A stretch of DNA of 64,000 bases, taken from the NCBI GenBank assembly GCA_013177825.1, contig JABLXX010000009.1, positions 62,001-126,000 on the forward strand, read 5' to 3'. The notes under the pieces are model-generated. The model worked only from the letters and a program-made list of their open reading frames with translations. It did no database searches and was not told the DNA's origin. Both the position numbers and the translations under genes were made by a program. Source of the stretch: Syntrophaceae bacterium. GTDB lineage: Bacteria; Desulfobacterota; Syntrophia; Syntrophales; PHBD01. How positions within the stretch are numbered: position 1 is the first letter of the stretch; each line of letters begins with the position of its first letter. Shown one piece after another: positions 1 through 64,000 of this stretch.

Positions 1-172
1 GATCGACCGTGTTGCTCCCGGGGTTATTCTGGAGGTGGACGGCGGAATCACGCCGGAGAACATCGGGCAGGTCTCCGCAGCCGGAGCCGGGGTCTTTGTG
101 GCAGGGGCCGCTGTTTTCGGGGGGCCGGATTACGGAGAGAAGATCCGTCTTCTGAAAGAAGCCGCCGGCTGA
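1..172 (+). CDS. rpe: Ribulose-phosphate 3-epimerase, C-terminal part (partial)
   Basis: The last 56 codons of a gene entering from the left edge. The enzyme interconverts ribulose 5-phosphate and xylulose 5-phosphate in the pentose phosphate pathway. The visible part holds the family's final TIM-barrel strands: an EVDGGI stretch, whose Asp is a catalytic and metal-binding position in the family, then GITPENIG and the phosphate-binding VAGAAVF segment. The frame is open from base 2 and stops at 170-172. A strong hairpin terminator follows 18 bases later. The N-terminal half lies outside the window. Confidence 0.85.
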   Translation, partial: IDRVAPGVILEVDGGITPENIGQVSAAGAGVFVAGAAVFGGPDYGEKIRLLKEAAG

Positions 173-189
173 ACATGCTTTCACAACCA

Positions 190-219
190 AGCCCCCTCCC
201 TGACGGGAGGGGGCTTTTC
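190..219 (+). terminator. Rho-independent terminator after rpe
   Basis: An 11-bp perfect GC-rich stem (190-200 with 205-215) closes on a TGAC loop and is followed by a TTTTCTTT tract on the plus strand. It ends rpe and also lies just past the 3' end of the minus-strand flavoprotein gene, so it may serve both directions. Confidence 0.8.
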
Positions 220-229
220 TTTGTCGATC

Positions 230-1267
230 TCAGGCCACTTGCCGAGCCATCTTTTCCTGCACAGCCTTCGCTTCCGCGACCATGCGTTCGAAGAGTTCCG
301 CCACGGTCGGCTCGTCGTGAATCAACCCCGTGTTCTGGCCGATGGGAAGAATGCCCTTCTCCACATCGCCGTCTTCCGTCGCCGCCTTGAAGAACCGGAA
401 GGCGTTGGCCATGTAGGCCAGCTGCTTCGCATTGCCGTATCCGGAAGCCAGGACGCCGAGGAACAGCTTGAAAAAGGGAACCTTGATCTGCCGGGCGATG
501 TCCTGGGAGCTGAAAAACGCCGATACCCAGTCCAGACCCTTCTTCGCCTGCTGGCGCGCCGCATCTGTGTCCAGAACACGGCAATAGATGCCGTCGATCC
601 GCTTGGAGAAGACCGTGTCGTAGACGTCCTTCTCGATGGACAGCTTTTTGAAATTCGCATGGAGCGGGCTTTCCTTCGTATTCATCAATCGCGTGCCCAT
701 GGCGATCCCCTCGGCTCCCAGTGCCAGGGCGGCGGCCAATCCTCTTCCGTCGGCAAACCCTCCGGCTGCGATGACGGGAATCTTCAGAACATCCGCCAGG
801 CTCGGCACCAGGACCAGTGACGTGACTTCCTCCCCGTGGGCGGCCGCTTCGTTCCCCGTTGCGATCACACCGTCGGATCCATAGTCCTGCGCCCGCAGGG
901 CGTGGCGTGCGTTGACCACCGTGGCGATCACCTTGCCGCCGTATTCATGGGCGCGCTTGACGATCCAGTCTCCCTTTCCAAGGGCAAAATTGATGACCGG
1001 GACTTTCTCCTCCAGAAGAATCTTGGCGTTTTCCATCGCCCCCGGAAACAGCAGGGATGCGTTCGCCCCGAAGGGTTTGTCCGTCAGTGTCCGGATCTCC
1101 CGGATGGCCTTCCGAGTCTCTTCCACCCCCAGCGCTCCGGTGGCCAGGATGCCAAGCCCTCCGGCGTTGGAAACGGCCGCCACCATCTTCGGCGTACTGA
1201 TCCAGCTCATGCCGGACAGCAGGATAGGATACTGAATTCCAAAAAGCTCCGTAATCTTCGTCTTCAC
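230..1267 (-). CDS. FabK / nitronate monooxygenase-family flavoprotein
   Basis: A 345-residue FMN-dependent TIM-barrel protein of the family that includes enoyl-ACP reductase II (FabK) and nitronate monooxygenase. Visible marks are the N-terminal YPILLSGM, AGGLGILATG at about 36-44, a His at about 144 (AAAHGEE) in the place of the family's catalytic His, and the phosphate-binding AAGGFADGR at 167-175 followed by a GTR. The start is GTG at 1265-1267, with GAGGAG eight bases upstream. It is the last gene of an acyl-CoA degradation operon, which makes a role on an acyl or enoyl substrate more likely than nitroalkane oxidation. Sequence alone does not separate these activities. Confidence 0.8.
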   Translation of the reverse strand: MKTKITELFGIQYPILLSGMSWISTPKMVAAVSNAGGLGILATGALGVEETRKAIREIRTLTDKPFGANASLLFPGAMENAKILLEEKVPVINFALGKGDWIVKRAHEYGGKVIATVVNARHALRAQDYGSDGVIATGNEAAAHGEEVTSLVLVPSLADVLKIPVIAAGGFADGRGLAAALALGAEGIAMGTRLMNTKESPLHANFKKLSIEKDVYDTVFSKRIDGIYCRVLDTDAARQQAKKGLDWVSAFFSSQDIARQIKVPFFKLFLGVLASGYGNAKQLAYMANAFRFFKAATEDGDVEKGILPIGQNTGLIHDEPTVAELFERMVAEAKAVQEKMARQVA

Positions 1268-1294
1268 AGCCTGACTCCTCGTGCATGAATCATT

Positions 1295-1317
1295 CCCCCT
1301 CCCCGGCGGGGAGGGGG
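1295..1317 (-). repeat. GC-rich palindrome between the flavoprotein and acyl-CoA dehydrogenase genes
   Basis: A 10-bp stem (1295-1304 with 1308-1317) closes on a 3-base loop. No U-tract follows on the minus strand, so it looks like an intercistronic mRNA hairpin rather than a full terminator. The stem sequence resembles the rpe terminator stem at 190-215. Confidence 0.6.
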
Positions 1318-1355
1318 CTATTCGCCAAATGGAACAACCGCTTTGGCAACCGTTC

Positions 1356-2498
1356 CTATCTCGTCTGGAGATACCGACCGATGGTCATGATCTCCGCTTC
1401 CTTCGTCCCCTCGTACAGCTCCAGGATCTTCGCGTCCCGGTACCACTTCTGCACCGAGTACTCGTCGATGTACCCATATCCTCCGTGAAGCTCGACGCCT
1501 GCATTCGCACAGAACACCGCCGTCTGACCGCTGTAGAACTTCGCCATCGCCGCCAGCGTGTAGTCCGGAGTTCCCTGGTCGATCAGCCACGCCGATTTGT
1601 ACACCAATCCGCGCAGCGCCTCAATCTGAATCACCATCTCCGTCAGCTTCTTCTGCGTCAGCTGGTAGTTCCCGATCGGTGTCCCGAACGCCGTACGCTC
1701 CTTGACATATTTCACCGACGTCTCCAGGCACGCCTCCGATAAACCCAGACCCTGCGCCGAAACCATCACCCGCGTCGTATCGAAGAAGTGCATCAGCTGG
1801 ATGAACCCCTTCCCTTCCTTCCCGATCAGGTTCGCCTGCGGAACACGAACGTCCTCCAGTGCGATCTCCGCCGTGTCGCTCGCCCGGATCCCCAGCTTCC
1901 CCTTAATCTTGTTCCGCGTGATCCCCGGCGTCGTCATCGGAACCACGATCAGGCTGAAACTGTTGTGCTTCTTCTCGTCCGGGTTCGTGATGCATGCCGT
2001 CACCATGAAGTCCGCCACCGTCCCGTTCGTGATGAACATCTTGTTCCCGTTGATCACGTAGTCCGTTCCGTCCTTCACCGCTCGCGTTTTGTAGCCCGAT
2101 GCATCCGTCCCCGCGTTCGGCTCCGTGTAACCGCCCGCGCTCACCCAGTCGCCCGCGCAGACCGGCGGCAGGTACTTCTGCTTCAGCTCCTCGTTTCCAT
2201 ACTGGAAGATCGACTCGCAGCCGAAGCATGCAGCCACCACGTTCAGCCCGATTCCCATGTCCACCTTGGACAGCTCTTCCGTGATGATCGCGTTCCCCAG
2301 CATCCCCGCATTCGCCCCGCCGTACTGCTCCGGAATCCACGATCCCACCAGCCCGTTCTCCGCCGCCTTCTTCCGGATCTCCGGCGTGTATTTCTCGTGC
2401 TCGTCGCACTCCTTCGAAATCGGCGTAAACTCCGCCACCGCAAACTTGTACGCCATCTCCTTCAACATCTTCAATTCTTCGGAAAGCTCGTAATCCAT
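1356..2498 (-). CDS. Acyl-CoA dehydrogenase
   Basis: A 380-residue FAD-dependent dehydrogenase that introduces the 2,3 double bond into acyl-CoA, passing electrons to electron-transfer flavoprotein. Length and layout match the family: an N-terminal helical domain, a central beta domain with MFITNG and VRVPQANLIG, and a C-terminal helical domain with AFGTPIGNYQ. The catalytic base is Glu363 in YEGT near the C terminus. I chose ATG 2496-2498 because AGGAGG lies at 2503-2508; an in-frame start 51 bases upstream lacks this support. Third codon positions are almost all G or C by eye, which suggests high expression. The chain-length preference cannot be read from sequence. Confidence 0.92.
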   Translation of the reverse strand: MDYELSEELKMLKEMAYKFAVAEFTPISKECDEHEKYTPEIRKKAAENGLVGSWIPEQYGGANAGMLGNAIITEELSKVDMGIGLNVVAACFGCESIFQYGNEELKQKYLPPVCAGDWVSAGGYTEPNAGTDASGYKTRAVKDGTDYVINGNKMFITNGTVADFMVTACITNPDEKKHNSFSLIVVPMTTPGITRNKIKGKLGIRASDTAEIALEDVRVPQANLIGKEGKGFIQLMHFFDTTRVMVSAQGLGLSEACLETSVKYVKERTAFGTPIGNYQLTQKKLTEMVIQIEALRGLVYKSAWLIDQGTPDYTLAAMAKFYSGQTAVFCANAGVELHGGYGYIDEYSVQKWYRDAKILELYEGTKEAEIMTIGRYLQTR

Positions 2499-2527
2499 CG
2501 CAAACCTCCTGAGATCTATGATCGCCC

Positions 2528-2547
2528 GCCCCCCAGCAAGGAGGGGC
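2528..2547 (-). repeat. Short GC hairpin between acyl-CoA dehydrogenase and acyl-CoA synthetase genes
   Basis: A 5-bp GCCCC/GGGGC stem with a 10-base loop lies in the intercistronic gap. On the minus strand it shares a GCCCCTCCTTGCTG-like arm with the palindrome at 19631-19660. It is weak alone but fits a pattern of hairpins at every gene boundary of this operon. Confidence 0.4.
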
Positions 2548-2561
2548 AAGTCTCCGAACCA

Positions 2562-4205
2562 TTATGCTCCATACGTCTTTCGTAATGCGACCTTGTTGAT
2601 TTTTCCGACACTCGTTTTCGGAATGGCTTCGACGATCTCCACCCGGTCCGGGATGCCATATTTGGGAATCCGTCCGCTCTCGCTCATATCCATCAGGTAT
2701 TTCTTCAGATCATCCGAAGTGACTTTGCCCTGGAAGTCCGCTTTGAGCACGGCTATCATAAATGGCCTCTCCCCCCACTTCGGATCGGGAACACCGATGG
2801 CTGCAGCTTCCGCCACTGCCTCGTGCTGGCTCAACAGATTCTCCAGTTCCAGGGAGGAGATCCACTCACCACCCGTTTTGATGACATCCTTGATCCGGTC
2901 GGTGATATGGAGGTACCCTTCCTCATCGATATTCGCAACATCCCCCGTATGGAGCCAACCGTCGCGCCACAGCTCCTTGGTGCGCTCGGGATCCTTGTGA
3001 TAGCCTCCCGTCAGCCAGGGCGCCCGGACTACAACCTCGCCGGACGACTTCCCATCGTGGGGCAGTTCCCTCCCCTGGGCGTCGCGGACGCGCACGTACA
3101 CCAGCGGGGCCGGGATACCCGTTTTGGTGTAGTAGTCCACGAGTTTTTCCTTCGGCAAGTCCAGCATCCAGGGCTTGACATTGCACAGGGTCAGGAGAGG
3201 ACAGGTCTCCGACATCCCGTAGGCGGCATAAATTTGGATTCCCAGTTCCATGGCCGCCAGGGCCAGACCCTTGGACAGGGCCGCCCCGCCGATGACGACC
3301 TTCCAGTGGCTCAGGTCGAGTTGCTTGACGAAGGGGTTGGAAACGAGCATCTGGATGATGGTCGGCACACAGTGGGAGAAGGTGACCTTCTCCATGAGGA
3401 TCAGCTTGAGGAGCATCTCCGGCTCATAGCGCCCCGGATAGACCTGCTTGACGCCGATCATGGTCGCTGCATAGGGCACGCCCCAGGCATGAACGTGGAA
3501 CATGGGCGTCATGGGCATGTACACATCGGTCGACCGCATGCGTCCAATACCCTCATAGGAGCCCGTCACGATCATCAGGGCCTGGGCATGGAGGACGAGT
3601 TGCCGATGGGAGAAATAGACGCCCTTGGGTAACCCTGTGGTCCCCGTGGTGTAGAAGGTCGTGGCCCGGGTGTTTTCATCGAAGTCCGGGAAATCGTAGG
3701 AAGGAGCGGATCCGGCCAGGACTTCCTCGTATTCGGCGGCAAACGGAATTTTTGAAGCCGGCCGGCTGCCGTCCTCACTGATCAGGATCACCGTCTTGAC
3801 CGTCTTGATCTGGTCCCACACGGCTTCCAGAAGCGGAAGGAAGTCCGTATGGATAATGACGATCTTGTCCTCTGCATGATTCATCGTGTAGAGGACCTGT
3901 TCCGGCGAAAGGCGCCAGTTCTGGGTATGCAGGACTGCGCCCATCATGGGTACGGCAAAGAAACACTCCAGGTAGCGGTTGCTGTCATAGTCGAAAACGC
4001 AGACAACATCTCCTTTTTTAACGCCCAGTTTTTCCAGCCCTCCCGCAAGACGGTGGATCCGTTCGTTGAGCTGGCGGTATGTCAGTCGGAGTTTGTCCCG
4101 GTAAACAATTTCCTGGTTCGGTGCAAACACCAGGGGCATTTCGAGGATGTGTTTGATGAGGAGTTGGTAATTATAGCTCTGTCCCGGTTCGTAATTCGCC
4201 GACAT
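2562..4205 (-). CDS. AMP-forming fatty-acyl-CoA synthetase
   Basis: A 547-residue ANL-superfamily enzyme that activates a carboxylic acid to acyl-CoA through an acyl-adenylate. The P-loop-like YTTGTTGLPKGV lies at about 185-196, the WLHTGD hinge-region motif and TDRIKDVIKTGGEWIS follow, and the catalytic Lys in SVGKINK is at about 535. ATG 4203-4205 has a GAGGAGG ribosome site about eight bases upstream. An alternative in-frame start at 4271 would run through an intercistronic hairpin and is less likely. It lies between 3-hydroxyacyl-CoA and acyl-CoA dehydrogenase genes, so a medium- or long-chain fatty acid substrate is the natural reading. That substrate is inferred. Confidence 0.9.
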   Translation of the reverse strand: MSANYEPGQSYNYQLLIKHILEMPLVFAPNQEIVYRDKLRLTYRQLNERIHRLAGGLEKLGVKKGDVVCVFDYDSNRYLECFFAVPMMGAVLHTQNWRLSPEQVLYTMNHAEDKIVIIHTDFLPLLEAVWDQIKTVKTVILISEDGSRPASKIPFAAEYEEVLAGSAPSYDFPDFDENTRATTFYTTGTTGLPKGVYFSHRQLVLHAQALMIVTGSYEGIGRMRSTDVYMPMTPMFHVHAWGVPYAATMIGVKQVYPGRYEPEMLLKLILMEKVTFSHCVPTIIQMLVSNPFVKQLDLSHWKVVIGGAALSKGLALAAMELGIQIYAAYGMSETCPLLTLCNVKPWMLDLPKEKLVDYYTKTGIPAPLVYVRVRDAQGRELPHDGKSSGEVVVRAPWLTGGYHKDPERTKELWRDGWLHTGDVANIDEEGYLHITDRIKDVIKTGGEWISSLELENLLSQHEAVAEAAAIGVPDPKWGERPFMIAVLKADFQGKVTSDDLKKYLMDMSESGRIPKYGIPDRVEIVEAIPKTSVGKINKVALRKTYGA

Positions 4206-4230
4206 GAGATTTCCCTCCTCTGGCGGAAAG

Positions 4231-4260
4231 CCGGGAACGGCCCCCCCGAGCCGTTCCCGG
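4231..4260 (-). repeat. Inverted repeat between hydroxyacyl-CoA dehydrogenase and acyl-CoA synthetase genes
   Basis: Perfect 10-bp arms (CCGGGAACGG at 4231-4240 and its complement at 4251-4260) with a C-rich loop. No U-tract follows in the transcript, so it more likely affects mRNA stability or processing than ends transcription. Confidence 0.6.
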
Positions 4261-4283
4261 GATATGAACATGGACGAGGCCTC

Positions 4284-5135
4284 CTACTTGTAATTGAAGA
4301 CGCCCTTTCCCACCTTGCGACCGAAGCGGCCTGCCCGGACGAGTTGCACGAGAAGCGGCGCCGGCCGGTACTTGTCCCCCAGTTCGCGATGCAGTCCGTC
4401 GATCACACGCAGAAGCGTTTCATTGCCTACCAGGTCCGAAAGGGCCAGGGGTCCGATGGGGTGATTGCAACCCAGCACCATGCCCTTGTCGATGTCCTCC
4501 GCACTGGCCAGGCCTTCGCCGAGGACGAAGAAAGCCTCGTTCAGCATCGTGCAGAGGATCCGGTTTACCACGAAGGCGGGCGCCTCTTTCACGACAACCA
4601 GTTCCTTGCCGATCTTCTTTCCCCAGGCCTCGGCAACCGCGAGGGTGTCCGCACTGGTTTCGTATCCCTTGATGATCTCCAGGAGCCGCATGACCGGAAC
4701 GGGGTTGAAGAAGTGCGTCCCGATGAATTTGTCGGGGCGCTTCGTCACCGCCGCCATCTCCGTGATGCTGAGGCCGGATGTATTGGTGAAGAACAGGCAG
4801 TGGGCCGGAACGATTTCTTCCAGCTCCGCATAGACCTTCTTCTTCACGTCCATGACCTCGATGACCACTTCAACCACGATGTCGGCATTGGCGGCGGCCT
4901 CTTTCATGTCCAGTGTCGGCTTGATCCGGCCCAGGACGGCGTTCATGTCTTCCTGGGTCCGCTTGCCCTTCTCCACTTCCTTTGCCAGATTCTTCCGGAT
5001 CGTGTTCATGCCACCGTCCACGAACCGCTGCTCGATGTCCCGGAGGGTGACCGAATACCCTGCCTGGGCGCATACCTGTGCGATTCCATTCCCCATCAGA
5101 CCAGCACCCAGCACACAAATGTTCTTGATTTCCAT
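4284..5135 (-). CDS. 3-hydroxyacyl-CoA dehydrogenase (3-hydroxybutyryl-CoA type)
   Basis: A 283-residue NAD(P)-dependent enzyme oxidising 3-hydroxyacyl-CoA to 3-ketoacyl-CoA. The dinucleotide site GAGLMG is at 10-15, followed by SGLSI at 120-124, and the catalytic His-Glu dyad is H141 (THFFNP) and E153 (LLEII). The length matches single-function Hbd enzymes rather than FadB fusions. ATG 5133-5135 has AAGGAGG upstream; the longer open frame to 5444 is the untranslated leader. It is the first gene of the lipid operon and lies about 210 bases below a good promoter. No enoyl-CoA hydratase or thiolase is nearby. Confidence 0.92.
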   Translation of the reverse strand: MEIKNICVLGAGLMGNGIAQVCAQAGYSVTLRDIEQRFVDGGMNTIRKNLAKEVEKGKRTQEDMNAVLGRIKPTLDMKEAAANADIVVEVVIEVMDVKKKVYAELEEIVPAHCLFFTNTSGLSITEMAAVTKRPDKFIGTHFFNPVPVMRLLEIIKGYETSADTLAVAEAWGKKIGKELVVVKEAPAFVVNRILCTMLNEAFFVLGEGLASAEDIDKGMVLGCNHPIGPLALSDLVGNETLLRVIDGLHRELGDKYRPAPLLVQLVRAGRFGRKVGKGVFNYK

Positions 5136-5264
5136 CTTCAACCTCCTTCCCGTGATTATGCGCAGACCGTACCCGCCGCTTGCGGGCCAATCGTTGCTGA
5201 TGAAGTGGATTCTGGATGGGCCGTGAAGGCCAGGAAGCCTTCTGCAGTCGGTACCTGGCAGACC

Positions 5265-5279
5265 GCCATGATACATGGC
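5265..5279. promoter_or_regulatory. Possible operator: perfect 6-bp inverted repeat in the lipid-operon leader
   Basis: GCCATG-ATA-CATGGC lies about 70 bases downstream of the predicted start of transcription. A tandem 9-base repeat (GGAACGGGT twice, 5285-5302) is beside it. A repressor site is plausible, but the binding protein is unknown. Confidence 0.35.
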
Positions 5280-5352
5280 CTGCCGGAACGGGTGGAACGG
5301 GTGGACTTTTATCGGCCGTTGGACTACATGTTTTCCATCACATGCGTCGGGG

Positions 5353-5381
5353 TTTATAACACATTCAACAACCCGTGACAA
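5353..5381 (-). promoter_or_regulatory. Sigma-70-type promoter for the lipid operon
   Basis: On the minus strand, TTGTCA (5376-5381) and TATAAA (5353-5358) are separated by exactly 17 bases. Transcription would start near 5346 and give a leader of about 210 bases before the hydroxyacyl-CoA dehydrogenase gene. Confidence 0.65.
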
Positions 5382-5433
5382 CGGCATGATTGACATTTCA
5401 GTCAAGATACGCGCGATTTTATAAAGAGTGGTT

Positions 5434-5952
5434 ATGCATGTCATTCTGGACGGCTATAACGTCATCCGTCAGTCCGACACCTTGAGGGCCTTTGAGCGGA
5501 GGAGCCTAGAGGAGGCCCGTACCGCGCTTGTACGCTCCGTGGCGGAATACCAGAGGAAGAAAGGACACCAGGTAACCATCGTTTTCGACGGCTGGTCCGG
5601 TGGATCTCCGCTGGAGGAGCGGGACCGGTTTGGAAATGTCGAGATCGTCTATTCCCGGAAAGGCGAAAAGGCCGATGAGGTGATCAAGCGGATGGTTCAC
5701 CGGAGCAGCGAGGAAACCATCGTCGTCACCTCCGACCGGGACGTGGCGGATTATGCAAACCGTCATGGCGGCAGCGCCGTTTCCTCGCTGGACTTTGAGC
5801 GGATCCTGATGAAATCTCCTTCGGAAAGCGGGGGCGAGGACGAATCGGCAAACGACAGCGATGAAGAGGAGCGGCCCGCCAAGAGGAAAGGCCCCTCCCG
5901 GCGTCCTTCGAAAAGAGAGAAGGCATATCAGTCGCGGTTCCGCAAGCTATGA
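5434..5952 (+). CDS. YacP/Rae1-like NYN-domain ribonuclease
   Basis: A 172-residue protein with an N-terminal NYN (PIN-like) nuclease fold. Conserved acidic residues are visible: D6 in ILDGYN, FDG at about 50, the KADEVI segment and TSDRDVAD. The first 125 residues form the domain; the rest is a charged, low-complexity tail rich in Glu, Lys and Arg, typical of RNA-associated proteins. ATG 5434 was chosen over GTG 5428; neither has a strong ribosome site. B. subtilis Rae1 (YacP) is a ribosome-associated mRNA endonuclease, and transferring that role here is inference. The gene converges on holA. Confidence 0.8.
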   Translation: MHVILDGYNVIRQSDTLRAFERRSLEEARTALVRSVAEYQRKKGHQVTIVFDGWSGGSPLEERDRFGNVEIVYSRKGEKADEVIKRMVHRSSEETIVVTSDRDVADYANRHGGSAVSSLDFERILMKSPSESGGEDESANDSDEEERPAKRKGPSRRPSKREKAYQSRFRKL

Positions 5953-6022
5953 CAAGCAGGCTGTTGAAAAGGGGATGTCTGCGCGTATTTTCTCGAATGC
6001 CTGCCTGCGAAGCGGAGGCCTG

Positions 6023-7387
6023 TCAGCGGGAACAGACCCTGATCAGAAAACGTTCCAGCATATGCCTGGGGCTGCGGGCAGTCGACTTCAGGGACAGATC
6101 CATCGCGGCCAGGTCGGATATCCAGGCGTTCAGATCGTTGTCAGAGAAAGAGCGGGCATTCCGCAGGGACAGATAGATTACATACGGATGCTGGCTCCGA
6201 AGAACTCCCTCCTGTTTGGAGGAACCGCTACCTGACCGCAGGGCCGGATACACGGCGCGCTGAAAGTCGTGGAACTCCATCTCGGCCCGATAGGCGGGTG
6301 GAAGTTCCCCGGGCCGGAGAAAGGCGGCGGCGTCACGGAGATTGCGTATCTCCCGGGCAATCATGGAGAGGATGAAGACGGGGGCCTCGCCTCTCAGGAA
6401 GAGTTCATCAAGGGTCAAGAGGCATCGGGAAAGATCTCTGGCCGCAAGGGCGGCTGTCAGGTCGAAAACCGTGTCTTCCTTCGTCTTTCCAACGGCTTCC
6501 TCCACATCCCGCGCCTCGATGACCGGCCTATCCCCCACATAAGCAATCAGCTTTTCCACCATTTTCAGCGATTCGCGGAGCTGGAAGCCGGTTTTCCGTC
6601 CGATCGCGGGCAGCGCGTCACCGGCCAGTTTCTTCCCTGTACCCACCAGGAGGTCGTCAACGGACCTGGCAAGGGACTGTCTCTGCTTCGCCTCTCCTTT
6701 TACAGATGCAAATGTCAGGACGCGGCTCTTTTCGCTGATGATCTTGAACAGCCTCATCCGGCGGTCCGCAGCAGGGGCCGTCAGAATCAGGCAGACATCC
6801 TCTGGCAGTATGGTCCGGAAAAAGTCCTCCAGGCGTCCTGCGCCATCGGCAGCATCGGATAAAGGTTTTCCGAACCGCTCGTACATTTCCAGGAGCCTGG
6901 GGAGCCATGTGGGAAGCTCACGAGCGGCATCCGCGCCGGCAATACGGGTCCATTCGTCTTCGGGCAGGTTTTTCCAGCCGCCGTCCTTCAGGTCGTCCGC
7001 CTGCAGACCGCTGACTGCCAGAAACTGGGAAAAGGACTGGGCGGCCTGGACCGGGCTGCGCTCCATCAGATCCTTCGTTCTCTGGACAAGCTGGGATGCG
7101 GTGGCGGCGGACTGAAAGAGCCGGGTGTTCCTGACGACAACCACCTTGCGACCGGGAATAAGTGCAGGGGTGTTCAGGTTATCCAGGAGACGCACCGGTG
7201 TCTCCTGATCGCCGTCCAGGATGAACAGGCTCCATTCCCGATCGGATTCCGGAACGAGCGCATCGATGATTTTCTGCAGTGCGTCCTGGATAAGGAACTC
7301 CTCGTCGCCCAGAAGCAGGTAGCAGGGAGCAACGACACCCTGTCGGATTTCTCGCAGGACGCCCGTCAGCGAATCTCTGGTTTCCAT
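6023..7387 (-). CDS. holA: DNA polymerase III delta subunit
   Basis: The clamp-loader delta subunit, which opens the beta clamp. The N terminus has the characteristic APCYLLLGDEEFLIQDAL segment, and the core continues with LEDFFRTILPEDVCLIL and DRRMRLFK, then the helical collar domain. At 454 residues it is about 100 longer than usual; the excess is an insertion at about 87-185, between the first beta strands and the LEDFF segment. The gene follows the LOG-family gene after a 78-base gap and is the last in an rpsU-led minus-strand run. Confidence 0.85.
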   Translation of the reverse strand: METRDSLTGVLREIRQGVVAPCYLLLGDEEFLIQDALQKIIDALVPESDREWSLFILDGDQETPVRLLDNLNTPALIPGRKVVVVRNTRLFQSAATASQLVQRTKDLMERSPVQAAQSFSQFLAVSGLQADDLKDGGWKNLPEDEWTRIAGADAARELPTWLPRLLEMYERFGKPLSDAADGAGRLEDFFRTILPEDVCLILTAPAADRRMRLFKIISEKSRVLTFASVKGEAKQRQSLARSVDDLLVGTGKKLAGDALPAIGRKTGFQLRESLKMVEKLIAYVGDRPVIEARDVEEAVGKTKEDTVFDLTAALAARDLSRCLLTLDELFLRGEAPVFILSMIAREIRNLRDAAAFLRPGELPPAYRAEMEFHDFQRAVYPALRSGSGSSKQEGVLRSQHPYVIYLSLRNARSFSDNDLNAWISDLAAMDLSLKSTARSPRHMLERFLIRVCSR

Positions 7388-7465
7388 GCCTTCGTCCCCT
7401 GAAAAGGGAGTTTTGGATATGAAGGGACCTCCACGGGGAAGGAGGGTGCGGGATGATCGACTGGG

Positions 7466-8119
7466 TCAGAGGATGACAAATTTCTGAATGTGCCGTACGG
7501 CTTCTTCCGGATCGTCGGTAATCTTCAGGAGGGCCAGGTCCTCGGCGTCAATCTTTCTCTCTTTCACCATCACCTTCTTTACCCAGTCCAGCAGCCCCTG
7601 CCAGTAGGCCCGGCCAAGAAGGATGACGGGAAAGCTGCGGATACGTCTGGTTTGGATTAGCGTGAGGGCTTCGAAAAGCTCATCCATGGTGCCGTAGCCT
7701 CCGGGGAAAATGACATAGGCTACGGCGTATTTGACGAACATCACTTTCCTGACGAAAAAATATTTGAAGTCAAGACTGATGTTTGCGTATTGATTCGGCT
7801 TTTGCTCATACGGAAGGTGGATGTTCAGACCGACGGATTTACCTCCCGCGGCGGCGGCGCCTTTGTTGGCCGCTTCCATAATCCCGGGACCGCCGCCGGT
7901 AATCACTCCGAATCCCTCTTCCGCCAGCCGCCGGGCAAGGACTTCCGCCTTCTCGTAATAAGGATCGGAGGCTGTCAGGCGTGCTGATCCGAAGATGGTG
8001 ACCGCATGTTTCACCTTCGAGAGGGACTCGATGGACTCCACGAATTCCGCCATGATGCGGAAGATGCGCCACGACTCATCGATGGACAGGGCGTCCACGA
8101 GATACTGCTTTTCATCCAT
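7466..8119 (-). CDS. LOG-family (TIGR00730-type) putative nucleotide phosphoribohydrolase
   Basis: A 217-residue Rossmann-fold protein with both family signatures: GGGPGIMEAAN at 75-85 and PGGYGTMDE at 139-147, preceded by an RK pair at 124-125. Plant LOG proteins and several bacterial members release free base from nucleoside 5'-monophosphates; the bacterial physiological role is often unclear. ATG 8117-8119 has GGGGGAG eight bases upstream. An in-frame start at 8182 has no better site. It lies between rpsU and holA on the same strand. Confidence 0.88.
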   Translation of the reverse strand: MDEKQYLVDALSIDESWRIFRIMAEFVESIESLSKVKHAVTIFGSARLTASDPYYEKAEVLARRLAEEGFGVITGGGPGIMEAANKGAAAAGGKSVGLNIHLPYEQKPNQYANISLDFKYFFVRKVMFVKYAVAYVIFPGGYGTMDELFEALTLIQTRRIRSFPVILLGRAYWQGLLDWVKKVMVKERKIDAEDLALLKITDDPEEAVRHIQKFVIL

Positions 8120-8211
8120 CCAGAACTCCCCCGGCGAAGAAAATCCGCGCAGGATCCGAGACCGGCGGCTACCGCCGTCCATTTCGTCCCGGATACAACC
8201 ACCATCTCTTT

Positions 8212-8409
8212 TCAGGAATGGCGGCGGCGCTGCACCTTGGCAAAACGACGGCGGGCTTCGATGGCTTTTCTCTTACGCCTCACGGAAGGCTTCTCATAGG
8301 CCCGACGCAATTTCAGTTCCTTGAACAAGCCGCTCTTTGAAAGCTTATTCTTGAGAATCTTCAAGGCCTTTTCCACATCATTGTCAAAAACCTTAACTTC
8401 CAAGGCCAT
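8212..8409 (-). CDS. rpsU: 30S ribosomal protein S21
   Basis: A 65-residue, strongly basic protein with the family's ALKILKNKLSKSG and RRAYEKPSVRRKRK segments. S21 acts in translation initiation near the anti-Shine-Dalgarno region. The gene has AAGGATGG before its ATG and a likely promoter 45-70 bases upstream. The hisC terminator insulates it from the operon behind it. Confidence 0.97.
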   Translation of the reverse strand: MALEVKVFDNDVEKALKILKNKLSKSGLFKELKLRRAYEKPSVRRKRKAIEARRRFAKVQRRRHS

Positions 8410-8451
8410 CCATCCTTTCTTGTCTGTGTTTGTTCATTCCAGTTTTCCCGA

Positions 8452-8479
8452 ATCCTACCGACAAGGCCTCTCCATTCAA
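8452..8479 (-). promoter_or_regulatory. rpsU: Probable rpsU promoter
   Basis: On the minus strand TTGAAT (8474-8479) is 16 bases from TAGGAT (8452-8457). The same -10 hexamer occurs in the tRNA-Gly promoter of this window. It lies between the hisC terminator and rpsU. Confidence 0.5.
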
Positions 8480-8527
8480 GTGATATCGCTTATATTTCAA
8501 TCAGTTATGCGTTATCGGCGGTTGGGC

Positions 8528-8582
8528 ACAAAAAAAGGGTAGTACGGCGCATTCATCCTTCTCGTGCCGTAAACCACCCTTT
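8528..8582 (-). terminator. Rho-independent terminator after hisC
   Basis: On the minus strand a stem of about 15 bp with one or two mismatches (8566-8582 with 8534-8548) is followed by a run of seven or more T residues. It ends the TPR-pepQ-gcvH-lipoate ligase-hisC operon. Confidence 0.85.
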
Positions 8583-8609
8583 GACGCAAAATATTTTAGA
8601 TCACGCTCC

Positions 8610-9680
8610 TTATCGGCCCGGTACGAGAACACTCCTGACGATTCTCAGGAATTCCCCGTTTTCTTTTCGCGTTCCCACCGTCACGCGAATGCCGCTGGCT
8701 GCCCCCGGTCGGCTGAATTTTTTGACAAGAACGCCTTCCCGAAGGAGTGCCTGATATACGTCATCCTCTCTGAATTTGCAATAGAAAAATATGAAATTGG
8801 CATCCGTTGGGCAGGCCTGCACTCCTCGGATGGAACGCAGTGCCCGCAGCAATTTTTCACATTCCCGCCGGATCCTGGCGGCCTGGTCGAGAAAGACGGA
8901 TTCGTGTTCGAGATAAAAAGCAGCCGCGACCTGGGAGAGAGCGTTCAGATTATACGGCGGACGGACCTTGTTCAGCTCCTTCACAAGCTCCGGAGCACCG
9001 ATCAGAAAGCCGATCCTCATGGCGGCGAGGCCGATCTTGGACAGGGATCTCAGAATCACAAGCCGTTCGTATTGTTTCAACTTCGGGAGAAACGTCTTGC
9101 CCGAAAAATGGAAGTACGCCTCATCCACAACAACCACTCCAGGAGACGCCTTGATCAGCCGCTCCACCCGGTCGGCATGGAAACAGCCACCAGTCGGGTT
9201 GTTCGGATAACTCAGAAATGTGATGGCGGGTTTCTCCGTTTTCAGCAAATGCTCCATTGCGTCAAGTTCCAGGTCGCCCTGTTCATCAAGGGGAACATCG
9301 TGAACCTTGTATCCATTGTTCAATGCCGTAATCCGATACATGGGAAAGGTGGGCACCGGAATCAGAATCGCCGCCCCGGGACGCGCCAAGGCCGTGCTGA
9401 GGATCGCGATGGCCTCGTCGGATCCATTGCCGATCAGGATCATGTCTTCACCAACCCCGAAATGACGTGCATAGGCTCTTTGAAGGCGTGGGGATCCCGG
9501 TTCGGGGTAATGGTGCAGGTTAACGGACTTCATGGCTGCGAAGAGCTTGTTGCGCAACTGCATGGGAAGCGGATATGGATTCTCGTTTGCGTCCAGTTTG
9601 ATCCTGGCCGGCACATCCTCAACGAAGTAAGCCTCCTGACCTGCCACTCCTTCCCGGACCAGGGATCGAATATGGCTCAT
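8610..9680 (-). CDS. hisC: Histidinol-phosphate aminotransferase
   Basis: A 356-residue class II PLP aminotransferase converting imidazole acetol phosphate to histidinol phosphate in histidine synthesis. KLDANENPYP is at 28-37, the SYPNNPTGG segment at about 157-165, DEAYFHF at about 186-192, and the PLP lysine is K215 in RSLSKIGLAAMR. GGAGAAG precedes the ATG, which overlaps the stop of the lipoate ligase gene (ATGA). It is separated from hisD at 38 kb. Related enzymes also act on other amino acids, so specificity is probable rather than proven. Confidence 0.88.
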   Translation of the reverse strand: MSHIRSLVREGVAGQEAYFVEDVPARIKLDANENPYPLPMQLRNKLFAAMKSVNLHHYPEPGSPRLQRAYARHFGVGEDMILIGNGSDEAIAILSTALARPGAAILIPVPTFPMYRITALNNGYKVHDVPLDEQGDLELDAMEHLLKTEKPAITFLSYPNNPTGGCFHADRVERLIKASPGVVVVDEAYFHFSGKTFLPKLKQYERLVILRSLSKIGLAAMRIGFLIGAPELVKELNKVRPPYNLNALSQVAAAFYLEHESVFLDQAARIRRECEKLLRALRSIRGVQACPTDANFIFFYCKFREDDVYQALLREGVLVKKFSRPGAASGIRVTVGTRKENGEFLRIVRSVLVPGR

Positions 9681-10501
9681 CCTTCTTCTCCTTCAGGAGT
9701 TCCAGGGAGTGTGCCGTTCAAAAGTCTCCCGCGAGCAATCTGCTCCGCCAGATCCCGTTCCCGTTCCGTCATTCCAAAAGTGTCCAAGGATATCTCCCAC
9801 TCAGAAGCGAATGCATCTTCCAGATACCGGCTCATCATCAGCGGCGTTTCCTCAACGACGGGCCGAAAATCACGAATACAGGTTACCGAGTTTGCAAGCG
9901 ACCGGACCTGCTCATCCATATCCCCTGTCCCCCGGAGAACCTCCACCGTCCGGGCGGCATCGAAATCGATCAGAATGGAACCATGCTGAAGGAAAGATCC
10001 TCTCGACCGTGCCTGGGCGCTGCCGCAGATTTTGCGGCCGTTTACGAGTAACTCGTATCGTGATGGCTTTGCAAAGCAGGATGTGTTGAGGAATACTTCC
10101 GGGGAAGATCGCCCCGGTTCAGCGCAATCCACGGGGATCCCCCAATTCCTCAGAGCCTTTGACAGACAGCGGCTGATTGCCAAATAAGTCGCCAGGATCC
10201 CGGACTCAAACCGTTGGCCTTCCTGGCGGGCAATCACGGCATAGGTCAGATCATTTCCGTGCAGGACCGCTTTTCCACCTGTAGGCCGCCGGACAACATC
10301 CACTCCGAGGCGTTTGCATGCATCCAGATTGACCTCCGACCGGATGTCCTGGAAATACCCAAGGGAAACAGATGGTTGAAGCCAGCCGTAGAATCGGATC
10401 GTCGGTGGTGAGCGGTTTTCCTGCACTTCACGGAAAATGGCCTCGTCAATGGCCATGTTGTCAAAAGCCGAGTGAACCTGATAGCGCAGGACCCTCCACA
10501 C
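9677..10501 (-). CDS. Lipoate-protein ligase A family (BPL/LplA/LipM) protein
   Basis: A 274-residue biotin/lipoate-ligase fold enzyme that attaches lipoate or octanoate to carrier domains. The signature RRPTGGK is at about 71-77 (followed by AVLHGND) and the active-site Lys is about K157 in NGRKICGSAQ. I placed the start at GTG 10499-10501, seven bases past the gcvH stop; the longer frame to ATG 10579 would overlap gcvH by 71 bases and add unrelated residues. Its position directly behind a gcvH suggests GcvH is its substrate. The family cannot be split into ligase or octanoyltransferase by eye. Confidence 0.87.
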   Translation of the reverse strand: MWRVLRYQVHSAFDNMAIDEAIFREVQENRSPPTIRFYGWLQPSVSLGYFQDIRSEVNLDACKRLGVDVVRRPTGGKAVLHGNDLTYAVIARQEGQRFESGILATYLAISRCLSKALRNWGIPVDCAEPGRSSPEVFLNTSCFAKPSRYELLVNGRKICGSAQARSRGSFLQHGSILIDFDAARTVEVLRGTGDMDEQVRSLANSVTCIRDFRPVVEETPLMMSRYLEDAFASEWEISLDTFGMTERERDLAEQIARGRLLNGTLPGTPEGEEG

Positions 10502-10508
10502 GGGAATC

Positions 10509-10907
10509 TCAGTCCGCCTCCCCTTCCTGAACAATAAAGTCCTGATATCCCCTTGCGTCCAGGAGATCGTCCAGTTCATCGAGATCTTTCATGGCGACAA
10601 CGATCATCCATCCCGTATCATGGGCGTCGCTGTTGATGATCCCGATATCATCGGTCAGATCTTCGTTGACATGTACGACATCACCGGTCACGGGAGAAAT
10701 CAGTTCCACCACGCCTTTAACCGCCTCGATGGAACCGAAGGGCTCATCGCGTTCCACCTCATCCTCCGGATCCGGCAGTTCAATGGCGTGTACTTCACCA
10801 AGCCTCTCCTGCGCGTAGTCGGTGATCCCTATGGTTGCCAGATCCCCCTCGATGCGAACCCAGAGGTGCTCCCGGCTGTAATAGAAATCATCAGGGAATA
10901 CTTTCAT
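10509..10907 (-). CDS. gcvH: GcvH-like lipoyl carrier protein (divergent paralogue)
   Basis: A 132-residue lipoyl-domain protein. The N-terminal YYSREHLWVRIEGD and GITDYAQERLGE match glycine cleavage H protein, and the lipoylation site is K64 in IEAVKGVVELISPVTG. The usual ESVKAVSD context is changed to IEAVKGVV, and the C terminus is unusually acidic. A second, more canonical gcvH is at 56.8 kb with the other gcv genes. Here the partner is the lipoate ligase just downstream, so this copy may be a lipoyl relay rather than the glycine decarboxylase shuttle. That is inference. Confidence 0.85.
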   Translation of the reverse strand: MKVFPDDFYYSREHLWVRIEGDLATIGITDYAQERLGEVHAIELPDPEDEVERDEPFGSIEAVKGVVELISPVTGDVVHVNEDLTDDIGIINSDAHDTGWMIVVAMKDLDELDDLLDARGYQDFIVQEGEAD

Positions 10908-10993
10908 ATAATGGCCTCTATATCGTAATTTTATTTTCCGGACCGGTTGTCCACCTGCGGAAGCATCGCCTCTTCAGGTGAAACAACGTGCCA

Positions 10994-12079
10994 TCACAGA
11001 ACCTTCAACTCCTTCGGTACCCTGGAAAGGATCTCGATCCCGTTACGCCGGACCACTACCATGTCCTCTAACCGGATGCCCCATTTCCCGGGAAAATAAA
11101 CACCCGGCTCGACCGTAATCACCATCCCCTCTTCCAGCAACTCTTCGGATCGCGTCGACAGTCGGGGTGCTTCATGAACATCCAGCCCGACACCATGACC
11201 CGTTCCATGGGAGAAAAATTGTCCCCACCCTGCCCGCTCGATCCTTCCCCGTGCCTTGCCATCCACTTCCCTGCAGGGAACGCCGGGCCGGATGATGTCA
11301 AGACCCTCCTGGAGGGCTTCCCGCACAACTTCGTAAGCCTGCTTCTTTTCCGGATCCAGGGGTCCCAGAACAACCGTCACGGTTTCATCGGAGCAATAGC
11401 CGTCAAAGATTGCCCCGCAATCGATGATGAGAATGTCCCCTTCCTGAATACGGCGCCCCCCCGGGGCAGCATGCGGGAGAGCCGAGTTTTCCCCGGAAGC
11501 CGCTATGATCGGAAAGGACGGCCCGTCAGAACCATTCTTTTGAAGCAGATGACCAAGCTCGGCAGCCAGTTCCCGTTCGCTCACCCCCGGCCTGATCAGC
11601 GGGAAGAGCGATATGACGGATTCCGAAGAAATGGCGGCGGCCCTGCGCATGAGATCCACCTCGGCATCCTCTTTTATGGCCCTTACAAGTCGAATTTCCT
11701 CCCGGAGAGGCGAGAGTCTCTTCTCGCCGAGGCGCTGTGTCATAGACAGGTAGAGATCCACCGAAAGTGCGGAGGCGTCGAACCCGAAGCTCTGCCCACC
11801 GTTTGCCGATAATGCGTCCAGGATTCCCGTTACTTTATCTTCGTAAAGCCTGATTTCGGCGCTGCCCGCCTGACGAGCCGCCTGTTCCTGATAACGGCCG
11901 TCCACGAGAAGGATCGTCCGGTCGGCCCCCAGCAGGAGAACTCCATCGCTTCCTGAAAAACCAGTCAGATAACGGATCGTTCTCAGATCAAAAAAGATAA
12001 TCCCCTTGAGACCGAGAACCGCAAATATGGATCGGACCCTGTTCTGCCGGTTGCTATGCGAATCTCGGTCATGCCCCAT
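10994..12079 (-). CDS. Xaa-Pro aminopeptidase / M24 metallopeptidase
   Basis: A 361-residue pita-bread peptidase with an N-terminal creatinase-like domain (about 1-130) and a C-terminal catalytic domain. The two-metal ligands are visible: D220 (IIDCGA), D231 (CSDET), the His pair in SHGTGHGVG at 290-298, E324 (TVEPGVYF) and E338 (RLEDM). It removes N-terminal residues preceding proline in the cytoplasm. The ATG overlaps the end of the TPR gene by 11 bases, so the two are translationally linked. Confidence 0.9.
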   Translation of the reverse strand: MGHDRDSHSNRQNRVRSIFAVLGLKGIIFFDLRTIRYLTGFSGSDGVLLLGADRTILLVDGRYQEQAARQAGSAEIRLYEDKVTGILDALSANGGQSFGFDASALSVDLYLSMTQRLGEKRLSPLREEIRLVRAIKEDAEVDLMRRAAAISSESVISLFPLIRPGVSERELAAELGHLLQKNGSDGPSFPIIAASGENSALPHAAPGGRRIQEGDILIIDCGAIFDGYCSDETVTVVLGPLDPEKKQAYEVVREALQEGLDIIRPGVPCREVDGKARGRIERAGWGQFFSHGTGHGVGLDVHEAPRLSTRSEELLEEGMVITVEPGVYFPGKWGIRLEDMVVVRRNGIEILSRVPKELKVL

Positions 12080-12743
12080 GGGATTTCATCCTGCCAATAT
12101 TCCTCAGCCATCGGGCAAGCTCCCCTGCCAGCCTGATCCGCGATGCGGCATTGGGCTGCACGTCCTCCCCAGGCAATGCCGCAATCCTGATTCTGGCTTC
12201 CTCGTGATCGGGTTCCCGCCTCAGGATTTCTTCAAGAACTCCCCGAGCCATGTCCAAGTGTCCCTGACGGGTATAAAGATCAGCCAACGTGACGGTCCAG
12301 AACTGACGGTCTATGTCCTCGACACGTTCGTAACGGCTGTCTGGTCCGAGTTCCCAATCGCGCTTCGGGTCACTGGCATGGCCAATACGGCCAGCGATTT
12401 CATCCGCTCTCGGAGCATCCGGATTCAGACTGAGAAAAATCTTGTAGAATCGGGTTGCTTCATCCAGACGACCCCCGCGTGCAAAGGCATCGCCTGCATC
12501 GAGATAGATCCGGACCGCCCACTGAATCCAGGGATCGATTTCATGGAGCTGCTCGCCAGCCTCTTCCAAGGCATTCATGCCCAAGAGGGCTCTGCAGAGG
12601 ATGATTTTTCCCTCGATATCAGAAGGGAGACGGGCAAGGTTCTCATCCGCAAGCCGACGGGCTTCATCGAAACGCCCCTGATTCAGCAGCAGTTCCGCTT
12701 CATCCATAAACGGCGAGTTTCCCTGAATACGGCTTGGATCCAT
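12069..12743 (-). CDS. TPR-repeat protein of unknown function
   Basis: A 224-residue protein with tetratricopeptide-like helical pairs, for example AELLLNQGRFDEARRLADENL near the N terminus and LADLYTRQGHLDMARGVLEEIL at about 152-173. No signal peptide or membrane segment is visible, so it is probably cytoplasmic. The C-terminal 30 residues are basic. It heads the pepQ-gcvH-lipoate ligase-hisC operon. I do not recognise a specific orthologue. The start could also be 36 bases further in (ATG at 12707); neither start has a strong ribosome site. Confidence 0.7.
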   Translation of the reverse strand: MDPSRIQGNSPFMDEAELLLNQGRFDEARRLADENLARLPSDIEGKIILCRALLGMNALEEAGEQLHEIDPWIQWAVRIYLDAGDAFARGGRLDEATRFYKIFLSLNPDAPRADEIAGRIGHASDPKRDWELGPDSRYERVEDIDRQFWTVTLADLYTRQGHLDMARGVLEEILRREPDHEEARIRIAALPGEDVQPNAASRIRLAGELARWLRNIGRMKSHGA

Positions 12744-12797
12744 TAGTCAATGTATTCGAAATGTTTACGTTTTCAGCCATTCGATGCGGCCCGGTGA

Positions 12798-12826
12798 ACG
12801 CTAGCATAGCCCCCACGGGGTGTCAA
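12798..12826 (-). promoter_or_regulatory. Promoter of the TPR-pepQ-gcvH-hisC operon
   Basis: On the minus strand a perfect TTGACA (12821-12826) is 17 bases from TAGCGT (12798-12803), which carries an extended -10 TGC. Transcription would begin near 12791, about 50 bases before the TPR gene. Confidence 0.55.
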
Positions 12827-13030
12827 GGAGGAAATCCGTACTTTTCCGCGGGATTCGCGCGTTCACAAAGACATCACGAACAGCCCGGTGAAAATGCCGC
12901 CTTTATGGTGAAAACCCCCGGTTGTGACGCCCCTAGTTAAAAAATCCTCTTCTCAGAGGGAGCTATGTTAAGTATGCTTACATTATTCATTACAATATCT
13001 TCGGCATACAGGATTCCGTAACGCTTTCAA

Positions 13031-13046
13031 TGGTCCGACATTTGCA
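13031..13046 (+). promoter_or_regulatory. Sigma-54 (RpoN) promoter of the minor-pilin operon
   Basis: TGGTCCGACATTTGCA has the invariant GG (-24) and GC (-12) exactly ten bases apart and agrees with TGGYACG-N4-TTGCW at all but one core base. The predicted start is near 13057, which is the 5' edge of the riboswitch aptamer. Such promoters need an enhancer-binding activator; PilR-type proteins are the usual ones for pilus genes. Confidence 0.7.
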
Positions 13047-13056
13047 AGTCTCGTCA

Positions 13057-13152
13057 CGATGCCTGCAGAGGCAAACTGTCCGAAAGGGCAGGACGCAAAG
13101 CCAGCGGCCTACGTCTTGTAAAGGGATATGGCGGCAGGGTTGCCGGGCGCCA
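13057..13152 (+). ncRNA. GEMM-I cyclic-di-GMP riboswitch aptamer
   Basis: The conserved core is easy to read: GGCAAAC, then helix P2 (13076-13081 with 13086-13091) capped by a GAAA tetraloop, then GGACGCAAAGCC (13091-13102), GCGGCCTA, and the 3' part ATGGCGGCAGGGTTGCCGGG (13128-13147). The A that stacks between the ligand bases is 13097. The position matching G20 of the V. cholerae Vc2 aptamer is G (13070), which favours c-di-GMP over 3',3'-cGAMP; the G20A change marks the Geobacter cGAMP class. Outer ends are approximate. It precedes the DsbC-like, minor pilin and PilY1 genes. Confidence 0.88.
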
Positions 13153-13200
13153 ACAGTCAACACCATGATTTCATAACTCCGGGAAACTTCCGTTGACTGT
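13153..13200 (+). promoter_or_regulatory. Possible riboswitch expression platform (long-range inverted repeat)
   Basis: ACAGTCAAC (13153-13161) pairs perfectly with GTTGACTGT (13192-13200) across a 30-base loop, directly behind the aptamer. No U-tract follows, so it is not a simple terminator; it may compete with the aptamer's closing helix. Confidence 0.4.
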
Positions 13201-13354
13201 CCGGATACCCCTCCATTATCCCCTTAAGTCGTTTCCACGACAAACCAGGGAGTCCACTCTACGGAGACGCTTCTTGATTTTGATGCTGGGATATGAGAAT
13301 ATTTGGCTAATTTCAATCATATCCCCATTCACAGGGAGGTCAAGGAGCATGCCG

Positions 13355-14155
13355 ATGACGCTGTTTTCTCACAAGTCGATCATGATGCGAATCATTCCTT
13401 TTGTTCTTCTGGTTCTCGTTTTCAGTCTTCCTGCTTTGGCAAGCGCCCAGGATCGCCCAATGGCAAAAGATCCTTGTTCGTCCATGACAGAAGCCGATTT
13501 GCGAGTCGTTTTTGATAAGATACAATCGGGTATCCACATCCTGTCGAATCGTCGTAGCCCGGTGGAGGGCCTCTGTGAAATCGTGCTCGGCAACAAGATG
13601 AACCCACAGGTTGTTTATCTTGACTATACGAAAAAGTATGTCCTTGCAGGATCGTTATTCGACGCCGGAAACATGACAAACCTGAGTCTGATCTCCCGAA
13701 AGGCCATCCAGGATCAATTCCGGGTTGACGTGTCAAAAATCCCGCTGGGAAACGCACTCCTGATGGGAAGTGAAACGGCAGGGGAAAAAGTCATCGTTTT
13801 TACGGATCCTGACTGTCCGTATTGCTCGTCCCTTCACCAGACCCTTCGACAAATCGTTGCAAAGCGCAAGGATGTGGCTTTTCTCATCAAGCTCCTGCCC
13901 TTGCCCATGCACAAGGACGCTTATTGGAAGTCGAAGAGCATCCTCTGCAATCGTTCTTTGAAAATGCTGGAGGACAATTTCGAGAAAAAGGAAATCCCCC
14001 GGACGGATTGCCAGACCGACGAACTGGAGAAGAATATCAAGTTTGCTGAATCATTGGAATTTGGAACACCCACGATGATCCTCCAGGACGGTTCGGTTAT
14101 TGCCGGAGCCTTACCGGAGGATGAATTGCTGAGAAAACTGGATTCAAAAAAATGA
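13355..14155 (+). CDS. DsbC/DsbG-like periplasmic thiol-disulfide isomerase
   Basis: A 266-residue protein with a signal peptide ending at about ALASAQ, a small N-terminal domain with two cysteines, and a thioredoxin fold holding CPYC (C154, C157) and a cis-Pro FGTPT segment near 240. The layout is that of DsbC, which repairs wrong disulfides in exported proteins. AAGGAG lies seven bases before ATG 13355; ATG 13349 is possible. It is the first gene behind the riboswitch and overlaps the first pilin gene by ATGA. The last gene of the operon encodes a 20-cysteine adhesin, a likely client. Confidence 0.85.
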   Translation: MTLFSHKSIMMRIIPFVLLVLVFSLPALASAQDRPMAKDPCSSMTEADLRVVFDKIQSGIHILSNRRSPVEGLCEIVLGNKMNPQVVYLDYTKKYVLAGSLFDAGNMTNLSLISRKAIQDQFRVDVSKIPLGNALLMGSETAGEKVIVFTDPDCPYCSSLHQTLRQIVAKRKDVAFLIKLLPLPMHKDAYWKSKSILCNRSLKMLEDNFEKKEIPRTDCQTDELEKNIKFAESLEFGTPTMILQDGSVIAGALPEDELLRKLDSKK

Positions 14156-14661
14156 CATCAGGATATCGACAGAACTCAGCAGATCTTACTACACGATCAT
14201 CCAGAGAGATCGGCCGAGGCTTTAACACGAGGGGTTTCAGCCTCTCCGAACTCCTGATCATTATTGCCATTATCGGCATCCTTGCCGTGATTGCAGGGTA
14301 TTCATGGCAGCGTTACGTTACGAATGCCAATCTGCGTTCCGCCGCCCGCGAGATTGCCTCTGATTTCTCCATGGCAAGGGAAAAAGCCCTCAAGGAGAAT
14401 CAGAACTTCACCATCACCTTCGACGTTACGGCCAACCAGTATACAATCTCTCCAGGGGCAACCGTAAAAAAGCCGACATTCTTTGGTTCGGACATCAGCC
14501 TCACCGGAGCCAATTTCGGGATTGGCGGAACGACCATCACGTTTTTGCCAAGGGGTACGGCATCGGCCGGCAATGTGACGCTTACCAACAGTCGCGGTTC
14601 CACGGCGACGATTGTAGTGAACATCACAGGGAAAAATTATGTTCAGTTTGCAACGCAATAA
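14152..14661 (+). CDS. Minor pilin, GspH/FimT type
   Basis: A 169-residue type IV pilin-like protein. The prepilin peptidase site RG|FSLSELLIIIAIIGILAV has the Glu at +5 and begins at about residue 28, after a leader that is longer than usual. The helix is followed by NANLRSAAREIASDFSMAREKAL, typical of FimT/GspH. Mature residues from about 70 form the globular beta domain. It is translationally coupled to the DsbC-like gene. FimT-type minor pilins prime pilus assembly at the inner membrane. Confidence 0.85.
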   Translation: MTSGYRQNSADLTTRSSREIGRGFNTRGFSLSELLIIIAIIGILAVIAGYSWQRYVTNANLRSAAREIASDFSMAREKALKENQNFTITFDVTANQYTISPGATVKKPTFFGSDISLTGANFGIGGTTITFLPRGTASAGNVTLTNSRGSTATIVVNITGKNYVQFATQ

Positions 14662-15079
14662 TCGAGGGATCGGCCTCCCGGAGGTCATCATCGCCATTTT
14701 CCTGACCACCATCGGTGTTTTAGCCATTCTGTCCCTGCAGCCCTCTGCATGGAGAACGGTAGGGCGATCCGATTTCCTGGGCCGGGCAGCTGAGATCCTC
14801 TACAAGGAACTGGACACCCGGGAAACACTTATTATGAACCCGTGCAACACCGTGACCGTTGGGACCACAACCACTTCTGTCAAGACCAGCGGCATGGCCG
14901 GAGTGATCGCCGGGGACGCCACTTATTCGGTAACCACGACGATAACCAATATTGGTACGAATGTCTGGCGGGTCACGGTCCGGGTCACCTGGCCGATCAA
15001 CACAAGGGGAATCTCCGAGAGCCTGGTGGTAACTCGACAGGAGAAGTTTCGATTCCCGGAGGGATGCCCAAGCGTATGA
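14639..15079 (+). CDS. Minor pilin, PilV type
   Basis: A 146-residue pilin-like protein with a short leader, cleavage site RG|IGLPEVIIAIFLTTIGV (the Glu at +5 is present) and a Thr/Val-rich C-terminal domain containing two cysteines (MNPCN and EGCPSV) that could form a disulfide. It overlaps the FimT-like gene by 23 bases and the PilW-like gene by ATGA. PilV-type minor pilins sit in the tip complex with PilW, PilX and PilY1. Confidence 0.8.
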   Translation: MFSLQRNNRGIGLPEVIIAIFLTTIGVLAILSLQPSAWRTVGRSDFLGRAAEILYKELDTRETLIMNPCNTVTVGTTTTSVKTSGMAGVIAGDATYSVTTTITNIGTNVWRVTVRVTWPINTRGISESLVVTRQEKFRFPEGCPSV

Positions 15080-15798
15080 GAAGCCGGAAAGGTTTTACCC
15101 TCATTGAATTGCTGGTCACCATGACCATCACGGTCATTCTCATGATGGCCATCTACGGTGCAATCAACTCCGCGCAGAGGTCCACCCAGGGAATCGAGCG
15201 GAAGGTAACGGCCCAGCAGGACGCACGCGCCGCCCTTGAACTGATAGCCATGGAAATCCGAATGGCTTCCTACAACCCGAATTTCGTCACGAACATCTGG
15301 GTCGATCCGGGAAACTGCTTCAGCACCAGCGGAAACCAGACCTATCAGGGAATCCAGGCAGCCACGAACAATCTCATTACGGTTGAAATGGACATCAACG
15401 AAAACTCCGTCATTACGAACAACACGAACACGGACCCCAATGAAACGATCGCCTATGTCTATGATGCAGCCAACCAGTACGTCACCCGGACGACAAACTG
15501 TGGTACCGCGCAGCCGTTTCTCGGGGAAACCCCAGCCAGCGGCAGGCCCCGGACGGTCCGCGTCATCAACGACGTCAACGGAAACGGCGTATACGACGCG
15601 GGTGTGGACATCCCCATCTTCCGCTATTTCGACGGAAATGGAGTCGAACTGACCAGCTTTCCGGCGAATATTCCAAATATCCGGCGTATCGACATCACGC
15701 TGGCGGTGGAAACGGCGGAAATCGACCCCATGACGAACCAGAGGAGACGTCTTGTCTACTCAACCAGTGTCACTCCGAGGAACCATGTCGCCAATTGA
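15076..15798 (+). CDS. Minor pilin, PilW type
   Basis: A 240-residue prepilin with cleavage site KG|FTLIELLVTMTITVILM, followed by the AQQDARAALELIAMEIRMA helix typical of PilW. The C-terminal two-thirds is a large beta-rich domain with acidic turns such as NDVNGNGVYDAGVD (about 173-186), a possible calcium-binding loop. GGAGGG lies before ATG 15076, which overlaps the PilV-like stop. Confidence 0.83.
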   Translation: MRSRKGFTLIELLVTMTITVILMMAIYGAINSAQRSTQGIERKVTAQQDARAALELIAMEIRMASYNPNFVTNIWVDPGNCFSTSGNQTYQGIQAATNNLITVEMDINENSVITNNTNTDPNETIAYVYDAANQYVTRTTNCGTAQPFLGETPASGRPRTVRVINDVNGNGVYDAGVDIPIFRYFDGNGVELTSFPANIPNIRRIDITLAVETAEIDPMTNQRRRLVYSTSVTPRNHVAN

Positions 15799-16273
15799 TT
15801 CGAAGCATCAGCAACCCCTCCCGTCGGAACGCGGGTTTGCCATGGTGGCGGCCATCATGGCCTGCCTGATTCTCCTGGCCATCGGCATGCTTGTAATCCA
15901 CCTGTCCACAGGGGATTTGCGGACCAGCACGATGACCGTGGGAGACAAGAAGGCCCTGGCCGCCGTGGAGACGGGAATACACCGGCTCATGCAGTCCTTC
16001 GATCCGGAGAACTTGTCGGCAACGACCTCCAATACCCAGGTGGACTCGAGCAACGACCCCAACTCCTACTACTCCATAGGAGCCGCGGTTTCACCCACAT
16101 CGGGGCCTTCCGTCATCCCTATGGCAGGATTCGCCATCGGGGGGGGGCAACAGTGGGGACAGGCTCGCTTTAATGTAGATATTACAGGGACTAACACCAC
16201 CTACAATTCCACCGTTACGGTCGGGATCGGTCTTGGCTTCGGCCCGGTGGAAATCAGCCTGATGCACCGTTGA
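15785..16273 (+). CDS. Minor pilin, PilX type
   Basis: A 162-residue protein with ERGFAMVAAIMACLILLAIG near the N terminus. This is the PilX_N arrangement, with a non-canonical residue where most pilins have Glu+5. The segment STGDLRTSTMTVGDKKALAAVETGI follows. I used ATG 15785 with GAGG just upstream; an in-frame TTG at 15752 is a weaker choice. It overlaps the PilW-like gene by 14 bases. PilX helps place PilY1 at the pilus tip. Confidence 0.8.
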   Translation: MSPIDSKHQQPLPSERGFAMVAAIMACLILLAIGMLVIHLSTGDLRTSTMTVGDKKALAAVETGIHRLMQSFDPENLSATTSNTQVDSSNDPNSYYSIGAAVSPTSGPSVIPMAGFAIGGGQQWGQARFNVDITGTNTTYNSTVTVGIGLGFGPVEISLMHR

Positions 16274-16290
16274 AATCCGGAGGAGTATGT

Positions 16291-19200
16291 ATGAAGCGTT
16301 CGGCTTTGTTCTTTATGATCATGATCCTTGTATGTTTCCTGCCCACCGTGGTCATCGCCCAGGATGATGAGGACGAATCGGCGCTGTTCACATCCCTGGC
16401 GCCGGACGCACTGATCGTTCTCGACCTGTCGGGAAGCATGAACTGGGCCGCCGCCGGGGAATACATGTACGCGGCCAGTTGTTCCTCCGATGGGCCGTTT
16501 TACAACGATGCCGCGGCGGGTCTCGTCAAATGCACGATCAGCACGACCAATGTCCCCAAGTATGGAACAACGACGTGTGACGGCGCCTTTTATAAGGCCA
16601 GCCGGTCGGGCTACACGACCGACTGCAGCCGCCTTTCCATCGCCAAGCGGGGGCTTTTCGAGATCCTGGACGACAACAACGATACGTACATTAATACTCA
16701 AGACTCGAACAGTCTCGGCATCCGGCTAGGCTACATGCGGTATTACAATTGCGGGTCCGACGAAAGCGGCGACTATTCCAGCGGTTGCAACAAGGTCCTG
16801 AAAACCATTGATACCAAGTACAGCAATATTTATTGCGGCAGCAGTAACGAATGCAGGCCCTGGAGCACTGGGTCCAGCTCCAACATCGCCGGTGCCAGCG
16901 CCACTGGAGGAACCCCGCTGGCGGGCGCCCTGACGGAAGCCAAGGCCTACCTGAAGGCCCATCAAGATGCAGATAACGCGGCCCTCTGCCGTTCGAAATT
17001 CGCCATCCTCATCACCGACGGCGCGGATACCTTCGCCTGCAGTGGCAACGGGCAGGAAAACCAGGTGGACCAGTACAAGCGCCGGAGGGCCTTCGTGGAG
17101 AAGGCCCGGGCCCTATCCGCCGCCGGCTATCGCACCTTCGTGATCGGCTTCGGCGCGGCCATGCCCCACTTCCTCAAGAATACGCTGAACTGGGCTGCTT
17201 ACCTCGGTGGCACGGACAACCCTCAGTCAACCAATGCAGGGGACCCTACAACGTACACCGAAGTGTCATCCCCGTGTACGACCGTAACCGTCACCAGCGG
17301 AAGCCAGTGCCTCGCCACGGCGGATTACAATGCAGCCAACTCCATCTGTTACCACACCCTGACGGGTGAAGATGCCCATTATTATTCGCCAAACGACCCC
17401 GGGGAACTGTCCCTGTCCGGGTACGCGTTCATCGCCTCAAACCCCAACGAGTTGTCCACCGCCCTCAAAGCGGCGTTCACCATCATCCGTGAAGCCACCT
17501 ATTCCTTTTCCCAGGCATCCGTCCAGTCAACCCGAACCCAGGACGAGAATTACATCTATGAAGGTTCCTTCCAGCCCGTGACGAATGATCCCTTCTGGCT
17601 CGGCCACCTGAAAAAATACAACATCAACACCGACGGAACCGTCGGAAGCATCGTCTGGGATGCCGGCACCATCCTTCAGTCGCGTGGGGCCGACACCCGG
17701 ACCATGTATACATACGTTGGAGGAGCCCTGACGTCCTTCACGACGAGTATCGGCCGAACATATTTCAATGCCGATTCGGACACCGAACGAAACAGCATTG
17801 TGGGATACATGCGAGGAGAAACCGCTTACAATTTCGACTACTGGAAGCTGGGGGACGTGTTCCGTTCCAACCCGATCACCATCAGCACACCATCTTCCTT
17901 TTTTAACGACACCCGCGACGCCAACAATGCCTTTTCCACATTCCGCTCGGGCCACTCAAGGACATCGGCCATCGGAAACCGGGTCATCCTTGCCGGGGCC
18001 AACGACGCCCAGATGCACGCCTTCAAGACGAGCGATGGCGCTGAGGCCTGGAGCTTCATCCCACCGAATTTCCTGTATCGCCTCAAGTCAATCGCCCATT
18101 CTTCCCATCCCACCCTGCTGGCCCACGCCTATTATGTGGACGGACAGGTAACCGTGTCCGAATACTGGACCGGTTCCGGCGACGGCACCAGCAAGACGTC
18201 CACCGACTGGAAGACGATCCTCGTCTTCGGCGAGGGGCGAGGCGGCAGCTCGACCCTGTGGAGTTCATCCGCATCCTGTGACAGCGGCTTCAACTCCGCG
18301 TACACCTCAACGTACTCCAACTACTGCGGTTTCTATGCCCTGAACGTAACGACTCCGTTGACTCCGACATACCTGTGGCGTATCATGCCCACCAGCACCC
18401 AGGCGCCATACCTGGGAGATCCCTGGAGCAGAATGCAGATCGGACGAGTCAGCGTCCTGGGAAATGAGAAATGGGTGGGCTTTGTCGGAGCCGGCTATAA
18501 CGCCTCCGACTGCTCCGGTGGCGGTACCTGCGACACGCGGGGAAAGGGATTCTTCATCATCGACCTGGCTGACGGTTCCGTCTTGTGGAGTTACACCCTG
18601 TTGAACAATACAAACATGAACTATAGCTTCCCGGCACCTCCGGCCATCGCCGACACGGACAACGACAATTTTATCGATACGGTTTACATCGGAGACTTGG
18701 GTGGAAGCATGTGGCGTTTCAAAATGTGCTCAGCCGCCGATCTGGCCAGTAGCCCATACTGTACGACATCGAGTTGGTCGGGAAACTTTCTTTTTGCCTC
18801 CTCCACCGGTACCATCCGGCCCATCTTCACGAGTCCGGCCGTTGCGAAAGACAAGCAGAACAATCTCTGGGTGTACTGGGGTACGGGTGACAAATCGGAT
18901 CCGACGGCAGCAAACGCCCAGGAAAAGTTCTTCGGCGTTAAGGACAACGACCGTACCACATCATACGGGATCAGCAACCTTGAAAACATCACGACAGGCA
19001 CCTACGACACCGCCTCGACCACGAAGGTGGGATGGTACATCAACCTCGCCGGCCAGGGTGAAAAGATGCTTGCCGACCCCACCGTGTACGGCGGTGTTGT
19101 TTATTTTACATCCTACACCCCCCCGATCGGGAACGACCTCTGTTCCCAGGCCGGAACGGCAACACTCTACGGCGTAAATTACACAACGGGCGGCGCAGCT

Positions 19201-19425
19201 CTTACGACCAGCACGGGAACAGCCCGTAGCATCACACTCGGTGTAGGGATTCCTTCGGCGCCAGTTATCTCCCTGAAGCCGGGCTCATCACCGGTGCCAG
19301 ATCTCTACGTCACCGTCAGTGGCGGGGCCGGTACAGGCGCCAGCACGACTCGGGCAGACATCAACCCCGTATCACCATCCAATCGCACGAACATGCTCTA
19401 CTGGAGGGACCGGCGCCTGCAATAA
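16291..19425 (+). CDS. pilY1: PilY1-like type IV pilus tip adhesin with von Willebrand A domain
   Basis: A 1044-residue exported protein with a signal peptide of about 24 residues. A von Willebrand A domain (about 39-390) has the metal site DLSGS at 45-49 and ILITDGAD. The C-terminal half is the PilY1 beta-propeller: ILAGANDAQMHAFKTSDG, FGEGRGGS, and TVYIGDLGGSMWRF preceded by an EF-hand-like calcium loop DTDNDNFID at 788-796. The mature chain has 20 cysteines. GGAGGAG lies five bases before ATG 16291. In Pseudomonas and Myxococcus PilY1 acts in pilus extension, adhesion and surface sensing. This is the last gene of the riboswitch operon. Confidence 0.92.
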   Translation: MKRSALFFMIMILVCFLPTVVIAQDDEDESALFTSLAPDALIVLDLSGSMNWAAAGEYMYAASCSSDGPFYNDAAAGLVKCTISTTNVPKYGTTTCDGAFYKASRSGYTTDCSRLSIAKRGLFEILDDNNDTYINTQDSNSLGIRLGYMRYYNCGSDESGDYSSGCNKVLKTIDTKYSNIYCGSSNECRPWSTGSSSNIAGASATGGTPLAGALTEAKAYLKAHQDADNAALCRSKFAILITDGADTFACSGNGQENQVDQYKRRRAFVEKARALSAAGYRTFVIGFGAAMPHFLKNTLNWAAYLGGTDNPQSTNAGDPTTYTEVSSPCTTVTVTSGSQCLATADYNAANSICYHTLTGEDAHYYSPNDPGELSLSGYAFIASNPNELSTALKAAFTIIREATYSFSQASVQSTRTQDENYIYEGSFQPVTNDPFWLGHLKKYNINTDGTVGSIVWDAGTILQSRGADTRTMYTYVGGALTSFTTSIGRTYFNADSDTERNSIVGYMRGETAYNFDYWKLGDVFRSNPITISTPSSFFNDTRDANNAFSTFRSGHSRTSAIGNRVILAGANDAQMHAFKTSDGAEAWSFIPPNFLYRLKSIAHSSHPTLLAHAYYVDGQVTVSEYWTGSGDGTSKTSTDWKTILVFGEGRGGSSTLWSSSASCDSGFNSAYTSTYSNYCGFYALNVTTPLTPTYLWRIMPTSTQAPYLGDPWSRMQIGRVSVLGNEKWVGFVGAGYNASDCSGGGTCDTRGKGFFIIDLADGSVLWSYTLLNNTNMNYSFPAPPAIADTDNDNFIDTVYIGDLGGSMWRFKMCSAADLASSPYCTTSSWSGNFLFASSTGTIRPIFTSPAVAKDKQNNLWVYWGTGDKSDPTAANAQEKFFGVKDNDRTTSYGISNLENITTGTYDTASTTKVGWYINLAGQGEKMLADPTVYGGVVYFTSYTPPIGNDLCSQAGTATLYGVNYTTGGAALTTSTGTARSITLGVGIPSAPVISLKPGSSPVPDLYVTVSGGAGTGASTTRADINPVSPSNRTNMLYWRDRRLQ

Positions 19426-19540
19426 CCATTCATCGCCTCCACCTGCCCCTCTCACATAAGAGGGCAACAAGTCAGGATCAGGAATCGCAGGAAAGCTCCT
19501 TCTATCGAATCGCCAACCTGGAAGGCTACAATATTTGGGC

Positions 19541-19572
19541 AAAAGGCGGGGGTTACCCCCGCCTTTGTTCTT
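19541..19572 (+). terminator. Rho-independent terminator of the minor-pilin operon
   Basis: An 11-bp perfect stem (AAAGGCGGGGG at 19542-19552 with its complement from 19556) closes on a 3-base loop and runs into TTTGTTCTT. It follows the PilY1 gene by about 115 bases. Confidence 0.88.
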
Positions 19573-19617
19573 AACCGCTGTAAGTGCGCTTTCACCCCAC
19601 GCGCTCCATGCCTATAG

Positions 19618-19673
19618 AATCACAGCAGAAAGCCCCTCCTGCTGCTTGCGGGGAGGGGCTTTCTGCTGTGATT
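19618..19673 (-). terminator. 22-bp perfect palindrome between convergent pilus operons
   Basis: Two perfectly complementary 22-base arms (19618-19639 and 19652-19673) flank a 12-base loop, just past the pilQ stop. It probably ends or stabilises the pilMNOPQ transcript, although no clear U-tract follows. The inner GCCCCTCC/GGAGGGGC core resembles other palindromes near 0.2, 1.3 and 2.5 kb. Confidence 0.55.
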
Positions 19674-19696
19674 GCACATGTTGGTTTACGGCAGTC

Positions 19697-21424
19697 TTAT
19701 CCTTCCATCGGCATGGATGGTTCAACGAGTGCCGTGTCTGATGCATTGATGATTTTTGGTGTAACGAAAATGAGAAGTTGGGTTTTCTTGCGGGTAATGT
19801 CTTCCGTCTTGAAAAGCCATCCCAGAACGGGGATTTTGTGGAACCAGGGAACACCCGTCACGGCCTCGGTGTCCGTTGTTTTCATGATGCCGCCGATGAC
19901 GATCGTATCACCGTCCCGCACAACCACCGTAGACTCGATCTCGCTTTTGTTGATCGGCGGATTGTTCTGCAGGCTGGCGGCCCGGGCATAATCAGCGTAG
20001 TCATTGGAAGCCTTGATTTCCATGGATATTTTCCCATCGGGTGTCAGACGGGGCTTCACCTCCAGCTTCAGGACCGCTTCTTTGAAGGAGACCGTTGCCG
20101 GACTAGTGGAGGAAGCCGGTGTCACATACGGAACATCCTCTCCCTGTTTGATAATGGCCTTCACATTGTCCATCGTTGTGATCTTGGGAGACGAGATAAT
20201 TCGGGTCTCGCTGTTGGTCTCACTGGCTGCGAGCTGTACGTCCAGAATCGCCTTGGAGCTTCCAAGGACAATGCCCAGTGTTGGAGCCGTCACAGTCGAG
20301 GCCATGGGCAGGAAGTTCACGGCCAGGGCTTCACTTGTGAGACCGATCCCCGTGGGAGGAGTCGTTACGAGTGAGTTCAGCAGCGACGGGTTCGTTCCAC
20401 CAGCCACACCGTAAGGATAACTGTTTGCACCACCAATACCTGTGCCGCCGGCCGCCCATTGAACTCCAAGTGACCGAATGAAGCTGTCCGTTGTTTCAAT
20501 GATCTTGGCCTCAATGGACACCTGCCTCAAGCGTCCCTTCTCAACAAGCTGTTTCTGTTCTTCCTCCTTGCGGGCCAGTTCCGCTTTTCTCTGCTCGTCC
20601 TCGATCGCCTTCCTGTCGGCCGTCTCCTTTTTCAGCTTGTCCTGCGTGATGATGGAGATGACATTCCCCGACTCTTTCTTGGTCAGACTGTTCAAAGACA
20701 GGATTGTGTCCAGTGCCTGATCCCAGGGAACGTTCTTTAGCGTGATAGTAACGCTGCCCTTGATGTCCTCGGCTGATACAATATTCTTTCCGCTGATCTC
20801 GGAAAGGAGTCGGAAGACGGAACGGATGTTGGCGTCTTGGAAATCAATGGAAATTCGCTGTCCGCTGTACCTCGGTTTATCCGGATCCGTCATATCCTCC
20901 ATGACGGGCTTGACGACCGGAGCCGGCTTTGCTTCCGCGGGCGCTTGCCCAAGGAGTAGAGCCTTGCTGGAAACCATGGGCTTTTTTGTTAATACGGAAA
21001 TTTCGGGCTTCTTCATCGCCAGCCTGGTCAGATCGAAATCCACGAGTATGGTTCGGCTGCCCTGCTTGACAATGAATGGAACCCGCTCTTTCAGGCTTAT
21101 GTCCACTGCGACCCAACTCCGGCTCCCCTCCCCCTTGCCATCGGCAACAATGCCGGCGATATTGGCGAATTCACCCTCTCCGTGGGGACGCTTCAGTTTT
21201 TCCGGAACGGAGGCCCTTTCCAGCCGAATCCGCACGACGTTTCCACTCCGCTCCTCCACCGTGAACGAAGCGGGCTTTGATATCACGATATTCACCCGTT
21301 CCTTTCCGGCCGGATTGTCAAACGTGATGCCTTCCAGCACAGCCAACTCGGCTGCATTTCCTCCAGGCAGAAGGACGGCCAGTACTAAGAAAACGACGAG
21401 AAGTCCCTCAATCAATCGCTTCAT
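19697..21424 (-). CDS. pilQ: Type IV pilus secretin PilQ
   Basis: A 575-residue outer-membrane secretin. In order: a signal peptide of about 24 residues, one AMIN domain (about 25-135), a linker, an STN/N0-type domain with ISIDFQDANIRSVFRLLSEI (about 192-211), an N1 KH-like domain, and the secretin barrel from about 300 ending with VVVRDGDTIVIGGI and LLIFVTPKII. It is shorter than Pseudomonas PilQ because it has a single AMIN domain and no long repeats. Its start overlaps the pilP stop (ATGA). It forms the pore for the pilus. Confidence 0.95.
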   Translation of the reverse strand: MKRLIEGLLVVFLVLAVLLPGGNAAELAVLEGITFDNPAGKERVNIVISKPASFTVEERSGNVVRIRLERASVPEKLKRPHGEGEFANIAGIVADGKGEGSRSWVAVDISLKERVPFIVKQGSRTILVDFDLTRLAMKKPEISVLTKKPMVSSKALLLGQAPAEAKPAPVVKPVMEDMTDPDKPRYSGQRISIDFQDANIRSVFRLLSEISGKNIVSAEDIKGSVTITLKNVPWDQALDTILSLNSLTKKESGNVISIITQDKLKKETADRKAIEDEQRKAELARKEEEQKQLVEKGRLRQVSIEAKIIETTDSFIRSLGVQWAAGGTGIGGANSYPYGVAGGTNPSLLNSLVTTPPTGIGLTSEALAVNFLPMASTVTAPTLGIVLGSSKAILDVQLAASETNSETRIISSPKITTMDNVKAIIKQGEDVPYVTPASSTSPATVSFKEAVLKLEVKPRLTPDGKISMEIKASNDYADYARAASLQNNPPINKSEIESTVVVRDGDTIVIGGIMKTTDTEAVTGVPWFHKIPVLGWLFKTEDITRKKTQLLIFVTPKIINASDTALVEPSMPMEG

Positions 21425-21924
21425 GGTTTCACCCCTTCATCCTTATGAAGCAGAATAGGAATCCGCTTCGCTTTCACCTTTCCCCTGCCCTCTCTCAGCC
21501 TTTCCTCCACGATGATCCGGTCGGCCAGAATCTCCGCTACGCGGCCGTCGTTTTGTCCAATGTAAGTGCCCGACACAACGGGATAAAACTTCTTGGCAAT
21601 TTTATCTTCCATCATGGCAACACGGCTGTCCCTGCCCATGGCAATACCCACAAGAGAAAATTGCTCAAGGGGCTGGTTTTGGAGTGGAGAGATGGGCCCC
21701 ATTTTCCCCCGGGCTGTTTTCTTCGTGACCAAAAGTGGCTTGTTCAATTCGACAAAAGGCTTGAACGGATCCGGTTTCCCCGCCGGCACATACCGGTACG
21801 TCTCCACCGGAACCTGTTGTTGCTGAACTGGCATCACCGCCATCTGGGTCCATCCATCGGCCGCCAGCAACAGAGCCGCTCCGCAAGCGGCCATCCCGAT
21901 CCAGCTACGGTTTTTTCTTTTCAT
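21421..21924 (-). CDS. pilP: Type IV pilus assembly lipoprotein-like protein PilP
   Basis: A 167-residue protein with an N-terminal export signal and a C-terminal HQ-like beta domain (LEQFSLVGIAMG at about 90-101, then FYPVVSGTYIGQNDGRV). PilP links PilN/PilO to the secretin. The signal region ends at about ADGWTQ with no lipobox cysteine at a sensible position, so this copy may be periplasmic rather than lipid-anchored. It overlaps pilO by 20 bases and pilQ by four. Confidence 0.88.
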   Translation of the reverse strand: MKRKNRSWIGMAACGAALLLAADGWTQMAVMPVQQQQVPVETYRYVPAGKPDPFKPFVELNKPLLVTKKTARGKMGPISPLQNQPLEQFSLVGIAMGRDSRVAMMEDKIAKKFYPVVSGTYIGQNDGRVAEILADRIIVEERLREGRGKVKAKRIPILLHKDEGVKP

Positions 21925-22621
21925 CGGCCTTATCCAGGAACATGTATGTCTTGATGATGCAGGATGTTGTAAGGACCCGTTGACCTTTCAGATCCTTTCC
22001 CTCTCCCATGGTGACTTCCTCGATATTCACGATTCGCGGAAGTTTGGCCACCTTGTCGAAAAAGACGGCGGTACTGTGAAATGGACCATTCACCGAGACT
22101 TTCACGGGAATTTCCTCGTAGAAACTCTCCGGTTCTGCCTGTTTCCCTTTCTCTCCCTTGGCTGCCTGTCCCTTCGCCTCTGTGGCTTTCTGTTCAGCAC
22201 GCTGGTCCGAAGGTTTTAAATTCTGGGCGACCTGCGACTTTACCTCCTGCTTCTTCTCCGGCGCTTTCGGCTCAAAGAGAACGAACTCCACACCTGCGTC
22301 CTTCCCCGCTTCGGCAACAGCCAGGAACAGTCCGGGGATTTCCCTCTGATTCGGCAGCTTCGTAAGAGCCAATTGATAGGCATCTTTGAGGGCCTGAACC
22401 TCCTTGATAAACTTCTCTCTCTGTTTGGCGATCCGGTCCTTCTCATCGATCTGTTGATCCAGGGTCGCCTTTTTTTCCTCCAGTCCTTTCTTCTTCTCGA
22501 GGGCAGCCTCCAGGTAGAAGAACCAGAAAAAATACCCCAGCAGAAGAAGAACCAGGCAAAGAATTAAAATCTTTACCGGCATGGACAACTTCTTCAGATC
22601 CTCCAGGGACGACAGGGCCAT
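21905..22621 (-). CDS. pilO: Type IV pilus inner-membrane alignment protein PilO
   Basis: A 238-residue protein with one transmembrane helix (about 17-35), a coiled coil (about 36-75) and a ferredoxin-like periplasmic domain. Between the coiled coil and the last beta segments lies a Lys/Glu/Gln-rich linker (about 118-162) that is unusually long and charged. PilO pairs with PilN. Ribosome site AGGAG lies about ten bases upstream. The gene starts three bases beyond the pilN stop. Confidence 0.9.
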   Translation of the reverse strand: MALSSLEDLKKLSMPVKILILCLVLLLLGYFFWFFYLEAALEKKKGLEEKKATLDQQIDEKDRIAKQREKFIKEVQALKDAYQLALTKLPNQREIPGLFLAVAEAGKDAGVEFVLFEPKAPEKKQEVKSQVAQNLKPSDQRAEQKATEAKGQAAKGEKGKQAEPESFYEEIPVKVSVNGPFHSTAVFFDKVAKLPRIVNIEEVTMGEGKDLKGQRVLTTSCIIKTYMFLDKADEKKKP

Positions 22622-22624
22622 GGC

Positions 22625-23173
22625 TCACAAGCTCCTTCTGGTCATGCATTTCAGGGTAAACTGCTGCAATATGTGGCCGGAGAGATCCTTCTTCTTGGAA
22701 AAGACAAGGTCCACAGACTTGATGAATGAGGCCGTTTCAAGGCTTTTCATGAATCTGGCAACGGCTATGCTGTCCCGGGCCATTCCGTCAATGGTCAACT
22801 CCGTCCCTTTCTCCGCAATCTTGTCGAGCCAGATGTCCCGTACCGGCACCAGGGATGTAAACTGGTCCAGCATACGAACGGGATAAAGGCGGTTCTCCTC
22901 CAGCCTTTGAATAATAGAGAGCTTTTTCTCCATTTGCATCTTGTCGGCTTTGAACATCTCCACTTCACCGACAATTTTATTCAGAACTGCAAGCCGCTGT
23001 TCATTTTTCGCAATGTCCGTCTCCAGACCGCTGATTCCGATGCTCATATAAGCGGCCAGGGATCCCAAGATCACAAGAAAGATGAGAAGAACTCCGGCGA
23101 AGATGAACAACTCCGCTTTCGTGTCCTCCTTTTTTTTCTTCTCAACGTACGGGAGCAGATTGATGCGGATCAT
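22625..23173 (-). CDS. pilN: Type IV pilus inner-membrane protein PilN
   Basis: A 182-residue protein starting MIRINLLPY, the PilN motif that docks on PilM. A transmembrane helix at about 23-46 is followed by a coiled coil and a ferredoxin-like domain. Its start overlaps the pilM stop by one base (TAATG) and has GAGGAGG upstream. PilN-PilO heterodimers connect cytoplasmic PilM to PilP and PilQ. Confidence 0.92.
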   Translation of the reverse strand: MIRINLLPYVEKKKKEDTKAELFIFAGVLLIFLVILGSLAAYMSIGISGLETDIAKNEQRLAVLNKIVGEVEMFKADKMQMEKKLSIIQRLEENRLYPVRMLDQFTSLVPVRDIWLDKIAEKGTELTIDGMARDSIAVARFMKSLETASFIKSVDLVFSKKKDLSGHILQQFTLKCMTRRSL

Positions 23174-24249
23174 TAGTCGCCAATCCTCCTCAAAGCGAGA
23201 CCCACCCCTACCGCGGCAATGGAAGCAATGTGATCCATAGTCTCCGGATCCAGTTTCTTCCTGTTGATGCTAATTTTTCGGAAGGGATTGACGATCTCGG
23301 TTTCGATGTTGAGTCTCTGATAAAGTTCTCCCGCGAGTCCCGGCAGGCTGGCTCCTCCTCCGGAGAGAATGATCTTCTTGATGGATGCACCGCCATAAGA
23401 GGACTGAAAGTACTCAATGGATCGCTCGATCTCAAGGATCAGGGGCTCCGCAAAGGAAAGCAGACTGGCCATGACCTCCCGCCGCGCAGTATCGTCAAAG
23501 ACCATCTTCCCCGACTTGATCATCTCCGCCTCTTCGAACGTCAGGCCGAACCGCTCCTGAATCGCTTCCGTTACGGCATTTCCTCCCAAAGTAAAATCTC
23601 GTGTAAAAACCGATGTCGCACTCTTGATGACTCCGATGTTGGTGATCGTCGCCCCGATGTTAACAATCACAACCATCTCGTTTTCCTGATAATCGTAGTT
23701 CTCCTCAAACATGGTCTCCAGCGCGAAGGAATCGACATCCATAATCGCAACAGATAGACCGGCATCCATGAGGGCATCTACATAACTGTTGACCACCTCC
23801 TTCTTGGCGGCAACGATCAGGACATCCATCTGATTCGGATTGTATTCGGAGGATCCAAGGATCTCGAAGTCAAAATTGATATCATCCATATTGTCGAAGG
23901 GGAGATACTTGGCGGCTTCGTCCCGGATCAGCTCTCGAAGTTCCTCCTCCTCCATGGTGGAGAAGTTTACTTTCTTCACAATCACGGAGTGACCGGACAG
24001 AGAGGTGACAATCGCTTTCTTGCTGCAACCCGAATTTTTGAACAGCTCTTTGACTTTTTCGGTGAGGGCTCGTTGGTCTACCAGCAGACCGTCGACAATG
24101 ATGCCTCTGGGAAGGGATACCTGCGAAAAGTGATTCAAAAGATATCCATCGGCGGAATCCAAGACTTCCACCAATTTCAAGGAACTGGACCCGATATCCA
24201 GTCCTACAACCTGTTTCTTTCCGGAAAACAAGTTTTTGATATCGAACAT
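23173..24249 (-). CDS. pilM: Type IV pilus cytoplasmic actin-like ATPase PilM
   Basis: A 358-residue actin/FtsA-fold protein. VVGLDIGSSSLKLVEV at 14-29 is the phosphate-1 loop, VVIVNIGATITNIGVI at about 193-208 the phosphate-2 loop, and KIILSGGGASLPGL at about 293-306 the adenosine site. It binds the PilN N terminus and controls pilus dynamics. It is the first pil gene of the operon, 78 bases below ftsB. Confidence 0.95.
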   Translation of the reverse strand: MFDIKNLFSGKKQVVGLDIGSSSLKLVEVLDSADGYLLNHFSQVSLPRGIIVDGLLVDQRALTEKVKELFKNSGCSKKAIVTSLSGHSVIVKKVNFSTMEEEELRELIRDEAAKYLPFDNMDDINFDFEILGSSEYNPNQMDVLIVAAKKEVVNSYVDALMDAGLSVAIMDVDSFALETMFEENYDYQENEMVVIVNIGATITNIGVIKSATSVFTRDFTLGGNAVTEAIQERFGLTFEEAEMIKSGKMVFDDTARREVMASLLSFAEPLILEIERSIEYFQSSYGGASIKKIILSGGGASLPGLAGELYQRLNIETEIVNPFRKISINRKKLDPETMDHIASIAAVGVGLALRRIGD

Positions 24250-24327
24250 GGGATCACCACAAAAGAAATGGGTTCATCACGTTCCTCCCGCCGATGGTTG
24301 ACGGCAAGCGGACCATTTCAATCACAC

Positions 24328-24594
24328 CTATTTCGGAAATCGATAGACGACGTCTCCTTTCTTGACCATGCCCAACTCATTGCGGGCCACCATCTCAATG
24401 TAACCCAGATGGTTTTTCAGCAAATCGATTTTCTTTTGATACTCCCTGTTCTCTTGTACAATTTCCTCATTCGCTTGTTGGATGGCAGCCAGCTTCTTCC
24501 CCATCCTATAATTATCCAGCAACCCACGGTTACCGAAGGTAATGAGGATCGCCATAAACGTTATGAATACAACAAGATACCTTCCTACCCGCAT
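24328..24594 (-). CDS. ftsB: FtsB/DivIC-family cell division protein
   Basis: An 88-residue membrane protein with one N-terminal transmembrane helix (about 5-22), a coiled coil (about 32-62) and the family's YIEMVARNELGMVKKGDVVYRF C-terminal segment. FtsB bridges FtsL and FtsQ in the divisome. There is no clear ribosome site before its ATG, and the predicted leader is only about 40 bases. It is upstream of pilM in the same direction. Confidence 0.88.
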   Translation of the reverse strand: MRVGRYLVVFITFMAILITFGNRGLLDNYRMGKKLAAIQQANEEIVQENREYQKKIDLLKNHLGYIEMVARNELGMVKKGDVVYRFPK

Positions 24595-24640
24595 AATTTT
24601 CAGATTCGAACAGGTATTTCATAATGCAATTTGGATTGGA

Positions 24641-24669
24641 AATATAAAGCAAATTTAGACGCTTTGCAA
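24641..24669 (-). promoter_or_regulatory. Promoter of ftsB-pilMNOPQ
   Basis: On the minus strand TTGCAA (24664-24669) and TATATT (24641-24646) are exactly 17 bases apart in AT-rich DNA. Transcription would begin near 24634. Confidence 0.65.
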
Positions 24670-24741
24670 CATAAAAACGAGTTGGAGAAAAAGATTGAGT
24701 TGAGGCTCTTGATTGATCAGCGATAGAGGTAGGAGAAATGT

Positions 24742-25920
24742 TTACTCTGTCTCGACAGTTGGCAGGATCTGCTGAGGTTCTCCGAGCATAAAATCTCCCC
24801 GTTCGATCCACTCTTTGAGGATGCCGGCGATTTCCCTAGCCTTGAACATACTTGACAACGGCGCCGTCGGCACGTCTTTTTCAAACAGTCGGATTGTGCC
24901 GCCTCTGAGTTGCTTGTAGTTTACTTCCGCCAGGCTTTTGGCGGTCCCTTTTGGATAATCCATCCCATAGTCGTAAACTTGCGCAACGATGTCCTCGTCT
25001 TTAACCGAGGTGAAGCGGGCCATCTCTTCATTCAAGATCGGGATCGGGATGCCGATCCCCACAAACAGAGAAACGCCATACCCAAGAATACTCGCCCCAA
25101 CAATCCAGTCGGGCGACATATCCTTCAGGTTTCCAATGGTGGCAATCGTTCCCGCACCTTCTCGGGGTACGCCGTTCTTTCCTCTCATTGCATGCGGGTT
25201 ATGCTGCGTTCCCGGCCAGGCACAGAATCCCTGGGCACCACCCAGGAAAATGCGCGTCCCGATTCCGATCGTTCGGTAGTAAGGATCGTTAAACAACGGG
25301 CTGAGCTGTCCGGACGTCGCATAATTTGCATTCCCGGCCCGAGGCCGCAACATACCCATATAGGTATAGATCGTGCGGTCTGAGAGATTTACGGCGCAAC
25401 TGTAATTCTGATAGGCATTTCGAGGATTGAAAAGAATACCGTCCCTGAGATCGTGAACGGTGATGTTTTTCTCGAATTTCCGAAGGGGGTAACAGTCCGT
25501 TCCATAAGATTCGGCACGCAGCCTGATCACGTTTCCCGCCACCAGATCCTCCAGCACGTGGCCGCCGCCATAGTTGAACTCGCCCGGATACACGCTGTTG
25601 AGCGGGTCGCCCTCCACCACTTCCGTCGCCCCGATGTAACAATCAACCGCTGCGATTCCGGCATACGCCGGCACATCGTTGAGCCAGACTTTGGATGCCT
25701 TGATTTTGGGGGAAGTATGTCCGAAATTCAGAAATGCACCGGATGAGCACATGGGACTGAACGTACCTGTCGTCACGACATCGACCCGTCGTGCCGCTTC
25801 GACGTCCCCGTGGCGCTCCACGACGTCGATCATCTCCTCTGCCGTGACAACAACGGCCCGGCCCTTGCGGATTCGATCATTGATCTCCTGATAGCTTTTG
25901 ACGACCCGGTGTTTCTTCAT
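24742..25920 (-). CDS. DUF39 homocysteine biosynthesis (HcyBio) protein
   Basis: A 392-residue protein of the COG1900/DUF39 family. Recognisable features are the N-terminal KSYQEINDRIRKGRAVVVTAEE, VVTTGTFSPMCSSGAFLNFGH with a conserved Cys at about 61, DCYIGATE, and FNYGGGHVLEDLVAG. In methanogens, members act with a NIL-ferredoxin protein to make homocysteine from aspartate semialdehyde and a sulfur donor. No such partner is visible here. ATG 25918-25920 has GAGGGTGG upstream. It follows dut and is the last gene of the long operon. Confidence 0.82.
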   Translation of the reverse strand: MKKHRVVKSYQEINDRIRKGRAVVVTAEEMIDVVERHGDVEAARRVDVVTTGTFSPMCSSGAFLNFGHTSPKIKASKVWLNDVPAYAGIAAVDCYIGATEVVEGDPLNSVYPGEFNYGGGHVLEDLVAGNVIRLRAESYGTDCYPLRKFEKNITVHDLRDGILFNPRNAYQNYSCAVNLSDRTIYTYMGMLRPRAGNANYATSGQLSPLFNDPYYRTIGIGTRIFLGGAQGFCAWPGTQHNPHAMRGKNGVPREGAGTIATIGNLKDMSPDWIVGASILGYGVSLFVGIGIPIPILNEEMARFTSVKDEDIVAQVYDYGMDYPKGTAKSLAEVNYKQLRGGTIRLFEKDVPTAPLSSMFKAREIAGILKEWIERGDFMLGEPQQILPTVETE

Positions 25921-25930
25921 CCGTCCACCC

Positions 25931-26377
25931 TCATTCCGTATGGCCGAAACCACCTTCCCCTCGCGCCGTGGGATCGAGCTGTTCCTGTTCGACCCATATC
26001 ACCCTGGCCACTCGTTGAACGACCAATTGAGCGATTCGATCTCCCCTTCGCACGGTGAACGGGGCGTTGCCGTGATTAATGAGCAGGATGCCGATCTCCC
26101 CCCGATAATCCGCATCAATTGTGCCCGGCGTATTGACCAGGGTAACACCATGACGGAGAGCCAATCCGCTGCGAGGTCTGACCTGGGCCTCGAAACCCAC
26201 AGGCAGGGAAATGGCGATACCGGAAGGAATCATCATCCTTTCCCCCGGGAGGATGACCGTATCATCCATTACAGCCGCATGAATGTCCATCCCGGCGGAA
26301 TGCATCGTCATATAAGATGGCAAAGGCAGCCCTGAACCACCGGGTAGGCGCTGGACGGCCAATTCCAGGATTTCCAT
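25931..26377 (-). CDS. dut: Deoxyuridine 5'-triphosphate nucleotidohydrolase
   Basis: A 148-residue trimeric dUTPase, hydrolysing dUTP to dUMP and diphosphate. All five motifs are visible: [26 protein letters not shown] (catalytic Asp), GDRIAQLV and the C-terminal [10 protein letters not shown]. The last motif ends in HTE where STG is usual. It lies 18 bases below the M16 protease gene and 10 bases above the DUF39 gene start. Confidence 0.95.
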
Positions 26378-26395
26378 TACAGGCCGCTCATTCTC

Positions 26396-27652
26396 TTAAT
26401 GCTGAAGGATGGAAAGTGTCAGATCCTTTTCAGAAACCCGTCCCGTGGCCGCCACCGAGATCTGGTCGGGATGGAACAGTTCCTGGGCGAGTTGCAGGAC
26501 ATCCAGGCTTTCCACCGCATCAATGGCAGCTACCGTCTCCTCCATGGGAATCTGGCGGGCGAAACAGATTTCATTTTTCGCCAGCCTGGTCATGTGGTTG
26601 TCGGTGCTTTCCATGCTCAGGAGAAAGTTTCCCTTGATCAACTCCTTGGCCCCGCGAAGTTCCCGTTCGGTCAGCGGCTCATTGACGAGGCGGAGCATCT
26701 CGTCCAGAATCACACCGACCACTTCCCGGACCTTGTCGTCACTTGTTCCCACATAAATACCCAGCATTCCCGTATCCTGGTAAGGGGTCAGGTAGGAATG
26801 AACGGCATACGCCAGCCCCCGCTTCTCCCGAATCTCCTGAAACAGACGGGAACTCATGCTTCCCCCAAGAACGGCATTCATGATAAAGCCGGCGTAACGC
26901 CTCGGATTTACGGATGACGGGGCTGGCGTGCCGACAATCATGTGCACCTGCTCCAGATCCTTTTCCAGGGAGCCGATCCGGTGTGTTATCATCGGAACGG
27001 TAATGGCTGCGGTCCGGGCATTCCGTTCAAGCCCCGCAAAGGAAGCGGTCACAAGATCAACCAGCGTGTCATGATCCAGCCTCCCGGCCGCCGAGATGAC
27101 GAGATTCTCCCCCCGATAGCGCGGTGAAAAGAAGTCCGTCAACGACTCCCTGCTGAAATCCTGGACCCGCTCCCTTGTTCCCAGGACGGGAAGTCCGAGC
27201 GGATGTCCGTTCCAGAAAAGGGCCTCGAAAAAATCATGGATGTGCTCGTCCGGGGTGTCCTCCAGCATGTGAATTTCCTGGAGGACAACCGATTTTTCGC
27301 GCTGGATTTCCTGAGGATCGAAAACCGATTCCTGAAGAATGTCCGCCAGGAGATCGATTGCCATGGGAAGATGGTAATCGGGGATTTTGACGTACAGAGA
27401 CGTCAGTTCCTTGCCTGTAAAGGCGTTGAGGACACCTCCGACCGAATCGATGGCCGATGCGATATCGAAGGCGGACCGCTTCCTGGTTCCCTTGAAAAGC
27501 ATGTGCTCGACAAAGTGAGACATGCCATTGGTCGATCCGTCCTCATACCTTGTCCCGCACTGAACCCAGACCCCAATCGTAACCGACCGGACATGGTCGA
27601 TGCTCTCCGACACGACCCGGATGCCGTTATCGAGGATACTTTTCCGGATCAT
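26396..27652 (-). CDS. M16-family zinc peptidase
   Basis: A 418-residue pitrilysin/insulinase-type protein with the inverted zinc motif H46-F-V-E49-H50 and the third ligand in the downstream EKSVVLQEI segment (about 118-126). It has two M16 domains, the second inactive, and resembles B. subtilis YmxG and mitochondrial processing peptidase. It has no signal peptide, so it is probably cytoplasmic. The ATG lies four bases past the pnp stop. This pnp-M16-dut order is common in bacteria. Confidence 0.93.
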   Translation of the reverse strand: MIRKSILDNGIRVVSESIDHVRSVTIGVWVQCGTRYEDGSTNGMSHFVEHMLFKGTRKRSAFDIASAIDSVGGVLNAFTGKELTSLYVKIPDYHLPMAIDLLADILQESVFDPQEIQREKSVVLQEIHMLEDTPDEHIHDFFEALFWNGHPLGLPVLGTRERVQDFSRESLTDFFSPRYRGENLVISAAGRLDHDTLVDLVTASFAGLERNARTAAITVPMITHRIGSLEKDLEQVHMIVGTPAPSSVNPRRYAGFIMNAVLGGSMSSRLFQEIREKRGLAYAVHSYLTPYQDTGMLGIYVGTSDDKVREVVGVILDEMLRLVNEPLTERELRGAKELIKGNFLLSMESTDNHMTRLAKNEICFARQIPMEETVAAIDAVESLDVLQLAQELFHPDQISVAATGRVSEKDLTLSILQH

Positions 27653-27656
27653 GTGC

Positions 27657-29762
27657 TCACAGGGCTTCCTTACGGCTGAGGCGGATCTTTCCGGCCTTGT
27701 CGATCTCCAGGACCTTCACCATGACTTCATCCCCTTCCTGGAGAATATCTGTCACCTTGTTTACTCGTTCCTTCGCCAATTGAGAGATATGGATCAGGCC
27801 TTCCGTGCCCGGCAGAATTTCGACAAACGCGCCGAAGTCGACGATCTTTTTCACCGTTCCCCGATAAATCTTGCCGATCTCCGCATCCTCGGTCAACCAT
27901 TTCACCATGGCAACGGCACGTGCCGAAGCCTCGGCGTCACTGGAGGCGATGGTCACGGTTCCATCGTCTTCCACGTCAATGGTGACGCCCGTCTCGTTGA
28001 TGATCTGGCGAATGTTCTTCCCGCCCGTCCCGATGACATCCCGCACCCGTTCCGGCCGGACCTTCACGGTCGTGATCCTGGGGGCGTAAATGGAAATGTC
28101 GCTTCTGGCCTGGGAGAGCGTCTCCTTCAGTTTTCCGATAATATGCAGGCGGCCTTCCTTGGCCTGCTGCAGGGCTTGGCGGAGGATTGCCTCCGTGAGG
28201 CCGTCGATCTTGATGTCCATCTGCAGCGCCGTGACGCCGTTCTTGGTTCCGCAGACCTTGAAGTCCATGTCGCCTGTGTGGTCTTCGTCGCCAAGGATGT
28301 CTGACAGGACCGCCACGTTTTCCCCTTCCTTCAGGAGGCCCATGGCAATGCCGGCCACTATGTCCTTCACGGGAACCCCGCCATCCATGAGGGCCAGGAT
28401 ACCCCCGCATACGGTGGCCATGGAAGATGAGCCATTCGATGAAAGGATCTCGGAAACGATCCGGATCGTATAAGGGAAGTCCTCCGCCGAGGGCAGGACA
28501 GGCACGATGGCCCGCCGCGCCAGATTTCCGTGTCCGATCTCCCGTCGGCCCGGGCTTCTCAGTGGTCTCGCTTCACCCACGCTGTAAGGCGGGAAATTGT
28601 AGTGTAGAAGGAAGGACCTGAACTCCTCCCCCATAATGAAGTCGAGTCGTTGTTCGTCGGACGAGGTACCCAGCGTCAGGGAAGCCAGGGCCTGGGTTTC
28701 ACCCCTTGTGAAAAGGGCCGAACCATGTGCTCTCGGCAGGATGCCCACTTCCGACCATATCGGTCGGATTTCATTGTAAGCACGGCCGTCGATTCGCTTC
28801 CTTTGCTCCAGGATCATGCCCCGCAGGACCTGCCTTTCCAGTTCCTCAAAGATCCCCCGGACCTGCGGTGCCAATGCCTCGTTTTCTTCTGTAATCGTTT
28901 TCAGAACAGTGTCCCTCAGGGCATCCAGTTGTGCATAACGGTCATGCTTCCCAGGCGTCACGTAAGCCTGCTGTAACCCAGACAGGGCCAGCTCCTTGAT
29001 TCGCAGTGCAAGCGCTTCATCCACCTTCGGCGGTTCAATCACCCGCTTCGGTTGGCCGATGGCTTCCCGCATCTTGTCCTGGAGATCGATCACCGCTGCC
29101 AGTTCGTCCAAGCCGCACTGTATGGCATCCACCAACACGTCTTCCTCGACTTCCCTGGCCTCGCCCTCCAGCATGACGAGGTTTATATCGTAGGGCTTTC
29201 CGCCGGTACCGGGAGTGACCTTCCGTCCGACGAGAAAAAGGCTGAAGTCGCTCTGGGTCATCTGCTCCTGTGATGGATTGCAGACAAACCGGCCGTCGAT
29301 CCTTCCCACCCGGACCCCACCAACGGGACCCTTGAAAGGAATGTCCGATATTTCCATGGCTGCCGAGGCGCCCAGCATGGCCGCCACGTCCGGATTGTTC
29401 TCGTTGTCCACCGACAGCACCGTCGCCACGATCTGGGTTTCATAGACATATCCCTTTGGGAAAAGGGGACGGACGGAGCGGTCGATGATGCGCGAGGTAA
29501 GAACTTCCCGTTCGTTGGGACGTCCTTCACGCTTGAAGAAGCCGCCGGGAATCTTTCCGGCGGCAGATGTCATCTCTTGATAATCCACTGTCAGGGGAAG
29601 GAAATCGAGTCCTTCCCTCCTGCCTTTAACGGCCACGGCTGTCACGAGAACAACCGTGTCTCCATACTGGACGAGCGCGCTGCCGTTGGCCTGGCCCGCC
29701 ATGTAATTCACCTTGACCGAAATCGGTCTTCCGGCAAAATCTGTACTAAACACTTGACTCAT
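27657..29762 (-). CDS. pnp: Polyribonucleotide nucleotidyltransferase (PNPase)
   Basis: A 701-residue phosphorolytic 3'-5' exoribonuclease. Two RNase PH domains (about 10-145 and 310-540) flank an alpha-helical domain. The second carries [19 protein letters not shown]-like substrate residues and the catalytic-site [10 protein letters not shown] and [11 protein letters not shown] segments. A KH domain (about 555-610, with [11 protein letters not shown]) and an S1 domain (about 620-690) end the protein. GAGGAAG precedes the ATG. It follows rpsO, the usual order. Confidence 0.97.
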
Positions 29763-29871
29763 CGTATTCTTCCTCTTTTTTTAGTCGATCCTTGATCGGG
29801 CAAGGAATGTAAGGATTCCATGCATTCCTCTCCCGCATTCGGGATCGGCGGCACGGTTTTCGGACCGCGCA

Positions 29872-30138
29872 TTACTTCCGGAGTCCCAACCGGGAGATGA
29901 TGCTTCGATATCGATCCACATCGCATTTCTTCAGGTAATCCAGCAGTCTCCGACGCTGGCCGACAAGCTTCAAGAGTCCTCTCCGAGAGTGATGATCTTT
30001 CTGGTGCATTTTGAAATGCTCCGTCAGATATTCAATTCGGGCGCTGAGGAGGGCAATCTGCACTTCCGGGGAACCGGTATCCCCCTCATGGAGTTGATAG
30101 CTCTTGATGATGTCTTTTCTCTTCTCCGTATCTAACAC
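29872..30138 (-). CDS. rpsO: 30S ribosomal protein S15
   Basis: An 88-residue protein with the family's [38 protein letters not shown] and final [10 protein letters not shown] segments. It binds 16S rRNA early in 30S assembly. The start is GTG 30136-30138 with GGAGG eight bases upstream. The 109-base gap to pnp contains two small GC hairpins that may be attenuation or RNase sites. Confidence 0.97.
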
Positions 30139-30156
30139 CTCTATATCCTCCCTCTT

Positions 30157-31113
30157 TCACTGATTTCGATCTATGTTGGACGGAAGAAACACACGCAACA
30201 GCCTCGCTGCCTGAACATCACCCTTTTCGGCAAGAAGCTGTTCCGAAGAAAACAGCATTTCGGCAACGGCGACCAGTTCTCCTTGCACATTCAATACTTT
30301 TATCATATCTCCCGGGGCAAGGAAAGGGATATCCACCCCACGGAACGTATCCACACAGGGCTGCCATCCCTCCCGAATCTTTTTCGCTTCATCCCGTTCG
30401 ACGAAAATGGTGCACATATCATCCCCCAGCGCTTCCGCCATGGGAATCATGGCCTCCAGCAGGACTTTCCGTGCTTCTTCCGGACTCATGCCGTCGTAAG
30501 AAACGGCATTTTCTTCTGCAAAAGGGCCGTTTCGAAGGCGGCGCAACTCCGTCAGACAGGCCCCGCAACCCAAAACCTCGCCAATGTCCGAGCACAGGGA
30601 GCGGATATAGGTGCCTTTTGAGCAGGCAACCCGCAGGGTCACGTGCGGCAGTCGGACTTCCTCGATGTCGATCCGGTAGATATCCACCCATCGGGGAGGC
30701 GGTGAGACAGCCTCGCCCCGCCTGGCTCTGCGGTAGAGCGGTTCCCCATGCAGTTTGATGGCGGAATACACGGGAGGCACCTGACAGATGCGACCGATGA
30801 ATCTCGGTATGACCTCCTCGATGTCTCCGGTCGAAACGTGAACCTCCCGGTTTGAAAGGATCCGCCCATCGCGGTCCATGGTATCCGTCGTCGTCCCCAG
30901 GAGCAGGGTCGCCCGGTATTCCTTGTTGCCTTCCATCAGAAAGGGGGCCAGTTTCGTAGCCTCCTCCAGACATACGGGAAGAACGCCTGTAGCCAGCGGA
31001 TCCAGAGTACCGGTATGACCGGCTTTACGAACGCCCAGCGTCCGCCTTACATCCTGAACGACGCGATGAGATGTCCGCCCCGCCGGCTTGTCCACCACCA
31101 CGACACCGTTCAT
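30157..31113 (-). CDS. truB: tRNA pseudouridine-55 synthase
   Basis: A 318-residue enzyme that makes pseudouridine 55 in the T-loop of tRNAs. The catalytic D38 lies in HTGTLDPLATG, followed by the YRATLLLG segment and a C-terminal PUA-like domain. I used ATG 31113, whose ATGA overlaps the nrnA stop; the frame stays open upstream to 31167 but that part is nrnA in another frame. Confidence 0.95.
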   Translation of the reverse strand: MNGVVVVDKPAGRTSHRVVQDVRRTLGVRKAGHTGTLDPLATGVLPVCLEEATKLAPFLMEGNKEYRATLLLGTTTDTMDRDGRILSNREVHVSTGDIEEVIPRFIGRICQVPPVYSAIKLHGEPLYRRARRGEAVSPPPRWVDIYRIDIEEVRLPHVTLRVACSKGTYIRSLCSDIGEVLGCGACLTELRRLRNGPFAEENAVSYDGMSPEEARKVLLEAMIPMAEALGDDMCTIFVERDEAKKIREGWQPCVDTFRGVDIPFLAPGDMIKVLNVQGELVAVAEMLFSSEQLLAEKGDVQAARLLRVFLPSNIDRNQ

Positions 31114-32066
31114 TCCGACAGGACCGCTTCGATCTCTTCCAGTACCCGGCGCCTCACGGCCGGCCATTCGTCTTCCACTCTGCAGGCAGCGGCATTCAGA
31201 TGGCCACCCCCTCCGAAAGAACGGGCAACCCGCTCGATGTTCACCCGGCCCTTGGAACGAAGACTGACCTTGAAGGACCGCTCGGCGACCTCCGTGAACA
31301 GGATGGATACCTGTACTCCCCTTATGCTTCGTGGAAGATCGACAAAGCCTTCCGTATGCTCGAAAAGCGCCCCGCAGGCGGCAAAATCGGCCAGGGTCAC
31401 GACCATGAATCCCACTCTTCCATTGAGGTGGAATTCCAGGGCCGTCATTGCCTTTGCCAGGAGCCGGATTTTCGCGATCGGGCTGCTTTCATAGACGTTC
31501 TCTGAAATCCACTGCGGATCGGCTCCCCTTTCTACCAGACTTGCCGCCGTGAACAGGGTGTCCCGGCCGGTGTTGCCATAACAGAATCCGCCCGTATCCG
31601 TCAGGATACCCGTGTAAAGGCAATCGGCGGCTTCCTTGGACAGCTCCCATCCCAGGCTTTCGGCAAGACGGTGGAGAAGCTCGGCGGTCGAACTGGCATG
31701 GGCGTCGATAAGGAAGAGCTCTGTGAATCGATCATTCGAAAGATGATGGTCGATATTGATGACCGGACCGGATTTGCTGATCTCATCCCAGCGGTCTCCA
31801 ACACGGTCCAGCTCGCTGCAATCGAGAAGAAAGACGGCATCATAAGTCCGACCAACCGGAAGGTTAAAGATGACATCTTCTGAGCCCGGCAGAAAACGGT
31901 AATTTTCCGGGATCGCGTCCTGGGAGTAAACCAGCGGCTCTTTTCCGGCGGCCTTCAGCATATTATGAAGCGCAAGCATGGATCCAACGGAGTCCCCATC
32001 GGGTCGTGCATGGGCGACGACAAGAAACGAGCGTCCCCGGCGGATAATATCAAGAATCTTCTGCAT
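31110..32066 (-). CDS. nrnA: DHH-family oligoribonuclease / phosphoesterase (NrnA-like)
   Basis: A 318-residue DHH-DHHA1 protein. ARPDGDSVGS at about 20-29 and NIDHHLSND at about 104-112 are the manganese-binding motifs; GGGGHLNAAAC near the C terminus is the DHHA1 substrate loop. NrnA degrades short RNA oligonucleotides (nanoRNA) and hydrolyses pAp. Start ATG 32064-32066, with GGAG upstream, lies inside the rbfA 3' end (17-base overlap). Confidence 0.9.
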   Translation of the reverse strand: MQKILDIIRRGRSFLVVAHARPDGDSVGSMLALHNMLKAAGKEPLVYSQDAIPENYRFLPGSEDVIFNLPVGRTYDAVFLLDCSELDRVGDRWDEISKSGPVINIDHHLSNDRFTELFLIDAHASSTAELLHRLAESLGWELSKEAADCLYTGILTDTGGFCYGNTGRDTLFTAASLVERGADPQWISENVYESSPIAKIRLLAKAMTALEFHLNGRVGFMVVTLADFAACGALFEHTEGFVDLPRSIRGVQVSILFTEVAERSFKVSLRSKGRVNIERVARSFGGGGHLNAAACRVEDEWPAVRRRVLEEIEAVLSE

Positions 32067-32424
32067 CGTGCTCCGCTTCTCTTTGATGAATCTCCCTGAG
32101 CAGACCCTCGATCCGGCTTCCATAGGCAAAAGACGGATCATGCTTGAATACGATGTCCGGCACATAGCGGAGATGGAGCCTGTGCCCCAGTTCCCGTTTC
32201 AGAAAGCCGGAGGCGCTTTCGAGCCCCTCCCAGGTTTCCTCAGCGACATGATCCTTCCCGAGCTCCACGAAAAATATCCGCGCCAGCCGCAGGTCATCCG
32301 TCACGCGCACATCCGTAATGGTTACCGAGCCGATCCGCGGATCACGGATCTGACGGCGGAGGATTTCCGAGACCTCCGTCCGGATCAGGTCCGCCACCCT
32401 CTGGGCCCTCTTGAACGGCTGCAT
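32050..32424 (-). CDS. rbfA: Ribosome-binding factor A
   Basis: A 124-residue KH-like protein required for late 16S rRNA processing. The N terminus (RAQRVADLIRTEVSEILRR) and IGSVTITDVRVTDDLRLARIF are diagnostic. GAGGAGC lies about seven bases before ATG 32424. Its first 83 bases also encode the C-terminal tail of the ylxP product in another frame, an overlap far longer than elsewhere in this operon. Confidence 0.94.
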   Translation of the reverse strand: MQPFKRAQRVADLIRTEVSEILRRQIRDPRIGSVTITDVRVTDDLRLARIFFVELGKDHVAEETWEGLESASGFLKRELGHRLHLRYVPDIVFKHDPSFAYGSRIEGLLREIHQREAEHDAEDS

Positions 32425-32749
32425 ATTTCCGCTCCTCGTAGACTGCGGGGGACATCTGCTCCGACACGCTGGTTATTTCGATCATGGTTTGCAGAATCTC
32501 CGCCAGCTGTTGCTCCTGGATGAAGTTCAACACCATGTCGATCTTCCGGTTCACATACGCCCGATCGTTGCCGACGATGCTGAACCCGATTCTTGCCCGT
32601 CCCCACAAGTCCTGCAGGCCCACTTCGGCGATGGATATATTGAACGAATTCTGCGTTCTCTTGAGGATCCGGTTCAGGACTCCCCGTTTGTCCTTGAGGG
32701 ACCGGCTGTCGGGAATCAGGATTTCCAGGATGCCGGATCCGATGACCAT
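32342..32749 (-). CDS. ylxP: YlxP-like DUF503 protein with extended C terminus
   Basis: A 135-residue protein of the DUF503 family found between infB and rbfA in many bacteria; the function is not well established. The family core (IPDSRSLKDKRGVLNRIL and IAEVGLQDLWGRARIGFSIVG) fills the first 95 residues. The remaining tail, rich in Gly, Pro and Asp, is read through the start of rbfA and looks non-homologous. ATG 32749 has GGGAG five bases upstream; GTG 32761 is less likely. Confidence 0.85.
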   Translation of the reverse strand: MVIGSGILEILIPDSRSLKDKRGVLNRILKRTQNSFNISIAEVGLQDLWGRARIGFSIVGNDRAYVNRKIDMVLNFIQEQQLAEILQTMIEITSVSEQMSPAVYEERKYAAVQEGPEGGGPDPDGGLGNPPPSDP

Positions 32750-32789
32750 TTTAACTCCCACCGGCCGGATTTCGCATCTCGGCCGTTCA

Positions 32790-35429
32790 TCATAATTTCC
32801 GCTCGACCCGCTCCTTGACGTAGGCCTCGATCACGTCTCCTTCACGGAGGTCGTTGAAGTTCTCGATGCCGATCCCGCATTCATAACCGGTCTGGACTTC
32901 CTTGACATCGTCCTTCAGGCGTTTGAGGGAAGCGAAGCGGCCGTCATAAAGCACGACCCCCTGTCGTAGCAGTCTCAGTTGGGCATTTCGGGAGATCTTG
33001 CCGTCCACGACATAGCTGCCGGCAATGGTCCCCGCCTTCGGAATCTTGAAGAGCTGGCGTACCTCCGCGTGCCCTTGAACGACATCCCGATACTCCGGTT
33101 CCAGCAGCCCTTCCATGGCCGCCCTCATATCGGCGATGACATTGTAGATGATGTCGTAAGGTTTGATCTCGACGCCCTCGTTCTCCGCGAGTTCGGAAAC
33201 CCGGGCATCGGGCCGGACGTTGAAACCGATGATGATGGCATTGGAGGCGGATGCCAGCATCACGTCCGTTTCCGTCACGGTACCGGTGGAACTGTGAATG
33301 ATCTTGACCTTGATTTCCTCCGTGCTGAGCTTGTTGAGGGCGTCTGAGAGGGCCTCGACGGACCCCTGGACGTCGGCCTTGAGGATGACGTTGAGCTCCT
33401 TGACGCCTTCCTTCATCCGCTGATACAGTTGCTCCAGCGTGATCTTGGACGTGGAGGAAAGCTCCCTTTCCCGTTCCTTGCGTATCCAGTATTCGCTGAT
33501 GCCCTTGGCCTTCTTCTCGTCCTCCACACCCACAAACTCGGCCCCTACCTGGGGCACACCGGAGAATCCGATGACGACAACGGGCATGGAGGGGGGAGCT
33601 TCCTTCACACGGCGCCCCTGGTCGTCGATCATGGCCCGCACGCGCCCGAATTCCGTCCTGGAAACAAAGGTGTCCCCTTCCTTCAGCGTACCTTCCTGAA
33701 TCAGGACGGTCGCCACGGGCCCGCGTCCCCGGTCCAGGGTTGATTCGATGATGATCCCTCGGGCCGGCTGATCCGGATCGGCCTTCAATTCCAGCACGTC
33801 GGCCTGGAGAAGAATCATTTCCAGAAGTTCCTCGATACCCTCCTGCTTTTTCGCGGACACTTCCGAGAAGATCGTATCTCCTCCCCATTCCTCCGAAACC
33901 AGGTTGTATTCCGTCAGCCCCTGCTTGATCCGTCCGATGTCGGCGTTGGGCTTGTCAATCTTGTTGATGGCCACCATGATCGGAACGCCTGCCGACCGGG
34001 CATGGTTGATGGCCTCCACGGTCTGTTCCATGACACCGTCGTCTGCGGCGACGACAAGAACGACGATGTCCGTAACCTGGGCCCCACGGGCGCGCATGGC
34101 CGTAAACGCTTCGTGTCCAGGCGTATCCAGGAAAACGATGTCCCTGTCCTTGATGTGGACGTGATAAGCGCCGATCGCCTGGGTGATTCCGCCTGCCTCC
34201 CCTTCGATCACGTTGGTCTGGCGAATGGCATCCAGGAGAGACGTCTTCCCGTGATCGACATGGCCCATGATCGTTACGACGGGAGCCCGCGGCTTCAGAT
34301 TCTCCGAGGCCGTCTCCGGGCGCTGAATGGTTTCATCATAATCGAAGGCGGCCGCCTCCACCTGATATCCGAAATCGCCTGCAATCAGCACGGCGGTGTC
34401 GAAGTCGATGGATTGGTTGATCCCCGCCATCAGGCCCAGCCCGATCAGTTTGTTGATGACCTCGCTGGCCTTGACGCCCATTTTCTTTGCCAGTTCCCCG
34501 ACGGTGATGGCCTCCATCACCTTGATCCGCCGCTTGCTTGCCTTGGGTACGGTGATCTGGGGCTTCTGCATCCGGACGACGGTGGCCCTCTTTTCCTCTC
34601 GCCAGCGCGACGCCCGCTCGTCGATTTCCAGTTCCTGCCGGATATCCCGGCGGTCAGTGGATTTGCGGGCCAGCGTCTTCTTCTTCAGACCCGGCTGCTC
34701 GCCCATGACCACCTCGATGGTCTTTTTCTTCTTGTCGGCCACCCATTTCGGCTTCTTGTCCGCAGCCGCGCCGGCTGCAGGCGCTGCCGGAGGAACGTCC
34801 CTCGTCACCTTCAGATCGGGTCTTCGCGGGACTTCTTTCCTCGCACCGGGAGCTGCAGGAGACGGCCTGGAGGGAACCGTCTCCCTCCTGACGAACGGTT
34901 TGCGGACTTCGCCCGGGGCGGGTCTGGATATGACCGTGGCCGTAGTTCCGCGGGAGGGTACCTCCGGGGGTTTTTCGGGTTGCTTTTCCTCTTCGGGAGG
35001 GGCGGCCGTCTCCGCGGCAACGGGAACCGGCTCTGCCGCCGGCTCGGCTTCCTGTGCGAACGGCTCCGGTGGAGAAACGACAGATACGGCATCAACCGGC
35101 TGTTCGGTTTCGGGAGGCTCCGGCGCGGGAACGGCAGGCTCCTCTTCCGCGGCTGCTTCCGCAGGCGCTTCTTCCGCTTCCCCAGGCTTTTCCTCATCCG
35201 CGGCCGTCCGGATTGCCCGGCGCCGGATCACCGTTGACTTGATCCGCTGCTCAACCATCTCTCGAGGTTCGGGCGCCAGCAGCTCCCGCTGGATTCTTTC
35301 CAGATCCGCCTCCTCGAGCGTGCTCGAGTGGGATTTTACTATGACACCGATCTTTTCCAGGCGGGAAATGAGCTCCTTGTTATCCAGCCCCAGTTCCTTC
35401 GCCAGTTCGTAAACCCTCTTCTTCGACAT
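32790..35429 (-). CDS. infB: Translation initiation factor IF-2
   Basis: An 879-residue GTPase that places initiator tRNA on the 30S subunit. It has an N-terminal IF2N domain (about 1-55), a long Pro/Glu/Ala-rich linker (about 65-190), a second IF2N domain (about 300-350), then the G domain with GHVDHGKTS at about 387, DTPGHEAF and NKIDKPNAD, followed by domains II, III and the C-terminal tRNA-binding domain. ATG 35429 has GGAGGAAG upstream. No ylxR gene lies between nusA and infB, unlike in many bacteria. Confidence 0.97.
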
Positions 35430-35484
35430 CCCGACTTCCTCCGACGAAATCCCAACAGAGGAAAACACCCCTAAGGGTCTTTGA

Positions 35485-36747
35485 TCACTCGCCTTTTCCG
35501 ACAACAGCATCCTGTGTGATCATCCTTCCCGCTTCTTCAATCCATCGAACGGCCACCGGCTCATCCAGACCGGGCAATGCGGAGAGCATGACCGGATCTG
35601 CTGCGGCCAGTGCCGCCACGGTTTTGAAACCAAGCTCAAAGAGTTGTTCCGCATGTTCCTCGCTCATCCCGGGAATCCCCATCAATTCCTTATAGGCCGG
35701 GGCCTCCTGGGCAGAAGCCAGCGCTTCCGTCTTCACGTCTATTTTCCAGCCCGTCAGTTTGACGGCCAGCCTCACATTCTGCCCGTTTTTTCCGATAGCC
35801 AGAGACAACTGGTCCTCGGGAACGATGATCTCCATGGAACGGCTTTCTTCATCCATGAAAACCCTCTCCACCTTGGCCGGGGAAAGAGCGCTGCAGACGA
35901 ATTTGACCGGGTCTTCGGAATACGGAACGATGTCGATTTTTTCGCCCCGCAATTCCTGAACTACGCTCTGAACACGGGACCCCCTCATGCCGACGCAGGC
36001 CCCCACGGGATCGATATCCTTGTCCTTGGTGCGCACGGCGATCTTCGCCCGTTTTCCGGGTTCCCTCGCCACGTTGACAAGCTCGATGAGCCCCTCGGAG
36101 ATTTCCGGAACCTCCACCTCGAACAGAGCCCGCAGGAATCCGGGATGGGTCCTCGACAGTATGATCTGGGGGCCTTTTGTAATTCGCTTCACTTCCAAAA
36201 TATAGGCCCGGATCCGCTCTCCCCGTTTGTACACTTCCTTGAAGATCTGTTCGGACACGGGAATGACGCCCTCTGCACGGCCGAGGTTCACGATGATGGA
36301 TCCCCCCTCGAACCGCTGGACAAACCCGTTGATCAGTTCCCCTTTCCGGTCCTTGTATTCATCGTAGATGTTATCCCTCTCCGCGTCCTTGACCCGCTGG
36401 ATGATGATCTGTTTAGCCGTCTGGACGGCGATTCTTCCAAAGGTGCTCGTGTCGATCTTAATTCCCAGGCTGTCCCCGGGCTCCGCCTCCTCGTCCAGAT
36501 TCTGCCGAGCTTCGTCCAGCAGGACATGGAGATCCGGATCGAGGATCTTGTCCACGACCATCTTGAACTGGAAGACCTCCACCTCGCCGGCCTCATCGTT
36601 ATAATGAGCCTCGATCTCCACGTGGGGACCCAGTTTCTTGCGCGCCGCCGTCAGCATCGCCGCTTCCAGGGCTTCGATGATGATCTGCTTATCGATTCCC
36701 CGGTCCTTCCCCATCTGTTCGATCAGTCGTTTCAACTCCGGCAACAT
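35485..36747 (-). CDS. nusA: Transcription termination/antitermination factor NusA
   Basis: A 420-residue RNA polymerase-binding protein: N-terminal domain (about 1-130), S1 domain (about 135-200), two KH domains (about 230-345, with [13 protein letters not shown] and [13 protein letters not shown]) and a C-terminal helix-hairpin-helix region with [22 protein letters not shown] 36747 follows a GGAGGAA site. Because NusA favours hairpin-dependent pausing and termination, the terminator ahead of rimP could provide autoregulation. Confidence 0.97.
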
Positions 36748-36901
36748 GAATGTTCCTCCGCTTACATAATATGCCTCATCACGATGCACATGATCCGGCC
36801 GGGAGACCACCATTCCATCTCCTCTTTGACCGGCGTGACTGGCCAGCTGCTCCGCGTTGGCCGGCGAACCGGCAACGACCGGGATCGTTTCCGATCACGG
36901 C

Positions 36902-37441
36902 CTACCCACGGATTTTTCCTTTCCCTTTTCGGCGTGTGTCCGCGCGGTCCGCATCCCCGGCTAGGTCCTCGATGTTCGCCTTCACGACAGTTCTCCTGGG
37001 AATGCGATGAACCGTACCGTCCATCTCTACCAGCAGCGCCCTCTCCGGGTCTCCGGTTTCATACGCCAGGAGCGTACCGCGAATGTTTCTTCTTCCCTCC
37101 ACCGATCCGTCGAGCCTGAGCACCACCCGGTTGCCGCAAAACCGGGCAAAGTCGCAGTCCCGGAACAGCGGCCGGTTCGGACCCGGCGACGAAACCTCCA
37201 GGGTATAAGGTCCCGGCGGGACATCATGAACTTCCAGAAGGTCCCCCAGCACGTGGCTGACCCGCGTACAATCATCCAATGTAACGCCCTCCTTCTTATC
37301 CAGAAAAATCCTGACGATCCACCGAGTCTTCATGCGGATGCATTCCACGTGGATCAACTCCACACCCTCCGCATCCGCAGTGGGCTCCGCCAGGTTCCAG
37401 ATCGCTTCCTCGATGGACCTTCCGGTCGGGACGTTTTCCAT
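36902..37441 (-). CDS. rimP: Ribosome maturation factor RimP
   Basis: A 179-residue protein needed for 30S maturation. AEGVELIHVECIRMKTRWIVRIFLDK and CTRVSHVLGDLLEVHD, then PGPYTLEVSSPGPNRPL, are the family core; a KH/Sm-like C-terminal domain follows. I chose ATG 37439-37441 because homologues begin near here, but there is no ribosome site. The alternative ATG at 37475-37477 would make translation run through the terminator hairpin. The last 20 residues are highly basic. Confidence 0.9.
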   Translation of the reverse strand: MENVPTGRSIEEAIWNLAEPTADAEGVELIHVECIRMKTRWIVRIFLDKKEGVTLDDCTRVSHVLGDLLEVHDVPPGPYTLEVSSPGPNRPLFRDCDFARFCGNRVVLRLDGSVEGRRNIRGTLLAYETGDPERALLVEMDGTVHRIPRRTVVKANIEDLAGDADRADTRRKGKGKIRG

Positions 37442-37448
37442 TGCTTTG

Positions 37449-37474
37449 AAAAAAAAAGTGGGCTCAAGCCCACT
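37449..37474 (-). terminator. Terminator/attenuator between tRNA-Gly and rimP
   Basis: On the minus strand AGTGGGC-TTGA-GCCCACT (7-bp perfect stem, 37457-37474) is followed by a run of eight or more T residues. It lies directly before rimP, so transcription of rimP-nusA-infB must read through it or begin anew. Confidence 0.88.
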
Positions 37475-37604
37475 CATCAGAATTCCACGATGATCTTGGG
37501 GGGCGGTACCATATCCGGACCGCAATTTCAAGCGTTTTTTCGATATGAAGCCGGGACGCGGTCGGAAAAGGGGACCGAAAAAAGCCCTGGGGGAGGAGAA
37601 TCGA

Positions 37605-37679
37605 TGGAGCGGGCGATGGGAATCGAACCCACGACGTTCAGCTTGGGAAGCTGACATTCTACCTCTGAATTACGCCCGC
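37605..37679 (-). tRNA. tRNA-Gly (anticodon CCC)
   Basis: The minus strand folds as a full cloverleaf. The acceptor GCGGGCG pairs with CGCCCGC, the anticodon stem TCAGC/GCTGA holds loop TTCCCAA with anticodon CCC, and the T arm contains GGTTCGATTCC. The 3' CCA is encoded (37605-37607). It reads GGG codons. It sits upstream of rimP-nusA-infB, where E. coli has metY. Confidence 0.96.
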
Positions 37680-37712
37680 CCTCGATGATTCCTGCTGCTG
37701 AATGGGAGCGCC

Positions 37713-37741
37713 ATCCTAATGGAGAGCGCTTTTTTTATCAA
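37713..37741 (-). promoter_or_regulatory. Promoter of tRNA-Gly and the rimP-nusA-infB operon
   Basis: On the minus strand TTGATA (37736-37741) and TAGGAT (37713-37718) are 17 bases apart, just 35 bases before the tRNA 5' end. Confidence 0.65.
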
Positions 37742-37775
37742 GGGTTTTTTCCCGTAAGTCTTTTCACCGGCCAGG

Positions 37776-39092
37776 TCAACGGGAGTCCGGATGATCGGAC
37801 AGGGCGCCCGGACCCCGGATGGATGCAGCCAATCCATGCCCCGTCAGCCCCTCCATTCCGGCAAAGGCCTCGACCGCAGTTCCATAGCGCCCGAAGGCTT
37901 CCGGCGAAAACTCAAGGACACTGGTCCGCTTCAGGAAATCGTATACCCCGAGAGGGGATGAGAAGCGGGCGGTCCCGCCGGTGGGCAGGATGTGGTTCGG
38001 ACCGGCAAGATAATCTCCGATCGCCTCGGGTGCATAGGCGCCCAGGAAGATGGAGCCGGCATGCCTGAACCACGGGAGAATGTGGCGGGGATTCGCCACC
38101 ATCAGTTCCAGGTGTTCCGGTGCGAACCGGTTGGCGACTTCCGCCGCTTCCTCCAGGTTCTCCACCAGGAAGATCGCCCCGAACCGCTCCAGGGACCGGA
38201 CCAGGATCTCTCTCCGGGACAGGCGGTCCACCAGCCGATCCACCTCGGCCGCCACCTGGGACGCATACCGCGCATCGGGCGTCACCAGGACCGCACTGGC
38301 CATCTCGTCGTGCTCCGCCTGGGCAATGAGGTCTGCGGCGGCGAACGATGCGGGGGCGCTGCCGTCTGCAACGATCAGCACTTCGCTTGGACCGGCGATC
38401 ATATCAATGGACACCTCACCGAAGACGATTCGCTTGGCCGCGGCGACGAATGCATTTCCGGGCCCCACGATCTTGTCCACCCGGGGCACCGAGGCGGTCC
38501 CGTACGCCAGGGCCGCAATCGCCTGGCCCCCCCCGATCTTGAGGATTTGCGTTATGCCGCAGAGTTTCGCTGCGGCTGCAATCAGGGGATGGAGCCGCCC
38601 TTCCCGGGCCGGCGATGCAAGCAGGATCTCCTTCACCCCGGCAATCCGGGCGGGAATGGCCGCCATGAGCACCGTCGACGGATAGGCGGCAAGCCCCCCC
38701 GGGGCATAGACACCCACCCGCTCCAGCGGCAGGACCCGCTGTTCCAGAAGCACACCCTCTTCGTCGTCGATCCTCAGGTCTGGGAGGATCTGCCTCCGGT
38801 GATACCGTTCGATCCTCTCGGCGCTCAGATGGAGGATCTTCCATTCCTCCGGGGAAACGGCGGATACGGCGGCGTCGATCTCCCCCGGTGTTGCCGCCAC
38901 GGCGCCCGGTGCGAGCCGGTAGCCGTCGAACTGTTCCGTATAGGCGAACAGAGCATCATCCCCTCGCTCCGCCACGTCCCGAACGATCCGGTACACCGTC
39001 TTCCAGAGTTCCTCCTCAAAGACACGGCCCCTTCCGGCGATCTGCCGGAACACTTCTTCAAATCGGGAATCGCTCGTCCGGATGATCCTCAT
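37776..39092 (-). CDS. hisD: Histidinol dehydrogenase
   Basis: A 438-residue zinc enzyme carrying out the last two oxidations of histidine synthesis. RVGVYAPGGLAAYPSTVLM at about 125-143, VDKIVGPGNAFVAAAKR at about 213-229, the zinc-site QAEHDEMASAVLV and NRFAPEHLELM are visible. It begins one base beyond the murA stop and ends the rho-rpmE-prfA-prmC-murA-hisD run. Other histidine genes except hisC are absent from the window. Confidence 0.96.
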   Translation of the reverse strand: MRIIRTSDSRFEEVFRQIAGRGRVFEEELWKTVYRIVRDVAERGDDALFAYTEQFDGYRLAPGAVAATPGEIDAAVSAVSPEEWKILHLSAERIERYHRRQILPDLRIDDEEGVLLEQRVLPLERVGVYAPGGLAAYPSTVLMAAIPARIAGVKEILLASPAREGRLHPLIAAAAKLCGITQILKIGGGQAIAALAYGTASVPRVDKIVGPGNAFVAAAKRIVFGEVSIDMIAGPSEVLIVADGSAPASFAAADLIAQAEHDEMASAVLVTPDARYASQVAAEVDRLVDRLSRREILVRSLERFGAIFLVENLEEAAEVANRFAPEHLELMVANPRHILPWFRHAGSIFLGAYAPEAIGDYLAGPNHILPTGGTARFSSPLGVYDFLKRTSVLEFSPEAFGRYGTAVEAFAGMEGLTGHGLAASIRGPGALSDHPDSR

Positions 39093-39093
39093 C

Positions 39094-40344
39094 TTACGCT
39101 TTCTCCCTTTTTACATCGGCCCCGAGAGCGGCAAATTTCTTCTCCATCGACTCGTAGCCGCGATCGAGATGATAAACGCGGGAAACGTCCGTACGTCCCT
39201 CCGCCGCCAGCCCCGCCAGGACCAGGGATGCCGAAGCCCGGAGGTCTGTGGCCATTACCGGCGCTCCGAGCAACCGCGGGACCCCTCTCACGAACGCGCT
39301 GTTTCCCTGAATATCGATATCCGCGCCCATCCGGAGCAGTTCGCTCACGTGCATGAAGCGATTTTCGAAGACCGTCTCGGAAACGACGCTGAAGCCCTGT
39401 CCGAGGGTCATCATCGCCATGATCTGGGCCTGGAGGTCCGTCGGAAAGCCCGGGTAAGGAAGGGTCTTCACATCGACGCTCAGGATCCGCCGGGAACCGG
39501 CGGCCCGGATGACGTCGGGCTCCGCTTCGATGGTCATTCCTGCTTCCCGGAGTTTCGTGATCAGGGCATCCAGGTGGCCCGCCAGGCATCCGGTCAGGCG
39601 GATATCTCCGCCTGTCATGCCCGCGGCGATCATGAACGTCCCGGCCTCGATCCGGTCGGGGATGACGGACGCCTCGACGGCATGAAGGCGCGGGACCCCT
39701 TCGATGGTGATCACATCCGTCCCCGCCCCGGAAATGCGGGCGCCCATTCCGTTCAGAACATCCGCAAGGTTGACCACCTCAGGCTCCTTTGCGGCATTCT
39801 GCAGGATGGTCGTGCCGTCGGCGAGGGTCGCGGCCATCATGATGTTCTCCGTTCCCGTCACGGTGGAGAGATCGAAATATATCCTGGCCCCGCGAAGCCG
39901 CCGCGCCTTCGCTTCGATGTACCCTTCTTCCAGGCGGATCTCCGCACCCATCTCTTCCAGGGCCTTGATGTGCAGGTTGACGGGCCTGGCCCCGATAGCG
40001 CACCCGCCGGGCAGGGAAACCCGCGCCTGGCCCATCCGGGCCACCAGCGGTCCCAGGACCAGGATCGACGCCCGCATGGTCTTCACCAGATCATACGGGG
40101 CTTCGCAGCTGGTGATCCCGGTGGCGTCCACTTGAACGGTGCCGTTTCCCTCCGTACGGACGCCGAGATTGTGCAGCAGCTTTCGCGCCGTCTTGATGTC
40201 CACCAGATTCGGAATGTTGCGGAACGTATTCGTTCCCTCCGTCAGCAGCGATGAAACCAGAATGGGCAGCGCCGCATTCTTGGCACCGCTGACGGGCACG
40301 TCCCCGGCCAGCTTCCGCCCTCCCTGGATGACGATCTTATCCAT
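39094..40344 (-). CDS. murA: UDP-N-acetylglucosamine 1-carboxyvinyltransferase
   Basis: A 416-residue enzyme for the first committed step of peptidoglycan synthesis (enolpyruvyl transfer from PEP). The phosphoenolpyruvate loop [13 protein letters not shown] carries the active-site Cys115, the residue modified by fosfomycin. [18 protein letters not shown] at the N terminus is typical. The start is ATG 40344 with GGGAG seven bases upstream, overlapping the prmC end by eight bases. Confidence 0.96.
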
Positions 40345-41194
40345 GCTCAAGCTCCCTTTTCCTGGCCTTCACGACCCGGTCCCGGCCTCCATAATCCTTC
40401 CGGATTTCGATCCGGTCATACCGGCCGTCCATGCGGAAAGCCTCCACGAGCCTTTCCGCCTGACGGTCGCCGGTTTCCATCAGGAGCCATCCTCCGTCCT
40501 TCAGGACGGCTGCGGCTCCCCCGATAAGCAGGCGATGTACCGCGGTCCCGTCTCCGGCGGCCCAGAGCGCCTCCTTCGGTTCGTACTCCCTCACCCCGGG
40601 AGGCAGTTCTTCGAATTCATCATCCGGGATGTAGGGAGGGTTCGAGACGATCATGTCAAGAGGACCGCGAATCGATTCCAGGAGATCCGCAACCAAGACA
40701 CATACGCGATCGGCGACTCCTGCCCGTTGTGCGTTTCGCGCCGCCGTCTCCGCCGCTGCGGCCGACCGGTCCGTCGCCACCACCCTCGCCAGGGGCAGCT
40801 CCCGGGACAACGCTACGGCCACGGCACCGCTTCCCGTTCCGACATCCAGGATGTTGCAGCGCCCTCCCACCACCCGGAGCGCCTCCTCCACGAGAATCTC
40901 CGTCTCCGCGCGGGGAATCAGAACATGCCGGTTAACGGCAAAGGGGATCGACCAGAACTCCTTCTCCCCGATGATATAGGCGACCGGTTCCTGCTTCCTC
41001 CGCCTTTCCACCCAGCCCAGGAAGCCGCGGACGGCATGCTCCCCGAGGATCTCCTCCGGGTACGTATAGAGATGGGTGCGATCGGTCCGGAGACATCGGC
41101 ACAACAGGACCTCGGCGTCCAGACGGGGAGAGGGCAAGCCGTGACGGCGAAGGGTGTCGGCCGCCTCTTGCAGGACGGATCGGATGGTTGCCAT
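40337..41194 (-). CDS. prmC: Peptide chain release factor N5-glutamine methyltransferase
   Basis: A 285-residue SAM-dependent enzyme that methylates the GGQ glutamine of release factors. An N-terminal helical domain is followed by [19 protein letters not shown] and the catalytic NPPYIPDDE segment at about 185-193. ATG 41194 has GGGGGAG upstream. It lies directly behind prfA, its substrate gene. Confidence 0.93.
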
Positions 41195-41234
41195 GACTCC
41201 CCCCGATTCACACCGGTCGCGGGATGAATTGATC

Positions 41235-42314
41235 TCAGGCGGACGTCGGCGCCTGGAGGGCATTTGCCTGGAAATGGGTCGTCAGGGAATCGATGATTCC
41301 CTGGATCTCGCCGTCCAGAATGCTCTCCAGGTTGTACAGGGTCAGCCCGATGCGATGATCCGTGACCCGGCCCTGGGGAAAGTTGTAGGTCCGGATCCGC
41401 TCGCTCCGGTCTCCGCTCCCCACCTGGCTCTTTCTGGCCTCCGAGATCTCTGCGTTCTGCTTCTGGACCATGATGTCCAGGAGCCTCGCCCGGAGTACCT
41501 TCATCGCCTTCGCTTTGTTCTTGAGCTGGGACTTTTCGTCCTGGCAGGTGACGATCAGGCCGGTGGGCAAATGGGAGATTCGTACTGCCGAGTCCGTCGT
41601 GTTGACGCTCTGACCGCCATGACCGCTGGAATGGTAGACGTCGATCCGCAGGTCGTTCGGATCGATCTGAACGTCCACCTCCTCCGCCTCCGGGAGAATC
41701 GCCACCGTGACCGCCGAGGTGTGAATCCGGCCCTGGGATTCCGTAGCCGGAACCCGTTGAACCCGGTGGACGCCGCTCTCGTACTTGAGGCGGCTGTATG
41801 CCCCGCGGCCCTCGATCAGCGCGATGATCTCCTTGAAGCCGCCGCCGCCCCCCCCTCCGGAAGGACTGCCGCTCACGACCTCCACCCGCCAGCCGGAACG
41901 CTCCGCATATCGAGCGTACATCCGGAAAAGGTCGGCCGCAAAGAGGCCCGCCTCGTCTCCCCCCGTACCCGCACGGATTTCCAGGAGGACGTTCTTGTCG
42001 TCGTTCGGATCTTTCGGAAGCAGGAGGAATCTCAGGCGCTCTTCCAGGAGCGTCCTTCGTTCCTTGAGCTGAGTCAGTTCTCCCCTTACAAGTTCCTTCA
42101 GTTCCTCGTCGTCCTCCCGGAGGATCCGCTGGTCTTCCTCGATCTGCCCGCCCAGTTTTTCGTATTCCCGCCAGACATCCACCAGGTCATGGAGGTCGGA
42201 ATGCTCCTTGGCGTACTTCTGATACAGGGAGGGTTTGGTAACAACATCGGAGCTGCTGAGCAACCCCTCCAGCTCTCGAAACCGCTGATCGATGTCTTTC
42301 AATCGCTTAAACAT
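41235..42314 (-). CDS. prfA: Peptide chain release factor 1
   Basis: A 359-residue class I release factor for UAA and UAG. The GGQ motif lies in [18 protein letters not shown] at about 224-241, and the stop-codon recognition region includes [15 protein letters not shown]. The N-terminal coiled-coil domain is complete. The ribosome site is weak. It lies upstream of prmC, the usual order. Confidence 0.96.
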
Positions 42315-42552
42315 GGGGATACCGAGGATCCGGGAGAAGGACTGGGAAATCCTGATACGCCGGGCGGATCGAATCGCCCGGCCCGGCCGTGGTTGTCCGG
42401 AAGACTTCGAGGGGCTTTGCCCCGGGGATGATGGTATACAGGCGGGTGTATCGGGGCATAACGGAGACCGGTTCGTCTTTTCCTGTCACTCATTCCATGC
42501 AACCGGCCGCCGGACCGGTCTCATGAACGCCCCCCGCAAGCGGAGAAACCGT
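42315..42552. other. Non-coding gap between rpmE and prfA
   Basis: A 238-base gap in an otherwise tight operon. It holds two small palindromes: CGGGCG/CGCCCG (42361-42380) and GGGGC-TTT-GCCCC (about 42411-42423). Many relatives carry a DUF1385 gene here; I see no recognisable remnant. Confidence 0.5.
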
Positions 42553-42771
42553 TTATTCTCCCTTTTTCTGTTCCAGGGAGGCATACTTTTTCTTGAACCG
42601 CTCCACTCTGCCGGCGGTGTCGACGATCTTCTGCTTCCCTGTAATGAAGGGATGGCAGTTGGAGCAGATCTCGACCTTGATGTCCTGCCGGGTGGACTTC
42701 GTTTCAATGACGTTCCCGCATACGCAGGTGATGGTTGTTTCCTTGTATTCCGGATGGATTCCCTCTTTCAT
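42553..42771 (-). CDS. rpmE: 50S ribosomal protein L31 (zinc form)
   Basis: A 72-residue protein with the four zinc-ligand cysteines C16, C18, C36 and C39, then the [20 protein letters not shown] signature. This is the C-plus type, normally replaced by a zinc-free paralogue under zinc limitation. ATG 42769-42771 has AAGGAG and GAGG upstream. It lies between rho and prfA. Confidence 0.96.
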
Positions 42772-42862
42772 GGGACCTCGTTCTCCTTTTTCCGTGATAT
42801 GCGAACCATCTAACGAAGGGGTGTGCATCTAATCAATTCCGCCGGAAAATTCAAGCGGTATT

Positions 42863-44110
42863 TTACTGGTTCATCGAATCCAGGAAGAGCTGGTTCGTGT
42901 CGGTCTTCCGGATCTTGTCGATGATGAACTCCATGGCGTCCAGGGGATTCATCTCCTGGAGGAGCCTGCGGAGGATCCAAACCCGGTTCAGGTTGACCTT
43001 CGGGATCAGGAGTTCTTCCTTGCGGGTTCCCGAACGGATGAGATCGAAGGCGGGGAAGATCCTGCGGTCGGCGATGCGACGGTCCAGGTGCAACTCCATG
43101 TTGCCGGTTCCCTTGAACTCCTCGAAGATGACTTCGTCCATCCGGCTTCCCGTGTCGATGAGGGCCGTGGAGATGATGGTCAGGCTTCCGCCGTTTTCGA
43201 TGTTCCGGGCGGCCCCGAAGAAGCGCTTCGGTTTATGGAGGGCATTGGAATCGACGCCACCGGAGAGGACCTTGCCGCTGGGGGGAACCACGGTGTTGTA
43301 AGCCCGGGCGAGCCGGGTGATGCTGTCCAGCAGGATGACCACGTCGCGCTTGTGCTCCACGAGCCGTTTCGCCTTTTCGATCACCATTTCAGCAACCTGG
43401 ACGTGCCGGGTGGCCGGTTCATCGAACGTGGAGGAGACGACCTCTCCCTGGACACTCCGCTGCATGTCCGTGACTTCCTCCGGCCGCTCGTCGATGAGCA
43501 GCACCATGAGGATCACTTCGGGGTGGTTCTTGGCGATGCTGTGGGCGATATCCTGCAGGAGAACGGTTTTCCCCGCCCGGGGGGGAGACACGATCAAGCC
43601 TCGCTGCCCTTTTCCGATGGGAGTGAAGAGGTCCATAATCCGGGTCGAAAAGTTCTCCGTGTCCGACTCCAGGCCCAGTTTCTCCTGTGGGTAAAGCGGC
43701 GTCAGGTTGTCGAAGAGGATTTTATCCCGCGCGGCGTCCGGATGTTCGAAGTTGACCGAATCCACCTTCAGCAGGGCGAAGTATTTCTCCCCCTCTTTGG
43801 GGGGCCGGACCTCTCCCGAGATCGTATCGCCGGTCCGCAGGCTGAAACGCCGGATCTGGGATGGGGACACGTAGATGTCGTCCGGGCTGGGAAGATAATT
43901 GTAATCCACGGCGCGAAGGAATCCGAAACCGTCCGGAAGGATTTCCAGAACGCCGGAACCGGAGATGACGCCGTTCTTGTCCGACTGGGCCTGCAGGATC
44001 GAAAAGATGAGATCCTGCCGCCGCATCCCCCCGGCGCCCGGCACGTTGAGATCCTTTGCCAGATTGGCCAATTCGCTGATAGGGAGTCTTTTGATTTCCT
44101 CGATGTTCAT
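42863..44110 (-). CDS. rho: Transcription termination factor Rho
   Basis: A 415-residue RNA helicase. An N-terminal helix bundle (about 1-45), the cold-shock-like RNA-binding domain with [15 protein letters not shown] at about 52-66, the Walker A loop PPRAGKT at about 170, [15 protein letters not shown] (Walker B) and the Q- and R-loop regions are all present, ending near [19 protein letters not shown] 44108-44110 has an AAAGGA site. It has a long leader of about 210 bases. Confidence 0.96.
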
Positions 44111-44326
44111 GTGAATGTCCTTTCCGTGTCGCTGCACGGATCCGGCCGAAACGACATCACACGCCTGCGCGCGTAACGGTTCCCGGCATCATGATTCCCA
44201 CTGTCTTCAAGTGGAATTGGCCATGTGACAGAAATACGAATCTGGATTAGAACCGGTTTGCCAAATGGAACGCTGGAAACACTTGAAAAGGGAGGCTTAG
44301 AAGTTACCTTTCAGAATTCCCAACTC

Positions 44327-44355
44327 CCCCTATCCGATGCTCCCCGAGGTGTCAA
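44327..44355 (-). promoter_or_regulatory. rho: Probable rho operon promoter
   Basis: On the minus strand a perfect TTGACA (44350-44355) follows an A/T-rich block and is 17 bases from TAGGGG (44327-44332), a poor -10. Transcription near 44320 would give a leader of about 210 bases, in which Rho may regulate its own gene. Confidence 0.42.
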
Positions 44356-44370
44356 GACTTTTTTAACCTT

Positions 44371-45189
44371 TTACAGGATATGCGGTGTCCGGTCCATAAA
44401 AATGAAATTCAGATGCCTGCCTGTCCGCCCCGCATCCCGGCGATGGGAAAACCAGCGCTCCGCTTCACAGGACGTACAGACGCCGGAAAGATGGATCCGC
44501 TCCGGAGAAAGCCCCCGCTCCAGCAGCTGAAAACGGTTTGCCGCCGCTAGGTCGAACTTCCACTTCCCCGACCCCGCCGGGTCCAGAAAGGATGTCTGGC
44601 CGGGTCCCAGGGCCTCCATGGCCCGGTGGACGGGTTCATCCACTTCATAGCAGCACGGCCCGATGGAAGGACCCACCGCCGCCAGGAGATCCCGCGGATC
44701 CGAAGAGAAACGCTCCCGGAGGCAGTCGACAGCCCGGCCGGCGACGCCCAGGGATGTGCCTCTCCAGCCGGCGTGGACCGCCGCGACCACTCCTTTCCTG
44801 GAATCCGCCAGGAAAATGGGAACGCAGTCCGCCGTCCGGATGCAGAGCGCGAGCCCCGGCCGGTCCGTTACGATCGCGTCGTACTTCAGGGGCTGGCAGG
44901 TAAAGGTCATAAACGCCGGGTCATCGATGGCCAGGACGTCGTTCCCATGCACCTGGTGGACGTTGAAAAACTGGCGGCGGGACAGGCCGAAAGCCTCCGC
45001 CGTCCGGTCCCAGTTCGCCCGGACGCATTCCTCCGGATCCCCTTCCAGGGTACTGAAATTGAGGCTCTCGAAGACCCCCGTGCTCGTGCCCTCCCGGCGC
45101 GTGCAGAAGGCATGGGTCACGAAACCCAGCTCCCTCAGGGGCGTACACTCCAGGTACGAGACGGCCCCCCTCCGCACAAGCTCAAACAT
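44371..45189 (-). CDS. pgeF: PgeF/YfiH-family purine nucleoside phosphorylase (formerly laccase domain)
   Basis: A 272-residue protein. The conserved metal-site residues appear as VHQVHG at about 83-88, RTADCVPIFLAD and AVHAGWRGT. Family members act on adenosine and inosine and, in E. coli, help edit peptidoglycan precursors. Start ATG 45189 has a GGGGGAGG site and overlaps rluD by eight bases. Confidence 0.88.
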   Translation of the reverse strand: MFELVRRGAVSYLECTPLRELGFVTHAFCTRREGTSTGVFESLNFSTLEGDPEECVRANWDRTAEAFGLSRRQFFNVHQVHGNDVLAIDDPAFMTFTCQPLKYDAIVTDRPGLALCIRTADCVPIFLADSRKGVVAAVHAGWRGTSLGVAGRAVDCLRERFSSDPRDLLAAVGPSIGPCCYEVDEPVHRAMEALGPGQTSFLDPAGSGKWKFDLAAANRFQLLERGLSPERIHLSGVCTSCEAERWFSHRRDAGRTGRHLNFIFMDRTPHIL

Positions 45190-46156
45190 GCATCCGCCTC
45201 CCCCGGAGGGCATCGCACAGAACCGCCAGATCCTCCGGCAGGGGTGACTGAAAGGAAAGCAAGGTCCCGTGAACGGGGTGCCGGAAAGCGATCCGCGCCG
45301 CGTGCAGGGCCTGGCGCTTCAGACTCCGAAGGATCGAGCGTGTTTCCGTATCCGCCACGGACCTCAACCAGCCGGATTTCCCGTAAACGGGGTCCCCCGC
45401 CACAGGGTAGCCCTGGGAACTCAGATGAACCCGGATCTGATGGGTCCGGCCCGTCAAAAGGTCAACCTCCAGCAACGTTGCGGCGCCGAAGCGCTCCCGA
45501 ACGCTCCAGCGGGTGACCGCCTCCCGGCCCCGGGAACTCCGCGTGGACATTCTCTTCCGGTCCACCGGATGCCGACCCACGGGCAGGAGGATCTCCCCGT
45601 TCTCCGTCGGTGGCGTTCCCAGCACCAGGGCGAGATAGGTCTTATCGATCCGGCGGTCCCGGAACTGCGTAGTGAGGCCTCGATGAGCCTCGTCCGTCTT
45701 GGCGACCAGGAGCAGCCCCGACGTATCCCGGTCCAGGCGGTGGACGATCCCCGGCCGAAGCACTCCGCCGATTCCGGAGAGATCCCGGCAGTGGTGGAGA
45801 AGGGCGTGCACGAGGGTCCCGCTGGAATGGCCCGCCGCGGGGTGGACCACCATTCCCGCCGGCTTGTCCACCACCAGCAGGTGTTCATCCTCGAAAACAA
45901 TGGACAGGGGAATCGCCTCCGGCAGAACATCCGACGGCGCCGGTTCCGGAATCACCAGTTCCACGGTTTCTCCGGTGCGGAGCCGGTGGCCCGCCTTGAC
46001 CTGCCGGCCAGCGACGAGAACCCGGCCCTCCTCGACGGCCTTCCGGATCTGCGATCTTGAAAGGCCTGCGTCACGGCCGGTCAGGTAAACATCCAGGCGC
46101 ACTCCCTCATCGCCGTCGGTAACCGTATATCGCTCCGTCTTCGAATCTGCAATCAC
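45182..46156 (-). CDS. rluD: RluD-type 23S rRNA pseudouridine synthase
   Basis: A 324-residue enzyme with an N-terminal S4 RNA-binding domain (about 19-75) and the catalytic D142 in VHRLDRDTSGLL. DKPAGMVVHPA and GRTHQIRVHL are further RluA-family marks. The start is GTG 46154-46156, overlapping the selA stop (GTGA). Which uridines are modified cannot be told from sequence; RluD (1911, 1915, 1917) is the nearest type. Confidence 0.88.
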   Translation of the reverse strand: MIADSKTERYTVTDGDEGVRLDVYLTGRDAGLSRSQIRKAVEEGRVLVAGRQVKAGHRLRTGETVELVIPEPAPSDVLPEAIPLSIVFEDEHLLVVDKPAGMVVHPAAGHSSGTLVHALLHHCRDLSGIGGVLRPGIVHRLDRDTSGLLLVAKTDEAHRGLTTQFRDRRIDKTYLALVLGTPPTENGEILLPVGRHPVDRKRMSTRSSRGREAVTRWSVRERFGAATLLEVDLLTGRTHQIRVHLSSQGYPVAGDPVYGKSGWLRSVADTETRSILRSLKRQALHAARIAFRHPVHGTLLSFQSPLPEDLAVLCDALRGRRMHV

Positions 46157-47571
46157 GATGCCGACACCGCCAGCAGGGCGTCCCGAACCGCGTGGAGATC
46201 GGCCTCGTCCAGGGTCCGTGCGTCGAAGAGAACTTCCTCGTTGACGATCCGGACGACGACCGGCAGCGGAAGCCGCCGGAGTCGTTCTCCCAGGGCGGCG
46301 GACGAAAGGCCGTCCATCTTCACAGCGACCAGCCAGGTCGGGATGTCCCGGGCGGGAAGGGAGCCGCCGCCGGCCATTGCGGTGCCCGGTTTCAGGGACA
46401 GGCCGACTCCTTCGATCCCCGACCGTCGTACAAGGGCCATCAGCCTCCGGGCGCGTTTTCGCACACCCTCCAGAGGCTCCGACAGGGCCTTCAGGACCCG
46501 GATTTCCTGAAGGGCACGGCCCGGCTCAAGATAGGCGACCAGGGTCGCCTCGAGGGCCGCCAGGGTAAGCTTGTCGATTCGCAGGGCCCGGTTGAGGGGG
46601 TTCCTGCGGATTTTTTCCAGGCTCTCCCGCCGGCCCAGGATAATCCCCGCCTGCGGCCCGCCCAGGAGCTTGTCCCCGCTGAAGGTCACCACATCCGCCC
46701 CGGAGGCGACGACCTCCCGGACCGTGGGCTCCCGCTCCAGCCCGAAGGGCCCCAGGTCCATCAGACAACCGCTGCCCAGGTCGTACATGACCGGGATGCC
46801 CGTCCTGCCCCCCAGCGCGACGAGTTCGGAAACGGTCGCCTCTTCCATGAATCCGACAATGCGGAAGTTGCTCGTGTGCACCTTGAGAATAAGCCCCGTC
46901 TGCTCCGTGACGGCCCGTTCGTAGTCTCCCAGGCGGGTCCGGTTGGTTGTGCCGACCTCCCGGAGACGGACACCGCTCTTCTCCATGACCTCGGGGATAC
47001 GGAACTCACCGCCGATCTCGACCAGCTCTCCGCGGGAGACGACGGCTTCCCGGCCTTCCGCCAGGGTGTTGAGAACCAGGAGAACGGCAGCGGCGTTGTT
47101 GTTCACCACCAGCGCCTCCTCCGCCCCGGTCAGGAGGAGGAGCAGATCCCGGATGTGGTCGTACCGGAGTCCCCGCTCCCCTTTCTCCAGATCAAATTCC
47201 AGGTTCGAGTATCCGCCGGCTACCTCCGCCACCCGGCGGACCGCCTCCCGGCTCAAGGGGGCCCGCCCCAGGTTCGTGTGAAGAATCACACCGGTCGCAT
47301 TGACAACCCGCTTGAGCCGGGGGGAACGCAAATCGGCCATCCTCTTTTCCACGGCATCCGCCACGGCCTGCAGATCCGGAACGGGGAAATCATTTCCTGT
47401 CTCCATCGCCAGGATCCGGCGGCGCAGGTCGTCGACGGCCGAGCGGCAGGCCTCCCGGACAAATTCCCTGGGCATCTGCCGGAGGAATTCACGCTTTTCC
47501 AGGAGAAGCATCATCTCATCGATTTTCGGCAGTTTTCGCAGCCGGGATTTTTTTTCGTCCTCCATGTTCAT
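46153..47571 (-). CDS. selA: L-seryl-tRNA(Sec) selenium transferase
   Basis: A 472-residue PLP enzyme converting seryl-tRNA(Sec) to selenocysteyl-tRNA(Sec). The N-terminal tRNA-binding domain (KLPKIDEMMLLLEKREFL) and VNATGVILHTNLGRAPLS at about 90-107 are diagnostic; the PLP lysine is in FSGDKLLGGPQAG at about 296. Its presence means the organism makes selenoproteins. No selB, selD or tRNA-Sec is seen in the window. Confidence 0.96.
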   Translation of the reverse strand: MNMEDEKKSRLRKLPKIDEMMLLLEKREFLRQMPREFVREACRSAVDDLRRRILAMETGNDFPVPDLQAVADAVEKRMADLRSPRLKRVVNATGVILHTNLGRAPLSREAVRRVAEVAGGYSNLEFDLEKGERGLRYDHIRDLLLLLTGAEEALVVNNNAAAVLLVLNTLAEGREAVVSRGELVEIGGEFRIPEVMEKSGVRLREVGTTNRTRLGDYERAVTEQTGLILKVHTSNFRIVGFMEEATVSELVALGGRTGIPVMYDLGSGCLMDLGPFGLEREPTVREVVASGADVVTFSGDKLLGGPQAGIILGRRESLEKIRRNPLNRALRIDKLTLAALEATLVAYLEPGRALQEIRVLKALSEPLEGVRKRARRLMALVRRSGIEGVGLSLKPGTAMAGGGSLPARDIPTWLVAVKMDGLSSAALGERLRRLPLPVVVRIVNEEVLFDARTLDEADLHAVRDALLAVSAS

Positions 47572-47749
47572 GCCCCTCCCTCCCGGGATCCGATTCTCAC
47601 GATCACACCTTCGCCGCCCGTAGCCGGGATTTCACACGTGCACCGGAGCCGTCCCGCTCCGTCCCGATGCGGGCGGATTCCCCTGCCGGAGCGGGAATGC
47701 GATTCCCGCCAGATCCGCCGACGGGAACGACTGATTCGGGACACTGGCC

Positions 47750-49018
47750 TCACCATACCAGGGGGGAAACGATGGCGTCGCGGCAGAAATCGCGGAAATT
47801 GTTCACCGAGGTGAAAAACTCCCGCATCAGGATAACCCAGTAATAGCAGCCCCGCTCCGTCAGGAAAAACGTGCCGTCCCGGTAGCGAAGGCCCCCCGCC
47901 GCCGCAAAGGCGGCAATATCTTTCCAGAGATACGGGTATACGGCGCTGTATTTTTTCCGCAGGCTGGATTCGCTGAGCTCCATGCCGAACAGCTTCATCA
48001 GGAAATCATAGCGGATTCTCTCCTGCAGGCTGAACGTCCGGGAGGCCATCAGCGGTACCTCGCCCCGCCCGACCCGGGCGACGTACTCGGCCACGTCGAA
48101 GGTGTTTGCGTAACAGGTGCCGTGGAGATAGCCGATGGATCCGCTGCCCAGGCCGGCATACTCGTCATAATCCACGATGTACTCGTCGATGAGGGCGGGT
48201 TTGCGGGAGAAACACCAGGCCGAGGACATCCGGTAGGTTGGACGGATCCGTTCGAGAATCTGACGGTAAAACAGGCCCTCCTGTTTCATGTCCACATAGC
48301 CGAGCGTCCGGGTGACCATCTGACGGGTCGAATCGGACACCATCAGGGGATAATAGGTCACCTGATCCACTCCGCTCTCCAGAAGAATATCCAGGTCCCG
48401 ATCAAGCATCTTTGGCGTCTGGGTGGGAAAGTTGAATATCATGTCGGCGTTGAGGGTGTCGAACGCCCCCTGGTACGCCCGGAGACGGCCGAGAATCTCC
48501 TCCCCGTTGCCATACTTGTCGCGGCGCTCCATCTGGCGGAGGAGCCCGTCGTCGAAGCTCTGGATACCCACTGACAGGCGATTCACGCCGGCCCGCCGCA
48601 GGATCTCCACATTCCCGTCCGTCAGGTGATTCGGGTTCGTCTCCACAGATATCTCTTTAATTCCGAACGTTTCTCGCGCCAGAAGGAGGGTCTCCGCCAG
48701 TTCCTCGGGCAGAACCGTCGGTGTTCCGCCTCCGACATAGATACCCTGGAAATCGTATCCCCGGGACCGGTAGAGGCCCATCTCTTTCCTCAGGGCCTTG
48801 AAATAGCGGCGGCAGACTTTTTCCTGGAAGACGAACCGGTTGAAGGAACAGTAAGGGCACAGCCGCTCACAGAACGGAATGTGGAGGTAGAGAAGCCGCG
48901 ACTCCGAATCGGTACAGTCCGGAAGCTCCGGAGGAGGGCCGCCTTCAAAATTCATGGCCCCGGCAAATTCCGCCTTGGCCTGCCTGCTGATGATCCGGTG
49001 AATCAGTGAGGTCAACAT
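47750..49018 (-). CDS. HemN/HemW-like radical SAM protein
   Basis: A 422-residue radical SAM protein. The 4Fe-4S cluster motif C50-x3-C54-x2-C57 lies in PFCERLCPYCSFNRF, with GIYVGGGTPTVLPEEL, ISVETNPNHL and VNRLSVGIQSFDD following, and a HemN C-terminal domain at the end. This set is shared by coproporphyrinogen III dehydrogenase, the heme chaperone HemW and heme-degrading relatives, so the exact reaction is open. ATG 49018 has a GGAAG site. Divergent from def. Confidence 0.82.
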   Translation of the reverse strand: MLTSLIHRIISRQAKAEFAGAMNFEGGPPPELPDCTDSESRLLYLHIPFCERLCPYCSFNRFVFQEKVCRRYFKALRKEMGLYRSRGYDFQGIYVGGGTPTVLPEELAETLLLARETFGIKEISVETNPNHLTDGNVEILRRAGVNRLSVGIQSFDDGLLRQMERRDKYGNGEEILGRLRAYQGAFDTLNADMIFNFPTQTPKMLDRDLDILLESGVDQVTYYPLMVSDSTRQMVTRTLGYVDMKQEGLFYRQILERIRPTYRMSSAWCFSRKPALIDEYIVDYDEYAGLGSGSIGYLHGTCYANTFDVAEYVARVGRGEVPLMASRTFSLQERIRYDFLMKLFGMELSESSLRKKYSAVYPYLWKDIAAFAAAGGLRYRDGTFFLTERGCYYWVILMREFFTSVNNFRDFCRDAIVSPLVW

Positions 49019-49090
49019 GGGTTCTTCCGTTGGTGAGGGGCAGAGGCTAACAGAGGCTCCGCAAATAATCAAGGGGTTTCGCCCGCTCCC

Positions 49091-49119
49091 TTGCAACGGG
49101 CGCCCCCCGGTGCTATAGG
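49091..49119 (+). promoter_or_regulatory. def: Promoter of def
   Basis: TTGCAA (49091-49096) and TATAGG (49114-49119) are 17 bases apart, and a TGC extended -10 precedes the second. The transcript would start near 49126, 35 bases before def. Confidence 0.6.
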
Positions 49120-49160
49120 GACGGAAAACTCATAAACCGGAAAGGAACATACGAATCGGC

Positions 49161-49727
49161 ATGTTGGAAAGAAGAGTTCTGACCTTGTGGACCGAAACCG
49201 GCCGAAACGTCGGCGACGCCGCCGTCCTGAGGACTCCCTGCCGGGAGGCTGCGTCTCCGTTCACGCCGGAGACACTCCGGAATATCGAGACCCTGGTGAA
49301 AACCTTCCTGGAGCGGAATGACGCCCTGGGCCTCGCGGCCCCGCAGATCGGCATCAGCGAGCGGATCATCGTGTTTCGCAACAAGGACTTCGAGGAGAAA
49401 AACTGGTCGAGGAAAGAGGGCGACTACGACGTCCTGGTCAACCCGCGGATCACCCAGTCCCGGGGCGAACCGGTGAAGGGGGCGGAGGGCTGCCTTTCCT
49501 GCCCCGACATCCAGGTGGAGATCGACCGCTTCCCGGAAATCAAGGTCCGGGCTCTCGACCGGCAAGGGAAGAAGCTCAACCGCCGCTACCTGGACTTCCT
49601 GGCCCGCATCGCGCAGCACGAGATGGATCACCTGGACGGCAGGCTTATCGTCGATTATGAGGGAAGCCTCTGGTATCCAAAGAAGAAGGAACGATTCTTC
49701 GCGGAGGTTCTCGGCGGACGTTTTTAG
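49161..49727 (+). CDS. def: Peptide deformylase
   Basis: A 188-residue metalloenzyme removing the formyl group from new proteins. All three motifs are present: LGLAAPQIG (Q62), EGCLS (C111) and HEMDH (H153, E154, H157). A 30-residue N-terminal part and the YDVLVNPRI segment match the family. The ribosome site AAAGGAA is rather far from the ATG. It is not next to fmt, its common partner. Confidence 0.93.
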   Translation: MLERRVLTLWTETGRNVGDAAVLRTPCREAASPFTPETLRNIETLVKTFLERNDALGLAAPQIGISERIIVFRNKDFEEKNWSRKEGDYDVLVNPRITQSRGEPVKGAEGCLSCPDIQVEIDRFPEIKVRALDRQGKKLNRRYLDFLARIAQHEMDHLDGRLIVDYEGSLWYPKKKERFFAEVLGGRF

Positions 49728-50283
49728 AAGAGGCGGACGGATTTCATTTGTCGCCCTCCAGTGCGACACAAACGAATACGGAACCAGGCAGTAACGTCCG
49801 AATCCCTCGCTATTCTCTCGACAAAGATGACATAGGAATGGTATGAATCCTGCCAAAAGGTTCATATTACAGGTTTGATCTCAAGATTCGTGCCCGCGAT
49901 CACCGAACACCCTGCCTCATTGATCCCCGGGAGCATCCGAGACTTGGACGGCACTGGCATTTGGATGTAGCCCGGTCCGTGCCGGTTCGGGAACAAAGTC
50001 TGCCCGAGGTGCCCCATTCGCACGCCAGCCTGCCATCAGTCGACCGGATCGGCCGGCCGGCGGGGAATTGCATGATGCCCCGGGGTGTTCATCCTCCGAA
50101 GGACGCTCAGCTTGACGGACGACGGACGGAGGGACGTTTTCCCGGAATTCCTTCACTATCCGGGGTATGCCTGGTTTTCCTTTGTTGCGGGACAGGGCCG
50201 GGGCGGTTCGCAATACGAAGTCTCCGGTTTTCCAGGAGGTAACATCTGACAGGGTTCTCCATTCGGCAAGGAGGGATAGGGAC
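49728..50283. other. Non-coding 556-base region before the decarboxylase gene
   Basis: No gene or RNA family is recognisable. A possible sigma-70 promoter (TCGACA at 49818-49823, TATGAA at 49842-49847, spacing 18) would give a leader of about 430 bases. I looked for a T-box element and a sigma-54 site and found neither. Confidence 0.5.
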
Positions 50284-51912
50284 ATGAACAAGACCGTGAT
50301 TCAATATGTACTTTCGCGTCTTTCGGCCATCGGCATCAACGACATTTTCGGGGTGCCGGGAGACTTTTCCTTTCCGGTCAACGACGCGATCTGCACGGAC
50401 GGCAGCCTTCGCTGGATCGGCAACTGCAATGAACTGAACGCTGCCTACGCGGCGGACGGATACGCCCGCATCCGGGGCGCCGGCGCACTGAGCACCACCT
50501 ACGGGGTGGGCGAGCTCAGCGCCATCAACGGGATTGCCGGCTCCTATGCAGAGCACCTTCCGGTCTTTCACCTGGTGGGCATGCCATCGAGCGGAACCAG
50601 GAAAGCCAGGAGTCTGGTTCATCACACGTTCGGCAACGGCCAATTCGATTTTTTTTATCATATGACCGAGCCCGTGGTCTGCGGACGTGCGATCCTGACC
50701 CCGGACAACTGCATCCGGGAAACGGAGCGGCTGATTGCGGCGGCTTTCTATCACCGACGACCGGTCTACATGGCCTTCCCCGCCGATTATGCGGAGATGC
50801 CGGTGATGGGATCGGTTCCTGCCGTCGAGACCCGTGAGAGCGACCCCTCGGCTCTCGAAAAGGCAGTGGACGCCATCGTCGATACCGTGTGCCGTGCCGG
50901 ATCCTCCTGTTTCCTGCCGGGCATCATCGTTTCCCGCTGCGGGCTGAAAAAAACCGTAACCGATCTGGTGACCGCTTCGGGACTCCCATATGCCGCCATG
51001 ATCATGGACAAGTCCGTACTGGACGAGACCCATCCGGGCTATATGGGAATCTATGACGGACGTCTCATGAACGAGGAGGTTCGCGAATTCGTCGAGGGGT
51101 GTGACTGCGTCATCGAAATCGGTGCGCTCATGACGGACCTGAGTTCCGGTGGCTTCACTGCCAGAATCGACCCGGCAAAAAGCATCAACATCGCGCTTCA
51201 CCATGTACGGGTGGGGTATGCCGTCTACAAAAACGTGGAAATCCGCGATGTGCTGACGGCGCTGGCGGGAAGGCTCCCCCGGCGCACGGACGTGAAAGCC
51301 CCGCGGCTCCAGGGACTCGGTGAGCCGGAAGGCAGCCCGGCCGACAAAATCACCTCGTCCTACCTGTACCCGCGACTGGAACGGATGTTGAAACCGGAAG
51401 ACATCGTGATGGTCGAGACGGGCACCGCGTCCATGGGGTTCGCTTTCGCCCGGATGCCCGCGGGCTCGACGTTTCATAATCAGTCTCTGTGGGGCTCCAT
51501 CGGCTGGGCCACGCCGGCCGCCTTCGGCGCGGCCCTGGCCGACCCGAGCCGGAGAACCATCCTTGTCACCGGTGAAGGCTCCCACCAGCTCACGGCCCAG
51601 GAGATCTGCATGTTCCACCGCTACGGACTGAAGCCGATCCTGTTCGTAATCAACAACAACGGATACCTGATCGAGCGCCTCCTCTGCAAGGATCCCGGCA
51701 TATACTACAACGACCTGGCGCAATGGCGTTACCACAAGCTGCCCGAGGCACTGGGATGCGAAGGCTGGTTTGCCGCCCGGGCGACCACGTGCGGTGAGTT
51801 CGATGACGCCGTCGGAAAGGCGGAGAAATGCGGCAGCGGGGCCTACATAGAGGTCGTAACGGACACTTACGAGGCACCGCCCCTGCCAAGGAAATTCAAA
51901 AATGCCTCATGA
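50284..51912 (+). CDS. Thiamine-diphosphate 2-oxoacid decarboxylase (pyruvate/indolepyruvate decarboxylase family)
   Basis: A 542-residue ThDP enzyme. The activating Glu50 (NCNELNAAYAADGYAR) and the His pair H113-H114 (VHHTFGNG) sit at the same positions as in Zymomonas pyruvate decarboxylase, and the cofactor motif runs from GEGSHQLTAQE (430-440) to NNNGYLIE. In that motif Glu431 replaces the usual Asp. Substrates could be pyruvate, phenylpyruvate or indolepyruvate. AAGGAGGG precedes ATG 50284. It converges on an amino-acid ABC importer. Confidence 0.87.
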   Translation: MNKTVIQYVLSRLSAIGINDIFGVPGDFSFPVNDAICTDGSLRWIGNCNELNAAYAADGYARIRGAGALSTTYGVGELSAINGIAGSYAEHLPVFHLVGMPSSGTRKARSLVHHTFGNGQFDFFYHMTEPVVCGRAILTPDNCIRETERLIAAAFYHRRPVYMAFPADYAEMPVMGSVPAVETRESDPSALEKAVDAIVDTVCRAGSSCFLPGIIVSRCGLKKTVTDLVTASGLPYAAMIMDKSVLDETHPGYMGIYDGRLMNEEVREFVEGCDCVIEIGALMTDLSSGGFTARIDPAKSINIALHHVRVGYAVYKNVEIRDVLTALAGRLPRRTDVKAPRLQGLGEPEGSPADKITSSYLYPRLERMLKPEDIVMVETGTASMGFAFARMPAGSTFHNQSLWGSIGWATPAAFGAALADPSRRTILVTGEGSHQLTAQEICMFHRYGLKPILFVINNNGYLIERLLCKDPGIYYNDLAQWRYHKLPEALGCEGWFAARATTCGEFDDAVGKAEKCGSGAYIEVVTDTYEAPPLPRKFKNAS

Positions 51913-52004
51913 AGCGGCAGGAACGCATCTCCCGGGAATCGGGGTGAAGCACGCCCCGCTTTCGATGAGGGAAACGCAGCAGACGGGTGTTTTTCAACGG
52001 CCCG

Positions 52005-52706
52005 TCAGATGGCTTTCCGCCAGGCCAGCCTCGTCTCCAACCACCGCGACAGGGTCGTGAAAGCAAAGCAGATGATGAAATAGACGACGGAGATGAATAA
52101 GAAGATCTCCGCCGGATAGATCATGGTCCGGTTGTTGACCTGCGTGGCCACATGGGTCAGTTCGGAGACACCCACGATGAACGCCAGCGACGTGTCCTTG
52201 ATCATGGAGACGAACTGGTTGACGAACGACGGGATCATGTTCCGGAGGGCCTGGGGCAGAATGATGAACACCATGGCCTGCCAGGGACGAAGGCCCGTCG
52301 AGAGGGCCGCCTCCGTCTGCCCCTTCGGAATCCCCTCGATCCCCGCCTGGACGATCTGCGACATGTAGGCGGAGGTGAACAGCGACAGAGCGGCAATGAC
52401 CGTCCAGGCTTCCGGCATGGTCCTCCCCATCACGAAGGGCAGGAGGAAGTACATCCAGAAGATCACCAGGAGAAGCGGAATTCCCCGGACCAGATTGACC
52501 ACCGCCACGGTAGGGTAGCGGATCAGGGGATTCCGGACCACACACAGGAGCCCCAGGATCAATCCCCCGAAAAAGGACAGGATGAGGGACACAACCGCCA
52601 GGTAGAGCGTCAGGAGCACGCCACCCATGGGCCCCTTGGGGTAGCGTCCGATCATGAAGTGGGCGATGTTGTTCCAGATGACCGTGAAGTCGAAGCCCCC
52701 GTCCAT
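52005..52706 (-). CDS. Polar amino-acid ABC transporter permease (second permease)
   Basis: A 233-residue inner-membrane protein of the HisM/GltK type with about five transmembrane helices and the EAA loop EAALSTGLRPWQAMVFIILP at about 133-152. ATG 52706 has GGAGG about eight bases upstream and lies two bases past the other permease's stop. It is the last gene of the operon ATPase-binding protein-permease-permease. Confidence 0.92.
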   Translation of the reverse strand: MDGGFDFTVIWNNIAHFMIGRYPKGPMGGVLLTLYLAVVSLILSFFGGLILGLLCVVRNPLIRYPTVAVVNLVRGIPLLLVIFWMYFLLPFVMGRTMPEAWTVIAALSLFTSAYMSQIVQAGIEGIPKGQTEAALSTGLRPWQAMVFIILPQALRNMIPSFVNQFVSMIKDTSLAFIVGVSELTHVATQVNNRTMIYPAEIFLFISVVYFIICFAFTTLSRWLETRLAWRKAI

Positions 52707-52708
52707 GG

Positions 52709-53419
52709 TCACTTCCCTCCCATCATGGGACTGAGAACCTTCCGGTTGTAAATCGTCATCAGTCCGGCGATGACCAGCGACAGAACAAGGTAGACCAGGG
52801 TTGCCGCCGTGAACGCTTCGAAGCCTTTGAAGGTATAGCTCTCTACCTGCCTTGCCTGGTAGGTGATCTCCGCCACACCGATCGTCATGGCCAGGGACGA
52901 GTTCTTCGTCACATTCAGAAACTGGTTGATCAGAGGCGGGATCGTCAGCCGGACAGCCTGGGGCAGGATGATGTAGCGCATGGAGCGAAGATACGAGAAC
53001 CCGGAACTCCGGGCGGCCTCCATCTGCTCCTTCGGGATGGAGCGGACGCCGGAGCGGATATCCTCGGCGATGAAGGCCGAGGTGTAGATCGTGAGCGCGA
53101 TGACCGCCGCGGCGAACTCGAAATTCACGCTGTTGAGCCAGTCGTTCACGGCCGTCGGAAGGATCTGGTACGACCCGAAATACCAGAAAAAGATCTGGAC
53201 CAGAAGCGGCGTGTTGCGGAAGAATTCCAGGTACGCGTGGGAAAACCAGAGAATGGGCCTGACATTGCTCATCCTCATGATGGCAATGATCAGGCCCAGC
53301 AGGAATGAAAAGACAATCGACCAGACGGAGAGCTCAAGTGTGATCTTGAACCCCGATACGAGCCATTCGAAATACTGGCCCGAGGTGACGACCGACCAGT
53401 CGAACTGATAGCTGAACAC
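52709..53419 (-). CDS. Polar amino-acid ABC transporter permease (first permease)
   Basis: A 236-residue permease with LSVWSIVFSFLLGLIIAIMR as an early membrane helix and the EAA loop MEAARSSGFSYLRSMRYIIL at about 132-151. The start is read as GTG 53417-53419, with a distant GGGAG site. It pairs with the second permease to form the membrane channel. Confidence 0.92.
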   Translation of the reverse strand: MFSYQFDWSVVTSGQYFEWLVSGFKITLELSVWSIVFSFLLGLIIAIMRMSNVRPILWFSHAYLEFFRNTPLLVQIFFWYFGSYQILPTAVNDWLNSVNFEFAAAVIALTIYTSAFIAEDIRSGVRSIPKEQMEAARSSGFSYLRSMRYIILPQAVRLTIPPLINQFLNVTKNSSLAMTIGVAEITYQARQVESYTFKGFEAFTAATLVYLVLSLVIAGLMTIYNRKVLSPMMGGK

Positions 53420-53425
53420 CGCTTT

Positions 53426-54259
53426 TTACTGCTCCCAGGGCTCTTTCTTTGTCGTGATCTTGAAGGTGCGAGCCATGTGGAAGGCCATCCCCTTGGGTCC
53501 GAACCACTTGTCGAAGATCTTTTTCGCCTCGCCCTTTTTCTCCATCTCCACGATCGTCTTGTTCACAAAGTCGACCAGGTTCTTGTCACCCTTCCGCATT
53601 CCGAGGCCGTAAGGCTCATCGGAGATCTGGATGTCGGGGATCTCGTATTTGGTCTTGTCCGGGGCCTTGGCCAGGATGTTGGCCAGGATCGACTCGTCGG
53701 TGGTCACCGCCGCGACCTTTCCCTGCTGGAGGGCCAGGAACGCCTGGGGATAATCGTCAAAGGACAGGATGGTCGCCGTCGGCAGGGCCTTCTTGGCGTT
53801 CTGCTCCGAGGTCGAGCCCTTGGCGGTGCCGATTCTCTTGCCCGCCAGATCCTGCAGTTTTTTCACCTCCCCTTTCCGGGTGATGAATTTCTGGCCGGTA
53901 AAGAAGTAGGTATAGCTGAAGTCGATCTGCTTGGCCCGGTCGGCCGTTTTCGTCATCGTGGCGGCGATCATGTCGATGTTGCCGGCGATGAGCTGGGGAA
54001 TCCGCGAGGCCGACGTTACGGACTTCAGCTCCAGCTTGACTCCCATCTTCTTCGCAATGGCCCGGCAGAAATCGACGTCATAGCCGACGATATCCCTGCT
54101 TTTCTCGTCGATGTAACCGAACCCGGGCGTCGAATCCTTCACGCCGCAGACGAAGACGCCCTTCTTCTTCGCGTCCGCCAGCGTGTCCGCGGCTGCAGCC
54201 GCGCCGCAGAGGGCCACGACGAAAAGCACCGCCATCAACCATACCGCCGTCCTTTTCAT
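53426..54259 (-). CDS. Amino-acid ABC transporter periplasmic binding protein
   Basis: A 277-residue family 3 solute-binding protein with a signal peptide ending near AAAAADTLAD. CGVKDSTPGFGYIDEKSRDIVGYDVDFCRAIAKKMG is the usual N-terminal lobe and IAGNIDMIAATMTKTADRAKQIDFS the hinge region. GltI/glutamate-aspartate binding proteins are the closest type by eye; the ligand is not certain. GAGGAAGG precedes the ATG. Confidence 0.92.
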   Translation of the reverse strand: MKRTAVWLMAVLFVVALCGAAAAADTLADAKKKGVFVCGVKDSTPGFGYIDEKSRDIVGYDVDFCRAIAKKMGVKLELKSVTSASRIPQLIAGNIDMIAATMTKTADRAKQIDFSYTYFFTGQKFITRKGEVKKLQDLAGKRIGTAKGSTSEQNAKKALPTATILSFDDYPQAFLALQQGKVAAVTTDESILANILAKAPDKTKYEIPDIQISDEPYGLGMRKGDKNLVDFVNKTIVEMEKKGEAKKIFDKWFGPKGMAFHMARTFKITTKKEPWEQ

Positions 54260-54286
54260 GTTCCTTCCTCCTTCATTTATTTAAGG

Positions 54287-55021
54287 TTAGTGCATGGGCG
54301 ACAGGATCTCTTTCAGGAAGAGCTGGGCCCTTTCATGCCTGGGATTCCGGAAGAACTCCTCCGGGGTTGCCTCCTCGAGAACGACCCCGAAATCCATGAA
54401 GATAACGCGGTCCGCCACTTCCCGGGCAAATCCCATCTCGTGGGTGACCACCATCAGGGTCATTCCGGTATGGGCGAGCCCCTGCATGACCTGGAGAACC
54501 TCGCCGATCATTTCCGGGTCCAGGGCCGAGGTCGGCTCGTCGAAACACATGATCTTGGGTTTCATGGCCAGCCCCCGGGCGATGGCTATCCGCTGCTGCT
54601 GCCCCCCTGAGAGCTGGGAGGGGTAGGAATCCCGGCGGTCCGCCAGTCCCACGCGCTCCAGAAGCGCCATGGCCTCCTCTTCAGCCTGCTTCTTCGGGAG
54701 CCGGCGGATCTTGGTGGGGGCCAGGGTAATGTTCTTGATAGCAGTCAGGTGGGGATAAAGATTGAACTGCTGAAAGACAAAGCCGATTTCGGCCCGGAGG
54801 CGGTTGATGTCCGTCTTCCGGTCCGACAGGTCCTGACCGTCGACGACAAGCCTGCCTTTCTGGATGGGCTCCAGCTTGTTGATCGTGCGGATGAGGGTCG
54901 ATTTCCCCGATCCCGAGGGACCGCAGACAACCACGACCTCGCCCTGTTTTACATGAAGATTGATGTCATTGAGAACATGCAGATCCTTGAACCACTTGTG
55001 GACGGCTTCGAACCGGATCAT
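54287..55021 (-). CDS. Amino-acid ABC transporter ATP-binding protein
   Basis: A 244-residue ATPase of the GlnQ/GltL type. Walker [10 protein letters not shown] at about 34-42, signature LSGGQQQR, Walker [13 protein letters not shown] and the H-loop VVTHEMGFA are all present. The start is ATG 55021 with GGAG six bases upstream; TTG 55027 is not needed. It is the first gene of the importer operon, about 85 bases below a likely promoter. Confidence 0.95.
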
Positions 55022-55111
55022 GGTCAACTCCGCGTTTCACTTGTCGTTTCACAGGAGCGGCAGGGATTGCAGGCTGGGGACAACCTGGTTTGCCCCGTGA
55101 AACGGATGCAA

Positions 55112-55140
55112 GGTATAACCCATTCCACCGAACAAATCAA
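55112..55140 (-). promoter_or_regulatory. Promoter of the amino-acid importer operon
   Basis: On the minus strand TTGATT (55135-55140) and TATACC (55112-55117) are exactly 17 bases apart. The leader would be about 85 bases. Confidence 0.45.
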
Positions 55141-55335
55141 CGACCGCGTTGGCCGACGGAGGGAGTCCCGCTTCCGGGCGCTCCTGCTCCGGCTATCGAT
55201 TCCGGCATCAAACGCCCCTGCTGGTTTCCGGCGTTTTGCTCCTTGAAATGGTCCGGGAATTGGTGTACGTGTGAAGCGCAAACGGAATCCCGTTTCCCGC
55301 AAGTATCTCCCTTATCCCGTTCATGGAGACGTCTC

Positions 55336-55659
55336 ATGCAGAAGATTACCTGCCCTCTCTGTCAGAAGAGTTTCATCTGGACCGATACCATGGATCCCAA
55401 AGGGAGATGCCCCACCGAAGACTGTGAATGGCGTTACGACATCCACGAGGAACTGCAGAAAAGCGTTTCCCGGAAAATCCCCAAGGCCGACGGGCGTCCC
55501 GCCTGCCCGCATTGCGGCGCCCCGGTCGAAGGAAAACTCGCCGTCTGCGACGGCTGCGGCTATGTGGTGGCCGGAGCAAAAGCCTACAAAAAAGTGGATG
55601 TTTTCATCTTTGTCGCCGTGCTTCTCCTGATCCTGTCGGCCATCTACCGGTTCCTGTAA
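55336..55659 (+). CDS. Small double zinc-ribbon membrane protein
   Basis: A 107-residue protein with two pairs of metal-type cysteines near the N terminus (CPLC at 6-9; CPTEDC at about 25-30), a second set in CPHCGAPVEG and CDGCG (about 59-77), and one C-terminal transmembrane helix (about 88-106). The zinc-ribbon part would face the cytoplasm. I do not recognise an orthologue of known function. GGAG lies eight bases before the ATG. Confidence 0.72.
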   Translation: MQKITCPLCQKSFIWTDTMDPKGRCPTEDCEWRYDIHEELQKSVSRKIPKADGRPACPHCGAPVEGKLAVCDGCGYVVAGAKAYKKVDVFIFVAVLLLILSAIYRFL

Positions 55660-55717
55660 TGACGGGCTCGACCGAAACAGCGCCGGCCCCCGAACGATGT
55701 CCCTTCCGGAACAGACG

Positions 55718-56839
55718 ATGAACAAGACTCCTCTCTTTGGCCGCCATGAAGCCCTGGGCGCCCGAATCATCGATTTCGGAGGCTGGGCCATGCCCGTCCA
55801 GTACTCCAACGTCATCGAGGAGCACCACGCCACCCGGGAGCGGGTCACCCTGTTCGACACCTGCCACATGGGGGAAATCGACGTATCGGGGCCCGAGGCC
55901 CTGCCGTTCCTCCAGAAGGCCCTGACCCGAGACCTGGCGGCCCTCGAGACCGGGCAGATGAGGCTCAGCCTGCTGGTGAACGAAAAGGGCGGAATCCTGG
56001 ACGACCTGACGGTATACCACTTCGGCGGCGATCGATATCGGCTGGTGACCAACGCCTCCACCAGGGAAAAGGATTACCGGTGGCTCCTCGGCATCCGGGA
56101 GCAGGCGGGGTTCCGCCAGGTGGACATCATCGACCGGTCGGACGTCGTCGGCAAGATCGACATCCAGGGTCCCCGGGCGGAGGGGATTCTCCAGGGCCTG
56201 GTCCCGGTTCTTCTCAAGTCCCTGACGTATTACACCTTCCTGGAAACGTCGGTCGGATCCGTCCCGGCGGTTCTCTCCCGCAGCGGATATACCGGTGAAG
56301 ACGGCTTCGAGGTCTATATGGCATCCGGGGAGGCGGGCCTCGTCTGGGACCTGCTCCTCGAGGCCGGCCGGGCCCAGGGAATCCGGCCCGCCGGGCTCGG
56401 CGCCCGGGACACGCTCCGCCTGGAAGCGGGGATGATGCTCTACGGGAACGAGATGTGCGAGAACGTTACCCCTTACGAAGTCGTTTACGGCTGGCTTGTG
56501 AACCTCGAGAAGGACTTCATCGGCCGCGACGCCCTGGCCCGGCAGAAGCGGGAAGGAATCCGCCGCAAGCTGGTGGGCTTTCAGATGGAAGACCGGGGCA
56601 TCGCCCGACACGGCTACCCCGTATGCCGGGACGGAGCGGTCATCGGCGAGGTTACCTCCGGAACCTTCGCACCGACCCTGCAGAGACCCGTAGGGCTGGC
56701 CTTTGTAGCACCCGACTGCCGCGAGCCGGGCACCTCCATTACCATCCGGATCCGGCAGAGCGAGGCCCGGGCGACGGTCGTCCCGCTTCCCTTCTACCGA
56801 AAAGAAAAGAAAAACGAGTTCTACAATACCTTCATATAA
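55718..56839 (+). CDS. gcvT: Glycine cleavage system T protein (aminomethyltransferase)
   Basis: A 373-residue tetrahydrofolate enzyme that takes the methylene group from aminomethyl-lipoyl-GcvH and releases ammonia. DFGGWAMPVQYS at the N terminus, the catalytic D231 in GARDTLRLEAGM and YGNEM just after it are diagnostic. ATG 55718 has GGAA seven bases upstream; ATG 55697 has none. First gene of the gcvT-gcvH-gcvPA-thioesterase-EF-hand-gcvPB run. Confidence 0.94.
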   Translation: MNKTPLFGRHEALGARIIDFGGWAMPVQYSNVIEEHHATRERVTLFDTCHMGEIDVSGPEALPFLQKALTRDLAALETGQMRLSLLVNEKGGILDDLTVYHFGGDRYRLVTNASTREKDYRWLLGIREQAGFRQVDIIDRSDVVGKIDIQGPRAEGILQGLVPVLLKSLTYYTFLETSVGSVPAVLSRSGYTGEDGFEVYMASGEAGLVWDLLLEAGRAQGIRPAGLGARDTLRLEAGMMLYGNEMCENVTPYEVVYGWLVNLEKDFIGRDALARQKREGIRRKLVGFQMEDRGIARHGYPVCRDGAVIGEVTSGTFAPTLQRPVGLAFVAPDCREPGTSITIRIRQSEARATVVPLPFYRKEKKNEFYNTFI

Positions 56840-56848
56840 GGAGCACCC

Positions 56849-57247
56849 ATGGCCAAACCGAATCCGACGGACCGAAGGTACTCCCGGGAACACGAATGGG
56901 CCCTCGCCGGGCCCGACGGGACGGTCACGGTGGGAATCACCGATTACGCCCAGGAAATGCTGACGGACATCGTCTTCGTGGAGCTTCCGCAGACAGGAAG
57001 GAGCGTCCGCCAGTCGGAACCCTTCGCCGTGGTCGAGTCCGTGAAGTCCGTTTCCGACATCTACGCCCCGGTGAGCGGCGAGGTCGTCGCCGTCAACGCA
57101 GAGCTGGAGACCCAGCCGGAGCTGATCAATCAGGATGCCTTCGGCGACGGCTGGATCGCCCGGATCAAAATGGACAACCCGTCGGAACTGGACGGGCTGA
57201 TGGACGCGGAAGCGTATAGTGAGATGATCCTCCAGGAATCCCATTAG
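56849..57247 (+). CDS. gcvH: Glycine cleavage system H protein
   Basis: A 132-residue lipoyl carrier. The lipoylation site is K66 in VVESVKSVSDIYAPVSG, the canonical form, and YSREHEWALAG and GITDYAQEMLTDIVFVELP match the family. AAGGAG precedes the ATG. It lies nine bases past gcvT and is the likely true partner of the P and T proteins here, in contrast to the divergent copy at 10.5 kb. Confidence 0.95.
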   Translation: MAKPNPTDRRYSREHEWALAGPDGTVTVGITDYAQEMLTDIVFVELPQTGRSVRQSEPFAVVESVKSVSDIYAPVSGEVVAVNAELETQPELINQDAFGDGWIARIKMDNPSELDGLMDAEAYSEMILQESH

Positions 57248-57301
57248 GCTGTTGAAAAAGCGCCGTCTGCCGCGTTGCCCTCGTCCCCTTTTGAACAGCC
57301 T
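57246..57301. repeat. Dispersed repeat with 13-base inverted arms
   Basis: AGGCTGTTGAAAA (57246-57258) faces TTTTGAACAGCCT (57289-57301) with one mismatch. A third half-site, AGGCTGTTGAAAAGGGG, begins at 5958, and a changed one (GGCCGTTGAAAAA on the minus strand) is near 51990. It lies between gcvH and gcvPA. Confidence 0.55.
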
Positions 57302-57416
57302 TGGCAAAGGCGTCTTCATAAAAAACCTGCCGGAACTGGCCGGGCAAGATCGTGGGCATAGGTGAGAAACGCACCCGCCGGCTGAAGGAAGCGGTAAACC
57401 ATTTCAGGAAGGTGCC

Positions 57417-58763
57417 ATGGAATACGTGCCCCATACCGAGCGGGACAGGCGGCGGATGCTGGAGACCATCGGCGTCGCCTCGGTGGAGGACCTCTTTTCG
57501 GACATTCCGGAATCCTTGCTGCGGAAGGCCCCCCTGAGCCTGCCGCCTCCCCTGGCGGAGCAGGAGGCCTTCTCCCTGCTGGAGGAGATGGCCTCCCGGA
57601 ACCGTCCGGGACGCATCGTCCTCGCGGGGGCGGGGGCCTACCGGCACTATATCCCCGCCGTCGTGGGCCACGTGACGGGCCGGTCCGAATTCTACACCGC
57701 CTATACGCCCTACCAGGCGGAAATCAGCCAGGGCATCCTCCAGGCCATCTACGAATACCAGACCATGATCGCCGGCCTGACGGGGATGCAGGTGGCCAAC
57801 GCGTCCATGTACGACGGCGCCTCCGCCACGGCGGAAGCGGCGGTCCTGGCCGCCAAGACCCTGGGACGGAACCGGATTGTCGCGGCCCGCTCCGTCCACC
57901 CGGAATACCGCCGGGTGCTCTCCACCTATGCCTGGGCGAACGGGTACGACGTGACGGAGATCCCTTTCGGTCCCGACGGCCGGGTGGACGGAAAGGCGCT
58001 GCAGGAAGCCATCGACGGCCGCACGGCGGCGGTCATCCTTCAGTCCCCCAATTATTTCGGCATCATCGAAGACCTCTCCTCCCTGGAGGGGACGGTCCAC
58101 AGCGCCGGAGCCCTGCTCGTGGCCTGTTTCACCGAGGCCCTGTCGCTGGGGATCCTGAAGCCGCCGGGGGCCTCGGGGGCGGACATCGTTGCGGGAGAAG
58201 GGCAGAGCTTCGGCAATCCCCTGGCCTATGGCGGTCCCTACCTGGGGATCTTCGCCGCCTCGGAGAAGTTTCTGCGCAAGATCCCGGGACGTCTCGCCGG
58301 GGCCACCGTGGACCGGGACGGGGAGCGGGCCTTCGTCCTGACCCTCCAGACGCGGGAGCAGCACATCCGTCGGGAGCGTGCCACGTCCAACATCTGCTCC
58401 AATGAGGCCCTCTGCGCCCTGGCCGCCTCGGTCTACCTCGCAAGCCTCGGTAAGAACCTGAAGGCGCTGGCGGAGTTGAACGTCTGGAAGGCCCTCTATC
58501 TCAAGGACCGCCTCCTCTCCCTGCCGGGCTGGAAGCCCGTTTTCAGCGGCCCCGTATTCAACGAATTCGTTCTCCGGTGTCCCGACCCCCGTGGTGTCAA
58601 CGCGCTGCTCGAAAGGGAGGGAATCATCGGCGGCTGCGAGCCGGGACTCGATTATCCGGAACTGGGGGACGGCCTCCTTTTCTGCGCAACGGAGATGCTG
58701 TCCAAAAGCGACGTGGACAGGGTCGTGGAGATCCTGTCGGGGGCGGGGCCATCCGCCGGGTAA
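57417..58763 (+). CDS. gcvPA: Glycine dehydrogenase (decarboxylating) subunit 1
   Basis: A 448-residue N-terminal half of the split P protein. YVPHTERDRRRMLETIGV at the start, FYTAYTPYQAEISQGILQAI at about 92-111 and NASMYDGASATAEA at about 124-137 are diagnostic. It forms an alpha2beta2 enzyme with GcvPB; the PLP lysine is in the other subunit. AGGAAGG precedes the ATG. Two-subunit P protein is usual in Desulfobacterota, Firmicutes and archaea. Confidence 0.96.
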   Translation: MEYVPHTERDRRRMLETIGVASVEDLFSDIPESLLRKAPLSLPPPLAEQEAFSLLEEMASRNRPGRIVLAGAGAYRHYIPAVVGHVTGRSEFYTAYTPYQAEISQGILQAIYEYQTMIAGLTGMQVANASMYDGASATAEAAVLAAKTLGRNRIVAARSVHPEYRRVLSTYAWANGYDVTEIPFGPDGRVDGKALQEAIDGRTAAVILQSPNYFGIIEDLSSLEGTVHSAGALLVACFTEALSLGILKPPGASGADIVAGEGQSFGNPLAYGGPYLGIFAASEKFLRKIPGRLAGATVDRDGERAFVLTLQTREQHIRRERATSNICSNEALCALAASVYLASLGKNLKALAELNVWKALYLKDRLLSLPGWKPVFSGPVFNEFVLRCPDPRGVNALLEREGIIGGCEPGLDYPELGDGLLFCATEMLSKSDVDRVVEILSGAGPSAG

Positions 58764-58776
58764 AGGGAGAATGAGC

Positions 58777-59205
58777 ATGGGCGATTCCAGGCCTCCCACG
58801 CACATCGTCACCCGCCTCGTCAAGGGCGCGGACCTGAACCACCACGGCACCCTCTTCGCCGGACGGAACGCCGAGTGGTTTGTCGAATCGGGATTCATCG
58901 CCGCCGCCGGCCTCACCTCACCGGCGAACATTCTTTGCGTCAACATCCACGGGCTGGTGTTCAAGAAACCCGTGCCGAGCGGCTCCATCATCCGCTACGA
59001 GAGCCGCATCGTCAGGGCGGGGCGGACCAGCCTTCTGGCCTATATCCAGGTGTTCCTGCAGAACGACATGAGGCTGCTCGTGGACGGATTCCTGACGTTT
59101 GTGCACGTGGACCGGGATGATCGGCCCATCCCCCACGGCATCGTTATTCCGGAGCATCCGGACGATCTTCCCATCCTGGAGCGGCTCCGGACCATTTCCG
59201 CATGA
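58777..59205 (+). CDS. Hotdog-fold acyl-CoA thioesterase
   Basis: A 142-residue protein of the YciA/4HBT type. LNHHGTLFAGRNAEWFVESG at about 20-39 is the central-helix region with the conserved HGTLFAG, and VNIHGLVFKKPVPSGS follows. These enzymes hydrolyse acyl-CoA to free acid and CoA. GGGAG lies seven bases before ATG 58777, and the stop of gcvPA is 14 bases upstream. Its place inside a glycine cleavage cluster is unusual; its substrate is unknown. Confidence 0.82.
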   Translation: MGDSRPPTHIVTRLVKGADLNHHGTLFAGRNAEWFVESGFIAAAGLTSPANILCVNIHGLVFKKPVPSGSIIRYESRIVRAGRTSLLAYIQVFLQNDMRLLVDGFLTFVHVDRDDRPIPHGIVIPEHPDDLPILERLRTISA

Positions 59206-59262
59206 ACCGGGGAGGGAGACCCTCCCGTCCCCGAGCAGATGAAATTCAGCAAGGAGGGCTTC

Positions 59263-59952
59263 ATGAAAGCGACACCGACCACTTGGAGATTCGGACTTCT
59301 TTTCACCTCTCTATCGGCGTTTCTGATTGTAACGGCCGCGTTCCTTTACGGTCCGCCTGCCGCCGGCGCCGCCAATGCCTCCTCCCGGGCCGTCGAGGAA
59401 GCCATGATCACCTTCGACCAATTCATCGACCTCTACATCAAGAAGGACCTGAAAGGGATCATGGCCCTTCATGACGCGGACGTCACGGCCATCGGCACGA
59501 ACCGGGACGAGCAGTTCATCGGAAGGGAAGCGCTGGGCAGGGCCTATGCCCGGGATTTCGCCCGGATCGACCGGATCAAGTCGATCGGCTGGTCCGTCCT
59601 GTCCTCCGGAGCACAGGGATCCGTCGTCTGGGTAGCCGCGGACCTGCGAATTTCATGCGTCATCGGGGGCGCCCCCCAGAGCGTCGGCGGCCGCCTGACG
59701 ACCGTCCTCCGGAAGAAGTCAAAGAGCTGGCAGATCGTACAGACCCACTACTCCCTGCCGGCGGACCGGATCGTTCGGATGGACGCCCTGGTCACCTTCG
59801 GGCAGATCGATGTCAACGACGACGGGAAAATCAGCTTCGAGGAAATCAAGATCTGGGTCCGGGACGTCACCCCGGAGTCCTTCCGGAACGCCGACCGCAA
59901 CGGAGACGGTTACCTGAACCGGGAAGAGTACGAACTCCTTCGAAAAAAATAG
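59263..59952 (+). CDS. Exported SnoaL/NTF2-like protein with two EF-hands
   Basis: A 229-residue protein with a signal peptide (about 1-37, ending GAA-N), an NTF2-like domain of about 125 residues ([23 protein letters not shown] to QIVQTHYSL), and two C-terminal EF-hand loops, [12 protein letters not shown] (183-194) and [12 protein letters not shown] (211-222). It probably binds calcium in the periplasm. AAGGAGGG lies just before ATG 59263; ATG 59239 is weaker. No function is known to me, and its link to glycine cleavage is only positional. Confidence 0.75.
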
Positions 59953-59972
59953 GACGACACGGGGAATCCGTC

Positions 59973-61433
59973 ATGGAACTGATCTTCGAGAAGAGCCGGC
60001 CCGGCAGGCAGGCAACGGCCGTTCCGGCGAGCGATGTCCCCGCCCCGCCACTGGAGAACGCGATCAGCCCGGATTTGCTGAGGGGTGACGTGGACCTGCC
60101 GGAGGTTGCGGAAGTGGACCTGATCCGCCACTACACGGCCCTCTCCCGGCGCAATTTCGGTGTCGACATGGGATTCTACCCCCTGGGCTCCTGCACCATG
60201 AAGTACAATCCCAAGCTCAACGAGGAAACGGCCCGGATGGCCGGTTTCGCCGGCCTCCATCCGTACGCCCCGGAGTCCTTCGCCCAGGGAACCCTTCAAC
60301 TCCTCTTCGAACTGAAACAGGCCCTCGCCGAAATCTTCGGCATGGCCGACTTCGCCCTCCAGCCCGCCGCGGGCGCCCACGGGGAGCTGACGGGCGTCAT
60401 GATGATCAAGAAGTACTTCGAGAAACGGGGAGAAAAGCGGTCGCGGATTCTGATCCCCGATTCCGCCCACGGCACGAATCCCGCCTCGGGGGCCCTCTGC
60501 GGCTACTCCGTGACAACGGTCCGATCCAACAGTGAGGGCGGCGTGGACTTGGACCATCTCCGGTCGCTCATGTCGGAGGAGGTCGCCGGGCTCATGCTGA
60601 CAAACCCGAACACCCTGGGGCTCTTCGAGCGCAACATCACCGCCGTCGCCTCGATCGTCCACGAACGGGGGGGGCTTCTCTACGGGGACGGCGCCAACGC
60701 CAACGCCTTCCTGGGCATGGCCCGGCCGGGGGACCTGGGGTTCGACGTGATCCAGCTCAACCTGCACAAGACCTTCTCGACGCCCCATGGCTGCGGGGGC
60801 CCTGGAAGCGGTCCCGTGGGGGTATCAAAGGAACTGATCCCCTTCCTGCCCGTTCCCCGGGTCGTCATGACCGATGCGGGCTACCGGTGGGATTCCGAAG
60901 CGCCGGATACGATCGGCCGCGTCCGGGCCTTCTACGGCAACGTGGGCGTCATGGTGAAGGCCTATACGTACATTCGGACCTTGGGAGCGGAAGGTCTCCG
61001 GCACGTCGCCGAAACGGCGGTACTGAATGCGAACTACGTCAAGGCCCGCCTGGAGCCTCATTTCGATCTCCCGTACCCGCGGACATGCATGCACGAATGC
61101 GTCTTCTCCGGGCGCCGGCAGGTCCGTGAGAGCAACGTTCACACCTCGGACATGGCCAAGCGTCTCCTGGACTACGGCTTCCACCCACCCACCATCTATT
61201 TCCCCCTGATCGTCCCCGAGGCGATCATGATCGAGCCCGGCGAGACGGAAAGCATCGAGACGCTGGACGCCTTCTGCGACGCCATGATCGCCATCGCCCG
61301 GGAGGCCCGGGACAATCCCGATGTGGTCCGCTCGGCCCCGCTCACGACACCGGTCCGCCGCCTCGACGAGGTGAGAGCCGCCCGGGATCCCGACGTCGTC
61401 TGGAAACGCCCCCCCTCGGAGACCCCCGCATGA
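59973..61433 (+). CDS. gcvPB: Glycine dehydrogenase (decarboxylating) subunit 2
   Basis: A 486-residue PLP subunit of the P protein. [13 protein letters not shown] at about 68-80, [25 protein letters not shown] and the PLP lysine K266 in [16 protein letters not shown] are diagnostic. It decarboxylates glycine and passes aminomethyl to lipoyl-GcvH. Its stop overlaps the start of the acyl-CoA synthetase gene (ATGA). No lipoamide dehydrogenase gene (L protein) is in the window. Confidence 0.96.
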
Positions 61434-63532
61434 AGAAATTCCTGGAACCGCGCTCCGTGGCGCTGATCGGCGTTCCGCGGGCCTCAGGCCCTGACTCGTA
61501 CAACAACGCCGAGACCATGATCCGCTACGGCTATGAAGGCCGCCTCTTTCCCATCAACCCCAACGCCGAAGAAATCTACGGACTGAAATCCTATAAAAGC
61601 GTCCTGGATCTCCCCGAACCGGCGGACCTGGCGGTCATCTCCACCGGCCGGGACCGGGTCCTTCCGGCCCTTCGGGACTGCATCCGAGCCGGCATCGACC
61701 GGGTCGTCGTCATCACCCAGGGCTTCTCCGACGCCGACGCGCAGGGCAAGGCGATGCAGGAGGAGATCGTCCGAACCGCCCGGGAGGCAGGAGTCCGCGT
61801 CCTGGGACCGAACACGATGGGGATCCTGAACAACTTCAGAAACTTCACCACGGCCTTCATGGACACGGAGCGCCCCCGGGTCTACCCGCCCGTCTCCGTC
61901 ATCGCCCAGACGGGCTTCATCCAGATGGCGGCACCGAACATGGGCTACCGGCACTGGGGAAAGGCCATCGACATCGGCAACGGCGCCGACGTGGACGTCG
62001 TGGACGCCCTGGAATACCTGGAAAACGATCCCGAGACAGAGATCATCTTCATCTACATGGAGGGCGTTTCCCGGGGTGCGGCGTTCCTGGAGACGGCCGC
62101 CAGGGTCACCCGCCGGAAGCCCGTCCTGGTCTTCAAGTCGGGGCGCACCCGGGCAGGGGCGCGGGCGGCCCTTTCCCACACGGGCTCCCTCGTGGGGGAA
62201 GATGCCGTCTTCGAGGCGGCCTTCCGCCGGACGGGCATTCTCCGTGTGAACAACGGCTCCGAGCTGACCGACGCCGTCCATGCCCTCCTCTTGCTGGGTG
62301 AAATGAAAGGCCCCCGCGTCGCCGTCCTGACGATCACCGGGGCGGGGGGAATCATGGTCGTCGACGCCTGCGAGCCCCTGGGGCTCACCCTGGCGGATCC
62401 CCCCGAAGGTCTGGAGAAGGAGTTGAAGCAGGGGATCCCTGACTGGATCGGCGTCGGCAACCCCCTGGACATCTGGCCCATCGGCATGATCGGCGGCGAC
62501 TACCCGGGTGCCTTCGGCAAGGCCCTGACGGGATTCCTTCGCGACCCCGGCGTGAACGGCGTCATGGCCATCCTGCCGGCCACGGTCTCCCCGCTTCACC
62601 AGTCCATGAACCTCGTGGAGGTGTGCGAGCGGTCCCGCCGGGACGCGGGCAACCGGAAACCCGTGGCGATGTGGGTCTACATCGACGTGGAGCCCTTTCT
62701 GGACCGCTACGAGGCCATTCCGGGAGTCGGCTGCTTCCCTACCATCGAGCAGTCCGTCCGGGCCCTCTCCTTCTGCCGGCGCTGGCACGAGGCAAAGAAC
62801 CGGAGGGAACCCCGCCGGCGAACATTCCCTGTGGATCGAACCGTCCTCGAACCGCTCCTCGCGAAAGGGCGGGAGCGGGGAGTCCTGCTTGGCGAAGACG
62901 CCCTGGCGATCCTGAAGGCCTTCGGGATTCCCACGGCACAGGGAACCATCGCTGCCGACCGTTCCGAACTGGAGGCCCTGGCCCCCCGCTTCCGCTTCCC
63001 CGTGGTTCTGAAGCTGGCGGGGAACGCCTTCCTCCACAAGACCGAGTGGAACGGCGTCATCACCGACATCGCCCGGCCCGGGGAACTGGCCGACGCCTAC
63101 GAACAGCTCCTGGAGAACGTCCGGCGCCGCAGCCCGGACACAGCCGTGGAGGCCGTCCAGGTCCAGGAGCAGGCCTCCGGCCTGGAGATCCTCCTGGGAA
63201 TCAAGCGGGATCCCCAGTTCGGCCCGGTGATCGCCTGTGGACTGGGGGGCATTCACGCGGAGGTTTTCCGCGACGTGAGCCGCGCCATGGCTCCCGTCGA
63301 TGCGGAGGAGGCGGAGGAGATGCTCCGCTCCCTGAAGAGCGCCCCGCTCATTGAGGGAACCCGGGGCCGCCCGGGAGTTGACCGTCAGGCCCTGGTGGAT
63401 GTCCTGGAGCGCCTGTCTTTCCTGGCCCTTGAAATCCCCGACATCGCCGAGCTGGACGTCAACCCCCTGATGGCCTCCCCGGAGGGCTGCCTCGCCGTGG
63501 ACGCGCGGATCGTCTGGCACGGATCCCGCTGA
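61430..63532 (+). CDS. ADP-forming acyl-CoA synthetase (alpha-beta fusion)
   Basis: A 700-residue enzyme that makes ATP from an acyl-CoA, ADP and phosphate. A CoA-binding domain (about 1-130, [12 protein letters not shown]), two succinyl-CoA-ligase-like domains with the phosphohistidine H250 in [10 protein letters not shown], and a C-terminal ATP-grasp domain (about 480-695, with [19 protein letters not shown]) are visible in order. Acetyl-CoA is the commonest substrate, but others are possible. It is translationally coupled to gcvPB. Confidence 0.9.
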
Positions 63533-63571
63533 CCGTTCGTCCCGATCATCCGATCCGGCAGAAATCGGCGC

Positions 63572-64000
63572 CTATTCCTTGAGGAGACGGTGTGCCTCGT
63601 CCTTCGATTCATAGAGGTGGGGCGCCACATCCCGCTTTGCCAGCTCGTCGCCGAGTTTCATCCGGAGAAACGTGCTGGTCGTGTAGCGGGTCACTTTCTC
63701 GTAGAACTGCATCACGTACTTGACCATCTCCGCGTACTCATCCACGAGCTCGGGAAGGATGTTGAAGTTGTCGTAGTTGACGATCGTGTAGACCTTCTTC
63801 CCGAGCGGCTTCAGCATGCTCTCGACATGATCCCGGATACCGCGGATCTGCTCGTGCGACTTCACGTAGAAATTCTCGAAATTCACGTAAAACGTGTTTT
63901 CCCGGGCATCGTACACCAACCGGTCTTCGATCGGGATATCCAGGAGCTCCCGGATGATCCCCATGGGTGCCAGGCCGAAGATCCGCGGGTCCATGAGCCT
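63572..64000 (-). CDS. Acyl-CoA:carboxylate CoA-transferase, C-terminal part (partial)
   Basis: The last 142 codons of a minus-strand gene running off the right edge. The visible part, including IIRELLDIPIEDRLVYD, FYVNFENFYVKSHEQI, YTIVNYDNFNILPELVDEY and TRYTTSTFLRMKLGDELAKR, resembles the C-terminal domain of large COG4670-type (propionate CoA-transferase-like) proteins. The catalytic Glu domain would be outside the window. The assignment is by memory of this C-terminal pattern, so moderate. Confidence 0.55.
   Translation of the reverse strand, partial: RLMDPRIFGLAPMGIIRELLDIPIEDRLVYDARENTFYVNFENFYVKSHEQIRGIRDHVESMLKPLGKKVYTIVNYDNFNILPELVDEYAEMVKYVMQFYEKVTRYTTSTFLRMKLGDELAKRDVAPHLYESKDEAHRLLKE

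Follow-up and report, generated by a model that had tools for sequence, protein, structure and literature searches.

The window, the whole 64-kb stretch of DNA that was analysed, carries on its forward strand a run of genes that begins with a DsbC-like periplasmic thiol isomerase (13355-14155; DsbC_N and Thioredoxin_2 domains), the ribosome site of which is located at 13342-13347. It is followed by a GspH/FimT-type minor pilin (14152-14661; PF12019, PF07963), a PilV-like minor pilin without Pfam match that was named from its position and N-terminus (14639-15079), a PilW-like minor pilin (15076-15798) whose N_methyl motif was identified at residues 79-105 of the longer open reading frame 14842-15798, a PilX-like protein, also without Pfam match and named by position (15782-16273), and the pilus-tip protein PilY1 (16288-19425; PF05567). 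GspH, N_methyl (twice) and T4P_PilY1 thus occur in one gene run, as is characteristic of a type IV minor pilin-PilY1 operon, and the sequence-only reading of this DNA, which had described a DsbC-minor pilin-PilY1 operon, was right in outline. A pilM-PilP-secretin cluster resides beside the operon in convergent orientation.

The leader contains a c-di-GMP-I riboswitch

The region ahead of the operon harbors a c-di-GMP-I (GEMM-I) aptamer at 13060-13147 of the forward strand. This aptamer had been called from the sequence-only reading together with the proposal of a covariance search, and such a search bore it out: RF01051 matched with 66.7 bits (E 7e-11, cut-off 35) over positions 1-87 of the 87-position model, and it is the only RF01051 match in the 4.24-Mb genome. 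In the RF01051 alignment, a G occupies the selectivity position at 13070 and a GAAA tetraloop lies at 13082-13085, while the equivalents of A47 and C92 would be located at 13097 and about 13143, respectively. These residue equivalences, including those to Vc2 numbering, were deduced in part from the alignment and in part from a study of the Geobacter switches (PMC9262584). The alignment accordingly places the ligand-contacting G, A and C as well as the tetraloop and its receptor as in a c-di-GMP-I riboswitch, and P1 is most plausibly formed by GCCUG (13061-13065) and CGGGC (13144-13148). With the RF01051 class the aptamer shares its full length, the GAAA tetraloop, the selectivity G and the GACGCAAA core; it is unlike the class in being fed by a -24/-12 element that abuts P1 and in having no intrinsic terminator downstream. 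The 3' part of the aptamer, TGGCGGCAGGGTTGCC at 13129-13144, mimics a GG-N10-GC sigma-54 site, and pseudo-matches of this kind can mislead promoter scans.

The genome contains 17 GGDEF matches above cut-off; in one of the corresponding stretches, no GGDEF frame could be read. In the readable domains, with one exception, the guanine-contacting position is occupied by Asp or by some residue other than Ser, and an intact Hypr-type GGDEF, with Ser in place of this Asp, was not found among them. The exception is a short GGDDF-type domain (L309, G000:C6:244790-245170) that has Ser at the Hypr position and Ala instead of Asn, and which is probably degenerate. Since the selectivity position is G, not A, and since the readable domains include no intact Hypr-type enzyme, c-di-GMP is the likely ligand according to the sequence. 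An aptamer that senses 3',3'-cGAMP instead would have a counterpart in Geobacter, of the same phylum, where the pilus-associated GEMM switch pilM responds to cGAMP, and the selectivity base acts as a selectivity factor rather than an absolute filter (PMC9262584); given the two features named above, we nevertheless regard sensing of cGAMP as very unlikely.

A sigma-54-type element is located directly upstream of the aptamer

Immediately ahead of the aptamer, a sigma-54-type -24/-12 element, TGGTCCGACATTTGCA, was identified at 13031-13046 of the forward strand, with GG at 13032-13033, ten intervening bases and GC at 13044-13045. Transcription is predicted to start at about 13057, 12 nt after the C of the -12 element, so that four bases of the predicted RNA would precede stem P1. 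The GG-N10-GC promoter with a start near 13057 just before P1 had been proposed earlier, and by sequence its coordinates and spacing are correct; the two signals, described as stacked within 30 bases, are separated by only 14 bases between the -12 C and aptamer position 1. The genome encodes a single rpoN (one Sigma54_DBD match) and has 40 Sigma54_activat matches.

As a motif by itself, the element does not significantly exceed chance. The window contains a single match to the pattern TGGYNYRNNNNTTGCW, versus 0.26 expected, and the genome 27, versus 29 matches for a reversed-pattern control. A weight matrix trained on sites from other genomes ranked TGGTCCGACATTTGCA second among the 127,970 16-mers of the window, yet with a score at the weak end of the training range. 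GG, GC and TTGCA are exact, and two deviations from the TGGCAC-N5-TTGC-like context occur at -23 and -22, where the element has T and C instead of the usual C and A. The window element is weaker than its counterparts elsewhere and could be inactive. As the genome count is similar to that of the reversed control, weight was placed on position and conservation, and these decide that the element exceeds chance.

In the sister species G001, the one additional genome that was found for the genus, TGGTCTAACAATTGCA is located at the same distance from the aptamer; the three differences from the window element all fall at spacer positions, leaving GG, TTGC and the next A unchanged. The DsbC-like gene has 17 close orthologs in the order, and eight of them possess an RF01051 match in the leader. 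TGG[CT]-N7-TTGC is present upstream of the aptamer in all eight of these riboswitch leaders, which constitute two families and not eight independent events, and in none of the nine riboswitch-less orthologs. The second family (f16) has near-consensus elements (TGGCATGTTGATTGCA and similar) about 68-158 nt before aptamer position 1, compared to 14 nt in the window; the pairing of promoter and riboswitch is kept while the distance varies. The combination of sigma-54-type element and riboswitch proposed in the sequence-only reading is, accordingly, a real arrangement that is kept in all orthologs with a leader riboswitch, and which is statistically coupled elsewhere (see below). In four of the riboswitch-less orthologs (L134, L136, L137, L139), a consensus-like sigma-70 promoter, TTGACA-N16/17-TATAGT or TATAAA, was read from the sequences in its place; a constitutive promoter might thus have replaced the sigma-54/riboswitch module, or the exchange might have run the other way. 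A further GEMM-I aptamer (L135:261-351) lies upstream of a DsbC-like ortholog at a distance of over 1 kb, ahead of another gene, and was left out of the eight.

These data also bear on the question of whether a genuine riboswitch might be read from a sigma-70 or other promoter, the GG-N10-GC being coincidental in the genus. The lack of enrichment of the motif alone and the weak matrix score would be in agreement with such a coincidence; against it stand the GG/TTGCA kept at a fixed distance in G001, the -24/-12 element in eight of eight riboswitch orthologs and a promoter scan that found no sigma-70-like site on the forward strand upstream of the aptamer. We therefore consider it unlikely, at roughly one chance in four, and retain the sigma-54 element as the probable origin of the riboswitch transcript.

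A search for an activator site upstream yielded nothing beyond a direct repeat, two copies of GGTGAAAA 20 bp apart (12887-12914, forward strand), which is suggestive at best. The repeat resides at about -170 to -143 relative to the predicted start, and both copies are identical in G001. It might, speculatively, be a weak candidate for an activator site and could equally serve the divergent TPR gene.

A predicted anti-aptamer helix would compete with P1

Downstream, the centroid fold predicts an anti-aptamer helix (13137-13210, forward strand), the 5' side of which consists of GGGTTGCCGG (13137-13146) and CAGTCAAC (13154-13161) and the 3' side of GTTGACTG (13192-13199), CCGG, and ACCC up to 13210. 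The helix excludes P1 and captures the C that is expected to pair with the ligand. This complementarity recurs in G001 and six second-family leaders, in the window genus as GGGT..CCGG....CAGTCAAC with GTTGACTG.CCGG..ACCC and in the other family as GGCAGGGTT-GCC-GGACG with CGTCT-G-AACCCTGCC, and the downstream strand competing with P1 is conserved in all eight leaders. Compensatory pair changes were not seen in the helix among the eight leaders, because the sequence of the helix's 5' strand is dictated by the aptamer.

Between aptamer and gene, no intrinsic terminator or terminator-like site was found on the forward strand and no U-tract follows the helix, and an intrinsic-terminator platform was rejected on these grounds. 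The output may therefore be exerted by Rho-dependent termination or at the level of translation by exposure of the ribosome site. In the window genus only, GCTTCTTGATT (13269-13279) can pair in the long RNA with GGTCAAGGAGC (13338-13348), which would hide the ribosome site. Fold prediction gives the ribosome site an unpaired probability of about 0 in the long leader and of 0.1-0.5 in a transcript that starts at 13309.

A putative second promoter follows the riboswitch

Such a shorter transcript might originate from a putative second, sigma-70-type promoter at 13274-13302 of the forward strand, consisting of TTGATT, a 17-nt spacer and TGA-GAATAT, an extended -10 element, with a start at about 13309. 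CTTGATTT is invariant in eight of eight riboswitch leaders and is accompanied by a TATGAGATA-like block at a fixed distance, in each case between riboswitch and gene; the common pattern is TTGATT, 17 nt and a -10-like hexamer preceded by TG. A consensus promoter scan did not pick up the block at 13274-13302. Judged from the sequence, these blocks are probably a sigma-70-type promoter that bypasses both the sigma-54 promoter and the riboswitch. The sequence-only reading had concluded that the operon would need an RpoN activator; in view of the putative bypass promoter, this claim is probably too strong, and a strict requirement for RpoN is unlikely.

The requirement would hold if the CTTGATTT block instead belonged to the expression platform or served as a protein operator, and the sigma-54 promoter were the sole one. 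In the window genus, the ribosome site is a predicted pairing partner of the block, within which an inverted repeat, GATATGA/TCATATC, is also located. However, it is conserved also in the other family, in which pairing with the ribosome site is impossible, and its 17-nt spacing to the extended -10-like block is constant. A function other than that of a promoter appears doubtful to us, with perhaps a quarter of the weight on its side, and we continue to favor a second, sigma-70-type promoter.

Sigma-54 elements and GEMM-I aptamers are coupled in other bacteria

The arrangement is not confined to the DsbC-pilin-PilY1 operon. We analysed 138 c-di-GMP-I aptamers whose upstream sequence was long enough, drawn from 85 genomes of the order and the phylum; the sample was picked blind to the promoter and is biased towards stronger aptamer matches. 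In 31 of these 138 Desulfobacterota aptamers, the 220 nt upstream contain a -24/-12 match of at least 10 of 12, as opposed to 1.3 expected from shuffled sequence; the opposite strand gave 4, and a window located 440-660 nt upstream gave 2 among 131. Matches of at least 11 of 12 numbered 26, compared to 0.2 in shuffled sequence, 3 on the other strand and none at 440-660 nt. The 60 nt adjoining the aptamer contain 24 matches, all on the coding strand, as compared to 0-5 in every other 60-nt bin. The Desulfobacterota matches are spread over 28 genomes, and the predicted start precedes the aptamer in every one of them. In the Rokubacteria class, 27 of 30 aptamers have a -24/-12 element (0.4 expected); the counts ignore shared ancestry, and this second group belongs to another phylum. 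The class of Neobacillus (Bacilli), serving as a control, gave a single match among 30 aptamers, and none with at least 11 of 12. A scan of all genomes for TGG-N8-TTGC, 12-42 nt and the GEMM core returned 63 loci, chiefly from Rokubacteria and Desulfobacterota, and none of them has a spacer of 12-16 nt, a length that would encroach on P1. Cultured bacteria with stacked sites include delta proteobacterium NaphS2 (L064) and Desulfosarcina alkanivorans (L041).

In the Rokubacteria class (L264-L292 and L101), element and aptamer are separated by 19-61 nt (once 129) in the 27 of 30 cases, and the start codon is located about 50-70 nt past most aptamers, resulting in a strikingly uniform cassette. 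Some aptamers have -24/-12 matches downstream, which were traced to Flp-type pilin coding sequence or to one family of the order and were rejected. In four genomes from one family of the order (L005, L013, L030, L183), a conserved, sigma-54-like GGGCATGCTTCTTGCT lies about 125-160 nt past the GEMM-I aptamer; it might be either a post-riboswitch promoter or conserved coding sequence. Four further GEMM-I aptamers (L160, L178, L247, L255), from one family of the phylum, are located directly ahead of Flp-type pilin genes.

Among the genes downstream of the combined elements in Desulfobacterota, those for secreted FN3/PKD proteins predominate (PF00041 in 12 of 28 downstream genes); five targets are the DsbC-like first genes of pilus operons, and multihaem cytochromes and a pilin also occur. 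In Rokubacteria, FN3-like secreted proteins are among the targets, as is a type IV pilin. We consider it likely that these cases together represent a recurrent module in which initiation depends on an enhancer-binding activator and the resulting transcript is gated by c-di-GMP within about 100 nt, and which is near-obligatory in the Rokubacteria class, frequent in Desulfobacterota and governs cell-surface genes such as those for FN3 proteins, pilins, multihaem cytochromes and pilus-tip operons.

Discussion

As an explanation of the leader as a whole, we favor, with moderate confidence, a two-step control combined with a basal second promoter. Upon firing of the activator, sigma-54 RNA polymerase would initiate at about 13057, and the nascent RNA would at once fold into the GEMM-I aptamer. 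c-di-GMP would then decide whether the 3' strand of the aptamer is kept in P1 or captured by the anti-aptamer helix, a choice that would set the yield of full-length or translatable mRNA. Independent of both signals, the sigma-70-type promoter starting at about 13309 would provide a basal supply of the DsbC-minor pilin-PilY1 products. c-di-GMP usually favors attachment; by this token, and by analogy with the Geobacter pilM switch, binding of c-di-GMP may turn the long transcript on, a sense that we prefer by a small degree over the opposite.

FleQ provides a precedent for an activator that itself binds c-di-GMP, and if the sigma-54 activator acting here did so, both steps would read one signal. 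The 40 activator-domain matches leave room for such a protein; however, the sequence gives no sign of one and the cognate activator is only hypothetical, and we regard this possibility as improbable. Our preferred reading remains that of two separate steps.

GEMM riboswitches and sigma-54 promoters are each textbook elements that are usually studied apart. The pilM GEMM-Ib of Geobacter metallireducens is an ON-switch that binds cGAMP and uses a terminator (PMC9262584). As in the leader described here, it belongs to a pilus operon, and the ligand-pairing C is sequestered by a downstream strand in competition with P1; in contrast, the window leader has the selectivity G, neither a U-tract nor an intrinsic terminator, and a different pilus operon. 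The -24/-12 promoter ahead of surface and pilus genes is shared with type IV pilins and with RpoN-dependent genes of Geobacter, and the study on the RpoN regulon of Geobacter sulfurreducens does not mention riboswitches (PMC2725144). The dominance of secreted FN3 targets in the sigma-54 and GEMM set resembles the GEMM-regulated FN3 proteins of Geobacter bemidjiensis, as far as described in the available passages of that work, in which the promoter type is not reported (PMC2996986). RpoN promoters for GEMM riboswitches are not mentioned in the available parts of the Geobacter GEMM papers, and in a 2025 survey of sigma-54 regulons riboswitches appear only in a reference. In a literature search with most subscription journals outside its range, no work joining sigma-54 promoters with GEMM riboswitches was found. 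Thus, riboswitch and promoter class are known, and their recurrent coupling is apparently undescribed.

Should c-di-GMP-I riboswitches of whole lineages rely on sigma-54 as their standard promoter class, activators would gate the c-di-GMP output. These activators may read other signals, and the result would be a two-key lock on genes of the cell surface. Numerous surface proteins of uncultured bacteria from soil and sediment would then be under predictable control. For genomes without transcriptomes, GEMM-I matches would then mark sigma-54 starts, and, conversely, sigma-54 sites would define where riboswitch transcripts begin.
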